From Acorus gramineus (lineage: Eukaryota > Streptophyta > Magnoliopsida > Acorales > Acoraceae): DNA of 64,000 nt. The stretch is taken from assembly GCA_030737835.1 (NCBI GenBank), contig CM060853.1, positions 62,001-126,000 on the forward strand. Direction: 5' to 3'. A program made the translations under genes and the position numbers. Shown one piece after another: positions 1 through 64,000 of this stretch (within the stretch, counting starts at the first letter, position 1; every line of letters begins with the position of its first letter). The notes below the pieces were generated by a model, which did no database searches, was not told the DNA's origin, and saw only the letters and a list, made by a program, of their open reading frames with translations.

Positions 1-1860
1 AATAAAAAACCACATAACATTATACATTATGATATTGCAAAATACAAGTCTACAAAACGAACTGAGTATATCTACGCTCAAAAAAATAAAAGAAACAAGA
101 ACTCTAGAAGGGCATGAGGAATTAAAGCCCCATCCATGTATAAAAGGACAACCACCAGCAAAGAGAAAATCATCCCCGTAATACACGAAGTTCTACCATT
201 GATATATATAACGGAGATTGAATGGAATATAAATCTTTATATCAAACTCTGCCGAATGAATAAGAGTGAAGAAAAAAAAAAAAAACCTACCCTAACCATT
301 CCAAGTAATAAAAGTAGAACAAAATATTACAAAAAAGGTGGGGGGGACTCACCACGTGTCACCATTACCTTTTCACTACGGATCCACTCTCACGTAATCC
401 AACCGTCGAAAGCAGTCTCCAATCCTCCATCCATCATCAGCCACTGCACCTTCTTTTCTCTTTTTTTTTTCTCTCGTTCTTTTTTCTGCCACAGATGATA
501 AAAAATTCAAAATAATAAATAATAAATGACTGTTTATCAATTTTATGTCTACGTATTATCAATTTTGTAATTGGCACATTCAGTCACAAAATTGATCATT
601 TTTTTATAGATCATTTTCCATAAAAAAATTTGGAACAACTTTGGTAACAGAATTGCACAAAAATTAATAATTATAAAACATAGTTCAATTACGAATAATA
701 AAAACAAACTTTAAAACAATAAATAATATTTTTTTTAGAAAAAAAAAAACCTTCCAATGGCCAAATTGAATGAGTTTCAATAAAAAGCAAAAGGGTACGC
801 AATGCAAACTTACCTTTTCCCATTGCCCATTACTAATGAGCTCATCAATCGACATCAATTTCATATATAATAAACTAATAAAATGTATCACTGATTCAGA
901 TGATTTTACGGTTCTACAAAAAATAATGAGCCCATTATAAAATAATTTTATTAAAATAATTAACAAATTACACACTTTTACAAAAAATAAAATACATATT
1001 CAAATAAATTATATAAAGGGATATATATGTTTTATACATTGAAATAAAAATGCAGGAAAATGTATGAAGGAATGTAAGATTGTACACATGAACACCCATA
1101 TCTAAAGTGACTTTTTTTTTTTCATCCCACTTACTTTACAAGTCAAACGAGATGAATGTTTCATTCTCATCGGAGTTGCATCTTTGTTGGATTAGGTTTA
1201 AGTTTTTACCTAGGGTCATATCATGATTTTCATGTTATAAAGTGACCGGGATTGGTTATATCAAATCAAAAGTATATCAATAACTCTTTGATCACCGACA
1301 GGAAAAGAAAACCCAAATTCTATCCTATGTCATATGTAATTCATTCACAAAGATTAATGAAGAAAAATAGGATTACCTTTTTAACTTCAATGTCAAAAGA
1401 AGTTTTTATACACTGTTTCTAACCTTCCTGTTATACATTTATTTAGAGATCATATAATAATAATAACAATAAAAAACAACTAATCATCTAGTTAAAAAGG
1501 AACACCTTGACAAGGCATCATTGATAAAGCTAGTGTTGCGTATTTAATATAAGAGAGTTGTTATAAGCAATCTACATAAATAGATTCAGAGACCGTTTAT
1601 GTACCTCAACAACTATCTATCAAAGTCATGGAATGCAAACATTTTTCATTAAAAAAATGTAGACACTTTTTATAAATATATATATATATATATGAATCTC
1701 TCGTAACTAAATTTTCAGTTGAACTAAGTAGGCTATCTCTTCCGATCTGAGTCCATGAAAAATTATCAGAAGGGAGAGTAACAAATGGGAAAATGAAATG
1801 TGATGACGTGGCAAAACAGGGATGTGCCTAGGAAAGGGTACAAAAGCAGTCAAAGCAGGT

Positions 1861-2095
1861 CGGGGGGGGGATACAATTTGCCACGTGGAAAAAATCCAAC
1901 GTGGCAGTTGCTTACCTGTCAGGCACCAGTGTGTGTAGGAGCAGGCTTTTTCGCTCGCTGTGAAACCCAAGAAAAACCAACTTACGCGGATATCCGAGCT
2001 TATTCTCGTTTCCCATGCTGACTCATTGCCTGGTTCGCCCAAACTCACCGGATATTTCACTTTACACTCTCTCTCTCTCTCTCTCTCTCTCGCAA
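1861..2095. promoter_or_regulatory. G-box-rich, promoter-like island with a CT tract
   Basis: Two ACGT-core boxes (CCACGTGG near 1882 and AACGTGG near 1899) lie within about 20 bases of each other in an island clearly richer in GC than its surroundings. An uninterrupted CT repeat of about 24 bases follows at 2068-2091. In plants, paired ACGT boxes are bound by bZIP and bHLH factors, and CT tracts are common in 5' leaders. I could not attach a coding exon to it on either strand, so this is a tentative regulatory call. Confidence 0.3.
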
Positions 2096-3756
2096 TATAC
2101 ATCACTTATTAATTGGATTACACCTCTCATAATTACCTCTCATTCACTCTACGACCGTCATGGTAATGGTCAAAATAAATGGTTGCAAATGCCACCTGAA
2201 ACACTAAAAAAATAAAAATATATTTTCCTTAGCATCTGTAAAAACAAACGTGATTTGAAACGCCTCTAAAAAAAACAAATTTAATTAAAAAACTTGTATT
2301 TTTTAATTAAAAAAATAAGCTTCTTAAATAGCCCAGTATGTGAGCTTTTCAAAAATTAAATTTATTTAAACCATTTTATTTCAAATATATAGGTATTTCA
2401 ACTATTAATATGTGGTATTAAACAATGAGTTAAATAAAGAACAATCATATAAAAAATAGACGGAAAAACAAAAAACAAATAAAGGATCTAGATTTTATTT
2501 TTCACTTTGCTTTTCTTAAAGTGTATTTGTGCACAAATTTGAAAAAATGAAAAAAAATAATAGAATTTGGATTGAAGAGAAAATAGTTAAAAATAAAAGA
2601 TTTTTTCTTTAACCAACTTTATGATATTAGTGCATGTAATAGAAAAAAATTTATACCATCTTCTCTTAAATTCTCACCCATAGAAAAATAAAAAACTTTA
2701 CCACCTTCTTTAATAAGACAAAATAGAAGAGTGATGAAAATATTTTTTTTTCCATTGTTTAACACACACTATTTATTTGAATAGTCAAAAGAAAATTTTT
2801 ACCATCCATCATTTTCTCCCTCGCTTTTCTTTTGATAGAAACACATCCATCATAAGATTATGATATTATTGTCCATTTGAACTAATTTCTAAACCTCCAT
2901 TTTTCAAAAAAAAACTACCCCACTTTTAAGAAGCGCAGTGTCTGAACCACTATATAGGGTGTTTCAAACTCGAGGTATTTAATGAATAAAGCGTGAAAAA
3001 TGTTGTCTTTAAATCCATATGTAGCGTTTCGACTGCAGAATGCGTTCAAACGCAGATCCAAATGGACTAGTCTCTAAGAAGATGCTAACAATGCCCTAAT
3101 GAGATCCAACATTTAATTGGATCACATCTCTCCATGCTTCCTCATACTTTCCAATCCAACCGGTCAATTAATGATCCAAACCAACTATTACTATCTACAA
3201 AAAAAATAAAGAACTGGAACCGTGGGCTGATGAGAAATAAACAGCGTTTGAAACTACTCCGAAAATCCTACTTTTACGAGAATTGTACTTGATCAAAACT
3301 CAATTTCAAAACTCTATAAAAGAAAGTAAAGACATTTTTTAATTATGAAAACATTTTTTTTCCAAGAATCTAGCGAAATTATATTTTCTAAGAAGTGTTT
3401 ATTTAAAATTGTTTCCAAAGGAAACTATGCATACGAGTAACTAGGGATCTATGAACCTGTGGTAAGAGCTTTGTAATAACCAGTTGTAAGAATCACAAGA
3501 TATGTCAACGCTGTGACTTAAATGCTGTACAGAACAAATGTGGCAATCCAGCTATACTGACTTTTTAGACCAGAAAACCATGGCAATTGAAAGTGAAATG
3601 CAGAGAATACCTGAGCAGAAAAAAAAAAATTACAGTTGATATATATAATATGCAAGCAACAAGGGAAATTCTTAGAATCTGCAACCAATTATATTTTTAT
3701 TAAATAAAATTATATCAGAAGCAAATTATTGCTCAAAAATATACTTCGAATATAAA

Positions 3757-3850
3757 GACCTGGTTTATAATTTTAACTTTCCGGGTACATATGGTTCATG
3801 TAAGGACCTGGTTTATAATTTGAACTTTCCGAGTACATATGGTTCATGTA
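3757..3850. repeat. Tandem duplication, two copies of about 47 bp
   Basis: The unit starting with GACCTGGTTTATAATTT and ending with CATATGGTTCATGTA occurs twice head to tail, with two or three substitutions between copies. No coding potential is seen. Confidence 0.8.
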
Positions 3851-5590
3851 CACTCATGTGCTACATTAATAGGAGGGATGATTATATTTTCAGTCAGTAA
3901 TATGGAGTGATGGTTGGGTTCAATCAAAGTTTGCTCTCAGAGCTTTAAATTGTCAATTCAATCATTTCCATTCTATCTTTGTGTAAATACTATATATCTA
4001 CAGTGGTGATCCAGTAACTTAATTTTTAATCAAGCTGATTTTACATCAATGAGAAAATGTCATATGTTTCTGAATCATTAAATAGATTTAAGGTCAAGGC
4101 TCCACTGTGGATGACCCACAAATCCAAGTAAACAAAATTTACAAATTGGTGAACTACAAATCCAAGAATCCAATTAAGTGATGTCAATTTTAGGAGTCAA
4201 ATAATCCAACAACTTGTCTTACAAAGAGATAGAGAGATCCCACAATTGCAGGAAAAAAAAAATGCTAGCAACCTTGAATAAAGTGTAAAAGCCAATCCTA
4301 TTCAAACCTAAATCATTGTTAGTTTATTAGTTGGTTACTTGTATCATGAAATATTTTGAGGGAAAAAAGATTTAATTGTGTTTTTTTACTGGTAAGTGTA
4401 GATGAAATTTCAAATAATGTATAGGTAAAACAAAAATTTCCTTAATTGTTTAGAGAAAAGAAAATCAATTTTTTAAATGGTTTTTCTTAAATGCTGTCAG
4501 CTCTAAATGGATGAATGCAAGTCCTTTTCATTGTTTGAATTACAAAAAATGGCACTTTTAAGTATGTATTCTTATTTACAAGGAAATATATGTGATTTTT
4601 GGAGTTATAACAACTTGATTCCCAAGCTGACATGAATCAATAATAAACATGAAAACTCTCTCAAAGATACTAGCTATGACGCTCTTTATCACCTCTCCAA
4701 AATCAAATTGAGTCACTAAATTGATCAAATTGTGGAAAAACTCTTTCTTTATAAGCAAATATGGCAAAGAAATAAATGTCAAGCATAAGTTAGTGTAATG
4801 GATGAAAAGTTTACAAAGTTTATATATCAAGATTTACAATCTGTCAAAACAAGGACAACAACATGGGATAAATGTTCATGTAGCATAGGCGCACGGAACA
4901 AAAAAAATTATAGGTTTTGTTTCAAAATTAAGATAACTATCTACACGACATCCCTTTCTTTATAACAAATAGGATTAGTTGAGATCTCTGATTAAATTCT
5001 TTCACTCATTCATTAATTTATCCCATTGTCAGGCCAAAAAGAAAATTTTATCCATCTTGATATATAATAAAACTAAATTAAACACACCCTCTATATTAAT
5101 CATCAGACATGCAAGCAAGAAATCCAAAGCCACACGTATTAGTCTAATCGAAAGAGTACAAATGCACACACTGCACGCATCACAACCAAAAACAACAAAA
5201 AAATTTAATTTATATAATTTATCATAATAAAATTAGTTTTTTTAAAAAACCCAAAAATGGCAAGAACAAAGAGTGTCCTTGTGTTCATAGGTGAAGGGTG
5301 AGCAACCTGCCTCCAATGAAATGGCGGTTGAGGTTCCCAAAACAAACAACACTCACAGACAAAAAAAACACATCTCTAGAAAGAAAAAAAAAAAACAGAT
5401 TCAAATGCAATATTCGAAGAATACATGCGTATAACATTTTCCCAATATGTTTAAAACACTCACACCCCTCTCGACATTCGAGAAACCCCAAAAACATCAA
5501 CCAATGCATTCAAACATTCAGAAAAAAAAAATACAAACAAAAACAAAATTTAAAGAAGAGAAAGAGAAGAGAGTGACCTGAAACGGCTCA

Positions 5591-7441
5591 TCATGACTCG
5601 ACGTCACTATCACCCCCATCACCATCTCCGCCGCCCTCGCAGGGCTCATCAGACGGCGCGGACGAATCCCCACCGTCCGTTGACTCCGAGCGACGGAGGA
5701 GGATCGACATCTGCCGTCCAATGGTGGTGACCGGACATCCGACGATGGGTACCGGCTCCGTCAGGTTCTCGCCGCCGTCGCGGGGTGGGTCGAACACCAC
5801 CGGCAAGTACTCGTCGATGTCACACGCGAATTTCGAGTTCTTGAAGTGCTCCTTCAGTGCTTTCAAACCCTAAAAATCACAACAAACCCATCAAAACCCA
5901 TCACACACAGATCAAAATAAACAGAACCCATACCTGTAAGCGAGCGTAAGTGACTTCACAGATCTTGCGAGAGTTGAAGACCTCCCATGGCTGGTCGTGG
6001 AAGGCCTTGTACAGCCTCCATGTCGCCTCCGGTGATGTCATGTTCACGAACCCATACCCTACGTTGCATTTGTTACTGCAAAAACAAACCCAAATCATGA
6101 AGAGAGAGAGATATATATATATACTTCTCATCTTCTATTCACAAATAGGGTTTTAAAAGAAAACACTGACTTGAAGTCGATGGGGAGGTAGACGAAGTCA
6201 TAAGAAGAGAAGGGTTGTTGCTTTTGCTGTTGTTGATGATCTCCATCAACGACAGATATCTTTTCGTTGCAGTGAATGCAGTGGTTGTCAAGCATGCTCA
6301 ACAGTAGTTTCTGACTGCACCCAATCAATGAATATTGAATCCCATGAAAAGAAAATTTAGAAATCCATGTAGAAAGACCGACCTGTACTTGTTGGGTATG
6401 TTTTTTATCATCACTGTAGTTCTACAATCCCTTCTTTGACTCGTCGTCTCCTCCGACGACCCCTCCTTGAATTTGAACCGACTGTCCGACGCCCTCTTTG
6501 GCGGTGCAGACGACTGACTCTTCTTCTTCGTCCCTGACAACCCAACCGCCTGTCGGTACTGACTCTTCGCGTTCTTCTTCGGTTCTCTTTGAATTGAAGT
6601 CGATGAAGAAGACGAACCGCCGCCGTAACTGGGTCTTCTGTTGGTCGTCGTCGTCGTCGAAGCAAAGAAGGGTCTACGACCACCGCCGCCGCCGAAATGG
6701 ACGACAACGCGTCGGCCGTGGATTTCCTTCCCGTTGACCTCGGCGAGGGCTTTTGCAGCGTCTCGGACGTCGAAGAATTCGATGAACCGTTGGTGGTGTC
6801 TCTTCGTCTCTCTCAGTCCCTTCACGTCTCCTGAAGTGGTACAATTACATAAAAACCCAACAAAGAATTAAAAAAAAAACGTAATTCAAACACCAAAAAA
6901 ACCTACCGAAGACTTCAAACAAAGCCCTGAAAGCATCGGACGAGAGAGATGGATCAACGTTGAAGACGACGAGCGAGCCGTCATTGGGCCCGAACATGGG
7001 AGGCGCGAACTGGGCCCACACGTGCGGCGGCGGAACCGCCCAACTGGAAGTGTAAAAGCAGTACTGCTGGTGGCGCACGTGCTGATCGAGAACCGCGGCC
7101 AGCGCCGCCTCCGCGTGTCTCTGATCGAAGAAATGGACGGTCACGATTCCCTCCGCCGCCCTATGTGTCTCGACAGCCCACACCGCTCCAAACGGCTCCA
7201 TCTCCGCCCGAACCGCGGGCTCAGTCGCTGTCGGGGGGAGCTGACAGAGAAGGAGAGACCGTGACGGGGGGGTGTCGGGGAGTGGCGGAGGCGGGGGAGG
7301 AAAGAAGGGAAGGGAGGGGTAGGGATGGTAAATATGGGGAGGAGGAGGGGGGGTTTGGGTAATGGAGGGGTGGAACTCTTGGGCTTGTGGGTCGAGAAGG
7401 TTGGAACGAGGGAAGGGTTTGAAAGGACTTGTGGACGCCAT
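5591..7441 (-). CDS. TEL: TERMINAL EAR1-like / Mei2-like RNA-binding protein, five exons
   Basis: The coding sequence is complement(5591-5869, 5934-6075, 6171-6314, 6383-6830, 6907-7441), 515 aa. Every junction is GT-AG and keeps frame. The N-terminus has the family's [10 protein letters not shown] motif, then a polyproline stretch (about 31-58). RRM1 spans about 60-125 and RRM2 about 155-228 (starting SLVVFNVDP). A Gly/Ser-rich linker leads to the Mei2-type C-terminal RRM (about 313-430), marked by [10 protein letters not shown], the split codon giving S, and the [12 protein letters not shown] block. The tail is acidic. Mei2-like proteins bind RNA; maize te1 and rice PLA2/LHD2 control leaf initiation rate in shoot apices. 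The exon structure is intact, with no frameshift. The start is the first Met of the conserved N-terminal block. A GA tract lies just upstream in the presumed leader. Confidence 0.95.
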
Positions 7442-7443
7442 TA

Positions 7444-7474
<31 letters not shown>

Positions 7475-7530
7475 GAATGGAAGATGAAATCATGGGCTTT
7501 TTACAGGGTGGTGTGTATATTCGAGAAACA
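7442..7530 (-). promoter_or_regulatory. 5' leader and proximal promoter of the TEL gene
   Basis: Directly upstream of the TEL start codon is a (GA)n tract of about 30 bases (7446-7476), which reads as CT repeats in the transcript sense and is common in plant leaders. A GAATATACAC stretch on the minus strand, near 7512-7523, is the only TATA-like motif nearby. The transcription start is not determined. Confidence 0.4.
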
Positions 7531-7569
7531 GCTTTTTGGGTGTACGGAAAGCCGGTTTACTGGGTAGAG

Positions 7570-9128
7570 AAAGGGTCGCACTTTTAATGCTTTTTTTTTT
7601 TTTTTCAGAAATTATTTCCGGGTCTTCTAACGAACCCTTTAATTATTTTTAAAAATTTATTTTTACTTGACTAGATTAGTTGGAGTGATATTTGTAAGTT
7701 TTTCCATTTTAATGAGACTATGTTTTTTTTTTTTTTTTTTAATGAGTAACTTTACAATTTTTTTTTAAAAAATAATGTAAATAAATGTTACCAACTAATT
7801 TTATTGCGAAAAGAGTTAATACATATTTGATTCGAGATGAGAGGATACCTAGTATAAAAATAATATTAAAAAAAAAAACTGTGGTTTTTCAACGAGTGGC
7901 ACCGAGGGGTCGATAGATTATCGACTCAGAAATACATAGTTAGTTGTCTAGATAATTTCTGTTTGAATGTATTTTTTATTCTATTTTTGTTTTTATCTTT
8001 AATGTATTTTAGGATTGTTAATTGCATAAAACATTGATAAGTTATTTCGACCCCTTTTAAAGTTATTATCAAGGTTTATACTTTTTTTTTTAGGTAAATG
8101 ATAAGCTATATAACTGATATATTAGTTACAATAGAATGAAACTTTCCTTAAAAGCAGCAAAATAATAGAGGGGAGGAGGAAAGAAGATTGCGCCAGGGGA
8201 GAGAGAGAGAGAGAGAGCCTGTAGCCTCACTAGTCGGGATCAATCTAAAATACTCATCCTACAAGCCACACATTTCGCTTGCTCGCGAGCGTACATTCCT
8301 AAATCGACATGAGGTGAAGAATGTCCTCCCAAATATTTTTTTGACGAAAAAATAAGCATACACCCTTAATCAAATTTCAAAGAAAGGGAATGCCTAATTA
8401 AAAAGCATAAATATAAAAAGACTCACTAAAAAGATAAGAGTAGAACTACTCTATCTCATGGTAGAAAGGAAAAAAAACTCAGTATAAACTACTCCTCAAC
8501 ATGTAATATCTTCCTAATAAAAGTCACTCTCTTCGCTCTGGCACAAGAAAAACCTCAAGATTTAATGAAATTGGCTCTAAAAATCAAGTAATTGCAAAAG
8601 AACCAAATTGTCAAAACCACCAAACAATCGTTATTCTTTTCAATCAAACATACGTTACTTGTTATTCCTTTCCGATCCCACTTTTACTTCCACGTCCCAA
8701 AAAAGTAAAAAAAAAAAAAGTTTTAAAAAATAATTAAAATTAATTTTTTTCATATATAATTGAATATATAAAAGAAGGGAGATATAAAAGATTTCTGTTT
8801 TTGTGTTTACTGTTTTTGGTCTCTGTTCCCCGCCGAATTTACCAAATCTAGCATCCCTAGTCTCTGTTCTGACACATTACCATTCTGCCCCTACGGAGTT
8901 GTGTTGATGTGTTTGGGACGAGATCATCATTTCGATGATGATTAAGGGTATATTTGGTATATCGAGTTTCATAGGATGAAACACATTCATTTCGATGTTA
9001 ACGGGGAGCCGCCACGTGGAAGGCCGAGATGTCTTGATTTGGAGGAATGGACGGACGAGATGAGGGATGGGGCGGTACTTCTCAACCATCGGGAATTTGT
9101 AGGATTCGACGGTCATGATTTCATTTTG
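7570..9128. other. Intergenic stretch with no supported gene
   Basis: AT-rich DNA with poly-T runs and a (GA)n tract near 8199-8217. From about 8860 to 9120 the composition becomes richer in GC and includes GCCACGTGG. The open frames there on both strands (65-79 codons) show no family motif. The fold-back element at 9129 abruptly ends this island. Confidence 0.5.
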
Positions 9129-10352
9129 AGATTTTTAGTTTTAAGTCCATGTGAATATGTTTATTTAGGGAAAGATCCCTCCTTTCTTCATATTTATTTT
9201 TAGTACCACTATTAAATGTCCGTCCATACACCATTAATTTGTGAAATGTGATTTATTTTTAAGACCCTGTAAACTATGTTATTCAGTGATTAGTCACTCC
9301 CTTTTTCATATTTCATTTTAAGTCTTTAATTTCCAACATTTTTTTCTTACTAGTCCATGGACAAAAATGAAAACATGTGTAGTCTAAGTTTAGAACGGTA
9401 AAAATGATCAAATATAACATTTTCCTAAGGAAAATGATATGTATGCAACACCAATTGCAGTGCATATCATTTTTTTTAAAAAAAAATCATACATTTCTCC
9501 AATGAAGTTCATGGTGTTATATAAATTGAAATATATATTGAGATACACTAGTTTTTTTTTTAGTTGAAAAAATGATAAAAAAATTTGCATCATACACTAT
9601 GATAGAACCCCATACAGTATGATAATGCAGTTTTTGGTATATCTATGTAATTCTTAAGTATATTTTAATTATAAATTTGAATTGTTAAGAATTATCTCGA
9701 ATACATTTTTTATATTTAAATAGTTATCCAATAAAATTTTATGATTATATTTATTAAATAAATCAAATTTATAATCAAAATCTACTTAAGAATCACACAA
9801 ATATATTAAAAACTGCGTTATCATAGTGTATGGGGTTCTATCGACGCAAATTTTTTTTTTATCATTTTCTTAATTAAAAAAAAATACACTTATGTATCTC
9901 AATATATATTTCAATTCATATAACAACATGAACTTCAATGGAAGAGTGCATGATTTTTTTTAAAAAAATTGTATACATTGCAATTGGGGCTGCACAAGAG
10001 GTTGGACATATCATTTTCCTTAGGAAAATGTTAGACTCAATCATTTTTACAGTTCAAAACTCAGGCTACACATGTTTTCATTTTTGTCCATGGACTAATA
10101 AGAAAAAAGTGTTTGAAATTAGGGACTTAAAATGAAATATAAAGAAGGGAGAGACTAATCACTAAATAACATAGTTTACAGGGACTTAAAAATAAAATCA
10201 CATTTTACAAATTAACGGTGTATGGACAGACGTTTGAAGGAGAGACTAAAAACCAAATAGGCGGTTGACTGTGGAGACTTAAAAAGAAATACGAAGAAGG
10301 GGCGGATCGATTCCTAAATAGGCATGTTTACAAGTACTTAAAACTAAAAATC
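9129..10352. mobile_element. Large fold-back (palindromic) element, about 1.2 kb
   Basis: The left arm (from GATTTTTAGTTTTAAGT near 9129) is the imperfect reverse complement of the right arm (ACTTAAAACTAAAAATC, ending near 10352). Pairing continues inward through GTCCATGGAC, CATTTTCCTAAGGAAAATG and GATAGAACCCCATAC to a centre near 9740. The outer parts of the arms resemble the MITE at 33178-33440. The inner parts resemble a sequence at 26694-26870, so the element looks like one palindromic MITE inserted within another. No transposase is encoded. TSDs were not resolved. Confidence 0.8.
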
Positions 10353-10437
10353 ACTTCTTCTTCTTTTTGTGGAGGGTCCAATGTACAGCCGTGATACGCG
10401 TGATAACAGCTGATTTGATAATGGATAAGCGGTGAAT

Positions 10438-10926
10438 AAAGGCCTGGTTTAGCATTGAGAAAATGAAATTATTGGATTAAATCACATGTTATCCCATATG
10501 GCATAAGAAAAAAAGATAAAGCATGGACAATTGTCCGTATTTTGAGAGAAAAATGAGGATATATTTTCTAGATAAAAGATGGAACAAAATTTATCATCAT
10601 TTTTTATCTGCATTTTATAAAACACAGACAACTTTTATATTGCCCTTAAAAAAATAAAAACCAAAAACTTAATGAAACAAAAACCAACAATATTAATGCC
10701 CCATTAATAGAAATGGTAGACTTAGTATTTTTTAATTTTTTTTTTTGAAGTTATCACATATTTTAGATCATTTGATCCAAATGTAAAGTTGAGGATAAGA
10801 ACACAAAAAAATGGGGATAACAAAATGCATTATCAAATGTAAATCTGGATGAAAATAACATTTTTTATCCCTATAAATTAGGCTAACTTATCTTAAATAT
10901 TTATCTTTTTACCAAACAAGGCCTTA
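10438..10926. mobile_element. MITE-like element with AAGGCC termini
   Basis: The left end AAGGCCTGGTTTAGC and the right end ACCAAACAAGGCCTT are inverted, followed inward by related AT-rich tracts. Length is about 490 bp and no open frame is seen. The TSD is ambiguous because the ends sit in TAA-rich DNA, so the superfamily is not assigned. Confidence 0.55.
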
Positions 10927-13900
10927 AAGAGTTATAAATGTAGGAATAAGCACTATCTCAGTTCAAACCTATACCCAAATTTCACTAAAAACTTGAATAA
11001 AAGCTTCATTTGATATGATGTGTCTCCAACCATCACTTTGTGTTTTGTTCAAATCTTTTAAAAAATGTAGAGTTGAAGAAGAAAAAATAGTATTTGAAAA
11101 CTTGGATAAAGATTTGAGTCTTCCTTGATTTGAGTAAATGCTTGATTTAGTATGAATATGAGTAAATGATTAGAGAGATTTTTTTAGTGACATTTACTCA
11201 AATTTAAATTTGGGTACGCATTTAAAATTTTGAATGGAAAAATGAAGATTTTTGTTTTATCAAAATACTAGAATAACATTTATCCCTTCATTTTCTGCTC
11301 TGATTTTAGCAAATGTGAATGAAAATAAATCGATAGACTTTTTATCTTATCAAATTAAAATAACTTATCTTCAAAACTTTAATTTCTTGTCAAAACAGGA
11401 TAGTGTTTTAAAGTATTGGACTTTCTATTTATGTTTGTTTTATTTTAACTAAATTAGATGGTTTTTAATTTCATCAAAAGAAAGAGTCATATGTGATGAA
11501 TGAATGACTCATTTCATTTGTTAAATTATGGACTGGTTGATTGATTTAAGCACAAAACTAGTATAAATAAACAAGCAGAGAATTCATTCTCTATTTTAAA
11601 ATGCTGATCTGATTCTACCTGGTAGAATCATATAACTAACCTTCGAATTGTCTAAATTCTGGTCCCAGGTAGTCTTACGAAATTAATATCTAAAAAATCA
11701 AACATAAATAAAAATAAATATAATTCAACCGATTGTTTCTAATCTAAAAATAAAAAATAATCGAATCAACTCAACGTGTTATCTTACATGAGAATAGAAA
11801 ATGACTACAGTTGTTTAAAAAAAAACATGTCATCTTATATCACCAGCACTATTTTCTCTCTTATATTATATTCATTTCAACATGAGTACCACAGGGCCTA
11901 GTTTTATACCTTTAACTTGTGCTGTGTTGTGTTCCCCAATACCCACCTTTCCTTTACATCACTGTGTGAGCCCCACATCCCTCATTCTCCAAAACTTTGT
12001 CCAATCAATCTTTCCATTCATGCATCCCAAAAACATAAATAAGAGGGATATGTCTCCCTATCTTTTGCAGACCTCCCTCTCACAACTTTAGGGCTTACTA
12101 TGCATTATTATTATTAGGTTTTAATGAACCTTCCATGGGGGAGCAGGCCCTCACAAAATCTATGCTCATTCCCTCCCAGTTTTGAGATCAAAATGAGGGA
12201 AGGATAGGCCTAGAGAATAAAACATATATACCTTCATAGTCATGTCATTGTCTCTAATGAGGTCTACCTAGAGATCGTCGGCCGACCGCCACATCCACCG
12301 ATGCTCCTATGTCTTCCACTAGGGTTTGTTTGGACAAGTGTGTTTCGGTTACGATTTAGGTAAGAGTGCTGAGAAACTTAATTCGTATTGTAGTTTTATT
12401 TATAATCGTCATACCATTAACGCAATATATATTTTAGTATCTTAATATATATTCTATTATAAAAGAACATAAAAATATGTGCATTTAATTCATATGAGTA
12501 TATGAGCATATATTTTCTTTTTTCATATAAAATAATGTATTTCAATAGGTCAAAAAAATCATATAATGTGTGTGGACTACAAATGAAGTTACAAACATAA
12601 CTGAATGTAACATTTTCTGTTAGGTAAATAGATACTTTGCTCGATCTTGTGAAGGGAGAGTGGTGTTTCTTGACTTGAGTTAACCTAAATTAAATTTGTC
12701 TAACATTCTATGAAGACTTATCAGTTTAATGTACAGGTATATAATTCATTGAGGCTGTAATATTGCCAATTTATAAGAAATTTTTTTAGAATGCTTTCAA
12801 TTGAAGAGTGAAAAAAATTATAAGTTTTTATGTTATATATATTATCAATCATTTTGATGAATTACGGAAATAATTGGATTACAAAAAAAGAAAAAGAAAA
12901 ATTGAGTGATGATTTTTTAGAGTGAAAAGTTAAAAGTTAAACTATTCAATTTAAATTTCGTCAGTAAAAGTCACATTTAAGCACGAAATTTAATTTCACA
13001 GAGAAAAGTTTATAGCTAATAACTCAATTGTTATAGTGTGAGGATCCCATTATTTTTATTACTGCAACTAGTATGTGAGGATCTTAAAAATTTTGATTAA
13101 AAAAAATCAAATTAAAGCATGTTATATAACCAAACTTTTCTTAACGGCTTATTTTACTTCTGGTATCTCCCAGCCACATTAATTAAAAAAGAAGATGACT
13201 TAAGTTATATCCTAAGTAATAAATTTTACTAGTATTTACCAATATGTGATATAAATCAGTAAACTTAGAAATTCATTAATCAATTTACAATTCTGTACCA
13301 GTATGTAATATATAAATCAGTAAATTTAGGATTTTATTTTATTTTAATTTTTTATTCAGAAAGAATGTGAACAAACACTACAACCATGGATAAAATATGT
13401 TACACTGATCAAGAGATTTTGCAGGGAAAACAAGAGCATGCAAGTTCATTTTGCTGAGATGAAATGCAATCTTGTACAGTTTAGGTGATTGACTCTTGAT
13501 TGGACTTCAATTTTCTTTCCCATTATCATCTCTTTTTATATTATTTGTTTTTCATGCATCTCAAAAAGGACTGTCACGTGGAAAGAAATTAGATAATTCT
13601 TTTTAAAAAAAAAAAAAGCTTTCTTTGATGGAGATTTTTTTTTTTTTGAGTTTTCTGATCAGTTCGTGACATGCCCTCAACTTACATTTCTCCTTGATGT
13701 GATTTGATTTGATTAAAAATTGATCTGTCCATATAATTTGCTTTGATTTGATTAAAATCAGAAGAATTTGATATAACATACGTGGATCAGTGATTTAGGT
13801 TCAGTTAGTTGTTCATTTTTATTAACACCTAAAAAAAAAAATTAAGTTTGAATACTCCATTCATCTGTTCATTCTTAAATACCCAAACAAAATTTCTTCT

Positions 13901-16823
13901 TTTATGAAATCTACTGATAGAATTGAATTTTTAAGAAAGAGATTTTTGTACGGCGCTTGATTTATTCATGAGCACATATAATATAATAATTAAAATAATT
14001 TTTCAGATATCATGTTTTGAGTAATAATTAAATTACTTCAAATAAGGCGTATTCTTAATTTTAAAACTAATTGGAAGTAAAAGCATGAATTATTGGATAA
14101 TCTAAGGGCGGTTGGATTTGACCCCTCCATGCAAACTCCCACATGTTTTAATGTTTTTGAAAAAATATCTTCTTATAATAAAACATATACATTTATAAAT
14201 AATATAATAAAAGTATCTATTCAAATGAGTTGTTTAATTATATTCACTCAAAAAAATAAAAAATTAAATGTTTCATCTACACACTTTGTTAGCAGAATGG
14301 GACTTCATAAGAGGTTATTACATATAATGGTTGCATGTAACTAGATAACACTCTAAATAATTTTTTTTTGGCTTCTGTCTGAATATTGCTATTCCTAATT
14401 TAATATCTATAAAAATATCAAATACAAATTGGAATAATAATCTTGGCTGAACAAGTTTTGGGGAAAATTTGTCCATGCGTCCTTTAGAATCATTATACTC
14501 ATGATAAAAATGGAAACTATATTTGCTCTTGGTCTTTATAAATAAAGCCTTCATGTTTCTACCTTTTTTTAAATTGGTGTTTCTACCTCTCTTGCCAAAT
14601 TCTATGGAGCCAACTCAACCATTAGAGAGTTAAAACTTACTTAAAACGTGTAAAACATTTTTATACCTCCTTTTCAAATACAAAGTAATCTTAATTATCA
14701 CTTTTCAAGAAAAAGGAAAGAAAGTCCTTAGAAATAGAAATATAATGAATATTGACTAAGGTAAGAGAAAATAGCATATACACAATAATTTGTATTCCAC
14801 CCTACTGTTTTAAATAAAAGGTGTGTTTTGGCTCATCATTTTGAACATGCCTTCATTTGTAAGAACACGTGCTTACATATAAACACAAATTATTTTTTTC
14901 TGTTAAGTAATATGGAATTAAACTGCATCACTTGCCTCACTTTTAGTCTATCCGGCAAGTAGTTAGAACCATCCAATACCATGAAACAAATTATCTCTAA
15001 AATTAAATCTAACATTTCATGTTTATTATATTAAGGTCTCATTTGCATGTGAGATTGAAAAAGGTGATTCTTACTTTTTAAACTCAACTTTTATATCATA
15101 GTATTCATAGCTTTTCAAAAGTTATACTGAAAAAGCATTCACGTGAGTTTTAGAAAACGGAATGTGTTTGGATCCATGTTTACCTTTTTTGATGTTTTGA
15201 AATGTAGTATCAGCCTAAACACAAATAAAAAAAGTTAGGTCTAAATAAGACATATATTGTTCTTTATACATACTATTTCCTATACAAAAAAATTATGGTT
15301 AAAAGTCTTGAAGCCAATGAAGGACAAAACTAATTAAAAATTTCTTGTCGACTCCTAGAACGTTATAATAGCTCTAAGATTGTTTTGGACAAGAACAGAT
15401 AATCCATTGAAATAGTTTATCACACATAATCAAATCATAAAACATACATGTATATACAATCTAGAATAAAGTACATCCAGTCTTATTTTTAATCTCATTT
15501 TTAAGCTTCATATATATCATTATTTTAAAAATACGATAATTAAGAGACCTTTAGAAAAAAAAAATTATATACCTTTTATATAAAAGTATGACTAAAAGTA
15601 TTATAACTAAAAGGGAGGCTGAATATATCTAAGATCAGAATGCCTAACCAGCCTAACCAGTCAGTGCAATCACTGGTAGGGCCAAGAAATCAGGGCTGCA
15701 GACACCCTTAAAATGACAATGAGTGTCATGACTCCTGATTGTACCACTGCCTGTGTTGCATGGAGAGTAGTGAAATATTTCCTGCATCTTTCAAGGCATG
15801 CATGTTCCTTTACAGAGAGTATACATGTATCGACAACGTACCCTCCAGTGAAATCATTATCAAATTAAAGATATTTTATATCCTTTCCTGTTATATCTCC
15901 TTCGGATAAATAGAGCTACAAGGGAACAAAAGGAATGGCTAAGGGTATATTTGGATATGGTTAAAAAAACTGGGATTCTTATAATCCTGCGGTTCTTTCA
16001 AAAGCGAATAGCATTTTTGAGATTTTGAAATACATAATCGACTCAAAAGCGGATTCAATTACACTGTTTTAGAAGTACTCGTTAAAACTATTGGATAAGT
16101 CTCTACTTAGATATTTAAGTCATGTTTTTTATATGAAGATATATGGTGGAAAAAGTGAGGGTAAATCAAAATAGAGGTTTTTTTTCTATCTAAATGTTAG
16201 AATATTTATCTTTTTTATTTAAATTTTGACAAATGAAAAAAAAAAATGAATGAGCTTTATCTAAAATTAAGATAATCGATCTATTCTTAAAATCCCATTC
16301 TCAAACTGACTATCTTGAGTACTAGATTTATATTTGTTATGCCTTTTTTTTTTTTAACACGTGCATATATAAGATACTTAACACAGGAAATGAAAACTGA
16401 GGGAAATAATAATGCATTTTGAACAAAGATATGTGTACTCTTATTTTTATTCTTATTTTTAATATATGCGATATATAATTTTGTATGAGAGTACGTATAT
16501 AATGAATATACTTAGAGTATATTCAGCTAACACTTTTTAATGTTATGTAGCCTTTTCATAATTGCATGATTATATTATAATTAATTACTAAATATTATTA
16601 CATAATAAAAATATGTATGAAAAATAATTGGATGGCCAACCAATTAATTCATGGCATTCAAAAGTTTTATAGACAATTAAAGTAGAACAATTTTATGTAT
16701 GGAAGACTAAAAATATTGGAAATTAAACTAAATTTTAACTGAGGCCAATGTAAGACTAAAATATAGCCTCGCCCAGCCAACTCTTACATGCTCAACCCAT
16801 GTTTTATATTTTGTTTTTATCAA
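10927..16823. other. Intergenic AT-rich block with no supported gene
   Basis: No frame shows protein-family motifs. An imperfect tandem repeat of about 75 bp built around ATAAATCAGTAAA lies near 13240-13330. A slightly GC-richer island at 11880-12360 has only short frames. A stem-loop-capable, less AT-rich segment lies at about 15660-15760. The remainder looks like decayed repeat DNA. Confidence 0.5.
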
Positions 16824-18118
16824 TAATGGTTTTTGGGTCCCAATTCCTAGACCCCATCAGGTGACAAGTTTAAATTACCCATATTACCCCCCCTAACTAA
16901 TCGGATTGAGCTTTCCATAACCGCCCCCATTAATCCCGAGGTGGTTATGATTTGAGAGATTCTTTCTCTTTTGAAGATATCAATTCAATTGCACGACAAA
17001 AAAAATCACAATTTACCATTTCTTGATACACAATGATCGGTTGAAACGAAAACAAATATATCAATTTCATTTTTTTTATTCAGATTTGTTCGGTGGAGAA
17101 GAAAAGAATTACACGATTTTTTTTTTGTGCGAACTGATTGTAGTGCAAACAATGGTGATCCATCCAGGTTAAGCTTTTTTGGACCCCCAAAAAAATCACG
17201 ATTTACAATTTTTAGTTTCAGATTGATCAGTAGAACTGAAAACAAATATCAAATTCAGATGCATGTATTTGAATGCGATATTTGTTTCAGATTTTCAAAT
17301 ACATGTATCTGAATGCTGTATTCGTTATATCATTTATTTTTCAGACTCAGAAAATGAACAATGTGCACAAGAAAACCTAAAACAAATGAACAATGTTAAA
17401 TATTTTTTCTCAAATCTAGATACACTAGAAAACCTAACAAATGAACAATGTCAAATATTATTTTTCTCAAACCTAGATAAACAAATAATTATTTTGGATT
17501 TCAGATACATTCAGATACATGTATCTGAAACATATATTCTTTAAATGGATTTCAGATACACTCAGATGAACAGATGAACAATATGTGGAGGGAACTTTGA
17601 CGATTAAAACATTTCATGTTTAATTTTTTAAATTACTGATTTCATTTTTCAAGAAGTGCAAAAATGTCTTCTAATGGTCTTGTTTATGTCGCAAAAAAAA
17701 AAAAAAAAGAGACGGGGAGGTTTCATTGTGGGAAGAAATCTAATTTTTTTTCTTCCCCATTGTTTATGATTGTTTGGGGATGAAAATCATATGATATGAA
17801 CTCTTGATCGCCGGAATTTTTTTTATTTTTTGTTCTTCTGGATTCGCCAAATTCGAAAACCCTAGGTCATAATTTTTTTTTTGAAATTTGTTCAATCGGG
17901 GAAGTTTCAATGATGCCGCATTTTTAGGGATTTTTTTCTGAGGAATTAATGATGGTATAATTAGTTGAAACCAATTTTTTAAAACCTCTGAGAGGTAGTA
18001 ATGTTATTGTCTTTTTTATTGTCTGAAAAAGTCAACAGGGAACCAATAGGAGAATGCCACCTATTGGGGCTCATCAATGGGTCTAATTTCTGGGGCCCAG
18101 GTAGCAGCACTATTTTTT
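16824..18118. mobile_element. Non-autonomous element with GGGTCCC/GGGGCCC ends
   Basis: The left end (AATAATGGTTTTTGGGTCCC, with a following CTAGACCCCATCA) is an imperfect inverted match to the right end (TGGGTCTAATTTCTGGGGCC, CAGGTAGCAGCACTATT). Ends of the same kind bound a segment at about 47575-48920, so this appears to be a family. The interior has tandem copies of a unit of about 70 bp (GAAAACCTAA...CTCAAA, 17340-17480) and repeats of CAGATACAT. T-rich flanks make the TSD uncertain. Confidence 0.5.
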
Positions 18119-19339
18119 TATATTACTTAATGATATATATTATGATATTTATATTTTATATTTATAAATTACATTTTATACATAAAATATATTCCTAACA
18201 AACTAGATATCAACCTAACAAATTAATAACAAATCAAATATTATCTTAACAAACTAAATCTCAATCTAACAAACCAAATCAAACTCATGCCCATTTAGAA
18301 ACGGGTTTGGACAGCTTTTGGGTTTGCAGGAAGATACTTTTCCCAAACCCATTTTCAAGCAAAAAAAAATGGGGCCAAAAGCTGCAAACAGATGTTTGTG
18401 AAAAAGTGTTCAAAATCTAAGTTTTCAAGAGGTTGATAGGCAGCTTCCTGCAAAATCAATTTTAAATCCAGCTTTTGCCTAAAATTAGTTTTGTAATCGT
18501 GCAATCAAACGCAACCTCAATAATCTTATAAATTTTAACAATTCTAAATTTTAAAATTCAAATATTATCTTAAGAATTAATTTAATGTCAGTTGAACAAT
18601 AAAGAAACATTTATATTCATAAAACAACTCTTCTAATTTTTTTCTAGCAACAACTCTTCCTATTTTTATGACAATATATTTGGTTATTACAATTATAAAA
18701 TTTGTTAATATACGATGTAGGATGAGTTTATATCTCATTTTTATTCTTACAAAATCAAAATACTAAACTTTAATTACATTTCATTTTTTTCTTTTCTTCT
18801 TCGTGTATATGTCTTTTGAATATCAAATTATTTGATATATAAATAATTGCGTTAAATATAAGAACAAAAAACTTTCATATAAATATTTTATATATGCTAT
18901 ATATCCCATCCCAAAGCTATTGTCTTAGATCCGCCCTTGACTACTGGTTCATCCTTGGTGTATTTTGAGAATATATTTGACCTTCATTAATCTATAAAAT
19001 TAAATCCATTATGATGATCAATGAAATTATGAAAATACTAAATGACTTTAGTGTTTAATGGATTACAAAAATACTAAAGGTGTGCAAGGCAAGGCTTATT
19101 CATCCATGTATGATTAATGGATTATGAATGTAAATTCATGTATCCACACATAACTCATGGATTAATGAAAATAATAAGAATTCTAATAGTCTTTTATAAG
19201 AAGACCAAAAGATGATATAATGATGTCTAAATATGGTGAGGTCCCAAATCATACTCTCTCACTCATACATTCCCAACCTGTGCAAAGAATTTATACGCCA
19301 CGCTTGCTACCCATCAAACTAGGTGAGAGTAGTGACTTT
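18119..19339. other. Intergenic stretch with no supported gene
   Basis: AT-rich DNA. A segment at about 18295-18520 starts with ACGGGTTTGGACAGC and may be a decayed MITE. The region ends at the ACTTT target site of the solo LTR. Confidence 0.4.
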
Positions 19340-20273
19340 TGTTGGTTTTTTTAAATGTTTTTCAAATAATAAAGTTTTAAAATTCTATGTTTAATATGAA
19401 AAAATATATTAATATATTTGGACTCCAAACTTGATCCCTCACATCCTTTCAAATAATCACCAATTAGCTAAGTATATGGCTTGATTTAATATGGACAAGG
19501 GCTATAAGAATATAGATGTGAATTTGGCATGTAAATATGGACTTGGCATGATTAATGTATTTTGGTGGAGTAAGTACATTGGATTTTATTAATTGTTAAT
19601 TCGTGTATTAACTTTGTAAGGTTCATGTGTGTAGTATTTCTATGATAATCCTAGGTTGGAATGAACCACATTTATGACAATGAATATGCATATGTGAATT
19701 CTAAGGATACCTAGGTGAATGAACCTTTGCACTGAAAAGTGAAGAGTCCCATACATGTACTTTGAATTTGCCACCATCATTGATTATGGAACAATAAACC
19801 ATGCATAAAATAATTACAAGTTCATTATTTTTTAACTAATGTGTACCTTGAATAGAGAGGACTCTTGGACAATCTAGAGGCCTATATAAAGGGACCCATG
19901 CATGCCATTTTTTCCATCCAAGTCATAAGTTATGTATCTACTCATAGAAAGAGAGAGAGAGTCTCTTGTGAGAGTTTGTGAGAGATAGCCCTAATGTCCT
20001 ATTATTCCAATAGCCCAAGTGCTTTTGTGGTGATAGAGTTCTTAATCAGTTTCTGATTCTACCTGAGCGTGCACTCTGTGTGGGCTTGCTAGATTCTGGA
20101 GGCAGTTCGATTCGAGGCTACTGCACTGGAAAGAGCCGAGTAACACCTTAAGCGTCGCAGTGAGCTTTGCCCATCCATTCATCTCTCACTCTTCATTCTC
20201 TGCATTGTTTTAGTTTTTTTTTTTATTGAATTTATTATATATTTTCACCTCATTATTGTCCAATTCCCTAACA
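19340..20273 (+). mobile_element. Solo LTR (934 bp) with a 5-bp target duplication
   Basis: The segment starts TGTTGG and ends CTAACA, and ACTTT lies immediately on both sides (19335-19339 and 20274-20278). Inside is a TATA-type promoter (CCTATATAAAGGG, near 19881-19893), followed by a GC-richer transcribed part. There is no second LTR and no internal gag-pol, so this is the product of LTR-LTR recombination. A diverged copy lies at 23938-24748. The lineage is not assigned. Confidence 0.85.
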
Positions 20274-21599
20274 ACTTTGAAATTCTCACTTAAAGTAGAT
20301 CAAGTCCTAAGTTATCTTGGTACACCACTCACCTTGTTATTACGTAACAAGGTAAGTAGTAGTTTGTTAATTTCACTGTAAAATTTTCACTGTGGTGGTA
20401 AAATTAAAATAGAAACTTGAAATTATATTCCGCATAATGATAGATTGAAGTTTAACATATTTGACCATACAAAGGTTCATTGCTTTTATGGTGGTAAAAT
20501 TAAAAATTAAAAAATGGGACTGTAGCAAAGCTCATGTTTACTGGGTTTGTTTTTAATGGGAGACTGAGAGACTTTAAACCCCGTTTGGAGTGTGATAAAA
20601 GGTTATTCGTCATTGATAGCTATACTAAAATAAATAACAATCCATGTTGAATAAGTAAATTTTTGTTTAGTTGATTTTTCTGTTATTCTCATTGGAAAAT
20701 ATAAAAATGATCTTTTTGTTGTTTGGTGGATAAAGTAATGATAAGTGGTAGATAAGAGATGGATAAGAATTTATAACTTTTTAAATAACAATTATACCCT
20801 CACATAAATTATTTGTGTTTGGGAATAAGTAAGAAAGATGTATGTGTAATATGATAGATTTGACAGTTTTTAGAATGTGTGCAGAGAGTATTAGGGGAGA
20901 TAATTTTTTTTAAATGAAGGGAATGATATTTTTATCCATTGGCACAATAAGCCCTGATAAGCAATTCCAGTTTTTTTTTACAATAGTTATCAGACTTTAT
21001 CCTTACTTGTCTAGACATAATTATCAAGGTTTATACCTTGCTCATGTAAGTGAATTTACATGAAAAATAACATTACAATATGCAAGCTTATATCATTATA
21101 TGTAACTTGATTGTTCGAGAAAAAAAGAAGAAGATTGTGGTGGATAAATCTGTCTCTTAATTACGATCCTTCTCTTTTCTTTTTTTCTTTGATAATTGTT
21201 TGATGATCAAAAATAATATTTTATAGATGTTCCCAATATGTCTTCGTCATGAAAGACTTATTATGATAACGAAAATGATACTGGTCAATATACTAATATC
21301 AAAGTCAATATACTAATATCTAAAATTTATCAAAATATTTACTTATAGTCTCCCTCAACTCCTATTTTCAATAAATAAAATATCAATTTAATCACATGAA
21401 AATTTATACATTAGAGGGCCATTTTCCCTCCTAAAAAAGGCAATTAAAAAATTCAATAACCCAAAATTTGACCAAATATTAGACCTAAAACCAATAAGAA
21501 AATGACAACACACATGTTCAGAGATGATAGAATGATACGTCATCTTTTCATTTGTTTAAAATTTGATCACAAATGGGATCACTAGAACAACTCTAATAA

Positions 21600-21932
21600 A
21601 AAATTTGGACTAAGGCCCTTTTTATGGTCCAAAACGCAGAAGACACATGTTTTTATTTATTTTTTAAATAGTAATCATCGTCTAATAATATATATGCTTT
21701 GTTTAAAAGTGTATATTGCTCCATTTTAAATTGAATGAACCCGTTTTTAGTAAGTATAAGAAAAATTTGTTTAAAAGTGTATATTGTTCAATTTTAAATT
21801 GAATGAACCCGTTTTTAATAAGTATAAGAAAAAATTTAACAATGTATAACATCAATATGCTTCCCTGGATTTCCAATGGTACATATAAGACTGTTTTTGA
21901 GACTGTAAAAAAAATTGAGTATAACATTGTCC
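21600..21932. mobile_element. MITE family copy with internal 68-bp tandem duplication
   Basis: It shares GAATGAACCCGTTTTTAGTAA, AGTATAAGAAAA and the terminal motif CTGTAAAAAAAATTGAGTATAACA with copies at 26213-26495 and 46380-46615. In this copy a 68-bp unit beginning GTTTAAAAGTGTATATTG is tandemly doubled (21701 and 21769). No coding capacity is seen. Confidence 0.55.
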
Positions 21933-22674
21933 CAAAAGAAAAACACTTTTATTATATTACCACCAAACCTGACAACAAAAACACTATAAATTAAAAAAAT
22001 CCATTACAACCTTAAAGAGTGCATTAAAAAAAATCTCTTCAACAATAAAGGATGGGCCGTTCCATGTTTAGCTTGCATAAGAGCCGACAAGGTATGGTTA
22101 AGCCAAATAAAAAAGAATTATTAATTAACAGACCAAGGTCTGGCAGTCTCCATAAAAAGAAAGCACTTCATAACCCCTTTTTGTGTTATATATATATATA
22201 TATATATTTATTTTTTTCTTTAAAAGAGTCCCACAATCAAGACGACATTGTTCTCACCTTTTCATTGTACTTTTTATTTTGTTTAGGGTTTCCAAAAACA
22301 CCTGCTTTAATTTGTTTAAGTTTTTATTCAATCGGAGGCTCGAAGTCGTTACATGGTCATATGTATGTAATTATATATAATATATTTATGAGGGCCATAT
22401 CTATATCTATTTATTTACTTATATGGCAGAAGAGGCCGACCATTTTGATGGCTGTTTCAGGGAACCAAGGCCACACGAATGGAAAGTGATAAGTGTTCCG
22501 TGTAGATAGGAAAATGATAAATCTAGCCATGTGTGCAATCATGTTCATAATTCTCATCATTTTTTTTTAAATATGCGTTTATTTATTAAAGTACATATTA
22601 TTATAAATCCAAAATTATATACTAAGATATATTAATATATATTTTTTTAAAAAAAATAATAATAATAATTTTCA

Positions 22675-22850
22675 TTTGTACACGGTGATAGCATGTGCCC
22701 AAGTTCCATAGATTTGCATTGGCTAGTCTCGCTATCTCAATCATGATTTTCCTACCCTCTAAAGTAAAGGAAAGGTCCTTCCCTTTTGGACCAGTTGTGG
22801 ACGAGGAGGGACTCGAACCCCTCACTTTTTAGGCAAGCATTCTTGTTGAT
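22675..22850 (-). pseudogene. Probable plastid DNA insertion: trnR-ACG 3' end plus downstream spacer
   Basis: On the minus strand the T-arm and acceptor end of a tRNA can be read (GGGGTTCGAGTCCCTCCTCG, then TCCA). Next come CAACTGGTCCAAAAGGGAAG and GGGTAGGAAAATCATGAT. I recognise this order as the sequence downstream of plastid trnR-ACG in the inverted repeat, remembered as ...CGCCCACAACCGGCCCAAAAGG. Most differences from that memory are C to T, the pattern left by deamination of methylated cytosine in nuclear plastid insertions. The 5' half of the tRNA is missing, so it is non-functional. Confidence 0.65.
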
Positions 22851-23937
22851 TCTCATCATTACATTCTCATCTCTTTTTTTCGAGCATGTCCAGAGAGCAG
22901 GGGATCCTTGGCTAAAACTTTTATTTGGTTTTTCAACTCATTACTTAAAAGTTGTTCTTTTCTCTTCATTGTTAGAATCTCAATGACCATATAAGTTTTC
23001 ATCAGTTAGACTGATAGCAAAGTAGTATAGTGAGTGAAATGTAAGAACTATTGCAGTGTATAAACCATTGGCTGAACGGTGCTGCAAAACAGACTGAGTG
23101 CATCAACACTCCTGTAGAATTGCATATTCACAAGGAAAATGATAACCTCGTCTATAATCCCAATCATTTTGATTTTTTTTAGAGTGTATACTCGCCTAAT
23201 GAAATCCATACTATTAAGAAAGGTGAAATATATACCTAGATTAATCAGTACATTTTATTTCCTGAAAAATTTAAATTTTAATTTTTCATACTCTGTAATA
23301 GTAGAGTATGTATTGTATAAGACTAATATACACTCTACTGGTGGAGTTTATAGTCTTATAGGCGGCTGGGGGATGTCTATAGACTGTACATGAGATTGCA
23401 AAGCAGACTCTAAATGTATCGACTCCCTATTTGGCAAACATGGTTTTGATTATCCACGTGACTACATGCAATTTGCAATATTGGTTACATATATATATGA
23501 ATGAAAGTCATCTATGCCCAAAAGGTACATGCATTTACAATTCAATAAAACATATACTTTATTTTTTTGTTAGAACACATGCAGGGGCACAAATACATAA
23601 CTTAATTTTGGAATAGATTGAAAACTTTATTCGAGGCTCACAAGAAAACTAAATTAATTTTTAAAAGAAGTTTATCGTCTTTTTCAAATATATACTAAAA
23701 ATGACATTAATATATTGAAAAAATATATATAATAATATACCATTGAAATTGAAACTTGTGAGGTTTCAAAGAATAAAAATAATTTATTATAGAGCTGTGT
23801 AGGGAATTATTCAATCAGATTTTTTCTTTTCTTTTTAAAAAGGTAGACACATGCCACCATCACTTACGAGTAAAAAGAAAACTGGCGAACGGAGCCAAAG
23901 ACTAAGTCATCATAGACGGAGTATTTACCATGAACAT

Positions 23938-24748
23938 TGTTGATTTTTTAAATGTTTTTTTAAAACTAAAGTTTTAAAATTTTATGTTTATTATGAAAAA
24001 TATATTAATATATTTTGACTCCAAACTTTAATCTCTTATATGTTTTGAATAATCACATATTATCTAAAGTGTAGTGCATAATCCATATGTAAAGCATTGA
24101 ATATGAATGATTCATGTATCTAGGATTTCTATAATAAACCTAAGGTTGAATGAATCTTATTTAAGACACTAAATATGCAAGGTTTTTATTCTAATGATGC
24201 ACCTAGGTTAGATACATGAATTGACAATAAAATAGTTCATTATGTATTTTGAATTTGCCATTTCCATTAAATATGAAATAATGAACCATGCATGAAATAT
24301 TTATAAGTATATTATTCCTAATTGATTGGATACCTTGAATTTGGATGGACTCTTGGGTTGTCTAAAGGCCTATATAAAGGGTCTCATGTATACCTTCCAT
24401 CCATCCAAATCACAAAGGGTGCATCCACTCAGAGAGAAAGAGAGAGTCTCTTGTGAGAGTTTTGAGAGATAGCCCATGTCCTATTAGTCTAATAGCCCGA
24501 GTACTTTTGTGGTGATAAAATTCTGTGTCAATTTCTGATTCCATTTGAGTGTGCACTCTGTATAGGCTTGTTGGATCATGAGGCTGCTTTGGTTAAAGAC
24601 TTCTGCACTGGGAGAAGCCAAATAATGCCTTAAGCGTCGCAGCGGACTTTGTCCATCCATTCATCTTTCGCTCCTCCTTCTCTCTATTGTTTTAGTATTT
24701 TTATTTTGCTAATGTATTTTCACCTTATTTTCATCTAATCCCATAACA
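23938..24748 (+). mobile_element. Second, older solo LTR of the same family (811 bp)
   Basis: It starts TGTTGA and ends CATAACA. It follows the solo LTR at 19340-20273 along its whole length, including GACTCCAAACTT, GGCCTATATAAAGGG, GAGAGTCTCTTGTGAGAG and CTTAAGCGTCGCAG. The flanks AACAT and GACAC match at only three of five positions, so the TSD has decayed or the copy arose by recombination between elements. No internal domain remains. Confidence 0.8.
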
Positions 24749-24764
24749 GACACCACCACCACTT

Positions 24765-24980
24765 AAACTATGATCTCAATGGTCCCGTCGGACAACGAAA
24801 TCCCCCGCGCCCCCGCAATGAAGCATCCCCAATCACGAATAAAGGAGGCAATCGACTCCCACATATTCTCGACATAAACTCTAGACCCACGGAAGATGGC
24901 CTCATTTCTGTCCACCAAATAGTCTAAACCGTCACCGGAATCACCAAGAGTGGGATGAGTTTGGCCAGCTTTGAAACCCC
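24765..24980 (-). pseudogene. LINE-type reverse transcriptase 3' fragment (zf-RVT region)
   Basis: The minus strand reads RNEAIFRG followed by MWESIASFIRDW, with TIWWTE readable just before it in another frame. This matches the W..RN..IF....(x)n..W..I pattern at the C-terminus of plant LINE reverse transcriptases. An internal stop and a frameshift are visible. It lies directly after the second solo LTR and is a short dead fragment. Confidence 0.5.
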
Positions 24981-25565
24981 CGTCAAATAGTTATCAATCA
25001 AAGCTTTAAAATCGTCTTAACAAAAAAAAAAACTATTATATAAAATATTATAACATATGTAATATGTAACAATAATTTTAAAAATAAAAATAAAAAAAGG
25101 TCTAGTTCACTCATAGTCCCCCATTACATGTTATATTATATGAAAAATACATTACTAAAAAATCAAAGCATGTATGGACTATAAAAACTCAAATTGTCAT
25201 TTGATTATTGAAAGCACAACTCCAATAAAGGGTAGACAAGGAATAACAAAATATTTTATATCTAATCTATATCTAATAATAAAATTAGATAAGACTGTCA
25301 TAATTCTTAAAAAATAATTTGATGTAAAAAAAAAGGAAAAAAAAGAAGAGCAACATGCGGGATCACAACATCCTGAATAAATGGTAGGCTAGTGCCACTT
25401 TGGCCTGAATATATATAGTTTCTTATTCCTCTTGATGAATGAGAACGACATGCGGGGTCATAAATGAGAAAATGTTAGACATAACCCCGTTTATAACCCT
25501 ACTTGCAGTTCTTAAATGGTTTGATTTTTTCTAATTAAGTATCTCTTATTCAAAAGCGATGGAGG

Positions 25566-26020
25566 TATATAACCCTATTTAAGTAGAGGGTTTGTAGTGG
25601 AATAAACTATAATATGCTGGAATAAAATAAAAAAACCTGTTTGCATAGTTGGTATAGACTGGTATTTGGATGCCAATATAAAATAGAATTAGGTGGGGTA
25701 GCAATTTAACCTCCCCCTGTTATTAAGCTATTCCAAACAATAGAAATGGATTTCATTGTTAAATCAATTGTCACCACCTCTTTTAAATCATAAGCTCATA
25801 TGTCACATCATTTTTTCACATGATATAAATTCTTATTCGCATTTTATTCACAACTTATTCATGGTCAACCAAACAACAAAAATTTCATCATTACGTTTTT
25901 CAACGAGAATAACTAGAACATAATCAAACAGAAAATCACTTATTCCACTGGTATAATAATTTATTCCTAGAATAGTCATAGATTCCATAATAGCTCATGT
26001 GTCTATCCAATAAGACTATA
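25566..26020 (-). mobile_element. MITE family copy (GTCCGTTTGGATAGAG family)
   Basis: In reverse orientation it matches the element at 44120-44545, sharing GAATAAGTTATT-, AACGTAATAATAAA- and CTATTCTAGGAATA-type blocks. A third copy lies at 57617-58024. Length is about 450 bp and it is noncoding. The ends are approximate. Confidence 0.55.
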
Positions 26021-26212
26021 GGGACTCCAAATGTAATAAGAATTGTATCTTAACACATTCTTGAACCCTATTGTTGGATGTGGTATTATCAATCATGGGC
26101 CTATTGGATCCCTGATTTAGGTGGACTTCAAACTCATACAGACCAGTCTATGGTCAAGCCCATTCAGCCCACCATAACTCATTTGGCATCTTATAATGTA
26201 GGAAAAGAAAAT

Positions 26213-26495
26213 GTTAGACATAATCATTGACATAATCATTTTTACCGATCAAAACTCAGACTACGCATGTTTTTTTTTTATAATAGTAAACATTATCTAA
26301 TGAGGTATATGCTTTAATAAAAAATATATATAGTTCCATTTTTAGTTGATGAACATATTTTTAGTAAGTATAAGAAAATTTTTTAATGAGGTTTATACAT
26401 CATCAAATGAGGTATATACTCCATTAGATTGCTAATGAAGTATATCAGACGGTATTTTAGACTGTAAAAAAAATTGAGTGTAACAACACCCTTTA
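26213..26495. mobile_element. MITE family copy (TTAGAC...TTGAGTGTAACA)
   Basis: It begins with ATGTTAGACATAATCATT and ends with CTGTAAAAAAAATTGAGTGT followed by AACA. These ends are imperfect inverted repeats. Internal GAGGTATATGC, TTTTTAGTAAGTATAAGAAA and GAGGTATATACT blocks are shared with the copies at 21600 and 46380. No coding capacity is seen. Confidence 0.5.
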
Positions 26496-26693
26496 GGAAA
26501 ATGATAGGCACAGTCATTCAATATGTTTTGAATCTTTTTTAAGGTATATTTTGAAGTATATAATTTTATAGAAAAACAAAAAATATACTTGAATGAATTA
26601 GTTACATACTCTTTTATATCATCCTAGCTTTTTATGTATTAACCTAATATAGTGTATACATATTGTATTTCAGGGTCAGCTCAATTATATATA

Positions 26694-26870
26694 TGGAAAA
26701 TGATATGCCAGGGTTTTTTTTTTTTTTTTTTAATATACATTTGTCCATATGGTTATACAAATTGAAATATATATTGAAATATACGAATGTTTTTTTTCGT
26801 TAAAAATAAATAAAAATTACAGACTATACATTATGATAGAACTCATACATTATAATAACACAATATGCTC
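26694..26870. mobile_element. Partial copy of the inner arm of the 9.1-10.4 kb fold-back element
   Basis: Shared blocks are GAAAATGATATG, AAATTGAAATATATATTGA, ATATACGAATGTTTTTTTT and CATTATGATAGAACTCATAC. Only one arm is present. Confidence 0.5.
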
Positions 26871-27104
26871 TTTATCATAGACCACAGTCAATAAAATGGC
26901 ATGCCTGATCAGCCAGGCTTCATATAAGCACAACAATACTTAAACATCATTCATAACAACCTGTAATCTTATTTAATACCATCACATAACCGATATTTAT
27001 TTTGACCAAAACAAATATCACTTTGAATGCCTTATTATCCACTCCTCACTGATACCATTCTTAAAGAGTCTGAGCCACAACAAAAGCATCCACACAAAAA
27101 CCTC

Positions 27105-30100
27105 TCAACCATAGCACCTGATGGGGTCATTGCAGCCCTTACCAGCGGACTGTTTCGTGCCGTTGCGGCCACCCTTCTCAAGATACTGCTGATGGTACTC
27201 CTCTGCTCTGTAGAACGTCTTTGCGGGAAGGATCTCTGTCACGATCTTCTTCTTGTCCCCGAACTCTTTCTGCTTCACATCCAATGATTTCTGCGCGCTC
27301 GCTGCCTGTGCCTCACTGTAGTAGTAGATGCCGGATCGGTACTGCGTGCCGACATCGTTGCCCTGAAAACATGTAGAATTTTCTATATATGTAGGATAAA
27401 GTTTCCATGCGAAAGGCATTTTGCAAATGTATATTTCCATGCGAAAGGCATTTTGCAAATGTGTATCACTTGAATATACAAGTTTTCTAAGATAGTGCAT
27501 CGAATTATGGTTTTTTCAATGGTTTTTAAATACTAAATCGATGGAGACTTCCAACTTTGAGAATGATATACAATTATGTTATGAGTTGAAAACAATTTGA
27601 CACTATAAGAAGAAAAACAATGTCATACAGGGTGTCAGGGTTGACTCTTTGACTAGAGACATGGGTTTGCTCCCCATATGTATCGAGTTCAAATCCCCCC
27701 GGCCATATTGATACACAAAGTTTATGGGTGGTTTTGTGCATCCGAGGTTTTCCTAATTGGGGGCAGTAAAAAAAAAACTCATTCACCCTCACCCCACCCC
27801 ATTAAAAAATCTATTTTTTGGTGGTGGGAAGGGGAGATGAAAGGGGGGGAGGGGGGCGATGGCAGCAAGAGAGAGAGACAGAGACAGAGAGAGAGAGAGA
27901 GAGGGAGGGAGGGGGGAGGGGGAGAGAGAGAGAGAGAGAGAGGGGCAGTGGGATCCCCTCCCCCCGACCTCCCTCATTCACTAGGCTACTAGTTAGTGTT
28001 CAGCAAAACCCAGTCTTCAAAATAAATGGGTTATAAATTGCATAATCAGGGCAAAACGTATGCCTTTGTGAAGAAATTGTGTATGTTATATGTATGTAAT
28101 TTCAGGGAGAAAATCTTGACATCTGAGGTTTAACTTGGGCGTTCTGATAATTGGTCATTTGCATATTTTTGCATTACAAGCCCCTCTTCCTGCCTTAACG
28201 TGGGTATGGTTTCTCATTGCCATATAAGTTTTGTTCCTACTTTATTTTCAGGTGTACACATCTACACGAGGACTCTTGATATATAACCCAAGAAAAAATC
28301 CTATCCGCTCAGAAACCAATCATAAAATTTTGACTCAATCTATGTGTAGCTTTGTTTGAGTGAATGACATCGACCCAACGATAATGATTTCGTCCACAAC
28401 GACAAGGCTTGACATTGAACGAATACTTCAAAACATGGTAGTATGAGTGAAAGAAAGAAATGCTTTAATTCCAAAGCCTTGTGTGAGGAGTGGAGGACTA
28501 CTAAGCTTGTAAAGGACTGATTGAGCATGCAAAGTTGAAGAAAAAGTGGCATCAAGAAGGTACATGACCACATGAGGCTTCTTCTTCTTTGTTTGTTCTA
28601 ATTCATTATTGGAGAGATCTCTTTAGATCAATGGGTGGTTTATTCAATTTTGTAAAAGGAAGTTCTTAGTAGTAACTATAAACTTGTTTGAATAGTTTAA
28701 ATGCTTCTGTTTACTTGGATATTTCTAGCTCTCTATTTGTTGATAGAAGTTAAAATACAGGGGCTCCCTCTCAAAAGACAATTATATAATTTTGAAATTG
28801 TTATTACTTTTGTTTGTGCACATTTAGGTCATCAGATCATAAGCAAGGACTTCAAATACATTGTTTGCAGACAAACAAAGATCTATCAATGTGTCGGGGC
28901 CCACAATTGCAGAACATATTTCTAGGGAGAAAGGTAGCAGTGAAAACATACGCCCAAAGCATGATCATGGACACACGGTTTATGAGAATAGTTTCACTAT
29001 TAAAGTCACAGGGACATGTATACTATGATCACTGAACAACACGTATCAACAGTATCCAATCCAAGCTTGTGGATCACTAATATCAACAGTATCCAATCCA
29101 TGCTTGTGGATCACTAACACTTTGTACTAAATCACCTTGAACATGTATCATATCACATGAAAATGTTTAACCGATGTATCCAACCGTTGAATTAACAGGT
29201 TATCATCGGATCAAAGAGAATCTATAGAGCAGACACGGACATGACACAACATAAGCATGGTGATATAGTAAATCTTGAAAAACTAGGACACTGATATAAT
29301 GAAGACACATAAATAAATAAATAAATAGATAGATGAACAAATGTTATATTATGATTAACCAGGCCATAAAGGGAGCACATTAATAAACTAAAGAAGTTGA
29401 TATAACTATAATGATGTATCAATATCACCACTAAGGGTCCGTTTGGAAACACATATTGAAAAGTAGTTTTTAGAATAAAGCTGCTTTTTAAGATGATTTT
29501 AGACTTTGACTTTTTTAGGATGCTTTTTTTTAATTCAAGAATCAATATTTGACAGAAGTTTAATGTTTGGAAGAGAAAGTTACTTTTTTCAATTCAAAAA
29601 TTCGATTCCGACCAAAAAGCATTGTTTTTGAGCTTTTTAAAACACAGATTTCGAGAGAAAAATTAAAATTTGTGTTTTAAAAAGCTCAAAAACAACGCTT
29701 TTTGGTCGGAATCGATTTTTTGAATTGAAAAGCAACTTTCTCTGTCAAACATTAAACTTCTTTCAAATATTGATTCCTGAATTAAAAAAAAAGCATCCTA
29801 AAGAAGTCAAAATCTAAAATCATCTTAAAAAACAGCTTTATTCTAAAAGCTACTTTTCTATCTGTGTTTCCAAACGGACCCTTAAAGAAAAAGTTACAAT
29901 GTTGTCCCACATAGAAGTTTGTGTGTCCATGTAGTGTCTATAACACGTCTAATGTGTGTCCTAAATTCAGAAATTACTATTTGATATTTGGACATGTCTT
30001 TAAGGGTTTTGTTCATTGTTTAAATCTTCTCTTATTAGCATGAGTAAGACTCAAACGCAAAAATAGGGGTTTGGGACCAATTCATTGAGAATGAATTGCA

Positions 30101-30864
30101 ATTTAAAAAAAATACCTTTTCCTTTTTTTCATGTAAGCATTTTTTTTTTTAAATCTTTCCTAGTTTTTTTTTTTTTTAAGAACTTTTGAGTATATCTATT
30201 CCAATCATAAATCAAAACGGATGATTTCACTTGTGGGGGCAGAGAAAAGGATAAAAAAACAAGGAAAAATAAGGGTCTGGGTTAGTAAGAAATCAAATAT
30301 TCTCCTCTCGACATAAGAATCAAACCCAAGATCACTAGGTGAAGAAGGGCTCGACTATCAACCTACCAAGATGTGGTTCAATAATAGAAATTTCACTCCG
30401 ATTCCATCCAATTCAAAACAAATCAATGTTAAGATCTACGAAAATCCAATTCCACCCAATTCAACAGTATTTTTGAAACTCCTCATCATCACCCCCAAAA
30501 ACCAAAATCCAATGATTTTCTTCATCAAGAACCTTCATTCAAAGTGAAACCCACACGAAATCAGAAGAAGAAAAGAATCATCAATTCAAAGAGAGAGTAC
30601 CTGACGATTGAGGGTGGTGGGATCAACGCGAGACCAGAAGACGTCGAGGAGGTTCTCGTATGGGCAGACGATGGGATCGAACCGGACCCTGACGACCTCG
30701 GCGTGGCCGGTGGAGCCTGTGCAGACGGAGTCGTAAGTGGGGTTAGGGAGGTGGCCCTGGGAATAACCGACCTCGGTCTCCGCCACGCCTTGGACCCTCT
30801 GTAAGGCCAGCTCCAGCCCCCAGAAGCACCCGCCGCCGAACATGGCCGTCTCCAAGGCCATCAT
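27105..30864 (-). CDS. MSRA: Peptide methionine sulfoxide reductase A, two exons
   Basis: The coding sequence is complement(27105-27362, 30601-30864), 173 aa. MSRA reduces Met-S-sulfoxide in proteins, using thioredoxin to regenerate. The catalytic motif GGGCFWG contains Cys13. The conserved [37 protein letters not shown] and [10 protein letters not shown] blocks follow in order. The C-terminal [11 protein letters not shown] supplies two candidate resolving cysteines (165 and 171). The junction CAG|gt...ag|GGC falls between codons. No transit or signal peptide precedes the core, so it is probably cytosolic, and the length fits the short cytosolic plant forms. Two ATGs one codon apart (30864 and 30861) are possible starts. 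The 3238-bp intron carries repeats and a hairpin MITE. No disabling lesion is seen. Confidence 0.95.
27396..27466. repeat. Short tandem repeat in the MSRA intron
   Basis: TTTCCATGCGAAAGGCATTT plus TGCAAATGT occurs twice in succession just inside the 3' end of the intron. Both copies lie within about 100 bases of the splice acceptor. Confidence 0.8.
27843..27945. repeat. GA-rich microsatellite and purine tract in the MSRA intron
   Basis: About 100 bases that are almost pure purine on the plus strand, with several (GA)n runs and G-rich interruptions. The open frames across it are repeat artefacts. Confidence 0.9.
29044..29117. repeat. Tandem duplication, 37-bp unit, in the MSRA intron
   Basis: TATCAACAGTATCCAATCCA followed by GCTTGTGGATCACTAA is present twice with one substitution (A/T). 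Confidence 0.85.
29432..29884. mobile_element. Hairpin MITE, 453 bp, inside the MSRA intron
   Basis: The ends TAAGGGTCCGTTTGG and CCAAACGGACCCTTA are perfect inverted repeats, and the two halves remain complementary almost to the centre (near 29660), so the whole element can fold as one hairpin. GGGTCCGTTTGG-type ends are common in plant MITEs. The palindromic TAA/TTA edges hide the TSD, so the superfamily is unresolved. Confidence 0.85.
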
Positions 30865-31030
30865 CGTTTGACGATTTCTTCTTCACTGCTCCAAAAATTG
30901 CTTCTAAAAGTCAGCCCTATATGCCCAGAGAAGATGTCATCGTTACTTAAAAGTCAGCCCGACTTTCAATGGACAAAATGTCTATGTTCATAGATTTATA
31001 AATTTGATATTTTTCAATTAGGACTTTGAT
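30865..31030 (-). promoter_or_regulatory. Short MSRA 5' flank ahead of repeat DNA
   Basis: Only about 160 bases separate the MSRA start from the minisatellite at 31033. This flank has a CATATAGG motif (minus strand, near 30917-30924) and a direct repeat of AAAAGTCAGCCC (about 30906 and 30949). No clear TATA box or other recognised element is seen. Confidence 0.25.
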
Positions 31031-31032
31031 TC

Positions 31033-31320
31033 ATGGATAAAAAGTCCAGCGTTATTCAATTAAGACATTATTTCATAAACAAAAAATCCAGCGTTTTTCA
31101 ATTGAGACATTATTTCATGGACAAAAAGTCTAGCGTTATTCAATTGAGACATTATTTCATGGGTAAAAAGTCCAGCGTTATTCGATTGAAACATTATTTC
31201 ATGGATATAAAGTCTAGTGTTATTCGATTGAGACATTATTTCGTGAACATAAAGTCCAATGTTATTCAATTAAGACATTATTTCATGGATAAAAAGTCTA
31301 GCATTATTTGATTGAAACTT
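31033..31320. repeat. 42-bp minisatellite, six to seven copies
   Basis: The unit ATGGATAAAAAGTCCAGCG / TTATTCAATTGAGACATTAT / TTC repeats every 42 bp with scattered substitutions. Because 42 is divisible by three, it leaves an open frame of repeating 14-residue units (MDKKSSVIQLRHYF). I read this as an artefact, not a gene. It sits about 170 bp upstream of the MSRA start. Confidence 0.9.
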
Positions 31321-31340
31321 CCCATAATAGACATTTTGTC

Positions 31341-32640
31341 ATGTGTTATTCAATTTAAACAGGATTTGTGAAGACTTTCATAAGTGATGGATTTTTGTGG
31401 ACTTTTATGGACTTTGAGAGAGAAATATAAAGGAAAAAGTCATTTCAAAATCCCACCCAAATGAGTGGGGATTCTCATGAACTTTTATTCCAACATTATG
31501 AATATTTCTTCTTTTAACAAATCTCCTTTATAAATTTTATCCATGCCTTTAATATTTTTATTCACATTTTTTTTATTTATCATCTTTTTTATGAATGTCC
31601 ATATGTATGAAATATTCCTATCACCTCATATGTTTGATGAATATATGAGAATGATATATTATTTTATATAATATATGCCTAGATTATCCACAATTATTTT
31701 CTAAAATATAGATTTATCATATATTTGATTATACGTATAATATTTGATTTGATTTCCTTGAAGATGTTTATATTATTGTATAATATAGATGCATATATAT
31801 ATATTTTTTAAATGTTCTAACTGATGAGCAACAACGAGAGGACAATGAAGACCCTCTGAAAGTTTAAACTCAAAGAGCAACAACGTCGAGATGCCAATAA
31901 TTGACGATTAAATATAGCTAAACGTATGTGGGATGACCATGACATCAATATTCATGGTGAACTAATGTAATATTATCTAGTTAAAAATAGTATTTTTATC
32001 ATGACATTCTAGTAATATGCATTTCAGATATGTGAAAATTGATATTTATTATATTAAATTACATTTTATGTTGGGTATTAATAATTCATGTTGAATTTGA
32101 ATATTTGAGTTCTTTATTTGTTATTTTAAAATTTTAAAAACATTATTGTGTTTATTAATAGAAATCCACATGTGAAAAGAGTCAATCACTAAAAGTGTGT
32201 AAAAGTCTATGAAAGTCCATGAAAGTGATTTGTGAAAATCTGCAAATGTTTGTGAAAGTCCGTGAGAGTCAATCTGTGAAAGTCTATAAATGTCTGTAAA
32301 AGTCTGTGAAAGTTTGTGAAAGTCCATGAGAGTCAATATGTGAAAGTCTGTAAAAGTCTATGAGAGTCAATTTGTGAAAGTCTACAAAAGTCTATGAAAG
32401 TCTGCAAAAGTATGTGAAAGTCCATGAGAGTCAATTTGTGAAAGTCTGCAAAAGTCTACGAAAATCTGTAAAAGTCTGTGAAAGTCTGTAAAAGTCTACG
32501 AAAGTCTGTAAAAGTCAGTGAAAGTCTGAAAAAGTCTACAAAAGTCTATCACTTAAAAAATGTTCACATAAATCCATCAAAGTCAGTATCGACTACCCGC
32601 TAAAGAAAGTCAAAGTCTGTCTTATATGACATATTGTTAG
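31341..32640. mobile_element. Degenerate element with a Harbinger-like transposase remnant and subterminal repeats
   Basis: Between repeat-rich ends, about 31831-31980 on the plus strand reads TDEQQREDNEDPLKV, then after frameshifts and a stop QQRRDAN...RLNIAKRMWDDHD. This resembles the C-terminus of plant PIF/Harbinger transposases (R..IA..MW). The left flank (GACTTTCATAAGTGATGGAT near 31373) is inverted relative to the right (ATCACTT near 32548, and AAATCCATCAAAGTC). A degenerate 10-12-bp repeat, GTGAAAGTCT/GTAAAAGTCT, fills 32170-32555. The element is dead and its ends are not exact. Confidence 0.45.
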
Positions 32641-33177
32641 ACCAAGTTAATTATTTTTTATATTTAATTCAATCTGAAATGAAACCCTTTTTATCATAGC
32701 AATTTCAATAGTTAGACGGTGTTTACCATTTTTTAAAAACTTTTAAAAAAATTATATGTGGTCTGAGTTTTAGACTATAAAAAAAATTGAGTCTAACATT
32801 CTTCATTAGAATTTCCGTAATGTTAGGGACATCCTAGGACAGTCCGCACATATGATAGCTATATGATTTCGTGAAAAATGTATATAGTTCTATTTTTAAT
32901 AGAACGGATCTATTTTTAGTAAATATTTTATAAATTTAACAAGGTATGTACCCATCATCACTAAATTACTATGAAGATATATGGATTGTTCGTATGACTG
33001 TTCACACGGATTACCTATAATAACACTTAATTAATTATGAGTTTTTCACACTTAATCATTTCTATAATCCCAATACAGTCTCAACTACTTAGTTAGCCCC
33101 TTTAGTCATGGTAATGAAGTAACATTTAATTTTTTGGAGTATAAATTTTTCTCTATTCAGATACATGATATAAAAAA

Positions 33178-33440
33178 AAGGTTTTTTATTTTTAGGTCCC
33201 CATAAATTACATGATTTACTGATCGATCCCTCATTTCTTCATATTTTAGTTTAAGTCCCCAGATTTAAAAGATGTGTTCATTTTGGAATTAAAAAAAAAA
33301 ATATTAGTGATAGGTCCCTCCCAGAGACTAATAAGAAACATACCTTTTAAATTTAGGGATTTAAACTGAAATATGAAGAAGTGAGGGATCGATCACTAAA
33401 TCATATAGTTTAGAGGGACTAAAAAATAAAAAAACCCTAA
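33178..33440. mobile_element. Palindromic MITE, about 260 bp
   Basis: The left arm (GGTTTTTTATTTTTAGGTCC, then TACTGATCGATCCCTCATTT) is the near-exact reverse complement of the right arm (GAGGGATCGATCACTAAAT, then GGGACTAAAAAATAAAAAA). The same sequence family forms the outer arms of the fold-back element at 9129-10352. A-rich flanks mask the TSD. Confidence 0.75.
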
Positions 33441-34052
33441 AAAAATAATTGTAACATTTTTCATTCATTATTGAAGTTTTAGACTATAAAATAGATTGAG
33501 TGTAACATTTTTCATTCATTATTGAAGTTTTATTAGGGTGGACAACTTCCCTTCTAAACTCATTTTTGAACACCACAGTGATCGTATCTTTTGAAAAAAG
33601 TGGAAACAACTTCTTGAAATCTAGCTAGCAAAAGTATGCATTTTGAAAAAATTATTTTGAAATAGTCTTTAAATTGAAAAGTTATTTTCAAACTCATAGT
33701 CAAACAATACATAAGAAAATGTTTGGTCATGAGTTTGGGAAGTTTATAGAGATTCTACTTTAATTCAAAATTGTTTTCAAACAACCCATCCATTTAAGAA
33801 AGCGGAAAGTAATTCTTATTATAATAAAAAAACCTTTTAAAAAATCTAATAAAAATATGTTTTTTAAAAATTTATTTTCAAAGATTTTTTTGAAGTGGAA
33901 AACTCTTTTTCAAACATGTTTACGAGCATTCTCGAATAACATTTTCATGACTTATACGATCCAAAAAAATACTAATGACAAAAATAATGATCATTAAAAT
34001 TGCTCCAAGTTATCTATCCATGAATATTAATCGATCATAAATAAGTTATCTA

Positions 34053-35435
34053 TCCCGCGGATGGGCGACGCGTGGAGAGGGCCGCGGATGGGCGACGCGT
34101 GGATGGGGGATCACGTGATCTCACGTGGACGACTTGCCAAGCCTCGTTGACGACTTCGAACTCTCTCTGTGGAGTCTCCTCTCCCATCAAACGTGGAAAC
34201 CCTCGCCAACCTCCGAAGCCGATCGCCGATCGATCTCCCTCACCGAAGCCCCGGCGTCAACGAAGCCTCGCCGATCTCCCTCACCGAAACCCTCAACGAA
34301 GCCTCGCCGATCTCCCTCACCGAAGCCCCGGCGTCAACGAAGCCTCGCCGATCTCCCTCACCGAAGCCCCGCCGCACCCTCGCCGATCTCCGGTGGTCCT
34401 ACAGCCACCTCGTGTCTCCCTCACCGAAGCCCCGCCGCACCCTCGCCGATCTCAGGTGGTCCTACAGCCACCTCGTGAGTTTCTCATTTAATTTTTTTTT
34501 TTGTAATTTGAATGTAGTTCTGTCTTGATTGTTTAGGTTCTGATATGGGTTTCTGTGGTTTTCATTTGATTATATGAATGTGTTTGTTTCATATATGGAT
34601 TTGAGTAGATTTGATTTGTTATTTGAATGGATTTGTTTCAGATATGGGGTTTGAGTGGATTTGATTATGTTATCTGAATTGGTTAGTTTCAGATATGGGT
34701 TTGAGTGGATTTCATTTCCAACACTTCAAAATCCTACTGTTTTTTTTTTCTATCTACAGTAGGATCATCTTCTGTTATTTTTTTCAGGTAAACAGAAGTG
34801 TTTAATGGTTTTTAGTTGAGTGGTTCTCATTTGGACATATTTTTCATTTTTATGATCTTTATTCAACTCACACTGTCTGAAATTGGATGTGCGAATGGCA
34901 GATATTTTTCAGCAATATATTTGTGAAATATTGGCTGAACACTCTGATATCATGTCTCTAGAAGTCAGAGTACCAAACTACTAGTATTTCCTGATGTGCA
35001 CATGATTATGTTAGTTGCATTCATCATTACCATTACAGATGATGTTGATCATGGTTGAAAGACTTCAAATATTTTGGATAAATTTGTCTGCTTGCTTTAG
35101 TAAATGATTTCTGATTTTTCTTTTACTATGAATTCTGTTGGCTCTCATGTCATTCTTTATCCCTATAAATTGATCAGATTGCAAAGCACGACGATGAGAG
35201 GGCTTAAATATTGCACATTGATATTGTATTGTAGTATTCTTCAAGTGCGTACCCACAGGCTATATAGATCTGCATAATACTATTGATTGATATGCTGGGT
35301 ATAGATCATGTAGCATGGGAGTTTTAGTGGACTCTATTTGAATGTCAAGAAATTCTTAAAACCATGATAAGTTGCTTGTGATCCATACATATTTAGTCAT
35401 CTTGTGTTGTTGTCTTGTGAATCCTTTCCTTCCAG
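34053..35435 (+). repeat. Left terminal inverted repeat of the MULE
   Basis: It is about 1383 bp long and is inverted relative to 41391-42759. The outer 420 bp is GC-rich and contains an internal minisatellite (units of CTCCCTCACCGAAGCC and CCTCGCCGAT, about 34225-34470) ending in CCTCGTGAGT. The inner kilobase is AT-rich. The GC-rich part starts with CACGTG motifs and is probably promoter plus transcribed leader. The serine/proline frames in it exist in three registers and are not credible proteins. Confidence 0.9.
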
Positions 35436-35480
35436 TATTTTCAATCTTCATCACATAGGTTTTTTTTTTTTTTCTAACAG
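34475..35480 (+). promoter_or_regulatory. Predicted leader intron of the GRF gene within the left TIR
   Basis: A GTGAGT donor at 34475 pairs with a strong acceptor, a run of T followed by CTAACAG, ending at 35480. This leaves a leader exon segment from 35481 to the GRF start at 35591. A donor of the same sequence lies in the right TIR. This is inferred from splice signals only. Confidence 0.45.
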
Positions 35481-35590
35481 CACCATCTTCTGCTTCATGT
35501 TATAATCCTACTGTTCCAAGCTAAAAGCATTGTGCTCTATCACTTGCAATCAAAGACTTCCATTTTCTCTTTTGAGGCTTCCAAGCAACT

Positions 35591-36121
35591 ATGTCAGAAA
35601 GTGTAAGTGTTTACCTTTTGTATACCAAGTTTTGATGGAATGTATGAATGAATGAATTTTCTTAGCTAATTTTTTACAACAGGTCAATAGCCTACGTAAT
35701 TCAAATGTTAGGCCACTTCCCGCGCATATTCGGCCACGTGAATGTCGTTGTAAGAAAGGCGAATGTCCGATTTATACTTCTCGTCAAGAACATAGTAAAG
35801 GTCGGAGATTTTATTGTTGTCCTTTTAACAGGGTGAGTTAATTGATTTCAATTATTTTCAAGTTTTTCATTACTAATGAGTGAGATCTAATACACATTCT
35901 TTTTTTGTTTGTCATTTTTTCCTATGTAGACTTCTCAAGACTGTCGATTTTTTGAATGGATCGATGACACGGATGATCCAATTGTTGAATTGAAGTTTCA
36001 ACTAGAAAACCATGAAGAGACCATGAAAAAATATTTGAAGATGATGAACAATAGGCTGATAGTGATTATGTGGTGCTTAATTGGTCTCTTGGTTATTCAA
36101 TGTATCAAAGCAATATGTTAG
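35591..36121 (+). CDS. GRF-type zinc-finger protein with C-terminal membrane segment, three exons (MULE-encoded)
   Basis: Exons 35591-35602, 35683-35832 and 35930-36121 join in frame across GT-AG junctions (GTAAGT and GTGAGT donors) to give 117 aa. Residues about 25-67 form a GRF zinc finger: CRC, C32, TSR, GRRFYCCP (C49, C50), then DC (C59) and RFFEW. A charged, probably helical stretch (70-95) leads to one hydrophobic segment (about 97-112) and a very short tail. Small plant proteins with a GRF finger plus one membrane segment are a known class of unknown function. GRF fingers in other proteins bind nucleic acid. The gene starts 156 bp inside the left TIR and converges on the transposase gene. 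No member of the MuDR mudrB family that I know carries this domain. The first exon has only four codons, so the start is somewhat uncertain. Confidence 0.82.
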
Positions 36122-38908
36122 AGACGAATGCATTTTCAATGATGTTTATGTTGTTGTTGGATGTTCAAATAGCTATGTTCAATCCATGAAAATTGTCGTT
36201 ATTTGGTGAATTGTTGTTATTTGGTGAAAAATTTTGTTGGATGTTCAATTAGCTATGTTTGTGGCTTTGAATCCCAAAGATGTTATGGCCTATGATGAAG
36301 TTTGGAATCAGTTGTAGGTGGACCTTTGTACTGAATAAGAAGAAGAACAATTTGAAGAATTTGCATGAAAGTAATGAGAAGATATGACAAAGTAGGTATT
36401 TTATATCAGTGTGTTGTCTAAAACTTGTGAGGGCATGCCTGGATTACTAGCATCTATTCACACAATTCTGTATGGAGAAAGTTTATCTTATCTTCTTTAA
36501 ATTCTGGTGAATACAGAATGACTCAGAAATGCTTATTGTCTAAATATCTTATGGGCCACGTGCGTAAGTTTGGAATCAGTTGTACTGTAAGTGGCCTTCT
36601 GTATCGAATAAAATCCAATTTAAAGAATTTCCTGGAAGTAATGAGAAAAAGGATGTGAAGGATTAAGTTCATATCAGTATATGGTTTAAAATAATTTATT
36701 AGGAAGTGACTGGATTACTGGCAGGGTGGAGAAAGTTTTTTCTCATACTCTTTTAGTCCTGATTGGTTGGAGAATCACACAAAATGCTTTTTGTCAAGTA
36801 CTTCGGTAATAAAACCTCTTTAGAGGCATATTTATTCAACTCTAAATTGCCTCTTCAGCTTGAAGAAGTTTTTAGAGTGTATTGTTATGGCTTCCAATAT
36901 AACACTGATTTAAGAAAATGCAAAGATATTGTTTTGCAACTAATATAACCTCTACTCCATGTGGATTTATTGTAGATTTGAAGCAACTAGACTTTTGTGC
37001 TCTCTTTTGAATTTTCCTCTCTTAATATTATGCTGCTCTGAAGATGCTTAAAACCCTTATAATGAGCCAGATATCATCTCCGAGAAGCTTAGAACCTTAC
37101 GCATAGCATCTTTTCCTGGGATACCTGTTGATGTTTTGATTTATAAAATGTGTTCTCATCCTAGATATTTATTTCCTTTGTCCTTCCGTCAATTATATTT
37201 TGTAATCTCTTTGTCCTATAAAACCTTCTTCATGAAGAAATACTAAAGATACAAAGTCTTGAAGTGCTAAGCATAAAATATTGGGATTGCTGACCAAATA
37301 TTGTCTGGAAAATGACCTTGGGTTTGTGGTTTTTAATATTGCTTTTGTGTCCCTGGCATGCATCTTTTCCTATTAAGGTTGTTTTTTTCATCTTTTAAGT
37401 CTGTTAGGTTTGGTTCAGTAAGCTCTAGTTGATTATGTTATCGGTTATGATCTGGGTGTTATCTTTCCTGGTCTATTAGAAATACTATGTAATGTGCTAC
37501 ATTTTGGGAAATAATTATATGGTACCAGTTTCAACTATCATGACTTCTGATCAATTGGTATCCTTGGTTTTATTACTTATTTCATACTTATATTTTGTAA
37601 TCTCTTTGTCCTATAAAATTGCATGCTTATTTGTACATAAATATAAAATCGTTTTATGACTAGTTTATAATAAACTCGTACCTCGAGTAATATCAAACTA
37701 TTCATAAGATAGGGGTCCACCAAAGTAGTTGCAAAATGCATCTGAGCTCACCGGCAGATTCCCTAAAAATGCTGTGTCAGATGCTCTTACAAAACAACCA
37801 CCATGTTCAGCTGCTGCGAGCAACTGTTGCTGGATGGACAAGCACATGAACTAATCTTTTTCTTTTTTTAATACTTTAATCATAAAAAACAGCCAACAAG
37901 TTCTTCAATTTTCATCATGGTTCCATGCCACAGATCACATGGGAATACAAAAAGGAGAAACACAACATAAGAATAATAGATGCTCACAATGACTACTCCA
38001 AGAAAAACCAGAGGAGATCATCAATCCATACTACATAAAATAAGTACACATGACTAATGTCTCAATAATATTACTTATATAAGGTAACCAAAGATTTTAA
38101 AACGGGCAAATAAGATGGGGAGAAAAAAGAAAAGAAACGAAATCCCACACAAGAAACAACAAACAAAACACAGTTCCTCAAACCAGATAATCAATCCCCT
38201 ACTCAACCAGCAAATATAGAGAGAACAATACAAGAGAACCGTAGAAGCACTTTCTGTGAACAATGGATGGTCCGGACTCATCATACTCTCCCTTCGATAT
38301 CCACATCTGCAAAAGCACACTCAGTGAGACTCCACATTTTCTTCGCTAGTGTTTACTAAAAACTAAGGAAAAAGTGCAATGAATTGAAATGAAGATGGGT
38401 CTAAAAAAGCACCTGAGATTTGTTCAAGCATTGTGAAAAGATGGGTCTAAAAAATAAATTCACCAGGTAAGAATCACCTTCAAAAACATACAATTCATTG
38501 GATTATACACCTTCAAAAAAAAAAATGAAATCAAATGAAGTATACACCTTAAAATAAAAAATCTAATTGTGTATCTATTGAACACTGCTTTATAAAATGA
38601 GTGGTCATACAAGGTCAAGTCTTGGTCTAGGTGATCCCTAATGCAATCAAAACTGAAGATTTCATTCAAAATGTGAATCTGATAGAAAAAATGAAAGCCA
38701 ATCCTTTATATTCACGAAGAGACATCCAAAGCTAACATCATTAGAAATGCACATTTCAAATACCAAACAATATAATAGAAATGCATTTTTTCAAACATAA
38801 CACAACAAGTGCATCATTTAGTTTTGAACACTTAAATATCAAGTAGAACTTCAAAGTATTCAACACTTACATTTGCTTGAGTTTTTACTACCCTGAGTGC
38901 CAATAATA
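36122..38908. other. Internal MULE spacer between the convergent genes
   Basis: About 2.8 kb without a credible full gene. It has repeats: GTTTGGAATCAGTTGTA blocks near 36299 and 36567 with similar downstream sequence, and an exact 29-bp direct repeat (ATATTTTGTAATCTCTTTGT...) near 37193 and 37590. An open, composition-balanced stretch at 37729-37854 could be a captured exon. The two genes' 3' ends and terminators must lie here. Confidence 0.5.
37729..37854 (+). other. Possible captured terminal exon (41 codons, unrecognised)
   Basis: A plus-strand frame reads ASELTGRFPKNAVSDALTKQ, then a Cys/Ser/Ala-rich end closing DKHMN and TAA. It is less AT-biased than its surroundings and opens just after AGTAG, a usable splice acceptor. 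I do not recognise the protein. It may be a host gene fragment carried by the MULE, or chance. Confidence 0.25.
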
Positions 38909-41333
38909 TTAATCTGTGCTCCTCCATTCTTCAGAAAAATTTGACGCTTGACTCATTTGAGTAGGATAAAAAAGGGATTCTTGCGCCTACATATATGAAT
39001 GTACATATTAATGACCATTTGGAAAAGTAAAAAAATATTTAAAATGTATTTTACATACGAATATACCTGAAGCAATTGAGTCATTGAAGTCATTCCTTGA
39101 CTACTATTGTAGTTCCCAACCGTTGGCGCAAAGGGTTGAGGGCTCTCAATGGCATTGTGGGACGCATGTTGAGTTTGAGAGCTTTGACCTCGTGATCTCT
39201 TCTCCAACACACCGATCCATCTTTTTTGAGGCTTCCCTCCCACAGTCTTCTTTCCTCTTCTTTTGAAGCCTTTAGCAGCCTCGACATTCGAAATGCTATC
39301 CACCTCATCTTGCACATTATCATCTTGACAATTTTGAGATGATTTTCTCAAATCTTCCTCAACCTCCTTCATTAAATCATTTGTGCGGCGTTTAAGTAGG
39401 TCTGTTGAATGGTGTGTTTCAGCTCCCTTGGATGCCACTTGAATGAGACCATGACTTAATTCTTGAAAACGCCTTCCCAATTCAGAAATAGGGTCAACCT
39501 GTAATGAAGAAGAATACATAACTTTACAATAAAATCATACAATCAACTCATAACATTTTTCAATCAATATAATAAACACATATCAACCTGTATTGAAGAA
39601 GAACAAATATCATGCACCACACCAGATTTTGCATCTCTTGTCCACCTCTTCAAGATATATTGTGGTGGAAGAAATTTGATGTTTCTGTGATCAAGAACTT
39701 TTAGAACATGGCAACATTGGATACCCATAAATTCAAATTTTTTGCAGCTACAGGTAACCATTTCAGTAGCTGAATCAAACAAAATGGTTCTTTCATTGCC
39801 ACGGTCTCTGTGAACTTTGTACTCTATCACATTCCCCATCTCCCCATGAAAGTAGATAGAACAATTAAGAGATTTTCCATATTCTGCTTGAAACAATTCA
39901 AGGATCTCTGGTGTATAAACATTTGCAACACATGACACCATCAAAGTGTGATATGGAATTACCGGTACAGTATTCGTCATCTTGAAATCAGCACTCAATT
40001 CACTTTCACGCCGGTCATCCATAACCCTATCAAAATGCTGAAAGAAACGTAGCGGATCATGCTTTGAGTTCAAGTAGCGTCTCAGAAGAGCATTAAAGCT
40101 TTCACTACGTTGTGTACTCTTCATGTCCGCGCAAAATGTGTCTCTCCCATACACTAAAGCCCATTTCTCCTTTTCAGCAAAAGTTTGTTGTAGCCATTTA
40201 TTGTCCTGAAGATTGTAATTTTGAAGCATGTTATTCCAAGCAGCTAGGAACTCCTCCTCCGTCTCGTACCCAAATATACAAGCATAGAAGGAACTTCTGA
40301 AACCTTCAATGGCATAAAGATGTCCAATATGCTTTGTTGCATTTTGGGTCAAGTGCCACACACATAGCCGATGACGAGTCTCTGGTAGAACAACTGAAAT
40401 TGCTTTGGCCATCGCCGCTGACTGATCTGTTAGAATAGTCTTAGGATGTCTCCCAGACATTGCTTGAAGAAAAGTTTCAAACAACCAAATAAATGAGTCA
40501 GCTGTCTCATCATAAAGTAATGCACCACCAAAAATAATTGTTTGCCGATGATTATTCACCCCAACGAATGGTGCAAATGGTCTTCCATGATTATTTGTAC
40601 GATAGGTCGTGTCGAAGCAAATTACATCACCATAATGTGCATAATCGACGATAGACCTAGCATCGGCCCAAAACACATTTGTTATTTGTTCATCGGCATC
40701 AAGTTGCATTGAGTGAAAGAAAGACGGATTTTGCTTTTGCTTATTCTTGAAATACTGAATAAGAGCACCCGCAATTCCATTCTCCATTCTTGTTTCCCTT
40801 TTGGTGCGCAGGTAAGACTTCACATCATTCAAAATGAAACCAAGATTCTTTCTATCTCCAACTTGTCCACTCATCAAATCCATAACTGCTTTTGGTGCTA
40901 ATCCTGAACCATCTATGATATCAACCTGAGCAGCTTGAGCTTTTCCAATGTTTCTATGTGACCTCAAATTATGGCGCAAGGGGGTTGATACAAGATCATG
41001 ATTATGGTTTTGTTCAAATTTAGTGACATGATAAGCACCAGAAGACTGATAAGAGATAATCATATGTGCCTCACATCCTGTTCTTGTATCGGGTTGTGGG
41101 TGCAAGACTTTTCGCTTATCAACCCCTTTCCTCCCTTCTTTAGAACAACAAAATTTTCTCTTTCTCACTATGCCATTGGACTTGAATGCATCACTTTTTC
41201 GGATACTAAATCCAATTGACCTTGCATATGTGTTGTAGAATTGATGGGCACTATCTTCAGAATCAAATGCCATACCAACTTCAGGTATACCATTATAGCT
41301 ACATTCACCCACAATCTCATTGTCTCCTTCCAT
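38909..41333 (-). CDS. FAR1/FRS-like MULE transposase, three exons
   Basis: The coding sequence is complement(38909-38986, 39067-39498, 39588-41333), 751 aa, with both introns between whole codons. Domains in order: an N-terminal FAR1-type DNA-binding region (about 20-112; FYNTYARSIGFSIRKS, FCCSKEG, HNHD); a MULE transposase core (about 235-415) with DTTY (D241), LTDQ (D303) and the TQRSESFN block (E411) as likely catalytic acids; a CxC...CxH SWIM zinc finger (C528, C530, C540, H542); and a basic, Ser/Gln-rich tail. FAR1 and FHY3 are host light-signalling factors domesticated from such transposases. Placement between long TIRs argues that this one is still a transposase. No frameshift or stop is seen. 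The start at 41333 is the first Met of the conserved N-terminus and lies 58 bp inside the right TIR boundary. Confidence 0.93.
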
Positions 41334-41350
41334 AACAACTCAGTGTTCAC

Positions 41351-42355
41351 CTATAAGAAGAAAACATAATTTAGAACATTTAACAAGACAACTGGAAGGA
41401 AAGGATTCACAAGACAACAACACAAGATAAGATGACTAAATATGTATGGATCACAAGCAACTTATCATGGTTTTAAGAATTTCTTGACATTCAAATAGAG
41501 TCCACTAAAACTCCCATGCTACATGATCTATACCCAGCATATCAATCAATAGTATTATGCAGATCTATATAGCCTGTGGGTACGCACTTGAAGAATACTA
41601 CAATACAATATCAATGTGCAATATTTAAGCCCTCTCATCGTCGTGCTTTGCAATCTCATCAATTTATAGGGATAAAGAATGACATGAGAGCCAACAGAAT
41701 TCATAGTAAAAGAAAAATCAGAAATCATTTACTAAAGCAAGCAGACAAATTTATCCAAAATATTTGAAGTCTTTCAACCATGATCAACATCATCTGTAAT
41801 GGTAATGATGAATGCAACTAACATAATCATGTGCACATCAGGAAATACTAGTAGTTTGGTACTCTGACTTCTAGAGACATGATATCAGAGTGTTCAGCCA
41901 ATATTTCACAAATATATTGCTGAAAAATATCTGCCATTCGCACATCCAATTTCAGACAGTGTGAGTTGAATAAAGATCATAAAAATGAAAAATATGTCCA
42001 AATGAGAACCACTCAACTAAAAACCATTAAACACTTCTGTTTATCTGAAAAAATAACAGAAGATGATCCTACTGTAGATAGAAAAAAAAACAGTAGGATT
42101 TTGAAGTGTTGGAAATGAAATCCACTCAAACCCATATCTGAAACTAACCAATTCAGATAACATAATCAAATCCACTCAAACCCCATATCTGAAACAAATC
42201 CATTCAAATAACAAATCAAATCTACTCAAATCCATATATGAAACAAACACATTCAAATAATCAAATGAAAACCACAGAAATCCATATCAGAACCTAAACA
42301 ATCAAGACAGAACTACATTCAAATTACAAAAAAAATAAATAAATGAGAAACTCAC
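41351..42355 (-). promoter_or_regulatory. Predicted leader intron of the transposase gene within the right TIR
   Basis: On the minus strand a GTGAGT donor at 42355 (same sequence as in the left TIR) pairs with CTTCTTATAG ending at 41351, 18 bases before the transposase ATG. The intron would be 1005 bp, nearly equal to the 1006 bp predicted on the GRF side. This implies that each TIR acts as promoter and leader exon for the gene it faces. Inferred from splice signals. Confidence 0.5.
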
Positions 42356-42759
42356 GAGGTGGCTGTAGGACCACGGGAGATCGGCGAGGGTGCGGCGGGG
42401 CTTCGGTGAGGGAGACACGAGGTGGCTGTAGGACCACCGGAGATCGGCGAGGGTGCGGCGGGGCTTCGGTGAGGGAGATCGGCGAGGCTTCGTTGACGCC
42501 GGGGCTTCGGTGAGGGAGATCGGCGATCGGGGCTTCGGTGAGGGAGATGCTTCGGTGAGGGAGATCGGCGAGGCTTCGTTGACGCCGGGGCTTCGGTGAG
42601 GGAGATCGATCGGCGATCGGCTTCGGAGGTTGGCGAGGGTTTCCACGTTTGATGGGAGAGGAGACTCCACAGAGAGAGTTCGAAGTCGTCAACGAGGCTT
42701 GGCAAGTCGTCCACGTGAGATCACGTGATCCCCCATCCACGCGTCGCCCATCCGCGGGA
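41391..42759 (-). repeat. Right terminal inverted repeat of the MULE
   Basis: It is about 1369 bp long and inverted relative to 34053-35435. It is nearly identical in the AT-rich inner kilobase (for example ATCAATCAATAGTATTATGC and GCGTACCCACAGGC read in both). In the GC-rich outer part it differs in minisatellite copy arrangement and lacks the 27-bp tip duplication. Confidence 0.9.
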
Positions 42760-42953
42760 GCTCCACAGAGACTCCGAACCCGCAAATGAGGGCTTTTTTA
42801 TTTCACAAATAAGAAAATGGAAGAATAAACTTGGACTAAGTTGGTGTTGATTCCTTTTGTTAAGACGAATGAGTAACATTTTGGTGGTCATTCATGGGTA
42901 TCTCTTCTTTTAATTCATTACTTGAGTCGCGTAATGGATAGGCTCTGATATCA

Positions 42954-43608
42954 ATTGTAACATTCTAAGCTTACACAACAAGAAATTATCCGTTTTACCG
43001 AGTGAGTTCATGGCTTTAGATTAACCTTCACAGGCCTCACCCTCACCTAGAGGTGTAAAACGGCCGTGCAGGTACGGTACGGCATGTTAAGGTTTATGGG
43101 CCGTGTCGAGCCAACCTTGTGGCACGTGGGCCGTTTTCAGCACGACACCTTAATGAGCACGGCACGACAATTCAAAATAGACGGAGTATATAATATGTTG
43201 AATAAATGTCTCATCTCATTGTTTTATCAAGTATATATAATGTTTTTGTGTGCATATATGTATATGTAATACATTTATATAATTTTTGTGTGTATAATAT
43301 TAATAAAAGTAAAGTTTAAAATTAAAAAATTAAAAATCTATTTTTTTTAAATCATGGGTTGGCCCGCTAAGCCCATGGGCAGCCCGTTGACCCGGTGGGC
43401 TAGGCAGGGCATGGCCCGTCAAAGTTAACGGGCCAGCACGGCATGGCCCGCTAGCCCGCTTCCTAAATCATGGGCTGGCCCGTTAACCCGTTAGCCCGGC
43501 CAGGCCTGTTTTACCCCTCTACCCTCACCCAAGCCACGGGCTTTTTTGGACTGTTGGGCCTGTTGACTATCCCGACTCATCACCCCCTCAAAGAATCGGG
43601 TGTCACAT
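42954..43608 (-). mobile_element. Short LTR (TRIM-like or solo) disrupted by a hAT MITE
   Basis: On the minus strand the segment starts TGTGACACCCGATTC (near 43607) and ends TTACA. It is followed by ATTGATATCAGAGCC, which resembles the initiator-Met tRNA primer-binding site (TGGTATCAGAGC). Removing the nested hAT MITE leaves an LTR of only about 170 bp, the size of TRIM elements. Related sequences (CCCAACCCGTTGAGGGG) occur twice at 56496-56869. No internal coding domain is present. Confidence 0.5.
43048..43521. mobile_element. hAT-type MITE (474 bp) with perfect 8-bp TSD
   Basis: The ends TAGAGGTGTAAAACGG and CCTGTTTTACCCCTCTA are inverted repeats, and CCCTCACC flanks both sides (43040-43047 and 43522-43529). 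The subterminal regions are full of GGCCCG and CGGCATGGCCC motifs, as in many hAT elements. No transposase is present. It is inserted in the short LTR described above. Confidence 0.88.
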
Positions 43609-44119
43609 ATGCACTCGTCAAACTAGCCCCTTAGTGCTGGTTTGGCAAGAAAATAAAATATGAGATAAGAGGTAGTTAGAGGGATAAGTGGGAGAGATGA
43701 CAACTTATCCCGTTTGATATAAAAAATAATCAGGAGTGCAGACAGTTGTCCTGATTTTGAAATGAAAATGAGAATTTTTTGTTCCACCTAAATGTTGAAA
43801 TAACATTTATCCCAACTTTTTGTCCCAGTTTTGACAAATATAAATAAATACAAAATTGATGGATTTTTTTATCTCTTATAATGAGAACAACTTATCCATA
43901 AAAGCTTAAAGTTTCACACATTCCATATTGTTCAATGTGAAACAAACATCAATTGAAACAGTGGCGGGCTGGGGCCTAGGAGCCCCCAAGCCCATGGTCA
44001 AATGTCAATGGTTTTGTTCAGTTCAATTTGCAATCCATTAATGTTTTGATTTTTTTTTAAGTAAATGTCTACTTAATGAAGTAGTTTTTATTATAAAAGA
44101 AAAAAAGAGGTATATACTC

Positions 44120-44545
44120 CTAGTGTCCGTTTGGATAGAGACATAAGCTATTCTGAACTTTATGACTATTCTAGGAATATTAATGGAATAAGTTATTTTT
44201 TATTTAGTTGCATTTTTAGTTATTCTCGTTCAAAAACGTAATAATAAAGTTTTGTTGTTAGGTTGATAAATGTGAATACGGTATATATAAGGATTTATAA
44301 AAAGTGAAAAAATATGATGTTGATTTATAAGAGGTGTTGACATTTGATTTGACAGTGGGGGGCACTTATGAATTTGGTTGGAATAGCTAATTCCAACGGA
44401 GAGGTGGAATTCGTATACCCACTAATACCATGTTATTCTGGCATTCGTATACTGCTTTATTCTCATTAACCGAACACCATTTCACCCCTATTCCAAGCTA
44501 TACCCTGTTATTCCATTGTTATGGCAGTACCCAAACGGGGCATAG
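44120..44545 (+). mobile_element. MITE with CTAGTGTCCGTTTGG ends, about 426 bp
   Basis: The left end CTAGTGTCCGTTTGG and the right end CCCAAACGGGGCATAG are imperfect inverted repeats. Internal GGAATAAGTTATT, AAAACGTAATAATAAA and TTTATAAGAGGTG blocks are shared with the copies at 25566-26020 and 57617-58024. Confidence 0.65.
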
Positions 44546-46040
44546 TGAATAAATATATTACTACATTTTATTTTACAGGGTGTATACCGCGATAATGGAG
44601 ATTTAGAAAATTTCAATCTGTCGTGTATTATATGGACTCTGTATGACTGTATTAAAACCCATTGAAATTATTGAGATTCAGAGTTATAGATATTTTTTCC
44701 TTTTCTTTGTTGATTTTTTTTTCATGAAAAGCATGTTTTTTAAGGGATTTTTGGTCTCTTGTTTTCAGGGGTAGAAAAAAATCACTCGGACTTTTTAATA
44801 ATTTTTATTTATATTTCTTTTTCATATTGGTATTTTTCATATTCCCAAAATCTAATATTCAAAGAGTATACTTGTATATTTTCTTGATATTATTTTTTTT
44901 TCATATTTTTTTTAAAATATTTTCACTCTTCATTTTTTATATTTTTTGTGATGAAAAATAATGAAATTTCAAGATTTTGTCTTAATTTATCATATATTTA
45001 TAATTTTTTTACAAATATCTTCTTCCTCTTTACTTTAATGTCTCTTGTCCCTTGCCCCCTTGTTTTAATTCCTAATTCTGCCCTCATTTGCAATGTATAT
45101 GTGCCCATAACATAGAAATAAAAAGTTCAATTCTCATAAATTTTTTGTGTGATGATCATATAAAGGATTAAATTACATGTATTCTCTTTTTCAATCTTAA
45201 TTTCAGCCCTACAAGCATTTTAATTTTTTTTTTAAATAATCTATCTCATTAAATGAAGTATATGTTTTTATAAATATAAAGTATATACTCTAATAAATTA
45301 TATTGTATGGAACAATTTATTTATTTTATTGAGAAACTATGAGCATTTTTATTTCAATCAAAATCAAAATAAATGATGTTCAAATAGGGATACAAAGAGG
45401 AAAAAAGAAAACAAAGAGAAAATGAAAACTAATATAGGAGAAAAATAAAACAAGGGGATCTCACATCAAACTGCATAGAAAAAGAAAAAGATCGAGTTGG
45501 TAAGAGGTCAACCTGAGCCTAACATAGCTGGGCCTCTACTCTGTGATGCACAATGCGTCGTCGCTCACATATATTGTATATGATATGAGTTTAACAGCAC
45601 AACAAAATCAAAGGACCAAAAACCTAGCACAACAGATCACATCAAGAAAAAAAAAAAAAAGCCCTTCAAACCCCTCCCCCATGCAGGGTGGTGCCATATA
45701 TAATGTGGTGGGGTCAATCACCCTATCACATTAAAAAAAAAAAAAAACTACTACTGTCATTCTTTCAAACCATGGTAATCCGGTCCACAGTCCATCAGTT
45801 GACTATATCCAATTGTTTAAAAGTTTATATATAAATAATCCAAGCAATTGTATAAAAGTTTATACTCTGTCATCTTTTTTCTTCATTAATTTATTTTTTA
45901 TTAATGTAAGTTGTTATATTTTTTTAAAAAAAATTTATGTTTTTTTATAAATATACTGTAAGAATAGATTTTTAAAAGTTTTATAAAATTTATATTTTAA
46001 ATGATCTCATGTTTTTATGTTTCACCTTTGTTTAAAAAGA

Positions 46041-46219
46041 ATCATGAGAAGGTCCCACAACAAAACAAAACAAAAAAATGACGAACATGCAACTCTCACA
46101 TATTCCATGCAACGCATTTAATACAAAAATCATGAGAAGAAGGTCCCACGAAAAACAAAACAAAAAAAATGACAAACGTGCAACTCTCACATATTCAATG
46201 CAACGCATTTAACACAAAA
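46041..46219. repeat. Tandem duplication, two copies of about 88-91 bp
   Basis: The unit starting ATCATGAGAAGGTCCCAC and ending GCATTTAA(T/C)ACAAAA occurs twice in direct succession, with small indels and substitutions. Confidence 0.85.
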
Positions 46220-46379
46220 ATCAAATGAAGTCCTTTGATTGTGATCAAAATTAAGGATTATTACCTGTCAAAAACTTCGAAAACTTATCACTCCTGAAAG
46301 TGATGACCAACTGTCAAATCAGTGTTCTTGTATTAAAAAAAAAAACAATAATCTACTCAGTCACATTTATCAATTAAAA

Positions 46380-46615
46380 TTTAGACCTAACGTATTTTTA
46401 TATTTTTTAAAATGTTAAACATTATTTAATGAGGTATATGTTTTGATAAAAAATACACATCGCTCCATTTCAAGTTGAATGAACCTATTTTTAGTAAGTA
46501 TAAGAAAAAATTTAATGAGGTATATACATCATCTAACGAAATATATACTTCACTGAATCTGTGACGAGATATATGAGTCTGTATTTTGGACTGAGAAAAA
46601 AAAAAGTGTAGCAGA
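46380..46615. mobile_element. MITE family copy (GAGGTATATG...GTATAAGAAA)
   Basis: It shares AATGAGGTATATG, GTTGAATGAACCTATTTTTA and GTAAGTATAAGAAAA with the copies at 21600 and 26213. The ends are approximate and no TSD was identified. Confidence 0.5.
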
Positions 46616-46831
46616 TGACTGAACAAATTGTTGGACCACATATCTGAGGCCCACTGGATATACCTTTGCCCAATTGGCTAGATTCTTCCCTCTTCATTTT
46701 AATGGACGGTTGTAATTGAAAATTGGGTCCCACTCTTAAAAGTGATGACTAAATATATAAAAGCATCTTCAAAAGCCTCCCTAATATTTCTTTACATTGT
46801 GGAAGAAAAAAGACTCTCTGACTGTAGGGAG

Positions 46832-49093
46832 TAGGCCTGTCAATTGGTCAAGTCCGGGTCAGGTCGGGGTGGACCCGGGCCCGACCTGTGGTAAGACCCG
46901 GCGGGTCCGGGTCCAACCCAGGACCCGGTGGGTCCAGGGAAATGTGGACCCGGCCCGAGTTCGACCCGACCCGGATGGTTGGTAAAAAAAAAAAAAAAAC
47001 AAGAAGAGCTCATATATTTGTTTGCCTTATCATTCTATTTGAAATTTTTTGTAATAAAACATTATTATTAATGAGGCTATGTTTGAATATAATTTTATAC
47101 AATTCAAAAGAAGTAAATGAATTATTAAACAATATCCAAAACAATAATTACTAACATAAAAAACATATTAACCTAAATAATAAACATAACTAATTATACA
47201 AACATTCAAAACAATATTAACATAAACAACATTCAAAACAATAAATACTAACATATTAACCTAAATAATAAACATAAATCATGCAACAAACTAATTAATT
47301 ATACAAATTCAAAAGCTAATAAGTTAATTGTCCAAAACAAACCGACGACAATACATTACTAAGTTTATTACATATTAAACAATCAAGTTCTTGCAAGTTG
47401 CAACATCAACACAATGAAAAAAATGTTATGATTATGATTATGACTTATGATTTATGGGCTTGTTACGATTATGATTTATGAACTTGTGCATACAAAAATA
47501 AGTTAAGTAAGAAATAAAATTATGTATCAACTAATATTAATGGTCTTATAATATATGAGCATATTTAAATAAAGAGTGGTGATACCCAGGCCCCAAAATA
47601 TAAGCCCCACTAACAAGCCCCATGAGGTGTCATCACCTTATTGATTGTTATTAGTTGACTTGTTGACTTTTTAAAAATGATAAAATGGCAAAATACAAAT
47701 ATGTCCTTCATTAAAAATCTCTCTCATTAACCCAAATCCCCCCATTTTCTCTATTCGGTTATTACCTTTCCATGTGAATCTTGAAATCCATTTAACCATT
47801 TCAAATTTTGAATTTTAAAATCCTTATCTAAATTACAATTGAACCTAAATTACACTAAAAAAGTTGGATATTTATTGTATTCAAATTTAAATAAAAAAAC
47901 ACATATGGTTACTATATGAATTAGTTACATCAAATACCTTTATTAAATATTTACATCTCTCACAACGATTTGTTACATTTACATCAGAACTGTTACATTT
48001 ACATAAATATAACAAACAATTTCATTTTCCTACCTAAATATTTTACATTCCATGCAATGTTTAAACAATGTAGAAACAGATTATATTTTCAATAGTCAGT
48101 TACATTTTATAGAAAATGTCAAACACTTTTTTATTGTGTGATACATTTAACAAACATATGTATTTGACTGTTACAGTAATAAATGTAACAAATATAAATT
48201 ACTATTTACATTGAAACAAATGCAATACACGAATGAATGTTACATTCATAAATGTAACAAATATAAATCAATACATGCATGCAGTTGACTGTTACATTTA
48301 CGAATGTAACAAAAATAATACAGATTTGAAAAATTACATTGTCAACAATGTAGCAGTAACATCAAACAAACTACTCATATATAAAATGTAACGGTACATT
48401 TAGATATTGAAACAAAAACAAATCAAAATGTGATAAATGACATTCAATACATGAAAAAAAATTGTGTTTAAATATTTAAAACAAAAAGCAAAACACAATT
48501 TTTTTATGAATCTAATAATGTCAAACCTGATCCGAGAGACATTGATGTGAGATCCAAATAAAAAAAAAAAACGATTTCGTGCCTTCTCCTCAAAAATAGA
48601 ATTTCCGATTTGCTCCCATGTATTCTTCATAAACAAAATCAATTCCGTAATGCAAAACCTCCTCATTTCACATACAAGACAGATTTTCAATTGTTTCAAC
48701 ATCAATGGTTTCTCCGGTCCCTCTCAAATATTGTTGTAAGATTTTAAGAATCCATTAATGGTGAATAAATACAGAATTTTCAGAATTAAATGATACTCCA
48801 CAATCATAGGGATACATGTTAAGGTAGTTATCAAGTAAAGGGTATAATAGACAATGTACACTTGCCACATCATGGGGCCTGTGATGGGGCCTAAAAAATT
48901 GGGGCCTAGGAATCATTATTGTTTAATAAAACAATCGGGTCTCGGGTCCAACGGGTCAGGGTGGGGTGGACCCGGACCCGGACCCGACCTGTTTGTGTCG
49001 GGTCTAACTCGGGTCGGGTCCAAACCGGGTCAGGTATATGACACGTGTAATCGGGTCCGGGTCAGGTCTAGACCCAACCCATTGACAGGCCTA
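46832..49093. mobile_element. Non-autonomous hAT element (2262 bp) with perfect 8-bp TSD
   Basis: The ends TAGGCCTGTCAATTGG and CCCATTGACAGGCCTA are inverted repeats, and GTAGGGAG flanks both sides (46824-46831 and 49094-49101). Both subterminal regions are dense in GGGTC/GACCC motifs (46850-46980 and 48940-49080), the sort of repeats hAT transposases bind. No transposase frame remains. A second element appears to be nested at about 47575-48920. Confidence 0.92.
47575..48920. mobile_element. Element nested inside the hAT, with CCCAGGCCCC/GGGGCCTAGG ends
   Basis: The left GTGGTGATACCCAGGCCCC and the right TTGGGGCCTAGGAATCATT are imperfect inverted repeats. ATTTAAATAAA and TTTAATAAA flanks may be a decayed 9-10-bp TSD, which would suggest a MULE. 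The interior is AT-rich with many TGTTACATTTA motifs. It resembles 16824-18118 in its ends and length. No gene is present. Confidence 0.5.
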
Positions 49094-49101
49094 GTAGGGA
49101 G

Positions 49102-49503
49102 TCTTTTTTTATCACTCTAAAAGTCTCACCATTCTTACCCTATCTCTATTTTAAATGACTCAATTATCCTAATTTATAACAATAAAACCCAAAAAACAGA
49201 TCTGAAACACATAGAGATAAAAAAAAAAAAAAAAACCCTGGATTTGTGTGTAGCATAAAAGTACTAGTATTTGATTAATTTTACTGTTGTTGGTTTTCTT
49301 TTTTAAACATGAATCTCAATCAATCAATTGATGCAAAAATAAAAACTAATCATGAGAATAAAATATATTGACTGTGATGGTTCCTCGTGTGCCTGAGATT
49401 TAATTGATTCATAACACCAGCAGTTGATCTCGATTCAGCCTCGACGAGCTGCTCCTGCAGTTGGATCAACAATGTCACACATCAAAAGCTCCTCCATTGG
49501 TAT
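49102..49503. other. Flank between the hAT and the Copia 3' LTR
   Basis: No complete gene. On the minus strand, just past the LTR, a short stretch reads IQLQEQLVEAESRST between a CTGCAG acceptor-like site and a CTCAG. It may be an exon relic of whatever the retrotransposon entered, or chance. Confidence 0.3.
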
Positions 49504-49638
49504 TGATAGAAACAGAGAATAAAATAATGAGAATCCCTATATTCCACTTAGGGTTTAATCCCTTTATATATACAAATGTCTAGGAGTTACACGTGTAATA
49601 CACTACACACATTATAAGATAACACATATAATCTAACA
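49504..49638 (-). repeat. Copia 3' LTR, about 135 bp
   Basis: On the minus strand a polypurine-containing stretch (TGAGTTTGAGGAGGG) ends the internal region. It is followed by TGTTAGATTATATGTG, a standard LTR start, then a TATATATAAAGG promoter motif, and probably ends at TTCTATCA. Its end is inferred, because I find no matching 5' LTR upstream of the gag gene. Confidence 0.6.
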
Positions 49639-49661
49639 GCCCTCCTCAAACTCACGGTGGA

Positions 49662-52600
49662 TCATACAAAGTGAGTTTGCGAAGAAGAAACTGAAATTGA
49701 CTTCGTAAAGAAATCAGCAAGCTGCTCAGCAGAGGAGATATGCGGAAGCGATAATGTCTCTGCAAGAAAGTGCTGACGAACGAAGTGACAATCGATCTCA
49801 ATGTGTTTGGTCCTCTCATGAAAGACCGGATTGCTAACAATCTGAATAGCAGACCGGTTATCACAGTGAAGAGGAGTAGGACCAGTCATAATAACTCCTA
49901 GAGACGTCTGAGATGAACAATCTCCTTGGTGGTGATAGCCATGGCTCGATATTCAGCCTCAGTGCTGGAAAGAGAAACAACCTCCTGTTTCTTGCTGCGC
50001 CAAGAGATGATAGAATCTCCGAGAAATATGCAGAAACCAGTGGTGGAGCGTCTAGTCGTCGGGTCTCCAGCCCAATCAGCATCAGTGTAAGCCCTGAGAA
50101 CCAGAGTCGAAGAAGATGACAGATAGATCGATCTAGTGATAGTACCACGCAAATATCTAAGAATTCGCATAAGAGCACCATAATGCACTGATCGAGGAGC
50201 CGAGACAAACTGACTAACAATACTGACGGCATGAGCAATGTCAGGTCTAGTGATGCAGAGATACACAAGCTGACCCACGATCTGTCTGTATCGAGTAGGA
50301 TCTGAGAGGAGCTCACCATCCGTAGGACGAAGCTTCACATGAAGCTCGAGAGGAGTATCCGCACTGCGGGTATCGGAGAGGAGCACGCTCTAAAATGTCA
50401 GCTGTATACTTCTGTTGAGAAAGCAGAATCCCACGATCACTCTGTGCAATTTCGAGACCAAGGAAGTAGCGAAGAGTACCAAGATCTTTCATCTGAAACT
50501 GTCGACTGAGGTGATTCTTGACCCGAGTAATACCAGCGGAGTCATCGCCAGTTATAATCATGTCGTCAACATACAGAAGAAGGATTACCCGCCCCTGCGA
50601 TGAGGATCGCACAAACATAGAGTGGTCCTGGTGGCTCTCAACAAAACCAGCTGTCAGAATAACACTGCGAAACGCTCAAACCAAGCACGAGAAGCTTGTT
50701 TCAGTCCGTATATAGCCCGCCGAAGATGACAAACATGCTGAGGAGGAGTGCTGAGACCTGGAGGTGGTTGCATATAAACAATCTCAGATAAATCACCATG
50801 AAGAAAAGCATTCTTCACGTCCATCTGAAAGAGAGGCCAGCGACGAACAGCAGCAACGGCGAGAAGGGTGCGAACAGTAGTCATCTGAGCAACAGGAGCA
50901 AAGGTCTCCTCATAGTCAATGCCATACTCCTGAGTGAAACCTCTAGCAACAAGACGAGCCTTATGGCGTTCAATGGAACCATCAGGGCGATGCTTGATCT
51001 TGAAAATCCACTTGCAGCTGATAGGGGTAACACCATCCGGAAGGGGAACAACATCCCAGGTCTGTGTCTGCTCAAACGCCTCAAACTCCTCAGCCATGGC
51101 CTGCTGCCACTCAGGGTACTCGACTGCCTCGTGATAAGATCGGGGAGATAGGCCTGAAATTGTGGAGAGTAGGTACTGACAGATGCAAAACCAAACTGGT
51201 CTGGTGGCCCCGAGTCGTAACTGAAGCGGGAAGGGGGTGACGCGCACGGTGAGGATAACGAGGCAAAAGATGAGGATCCACGGCAGGAGGAGGCGCGTCA
51301 GGCGTGGGAGTCGGAGGACCAGTGGAAGTATCTTCAGTAGGGACAATAGGTGACACACTGGGAGGAGAGGGTGGGTTATCTGCAGGATTGTCAGGTTGAG
51401 ACGCAGGGGTAGGAACAGACTCTAGTGCAACAGGTAGGCCAGGAAAAGGAAGAGACGTAATAGGAGGGACCTGAACAGGAGAATGCATAGGAGGAGAGGA
51501 CGGAGTGGGTGAAGAAGAAAAATAAGGAACATCCTCGACAAAGGACACATGACGAGCGATCCAAAATCGATCTCCAACAGGATCATAGCAGCGATAACCC
51601 TTGTGTTCGAAGCTAATCCCCAAGAATACACACTTTACTGACCGAGCGGCCAACTTGGTGCGTTGATGAGGAGGGAGAAGCACAAAACACGTACATCCAA
51701 ATGTGCGAAGTCTGCTATAATCAGGGTGAGAAGAATAAAGACGCTCATGAGGAGTCATACCGGAGAGGACAGAGGGGGTGATATTGATAAGATGGACACA
51801 GAGAAGAGCAGCTTCAGCCCAGAACATACTGGGGACTGAAGAGGAAAGTAAGAGAGCACGAGTCGTCTCAAGAATATGACGATGTTTACGTTCAGCAACC
51901 CCATTTTGCTCATGAGTGTAGGGGCATGATTGCTGAAAAAGGGTGCCATGAGAATGAAGAAGAGAACCCATATTGTACGAGCTTGAAATTGGGTATAAAT
52001 CATATTGGTAAAAATCTCATAAATTTTGGGAACCTCAGAACGTTGACGCAATAAATAAATCCAAGTAAAACGAGAGTAATCATCAATAAAACTAATATAA
52101 TAAGAAAAACCACTCTTTGAGGTTACATGAGATGGGCCCCAAATGTCAGAATGAACAAGCTCAAATGGACTAGAGGACTGATTATTACTAGGACTAAAAG
52201 GAGTAGCCACAGGTTTGGCTAATTTACAGCCCTCGCAAACAGAAAGTGGAGAAAAAGAAATACGACCTAAGACACCAGATTGAAATAGTTCTTTGAGACG
52301 AGACTCAGACACATGACCTAACCTTCGATGCCACAAATCGACATCAGAAGTGACGCTACCACAGAAGACAGATGGATCAGGAACGGGAAGACGAAGATAC
52401 TCCACGTAATAAAGTCCGCCAATCCTACGTCCAACGCCAATCCTCTGCCCTGATCGTGGATCCTGCACAAGACAACCAGAGGTGGTAAAGGTAACAGTGA
52501 GACCAGAATCACACAATCGGCTAATAGATATAAGATTCATGCAAAGGTCAGGGGCATGCAAAACAAATGGTAATGAAATGCGTCCTGTAGGGTCAGAGGT

Positions 52601-53815
52601 GGTAGTGATCGATCCACACTGCGTGATGACTAAAGGGGAGCCATCTGCAGTATGAATCGTGGGCAGGTGTGAAGGTGCCGGTGAGCATGCAGTGAGGACA
52701 GAACTGTCCGGTGTCATGTGATGTGAAGCACCTGAATCAAAAATCCAATGAACAGGAGTACCCAAAGTAGTAGAGAAAGCAGAGGGAGTAGAAGAACCAG
52801 GAGGAGGTTGCTGTATGATCAGTTGATCGAGGCTCTCTCGGATACGCCCAAGCTGATCTGTGTATGAAGACGGAGCGTCAGTAGCAACAGCAACAGAAGT
52901 ATAGGGAGCAGTGGGGCGACGTTGTCCTCTTCCTTTTGGTCCAAAGCGCTTTTCAGGATGAAGCTTCCAACAGTCGGCGATCGGATGTCCAGTCCTCTTG
53001 CAGTGAGCACATAATGTATTCTTTCGAGAGGAGCCTGTGAGAGTCGTAGGAGGAGTAGCTGCCAAGACACCCTCATAAGTGGAAGATGGAGTGGACTGGC
53101 GCAATGCAGTGGTGCGAAGACGAGTCTCCTCAGCAACAACCTCAGTGACAGCGGATTCCAGTCGAGGAAGTGGATCCCGATGTATGAGTTGACCGGCCAA
53201 TGCGGAAAACTCTGGACGAAGAGCCATCAGATACTGGTACAACTCGCGACGATCACGAAAAACTTCTCGCTCAGCGGGAGTGGCCATCGGTCCAGGCTCA
53301 AGCGCACGAAGCTCCCTGAAGTTCGCCCTCATGCGACCATATAGAGTCTGGGCAGATAGATCACCTTGAGTAGCAGTCTGAGTGTCGATCAGAAGTTGAT
53401 ATTCACGAGCACCGCTTTTCTCTACAAAGCGATCACAAAGATGAGTCCATAGTGCGGCGGACGATGGAAAACCAGTGAGATCTGCACGGATCGAACGATC
53501 AACAGAGTTGATCAAATAGGAGAGTACGCGTCTGTCCCGTGTGCGCCAGGTGATATATGTCGGGTCTTGATCAGACGGTTGCACAATAGAACCATCAATA
53601 TAACCGACAAGATGACAACGATCGAGAGCGCTCCGTACCGTAATGTGCCAGGGTGACCAATCGTCGACAGAACTGAGAGGAAAATCCGTCGAGTTCGGAA
53701 GATTGTCCTGAAAATTCTCAAAACATGCCATCTGAGAGAGAGTAGTAGCCTGAGAGAGATCAGAAACCTTCGAAGTTGGTAACGGAAGAGTAGGGTCGTC
53801 GTTGGTTTCTGACAT
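49662..53815 (-). pseudogene. Copia retrotransposon gag-pol, broken by frameshifts and a deletion
   Basis: The 5' frame (53815-51755) holds gag, a CCHC knuckle (CAHCKRTGHPIADC, about 269-282), the protease motif DSGASHH (about 360), a GAG-pre-integrase block (HRRLGH) and the start of the integrase. The order protease, integrase, RT, RNase H marks it as Copia. Later parts continue in other frames: integrase end (51971-51111), reverse transcriptase (to about 50654; [17 protein letters not shown] block), the YVDDM catalytic site (50618-50313), and RNase H (50386-49662; ADWAG, SSTEAEY). At least four frame changes occur. The integrase appears to have lost the segment around its second catalytic Asp, near 51980. 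It could not encode a working polyprotein. A primer-binding site and 5' LTR are not recognisable above 53815. Confidence 0.9.
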
Positions 53816-54395
53816 TGTGCAGAACCACTCGGATGAGGATCAGAAGCAGACGAGGACGTAGAGCACGAAAAATCGAGCAAAATGAATGGTCTTTGTTCAG
53901 ATCTTAATCCAAAACCATTTACCCCAATTCATCAAGGCCTCTCCCACAACCCAACGAGAATCAGAGAGATACCGGCGAATGGACAGTGGACGGATGGAGG
54001 AGTTCAGATAGAATCAAGAATTTTGAAGAGAAGAAATCAAGGGTTTTGATTTATTTAATTTTTCTAGGGTTTGTAGGGCAGAGAGGAAGATGGGGTTCAT
54101 TTGGGGAGACAATTTCACTTCGGATGGAAAAAACATTGGCAGAGAGAGTTGGCTGAAAAAAAAAAGGTTTTGTTGAAGGGGCAACGTGGTACTCCTTTCA
54201 CTTCGGTTTACATTGAAGTTTTCCTTACAATGCTCTATACATATATGCAAACTTGTAGGGAAAAATGTAGTGAGAGAGGGTTGTGAGGAGACTTTTGGAG
54301 GCGGGTTTTAAGGTTTTTTACTCTCTATATGAAGAAAAATATGGTGTGGGAGTCTTTTGGAGGACTTTAATAAGGCTTTTGGAGGTGGGTTACAA
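53816..54395. other. Region upstream of the Copia gag start; 5' LTR not found
   Basis: No copy of the 135-bp LTR lies here. Instead there is GC-richer leader-like DNA (to about 54010) and then AAACCCTAG-containing sequence. On the minus strand a 78-codon frame at 54250-54014 has no recognised domain. Blocks reading CTTTTGGAGG (54292-54390) are inverted relative to CTTCAAAAGCCTCC at about 46767. This hints that an older element spans the hAT and the Copia insertion. Confidence 0.4.
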
Positions 54396-54775
54396 AAACA
54401 TCTTCAATGGATATGTTAGCTAACCAAGAGATTAAAATGTCATGTCATCACTTTGTACGTCAACTATACCTTCAGTTACTACACTCTTATTTAGTTGGTT
54501 GTTGTTGCTCTAATAGACTAGCTAAAACCAGTCAAAATTGTAGTGGGCCCCACCTCTACACCCACTCAAACCCCTTTTGGAGTTCCAAAAGATCATTTTT
54601 TTTTACTTTTTAAATGTTGTTTAGGTAAAACAGTAGTCAGAGTTAACATGAAACATAATATCTGACAGATGAGACCCACATTTAACTCTTTTTTAACAGC
54701 TCCAATGAAATTTACATATTATGTAAAAGTTAGACACTAACTTATTAGTTAGCCCATCTACTAAAAATGCTCTAA
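54396..54775. mobile_element. Probable MITE, about 380 bp
   Basis: The left end ACATCTTCAATGGATATGTT then AGCTAAC is an imperfect inverted match to the right end GTTAGCCCATCTACTAAAAA then TGCTCTAAGG. The body is noncoding and contains GTGGGCCCCACC. TSDs are not clear. Confidence 0.45.
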
Positions 54776-54934
54776 GGATTGGGTACTGCCTTCTAGTGAT
54801 GATAGGACTATTTTTTTTTTTTTTTGTGCAAATGTAAGCATTTCTATTTTGCAAAAGAGAGTACAAAATAAAGGATGTCTCAGTGGGGGATGAGAATGAG
54901 GAGATGAGAAAAAAAGAAATTGTAATTTTTTTTT

Positions 54935-55670
54935 TTTTTTTGGCAAAAATCGATATAACTCCTTAAAAAATTAGTTAAATTAGTTTTAGTCCCTGTAAAA
55001 TTGAAAAGTCGCCACAATTCCTAAAAAAGTACATATCGTTAACGGATTTACTCCCTGAATTAAATTAATCCAATAAATACATTCAAATAAGTTCCTACAA
55101 AATAAGAAAAATCCAATTTAATCATTTTCTTGAAAATTCTCTTACTATCCTCTACTCAGAAACGGTAAAGAAAGGGGGGAAAATCGATATTATTCACGGG
55201 AAACTTATGAAAATTAACAAAAGGTATATGTAAAATGAGTAAATTCTTCTTAAAGTCAACCACAAATTTGGTTATTGTTTTTATAGTAATTTATCAAATA
55301 AATTTTAAAAGGATGTTACAGTAATTTATCATTATTAGTTAGAGTCAACTATTGATTTGGTTAGTTTCGGTTACGGTAGGGACTAAAATGGATATTTTCT
55401 AATAAGATAGGGACATGGAAGGATTTATAGAATTTTATAGCGAATTTTTTCAATTTTTATAAGTTTCTAGGGAGCTATATCGATTTTTCAAAAATAAGAA
55501 GTGACAGAATTCTGATAACTTTTAATGTGTAATTAATGTTAATTATGTATCTGGTTATTTGGGGTGATGTTAGGAATTGAAACGATATTTTTTTAGTAAC
55601 ATGAGGACCTGTGGTGATTTTTCAATTTTACATATATTAAAATCGATTTAGCTAACTTTTTATATTTTCC
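54935..55670. mobile_element. Nested inverted-repeat sequences with ATCGATATA ends
   Basis: AAAAATCGATATAACTCCTT at about 54945 is inverted at about 55470 (GGAGCTATATCGATTTTT). A second, weaker inverted match ends near 55650 (AAAATCGATTTAGCTAAC). GTAAAATTGAAAAGTCGCCA and its partner TGGTGATTTTTCAATTTTAC extend the pairing. These look like related MITE arms inserted near each other. No gene and no clear TSD. Confidence 0.45.
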
Positions 55671-56495
55671 CCCTTTTCTTGGTAGTTATTTTTGCTGTTC
55701 TATATTATTTGTATTCTATATTTTTTTGGTGTAATTTTTTTTTCTTGTGTTCTATATTACTTTAACATGAATTTATTTAGATTTTTTAAGCCTGTCAACC
55801 TATTTAATCATCTAATATAGAACATGTATCTAAATTTGTTATTAATTTTCTAGTATATAATCTGTATTCAAATTTCAAAGATATTCAACACATACTATTT
55901 GAATATGAATTCAAATGAAACATTTCAATTATGATGTTCATCTGAATCAATGTTTTTAATATATATATTCTAATATATGTTTTATTAAAAAACTTCCTAT
56001 TTATAATATAAATTTTTTTTCATATAAAATAGATATGTTAATTAATAATCACATATCATGTAACATTTGTTGATATAAATATTTTTGGAAGCAAATACCT
56101 TGATATTCAAATCTATATCCGAACATGATATGAGAATTTTCATAATATAAAGATGTAGAATGTTTTTTTTTTTGGATAATTAAAGTAAAATAAAGCAAGT
56201 TGTCTTTATTGCCACAGATGACATCCCATTTTTGTAGTTTTGAAATTTCAAGGGTGCATTTTTTTAACTCAAAAAGTAAGACATTCTATTCATAATGCCC
56301 AAAATTTATTGCAAAAGCAGTCTTATATCTATCTTCCTCTTTTATCTGAATTTTTTAGAATCCATATTTAAAGTCAAACTTAAAAAAAATCTTAGAATTA
56401 TAGACTTTTTTTTATTGGATCTTGTTGATTGGGGATATGATATCTAATCCAATGGAATACTTTAATTAATGGCTTATAATTTATGACAAGCTTCA

Positions 56496-56870
56496 TGTGA
56501 CGCCCAACCCGTTGAGGGGAAGGCCCAACAATTTCAAGAGGCCCATGGATTGGTGGTGAGGGTAAGGGTTTGATGTTTAGTTTAACATCGCTAATGGAAA
56601 GAGATAGTATATGCTTATATGGAAGCACAACTCTTATACATCAAGACGTGTTTTAAAGCTGTGAATCCATTTAGAAGCAAAACGGATAATTTCTTGATGT
56701 GTTGATGCCCGACCAGTTGAGGGGGAGGCCCAACGGTCCCAAGAGGCCCATGGATTGGATGAGGGTGAGAGTTTGGTGTTTAGTCTCACATCGCCTACGT
56801 TTTAAAGCTGTGAGTCCATTTAAGAACAAAGTGGACAATTTCTTGTTGTGTAAGCATGGGGCATTACACC
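56496..56870 (+). repeat. Two direct copies of a short LTR/TRIM-related sequence
   Basis: Copy 1 starts TGTGACGCCCAACCCGTTGA (56496) and copy 2 starts TGTTGATGCCCGACCAGTTG (56699). Both continue with GAGGCCCATGGATTGG, GTTTGATGTTTAG or GTTTGGTGTTTAG, ACATCGC and GGA(T/C)AATTTCTTG(A/T)TGTGT, and copy 2 ends GGGGCATTACA. They match the short LTR at 42954-43608. The arrangement resembles two LTRs with almost no internal region, or tandem solo LTRs. Confidence 0.6.
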
Positions 56871-57186
56871 TCAGTGCTCCTGTGACTACCCGCATCAGCA
56901 CGAGCACGTTACGTGCTTCAAAAGCAGTCAACAGAGCATCTAACACACCTCATATATAGTGATTCATATATACAGAGCATTTTAACATAGGCATGGTTCG
57001 CTAGACCAGCCTCTACCAAAATAATCATATACAGATCCAAAAATATTGTATGTAACATAAAATAAGCATCATTTGTGGCATGGATGAAATTTATAAATTT
57101 GATAAAGATTTGGGGCTTGGTTGGAATTTAAATATTTGATAAGGGTATTTATATCAACTGAATGTTTTTTCAAAATTGATGCTTTT

Positions 57187-57317
57187 AGATATAGAGATAG
57201 ATAGATAGATAGATATAGATATAGATTATATATAATATAAATATAGATAGATATAAATATAGATATAGATTTATATATAGTAAAAATGTGAAGCACACCC
57301 CCCCCCCCCCCCCCCCC
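57187..57317. repeat. GATA microsatellite and a 19-base C tract
   Basis: (GATA)n and ATATAGAT-type repeats at about 57187-57275 are followed by an uninterrupted run of about 19 C at 57298-57316. Tracts this long are polymerase-slippage prone, so the exact length may be an assembly matter. Confidence 0.9.
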
Positions 57318-57616
57318 TACCCATTGGGACCTATCGTAACTGCTTTTGCTAAATTTTATAAGAGGTCTAACTTTGCTATATAAAAAAAAAATTGATAAGT
57401 TTAACTTAAGTAAGATTTTTTCTTAATAAAATGAGCAAATGTTAATCAATTGCATCACTTTAGTGCGCACGAATCTGTTTAATTAAAGGAACCGTTTGAA
57501 AACACTTCTGATATATTTTTTAACAATAATTTAAACGGTTTTGGAAAACATAATTAACAACAAGTTTATTTGAATTTTTAGTATAAAAAAATATTTTTTT
57601 AGTAAAACACTAACTT

Positions 57617-58024
57617 TATGTTGGTTCGAAAATTAAATTATTTTGATATTTATGACTATTTTAGTATAAATAAGAATAAAATAATTTTATATTTTTATTA
57701 TGTTTTGAATTATTTTTATTAGAAAACGTAATAATAAAATTATTTTTGTTTGGATAAAATGTAAATAAACTGTGAATAAAGATTTTTAAAAAGTAAAAAA
57801 ATGATTGCAGTTGATTTATAAGAGGTGATGACAGTTGTTAAAATTCTGATTTGAATAACCCGGAATAACTTAATTCTAATGGGTGGATGGAATTCATATA
57901 TCACTTTATACTAGTTAATTCTGGCATATAAATTCTCATTTATTTCAATCATCCAAGCATCTATAATGAGGTTATTTCGACTAATTCTAAATAATTTCAA
58001 GTTTATTTTTTGAACCAAACATTG
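57617..58024 (+). mobile_element. MITE family copy (third of the GTCCGTTTGG family)
   Basis: The ends ATGTTGGTTCGAAAA and TTTGAACCAAACAT are inverted. GAAAACGTAATAATAAA, GTTGATTTATAAGAGGTG and TTCTGGCATAT blocks match the copy at 44120-44545. It lies immediately left of the MULE at 58040. Confidence 0.55.
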
Positions 58025-58039
58025 GTTAAAAATGAGTTT

Positions 58040-59055
58040 GGGAAAATTAATTAGAAGTCCCTGGGGACACCTCTGTAATAACAATAGGTCCCTTGACTTT
58101 TTCTTATTTTCTTTAGGTCCCTAAGTTAGCGGTGGTATTTTGTTTGGGTCCTTCCATCCAACTTCCATCCATTCTATTTTTTTTCTCCTTTTTTACCCTC
58201 AAATGAACATAAATTGCCTCTCTATCTCCCCCAACCTCTCTTTTTCTCCCCCAAACAACTCAACAAGATGTGAGACCACCTCCACCAGCCCTCCATTGCG
58301 CCGATCTCGACCCCAACGCCGATCGCTCCCCCCGACCTCTCCCGACCGTGTCCCGCGAGCCGTCTCCCGGTTCTGTGTTATACTGTGTACACTGTTATTC
58401 TTAATATGTACATTGTTATACCTGGTACAGGTTGTATGTGTTACACTGCATACAATATTACACACATTGTGTACATTGTTATACCTCTTACAGATATCAG
58501 ATTTTGTGTTACACTATGTACACTGTTATGCCCAATGTGTACACTGTTATACCTGTTACAGGTTCTGTGTGTTACACTGCGTACACTGTTATGCTCATTT
58601 TGTACACTGTTATACCTGTAACATGTTAGGCTCACGGACGGGGTCGCGAGAGGGGGTTGGGCTTGCAGATGGGGTCGCGAGAGGGGGTAAGGCTCGCTGA
58701 TGGGGATTGCAAGAGGGGGTTGGGCTCGCGGATAGGACGCGGGAGACTATCAGGGGACGCGATCGGCGTTGGGATTGAGATCGGCACAATGGAGGGGCTG
58801 GTGGAGATGGTTTCACAACTTGTTGAGTTGTTTGGGGGAGAAAGAGAGAGGTTAGAGGAGATAGAGAGGCAAATGATGTTTACTTAGGGGTAAAAGAGGA
58901 AAAGAAAAATAAAATGGATGGAATTTAGATGAAAGAACCTGAACAAAATATCATCACAAATTTAAGGATCTAAAAAAAACAAGAAAAAATAATGTGACCT
59001 ATTATTATTATTAATATTGATGTGTCTCAAAAAAAAATATTTAATTAATTTTTCC
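58040..59055. mobile_element. Non-autonomous MULE (1016 bp) with perfect 9-bp TSD
   Basis: AATGAGTTT flanks both sides (58031-58039 and 59056-59064). The ends GGGAAAATTAATTA and TAATTAATTTTTCC are inverted. The arms stay complementary for about 330 bp, including CCTCTCTATCTCC against GGAGATAGAGAGG, and AACAACTCAACAAG against CTTGTTGAGTTGTTTG. Between the arms lies a GC-rich core with tandem units built on TACACTGTTATACCTGTTAC (58377-58625) and GGTCGCGAGAGGGGGTT-type repeats. A 9-bp TSD with long TIRs is the Mutator signature. No transposase is present. Confidence 0.88.
58377..58625 (+). repeat. Tandem minisatellite inside the non-autonomous MULE
   Basis: Degenerate units containing GTTACACTG, TACACTGTTAT and ACCTGTTACAGGTTCTGTG recur about every 50-60 bases with several sub-repeats. 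The Cys/Tyr/Val-rich open frames over it in multiple registers are artefacts. Confidence 0.8.
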
Positions 59056-59836
59056 AATGAGTTTTTAAAAAAAATAGAATTTTATTAAGCTTTTACAAAA
59101 GAAAACCATTTTCAAAGGGCTCCTAAAATGAAAATAAGGTTTTCCTTATCCCTACGATCGTATTCTCCCACCGCCAAACCCCACCGAAAAAAATCTCTGA
59201 CAACTTGCGGCCAACGTGGATCCACGAGCGTCTTCCACGTGTTCACCAAACGACAAAGCCGCGCGAGACTGATGAGAACGAACACACGTCAGCAAATGGC
59301 GTATGCGCTTCCATTGTCGAAAAGCCGCTTCTCACCCTCCCTATAACAGTCCAACCTGTATCTGACAAGGCCGCTCCTATCATGCCACGTCACCCAATTA
59401 AACCACAGCCCTCCAAATTAGAAATATTATTGTTTTATTTTTACGTCCCTAAACATTGTTTATTTAGAAATAAGTACCTCTCACATCATAAAAGAAACAT
59501 AAACGGAGCACGCATGAAGTTTACTTTCTGGCCCTAAACATTGTTTCTTTAAAAACAAGTACCTCTCACATCATAAATGAAACATAAACATAGCGAGCAT
59601 GCGAATCATCAAGCAGTATTTGTTCCAAAAAGCAATTAATTGATATTATAATATCTGGAATATTAACTATCCAGTGCATTCTATTTTTATGATAATACAA
59701 CCTCAAATCTATACCCTTTTAAGCCCTTTATTTAATTAAACAGGCGTCTACTGTTTATTTTTTAAAAATTTATAATATATTTATAGACACACAAGTAATT
59801 TAAGATATGAATTCAAATATTATTAATAAAAATCAA

Positions 59837-61208
59837 GAATTAAAGACATCTATGCCCCTACAAACATAGAAAAACTCATATTAGTCCCTGTTAAAGTTAA
59901 GACAGATGTACGAGTCCTACAAACGCTAAAAAACCTAAATACATCCCTACAATTAACAGAAATTAACCCTAACCTAATCTACCTTAGTTAACCCTAACCT
60001 ATACAATAAAATGACTAATGTATCCCTAACTTTTTCTCTCCCATTGATCTCTCTCATCCGGCCCCCTTTAACCCTCCATGAGAGTCTAAACAAAAATTAA
60101 AATTAAAATTAAAATAGAATAAAAGGGTTGCTGCCGATCCCTCTTCGAATCGTCCACAACAACCACCCTGTCATCGTTTTAGCTTGGCGTCCTGCAGCGT
60201 CGTGGATCTGACAGAGAAAGTCCAGTAAGCATTCACAGTTCATCATTGGCGTCCCCTTGTTTTTTTTTTTTTTTTGTTTAAAGATAAATTCATTAGAAGG
60301 GATAGTAGAGACTGGGGTTTGATATTTCCGTTGAATATGTTTTCGAATGGGTTGCAGCCTTGCAGGTTGATATTTGGTCGATGGGTTGAAGAAGACATCA
60401 ATGGCATTGGGTGGTAAATTTAGGAAAGGCTAGGGGCTTTAAAGGGTGTTGCATGGGTTGTCACGTGGGCATGGTTTAATTGGTTTTTCTATGTGTTTTA
60501 ATGAAGGTTAGAGGCTCCAAAACAAAATTTCAGAGTGGTTGTGAATCACATGGCTTATTTAGGTTGAATGAAAATAGTTTGATGTTTGTCGTATTTTATT
60601 TAGTTTGATAATATATTAGTAAAGTAGAATTATTTGAGTCTTTTTTAACTAGTAATGTTATGGGCATTTTAATAAACTCATGCCACTTTTTTTACTTCCC
60701 TACAAACAAAAAGGTAAAAAGAATGCATTCTACCGGTTAAAATATTTATGCTTTTTCTATTTTGTTGTGTCTGTTTTTTTATGTTAATTTAATTGAAATT
60801 ATGTAATTCTTGTGAATTACAGAAGATGGATGATGATACAAAGTATACAATTTAATGTAAAAGTCTTTCAGGGGTAATTTTATCTTTTTCAGGGACTAAT
60901 TTGTCTTTATGACTGTTTATAGGGACTGTAATATGTATACAATTTAATGTAAAAGTCTTTCAGGGGTAATTTTATCTTTTTCATGGACTAATTTATCTTT
61001 ATTACTGTTTATAGGGACTTTAATGTCTACACAATTATATGTGATGGAATATACTAGGAACATTCCGTTAAGTTTGGATAGAAATTTAACTCAGGGATGA
61101 TAATTAAGTTTTTGTGAGTTTTCAGAAATTCATACGTCTGTCCCAACTTTAACAGAGACTTATATGGGTGTTTTCATACGTTTGTAGGGACTTAGATGTC
61201 TTTAATCC
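59837..61208. mobile_element. Non-autonomous MULE (1372 bp) with perfect 9-bp TSD, just upstream of the BTB-TAZ gene
   Basis: AAAAATCAA flanks both sides (59828-59836 and 61209-61217). The ends GAATTAAAGACATCTATG and ACTTAGATGTCTTTAATCC are inverted repeats. The arms remain recognisable for at least 150 bp (CCCTACAAAC and GTTTGTAGGG; CTGTTAAAGTT and AACTTTAACAG). The interior has a GC-richer patch (60130-60230) and a 92-bp tandem duplication (60844 and 60936). No transposase is present. Its right edge is only about 170 bp from the presumed TATA box of the downstream gene. Confidence 0.88.
60844..61027. repeat. 92-bp tandem duplication inside the MULE
   Basis: TATACAATTTAATGTAAAAG to the next TATACAATTTAATGTAAAAG is exactly 92 bases (60844, 60936). 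Both copies include TCTTTCAGGGGTAATTTTAT and GTTTATAGGGACT, with about five substitutions. Confidence 0.9.
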
Positions 61209-61217
61209 AAAAATCAA

Positions 61218-61482
61218 TTAAGTATTCTACTATGTTCTTAAATTTTTGGGCATGAATAAGGGCCAGGCTTCAAAAAATGTAGGGGGGCATAAACATAAGT
61301 GAAATTTTGGGATGGACTTATTCGTGAAAAGGAACTTTTGTGTACCTTCCTCCTCTACCCTCCCTGTTTCTCTCTCTATATATACAGCACAAACGAACCT
61401 CCCCCGATTGAGACACCACACCACACCACACGTTTTCAAATAAAATTAGCAAAAAAAAGAGAAAGAAAGAAAGAAATAGAAG
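61218..61482 (+). promoter_or_regulatory. Core promoter and 5' leader of the BTB-TAZ gene
   Basis: After a CT-rich stretch, TATATATA at 61377-61384 is a good TATA box, placing initiation near 61410. The leader then holds CACCACACCACACCACACG and GAAA repeats up to the ATG at 61483. Everything further upstream of 61208 is MULE, so any distal promoter elements have been displaced by about 1.4 kb. The likely older upstream promoter, rich in ACGT boxes (CCACGTG, CACGTCA), lies at about 59140-59400. Confidence 0.6.
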
Positions 61483-62447
61483 ATGAAATCTACGGATTTG
61501 ACCGGATCACGGCAGATGACGGAGGGGATCCCCGGCGTCGATACCTCCGGCGCTGACGTACGGATCGTCACCTCAGGCGGGCGGTGCTTCGCCGCTCACA
61601 CTCACGTCCTGGTAAGCCATGGCGCCTCGGTATTCGTGCAAAACCCCTACACCCCTCTCTCTCTCTCTCTCTCTCTCGATCGAGCCGGTTCTCGTGCGCC
61701 TCGTGATTCCCGCTGCTTCGCCTCGTTTGAGAGAGAGAGAGAGAGATTCACACAACAATGATCGAATCATAGAGAATTCTCGATTTGCACCGCAAATCGG
61801 GACTTCTGTGTGAAATCACATAAACATTTCATGAATTTCAAAGCGATTTAGAATTTGAAAGTCATTTTTATTAATATAAATTTTTTTTTTAAAAAAAAAA
61901 CAAATACAGGCATCGGCGTCAACGGTGTTGGAGAAGCAACTCGAGAGGGCAGAGAAGCGGAGGACCACGTCCGGAGGAGGAAAAACAATCCGGATCCTCG
62001 GCGTCCCCTGCGACGCCGTCTCCGCCTTCCTCTCCTTCATCTACACATCCAGGTCCGTCCCGTTCATCTAATCAGCGCCGTCCGTCCGATCCGTGGATCT
62101 ATATATCACTACTGACGGTTTTGGGGGTTTTTTCGGGTTTCAGGTGCTCCGCGGAGGAGATGGAGAGGTACGGGGTGCACCTGCTGGTGCTGTCGCACGT
62201 GTACTGCGTGGGAAGGCTGAAGCGGGAGTGCGAGAGGGGACTTGCGCGGACGGTGACGGCGGAGAGCGTGGTGGACCTGCTTCAGCTGGCGAGGATGTGC
62301 GACGCGGCGTATCTGAAGATGAGGTGTCTGAAGGTGTTGGAGGGAGGGTTTAAGGAGGTGGAGGCCACGGAGGGCTGGAAGTTCTTGCAGGCTCATGATC
62401 CATTTCTCGAGCTCGAGCTGCTTCAGTTTCTCGATGACGCCGAATCG
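61483..62447 (+). CDS. BT: BTB/POZ and TAZ domain protein, first three exons (partial)
   Basis: Exons 61483-61611, 61910-62052 and 62144-62447 join in frame across GT-AG sites to encode the first 192 residues. The BTB/POZ fold begins at about residue 24 (ADVRIVTSGGRCFAAHTHVL, then ASASTVLEKQ) and continues through ILGVPCDAVSAFLSFIYTSR. It is followed by the family's MERYGVHLLVLSHVYCVGRL and the BACK-like helix run ending GWKFLQAHDPFLELELLQFL-DDAES. This order is diagnostic of plant BT1-BT5 proteins, which act with CUL3 and in nitrate, hormone and gametophyte functions and carry TAZ and calmodulin-binding regions at the C-terminus. That end is not in the window. The third intron (GTCAGT donor, 62448) exceeds 1.5 kb. 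No lesion is seen in the three exons. Confidence 0.93.
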
Positions 62448-63533
62448 GTCAGTTCTTTTTCGTCCTTTTTTTTTTCTTGCTCGTAATATTGGTAAAAAAT
62501 GAGTTACAGTAATATATATCTTTCATATCTCAATTTTTTTACGAGACTTGTGTTATCTAGTGTAATATATCTCTTTTACATCGTAAAAAATGAGAATATT
62601 CAATTTGGAATCAGTGATATCCATTATTCATATAAGCATATACTTTAATAATTAAAATTGTAAGGACAGTATTTGGGGTTGTTTTTTAAACTATACCTAA
62701 TATTATCTTTATAATTTTATTTTAAAGTTTTCAAAATTTATTAATTTTTTTAATTAAACACATTTTTGGACGATAAGAAAATGACGTGCCATGTGAAAAG
62801 ATTTCTTGTCATTAGCTTTTTGCTAGTTGAATTTTTAATATTTTTTTAATGTTGAACTGCATGTGATTTTTCTTTACGTAACAAAGGTGGTGTTACACGA
62901 AGTATAGATTAAGTCTATCAATTATTCAAAAAAATATTTGTATCTGATTTAAATCTGTATAAAAAAATTCAGAAAATATAATATCTGATATCCAAAAAAT
63001 CTGTATCTGTATCCAAAAAAATTATCCGTATAAAAAAATTTCAGATCGGATACAGATATATCTGTCTCCGATCCAAAAATATCTGTATTCGTATCCGAAA
63101 AAATTATTATATCATTATTTATTTAATTATCTATTTATATTTTTAGGATTAATATGAGTTTTCATTTTTATTTTTACTTTAAAGCAAGTAATATTTTATG
63201 TATATACTTATAGTTTTATGTTTTATACTAGGTAATTATTAGATTTTTTACATATATCAAATATTAGATATATAATTTTTATTTTGGATATTAAATCTTT
63301 GGATATTTTAATCATTTCGTATTCATTTTGAATTTTGATATATTTTGAATAATTATCCGTATCCGAATCCGGATTTTTGGATCGGATACGGATACTTACT
63401 TTTAATATATGTCGGATATCGGATACGGATAATTTTTTGGATATCCAATTCGGATACAAATACGAAAATGGGACTATCTAATCCGTATCTAATTGACAGG
63501 CTTAGATGGATAATCTTTTAAATATTTAATTTA

Positions 63534-63574
<41 letters not shown>

Positions 63575-64000
63575 GATTACCCAATTGATCAAATTTGTGT
63601 TATTAAATCATTTATTCATTTTATTATTAAAAAACTTCTGTAGAAATCTTTATATTTGGTGCCTAGTGAATGGCACATGTATCATTCCTCTTCTCCTGGC
63701 ATCAAAAATTAGTTTTGAAGTTACCAATACCTTGTAACTGCCATACATCCTCTCACATATTTAACATGTGAGATTATGAGATAATTTAAGACATATACCA
63801 ACCCCTTGTAAGTATTAAAAACTGATGGACATGCACTGATATGTTTAACACTGATTTGAATCCGATCTTTTTTTTATTTATCACTGTGTCTAGGTCGGTG
63901 GAATTAGTGAAAAGGTTGTAGGGTGTACTTGGGAGGGGTGTGTTTGGGTGGTTTGATTCCCTTTTAATTGTTCACAAGAGTGGTGGCCTTTTCTCTCAGG
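62448..64000 (+). other. Third intron of the BTB-TAZ gene, running to the window edge
   Basis: No coding exon is visible. It holds a hAT-like MITE (62910-63504) and a (TA)n run of about 30 bases (63540-63569). The final bases read TTTTCTCTCAGG, a plausible splice acceptor, so the next exon may begin at the very end of the window. That is not provable here. Confidence 0.55.
62910..63504. mobile_element. hAT-like MITE (595 bp) in the BTB-TAZ intron
   Basis: The ends TAAGTCTATCAATTATT and CTAATTGACAGGCTTA are imperfect inverted repeats closely resembling the TAGGCCTGTCAAT ends of the hAT at 46832. The interior is dense in GGATACGGAT, ATCCGTATCC and TCGGATATCG motifs. The flanking 8-mers (GTATAGAT and GATGGATA) do not match, so the TSD is lost or the ends are slightly off. 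Confidence 0.6.

Follow-up and report, generated by a model that had tools for sequence, protein, structure and literature searches.

A two-gene Mutator-like element of Acorus gramineus in which a FAR1-type transposase gene is paired with a gene for a predicted tail-anchored GRF zinc-finger protein

We report that positions 34053-42759 of the window, i.e. the whole 64,000-base stretch of Acorus gramineus DNA analysed here (contig CM060853.1, positions 62,001 to 126,000 of the forward strand; assembly GCA_030737835.1), constitute a Mutator-like element (MULE) with two convergent genes between inverted arms. An earlier note on this DNA had described two long inverted repeats around two convergent, open, multi-exon genes, and this description holds: the arms could be aligned with each other and the predicted exons of each gene join without a stop. 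Two features of MULEs are present, the long terminal inverted repeats (1355 and 1367 bp, 10 substitutions) and a MULE-family DDE transposase with a SWIM finger. The Pack-MULE feature, the lack of a transposase inside, does not apply since a transposase gene is present. The neighbours of the element in the window look like ordinary gene space. By eye, these include RNA-recognition and Mei2-like open frames at 6325-7489 (-), probably belonging to a MEI2/terminal-EAR1-type gene, gag/pol sequence of a Copia-type retrotransposon, distributed across several reading frames, at 49861-53839 (-), and a frame resembling a BTB/TAZ-type protein at 61893-62486 (+); tandem arrays with units of, for example, 42, 126 and 98 bases occur at 31013-32537.

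The left arm (34053-35436, + strand) and the right arm (41391-42759, - strand) were delimited by BLASTN and by arm alignment. The part shared between both sides spans 1355 bp on the left (34082-35436) and 1367 bp on the right (42757-41391), and the alignment comprises 1353 aligned bases with 10 substitutions and 16 gap columns (98.2% identity over 1369 columns in BLASTN). Small tandem arrays with units of 41, 50 and 63 bases are present inside each arm, and nine of the 16 gap columns sit in the 41-base array. A 22-base terminus is found without mismatch at 34055-34076 and 34082-34103, i.e. with an extra tandem copy at the left outer end, and inverted at 42736 (0.00 expected). Because the left terminus is doubled in tandem, the start proposed earlier (34053) lies further out than the shared arm, which begins at 34082, while it does fall at the duplicated terminus. 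In a DNA transposon the similarity of the arms is not an insertion clock, and the age of the insertion is not readable from them. We found no second copy of the element elsewhere in the 64-kb window at E 1e-5, and Rfam gave no match at the gathering score over the window. The motif CACGCGT occurs four times in the 64 kb, three of these in the element termini (34068-34101 and 42738-42744). It is one base from CACGCGC, which we take to be the FHY3/FAR1 site and which has no occurrence in the window. CACGCGT may be the site by which the transposase of the element binds its ends.

No perfect 8-11 bp direct repeat adjoining the arms was found in the flanks. A candidate target-site duplication consists of TCATAAATAAG on the left (34035-34045), 7 bases outside 34053, and TCACAAATAAG on the right (42803-42813), 45 bases beyond the last shared arm base, 42757. 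The two agree at 10 of 11 positions; when the 60-base flanks were shuffled by mononucleotide, 7 of 300 trials did equally well. They are suggestive of a target-site duplication that the arms do not directly adjoin. Between the candidate duplication and the element there remain 7-9 additional bases at the left end and 45 at the right, which means either that the ends were rearranged or that the match is due to chance. The missing perfect duplication and the duplicated left terminus would also suit a history in which arms or genes stem from different nested elements and their pairing is accidental. We regard this as very improbable, as the match between the arms extends from end to end, both genes begin a short way inside their arms, and the A. 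calamus gene model P0007 (see below) joins sequence of both genes. The full-length match likewise speaks against the concern, raised in the earlier note, that the two arms might belong to different elements.

Both arms contain exact copies of a donor-like sequence, CACCTC/GTGAGT, with its GT at 34475 and 42355, and of an acceptor-like sequence, CCTTTCCTTCCAG, at the inner arm edge (35423-35435 and 41404-41392). Leader introns are thus predicted at 34475-35435 (+) in the left arm and, with the same donor and acceptor, at 41392-42355 (-) in the right arm. The simplest reading is that each arm would represent a promoter, a noncoding exon and a leader intron, which would express whichever gene lies inside.

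The right-hand gene is encoded on the minus strand. Its three exons, at 41333-39588, 39498-39067 and 38986-38909 (the last including the stop), join to 751 amino acids without internal stop; all exon borders, for both genes, are GT/AG predictions from the sequence. Exon 1, identified as an open reading frame and by Pfam and alignment, encodes a FAR1 domain, a MULE catalytic domain with D241, D303 and E411, and a SWIM finger. The Pfam matches are FAR1 (residues 31-115, E 4.2e-23), MULE (E 6.2e-30), SWIM (E 5.7e-7), a ZSWIM-type RNase H-like domain and Transposase_mut, the latter barely above its cut-off (21.4 vs 21). The alignment with 17 of 120 listed relatives shows no variation at D241, at D303 or at the SWIM ligands C528, C530, C540 and H542, and conservation of at least 90% at E411. 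The FAR1-type transposase claimed earlier is thereby confirmed, the named residues being exact and both Pfam and the alignment agreeing. No protein named as Acorus is present among the 120 listed of 1319 transposase homologues, some of which are listed without an organism name; perhaps, and this is a guess, transposon genes have been masked in the annotation.

The left-hand gene, on the plus strand, is predicted to have three exons with GT/AG borders, which encode 117 amino acids without internal stop. Coding exon 1 (35591-35602) encodes MSES, a start that is also present in the A. calamus models P0006 and P0007. Exon 2 (35683-35832) encodes the first part of a zinc finger, as supported by Pfam, while exon 3 (35930-36121) encodes the remaining finger, a linker and a C-terminal hydrophobic segment, followed by the stop, as supported by Pfam and hydropathy. 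The finger belongs to the GRF family according to Pfam (PF06839, E 7.6e-9, 36 bits vs the curated cut-off of 25.9). The most hydrophobic 19-mer corresponds to residues 98-116, with a mean of 2.46 that none of 2000 shuffles reached, and the protein thus agrees with its earlier description as a GRF zinc-finger protein having one predicted membrane segment. Relative to the diverged A. gramineus protein P0005 the finger is identical at 40 of 44 positions, whereas the flanks have changed (9/22 identical before the finger and 12/51 after it, ungapped); since the finger was kept in this way, the comparison suggests that it is under constraint, a statement at the protein level only. P0005 has also kept a hydrophobic tail (1.99 by the same 19-mer measure, 6 of 2000 shuffles being as high). 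We modelled P0005 with AlphaFold2 (17 sequences, mean pLDDT 74.5, pTM 0.39), which gave a three-strand finger followed by one helix at residues 71-119; the block means of pLDDT were 90-96 for residues 81-120, 66 for 71-80 and 64-80 for 21-70. The hydropathy of the GRF protein and the predicted helix of P0005 fit a tail-anchored build with a single C-terminal segment, and we predict that the protein is built as a tail-anchored membrane protein.

With respect to what the finger might do, a search with profile A3, which includes two added seed sequences, both with hydrophobic tails, relates it to NEIL3 (5e-13), ZCCHC4 (3e-5) and, weakly, to 5u6z (0.021), which we take to be APE2. Those proteins are enzymes of which the finger is one domain, whereas the present finger is attached to a membrane-like tail. 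One study connects F61, R68, F76 and W78 of ZCCHC4 with contacts to RNA or ssDNA, in that protein itself and, via their counterparts, in APE2 (PMC6834594); in our reading of the alignments these four residues correspond by position to F47, R54, F62 and W64 of the present protein. The GRF finger is therefore predicted to bind single-stranded or branched nucleic acid. Such binding might instead serve self-defence or regulation, i.e. the GRF protein would counter host silencing or set the dose of the transposase, as VANC does for Hiun, and not act on cut DNA. An anti-silencing second gene has a precedent among MULEs according to a part of a MULE survey (PMC6446971), and GRF fingers can bind single-stranded nucleic acid and contribute to RNA binding in ZCCHC4 (PMC6834594, for ZCCHC4). 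We nevertheless consider this alternative unlikely, as it offers no evident place for a membrane anchor.

All eight homologues obtained with the GRF query are from Acorus, six from A. calamus and two from A. gramineus (13 candidates scored), and none is identical to the protein of the window; the six A. calamus loci point to a multi-copy family. Two look decayed, P0006, which departs from the frame of the finger, and P0007, where Tyr replaces a finger Cys, as expected for transposon copies. The annotated P0001-P0004 are close to the protein of the window and continue into exon 3 in frame, and none of the four has the hydrophobic tail; among the eight models P0005 alone reaches our hydropathy cut-off (a 19-mer mean of at least 1.6). 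Beyond Acorus, a C-terminal 19-mer at or above this cut-off was present in 9 of 14 GRF proteins detected with profile A3, the hydrophobic-tailed seeds of which may favour this outcome. Because these non-Acorus proteins share it, the combination of a GRF finger and a C-terminal hydrophobic segment is not special to this element or to Acorus. Small plant GRF proteins of Fagus, Cannabis, Buddleja, Mercurialis and Linum resemble the present protein in having the GRF finger, a charged linker and a C-terminal hydrophobic stretch, but the Acorus finger reads TSRQEHSKGRRFYCCP where most of them read TSWTxxNPGRRFYGC. At4g04775 is presumably also a plant GRF protein. P0141 of Tanacetum coccineum has a GRF finger and then a long non-membrane tail that resembles the domain at the N-terminus of MuDR-type transposases; as this domain was not detected by Pfam, the assignment was dropped. 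Among the prokaryote contigs scanned with a pattern derived from P0005 there were 126 pattern matches and no relatives.

These comparisons bear on whether the gene is a passenger. In that case one MULE lineage would have captured a host GRF gene similar to those of other angiosperms, and the gene would have spread with this lineage in Acorus with no role in transposition. The tails of the non-Acorus proteins and the decayed look of P0006 and P0007 would fit such an origin, and host genes are often carried by MULEs, as stated in parts of two reports (PMC6446971, PMC9168764). On the other hand, the GRF gene of this element is intact, contains introns of its own and, like mudrB, is directed inward from its arm, and its zinc finger is nearly unchanged in P0005 although the flanks are not. 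We find a passenger rather doubtful on balance, while giving it some weight.

That the two genes travel together is suggested by annotated protein gene models, which constitute our evidence on other copies of the element. P0007 (A. calamus QJS10_CPB14g01428; 91% identity to the GRF query, of which it covers 49%) corresponds to GRF exons 1-2 in its first part, and its C-terminal end reads NPLTQRVDDSQWNCGWD. Within this tail, 14 residues match the plus strand at 39120-39161, an antisense stretch of transposase exon 2, and 10 of them are identical (28.5 bits vs 24.3 for the best of 500 shuffles, i.e. none was as good). Because P0007 joins GRF to antisense transposase sequence, the gene order and the convergent orientation appear to be kept in this copy. 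The N-terminal peptides of P0002, P0003 and P0004, which are three A. calamus locus tags, find their best match within the 64-kb window where the leader of the arms is translated (equalled by 1, 2 and 1 of 500 shuffles, respectively). Their composition is biased towards Ser, Pro and Arg, and a common ancestor is probable; since the matching part is nearly identical in all three, the matches are not independent. In total, four of nine Acorus model peptides tested matched the element. The remaining five, the tails of P0001, P0002, P0003 and P0008 and the N-terminus of P0001, had no match above shuffles (364, 140, 294, 113 and 252 of 500 as good, respectively). The earlier note would have given up its reading if the GRF gene were absent from all other copies of the family; the joined P0007 and the leader-like starts of P0002-P0004 answer this in part, at the level of gene models.

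With regard to known elements, the transposase resembles those of Jittery/FAR1-type MULEs, placed by domains, in its N-terminal FAR1 domain, MULE catalytic domain and SWIM finger. In the relevant part of a MULE survey the Jittery dicot/monocot subgroup is characterized by one ORF, with FAR1 plus SWIM or CCHC, and by TIRs of 39-292 bp or none (PMC6446971), while the present element has arms of approximately 1.36 kb and two genes between them; the single ORF, as given there, is perhaps not a defining feature. Two-ORF MULEs appear elsewhere in that survey, with mudrB, MutB, vanB/vanC, or RING or C2H2 ORFs (PMC6446971, in part). As in maize MuDR (mudrA and mudrB), two genes lie between the arms, a transposase gene and a partner of debated role (PMC6446971, PMC9168764), and the GRF gene is directed inward, as mudrB is according to the earlier note. 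Different from MuDR, a GRF finger can be recognized in the partner, which also has a membrane-like tail, and the transposase has a FAR1 domain. The term MuDR-like in the earlier note is thus apt for the layout, with two inward genes from long arms and a second gene identifiable by domain, and describes the layout only, because FAR1 together with SWIM points to the FAR1/Jittery-type group. The Abermu MULEs of grasses and other plants (ORF1 and ORFR) include types having an extra gene opposite to the transposase, and ORFR is reported there as variable and its function as open (PMC9168764, in part); the word GRF has no occurrence in the main text of that paper. In the open-licence literature, which misses most subscription papers, we found no MULE with a GRF partner gene; judging by their listings, studies of the peanut pod methylome and of wheat hybrid expression that touch on both GRF zinc fingers and transposable elements seem to have no bearing on it. 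Mutator elements make up 5.01% of the A. tatarinowii assembly, as stated in part of the genome report (PMC9300462). Our reading is that the element is a FAR1-type MULE by its domains, with a putative tail-anchored GRF protein encoded by its second gene.

Taken together, we consider it probable, with room for doubt, that this is a potentially autonomous two-gene MULE of Acorus, and that the GRF gene is a resident, co-mobile partner with an accessory role and not the chance passenger of one copy. Promoter, untranslated first exon and leader intron would be the same in each arm, so that near-identical control sequences would drive both genes inward. The right-hand gene would provide the FAR1/MULE/SWIM transposase, which would bind the ends and cut. 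The left-hand gene would provide a GRF finger on a helical stalk ending in a C-terminal anchor presumed to insert into a membrane, and its most likely role would be that of an accessory factor which acts at the nuclear envelope or ER membrane, on intermediates of transposition or on RNA of the element. A wider conjecture, which we put forward as a long shot, is that GRF tail-anchored proteins form a recurrent helper class of plant MULEs, in which a membrane-tethered single-strand binder would tether the excised ends or the RNA of the element to the nuclear envelope, and that many of the orphan GRF genes of plants whose products have hydrophobic tails are remnants of such elements or related to them.

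According to part of the genome report, Acorus diverged early from all other monocots (PMC9300462), and knowing whether the partnership is present in or absent from the remaining monocots would therefore give an indication of its age. The role of the second genes of MULEs has been open since mudrB, and here a conventional transposase is accompanied by a partner for which the fold predicts both an activity, single-strand binding, and a location, the membrane, each of which can be tested. Finally, the element could provide an origin, or a use, for part of the little-studied family of small plant GRF proteins.
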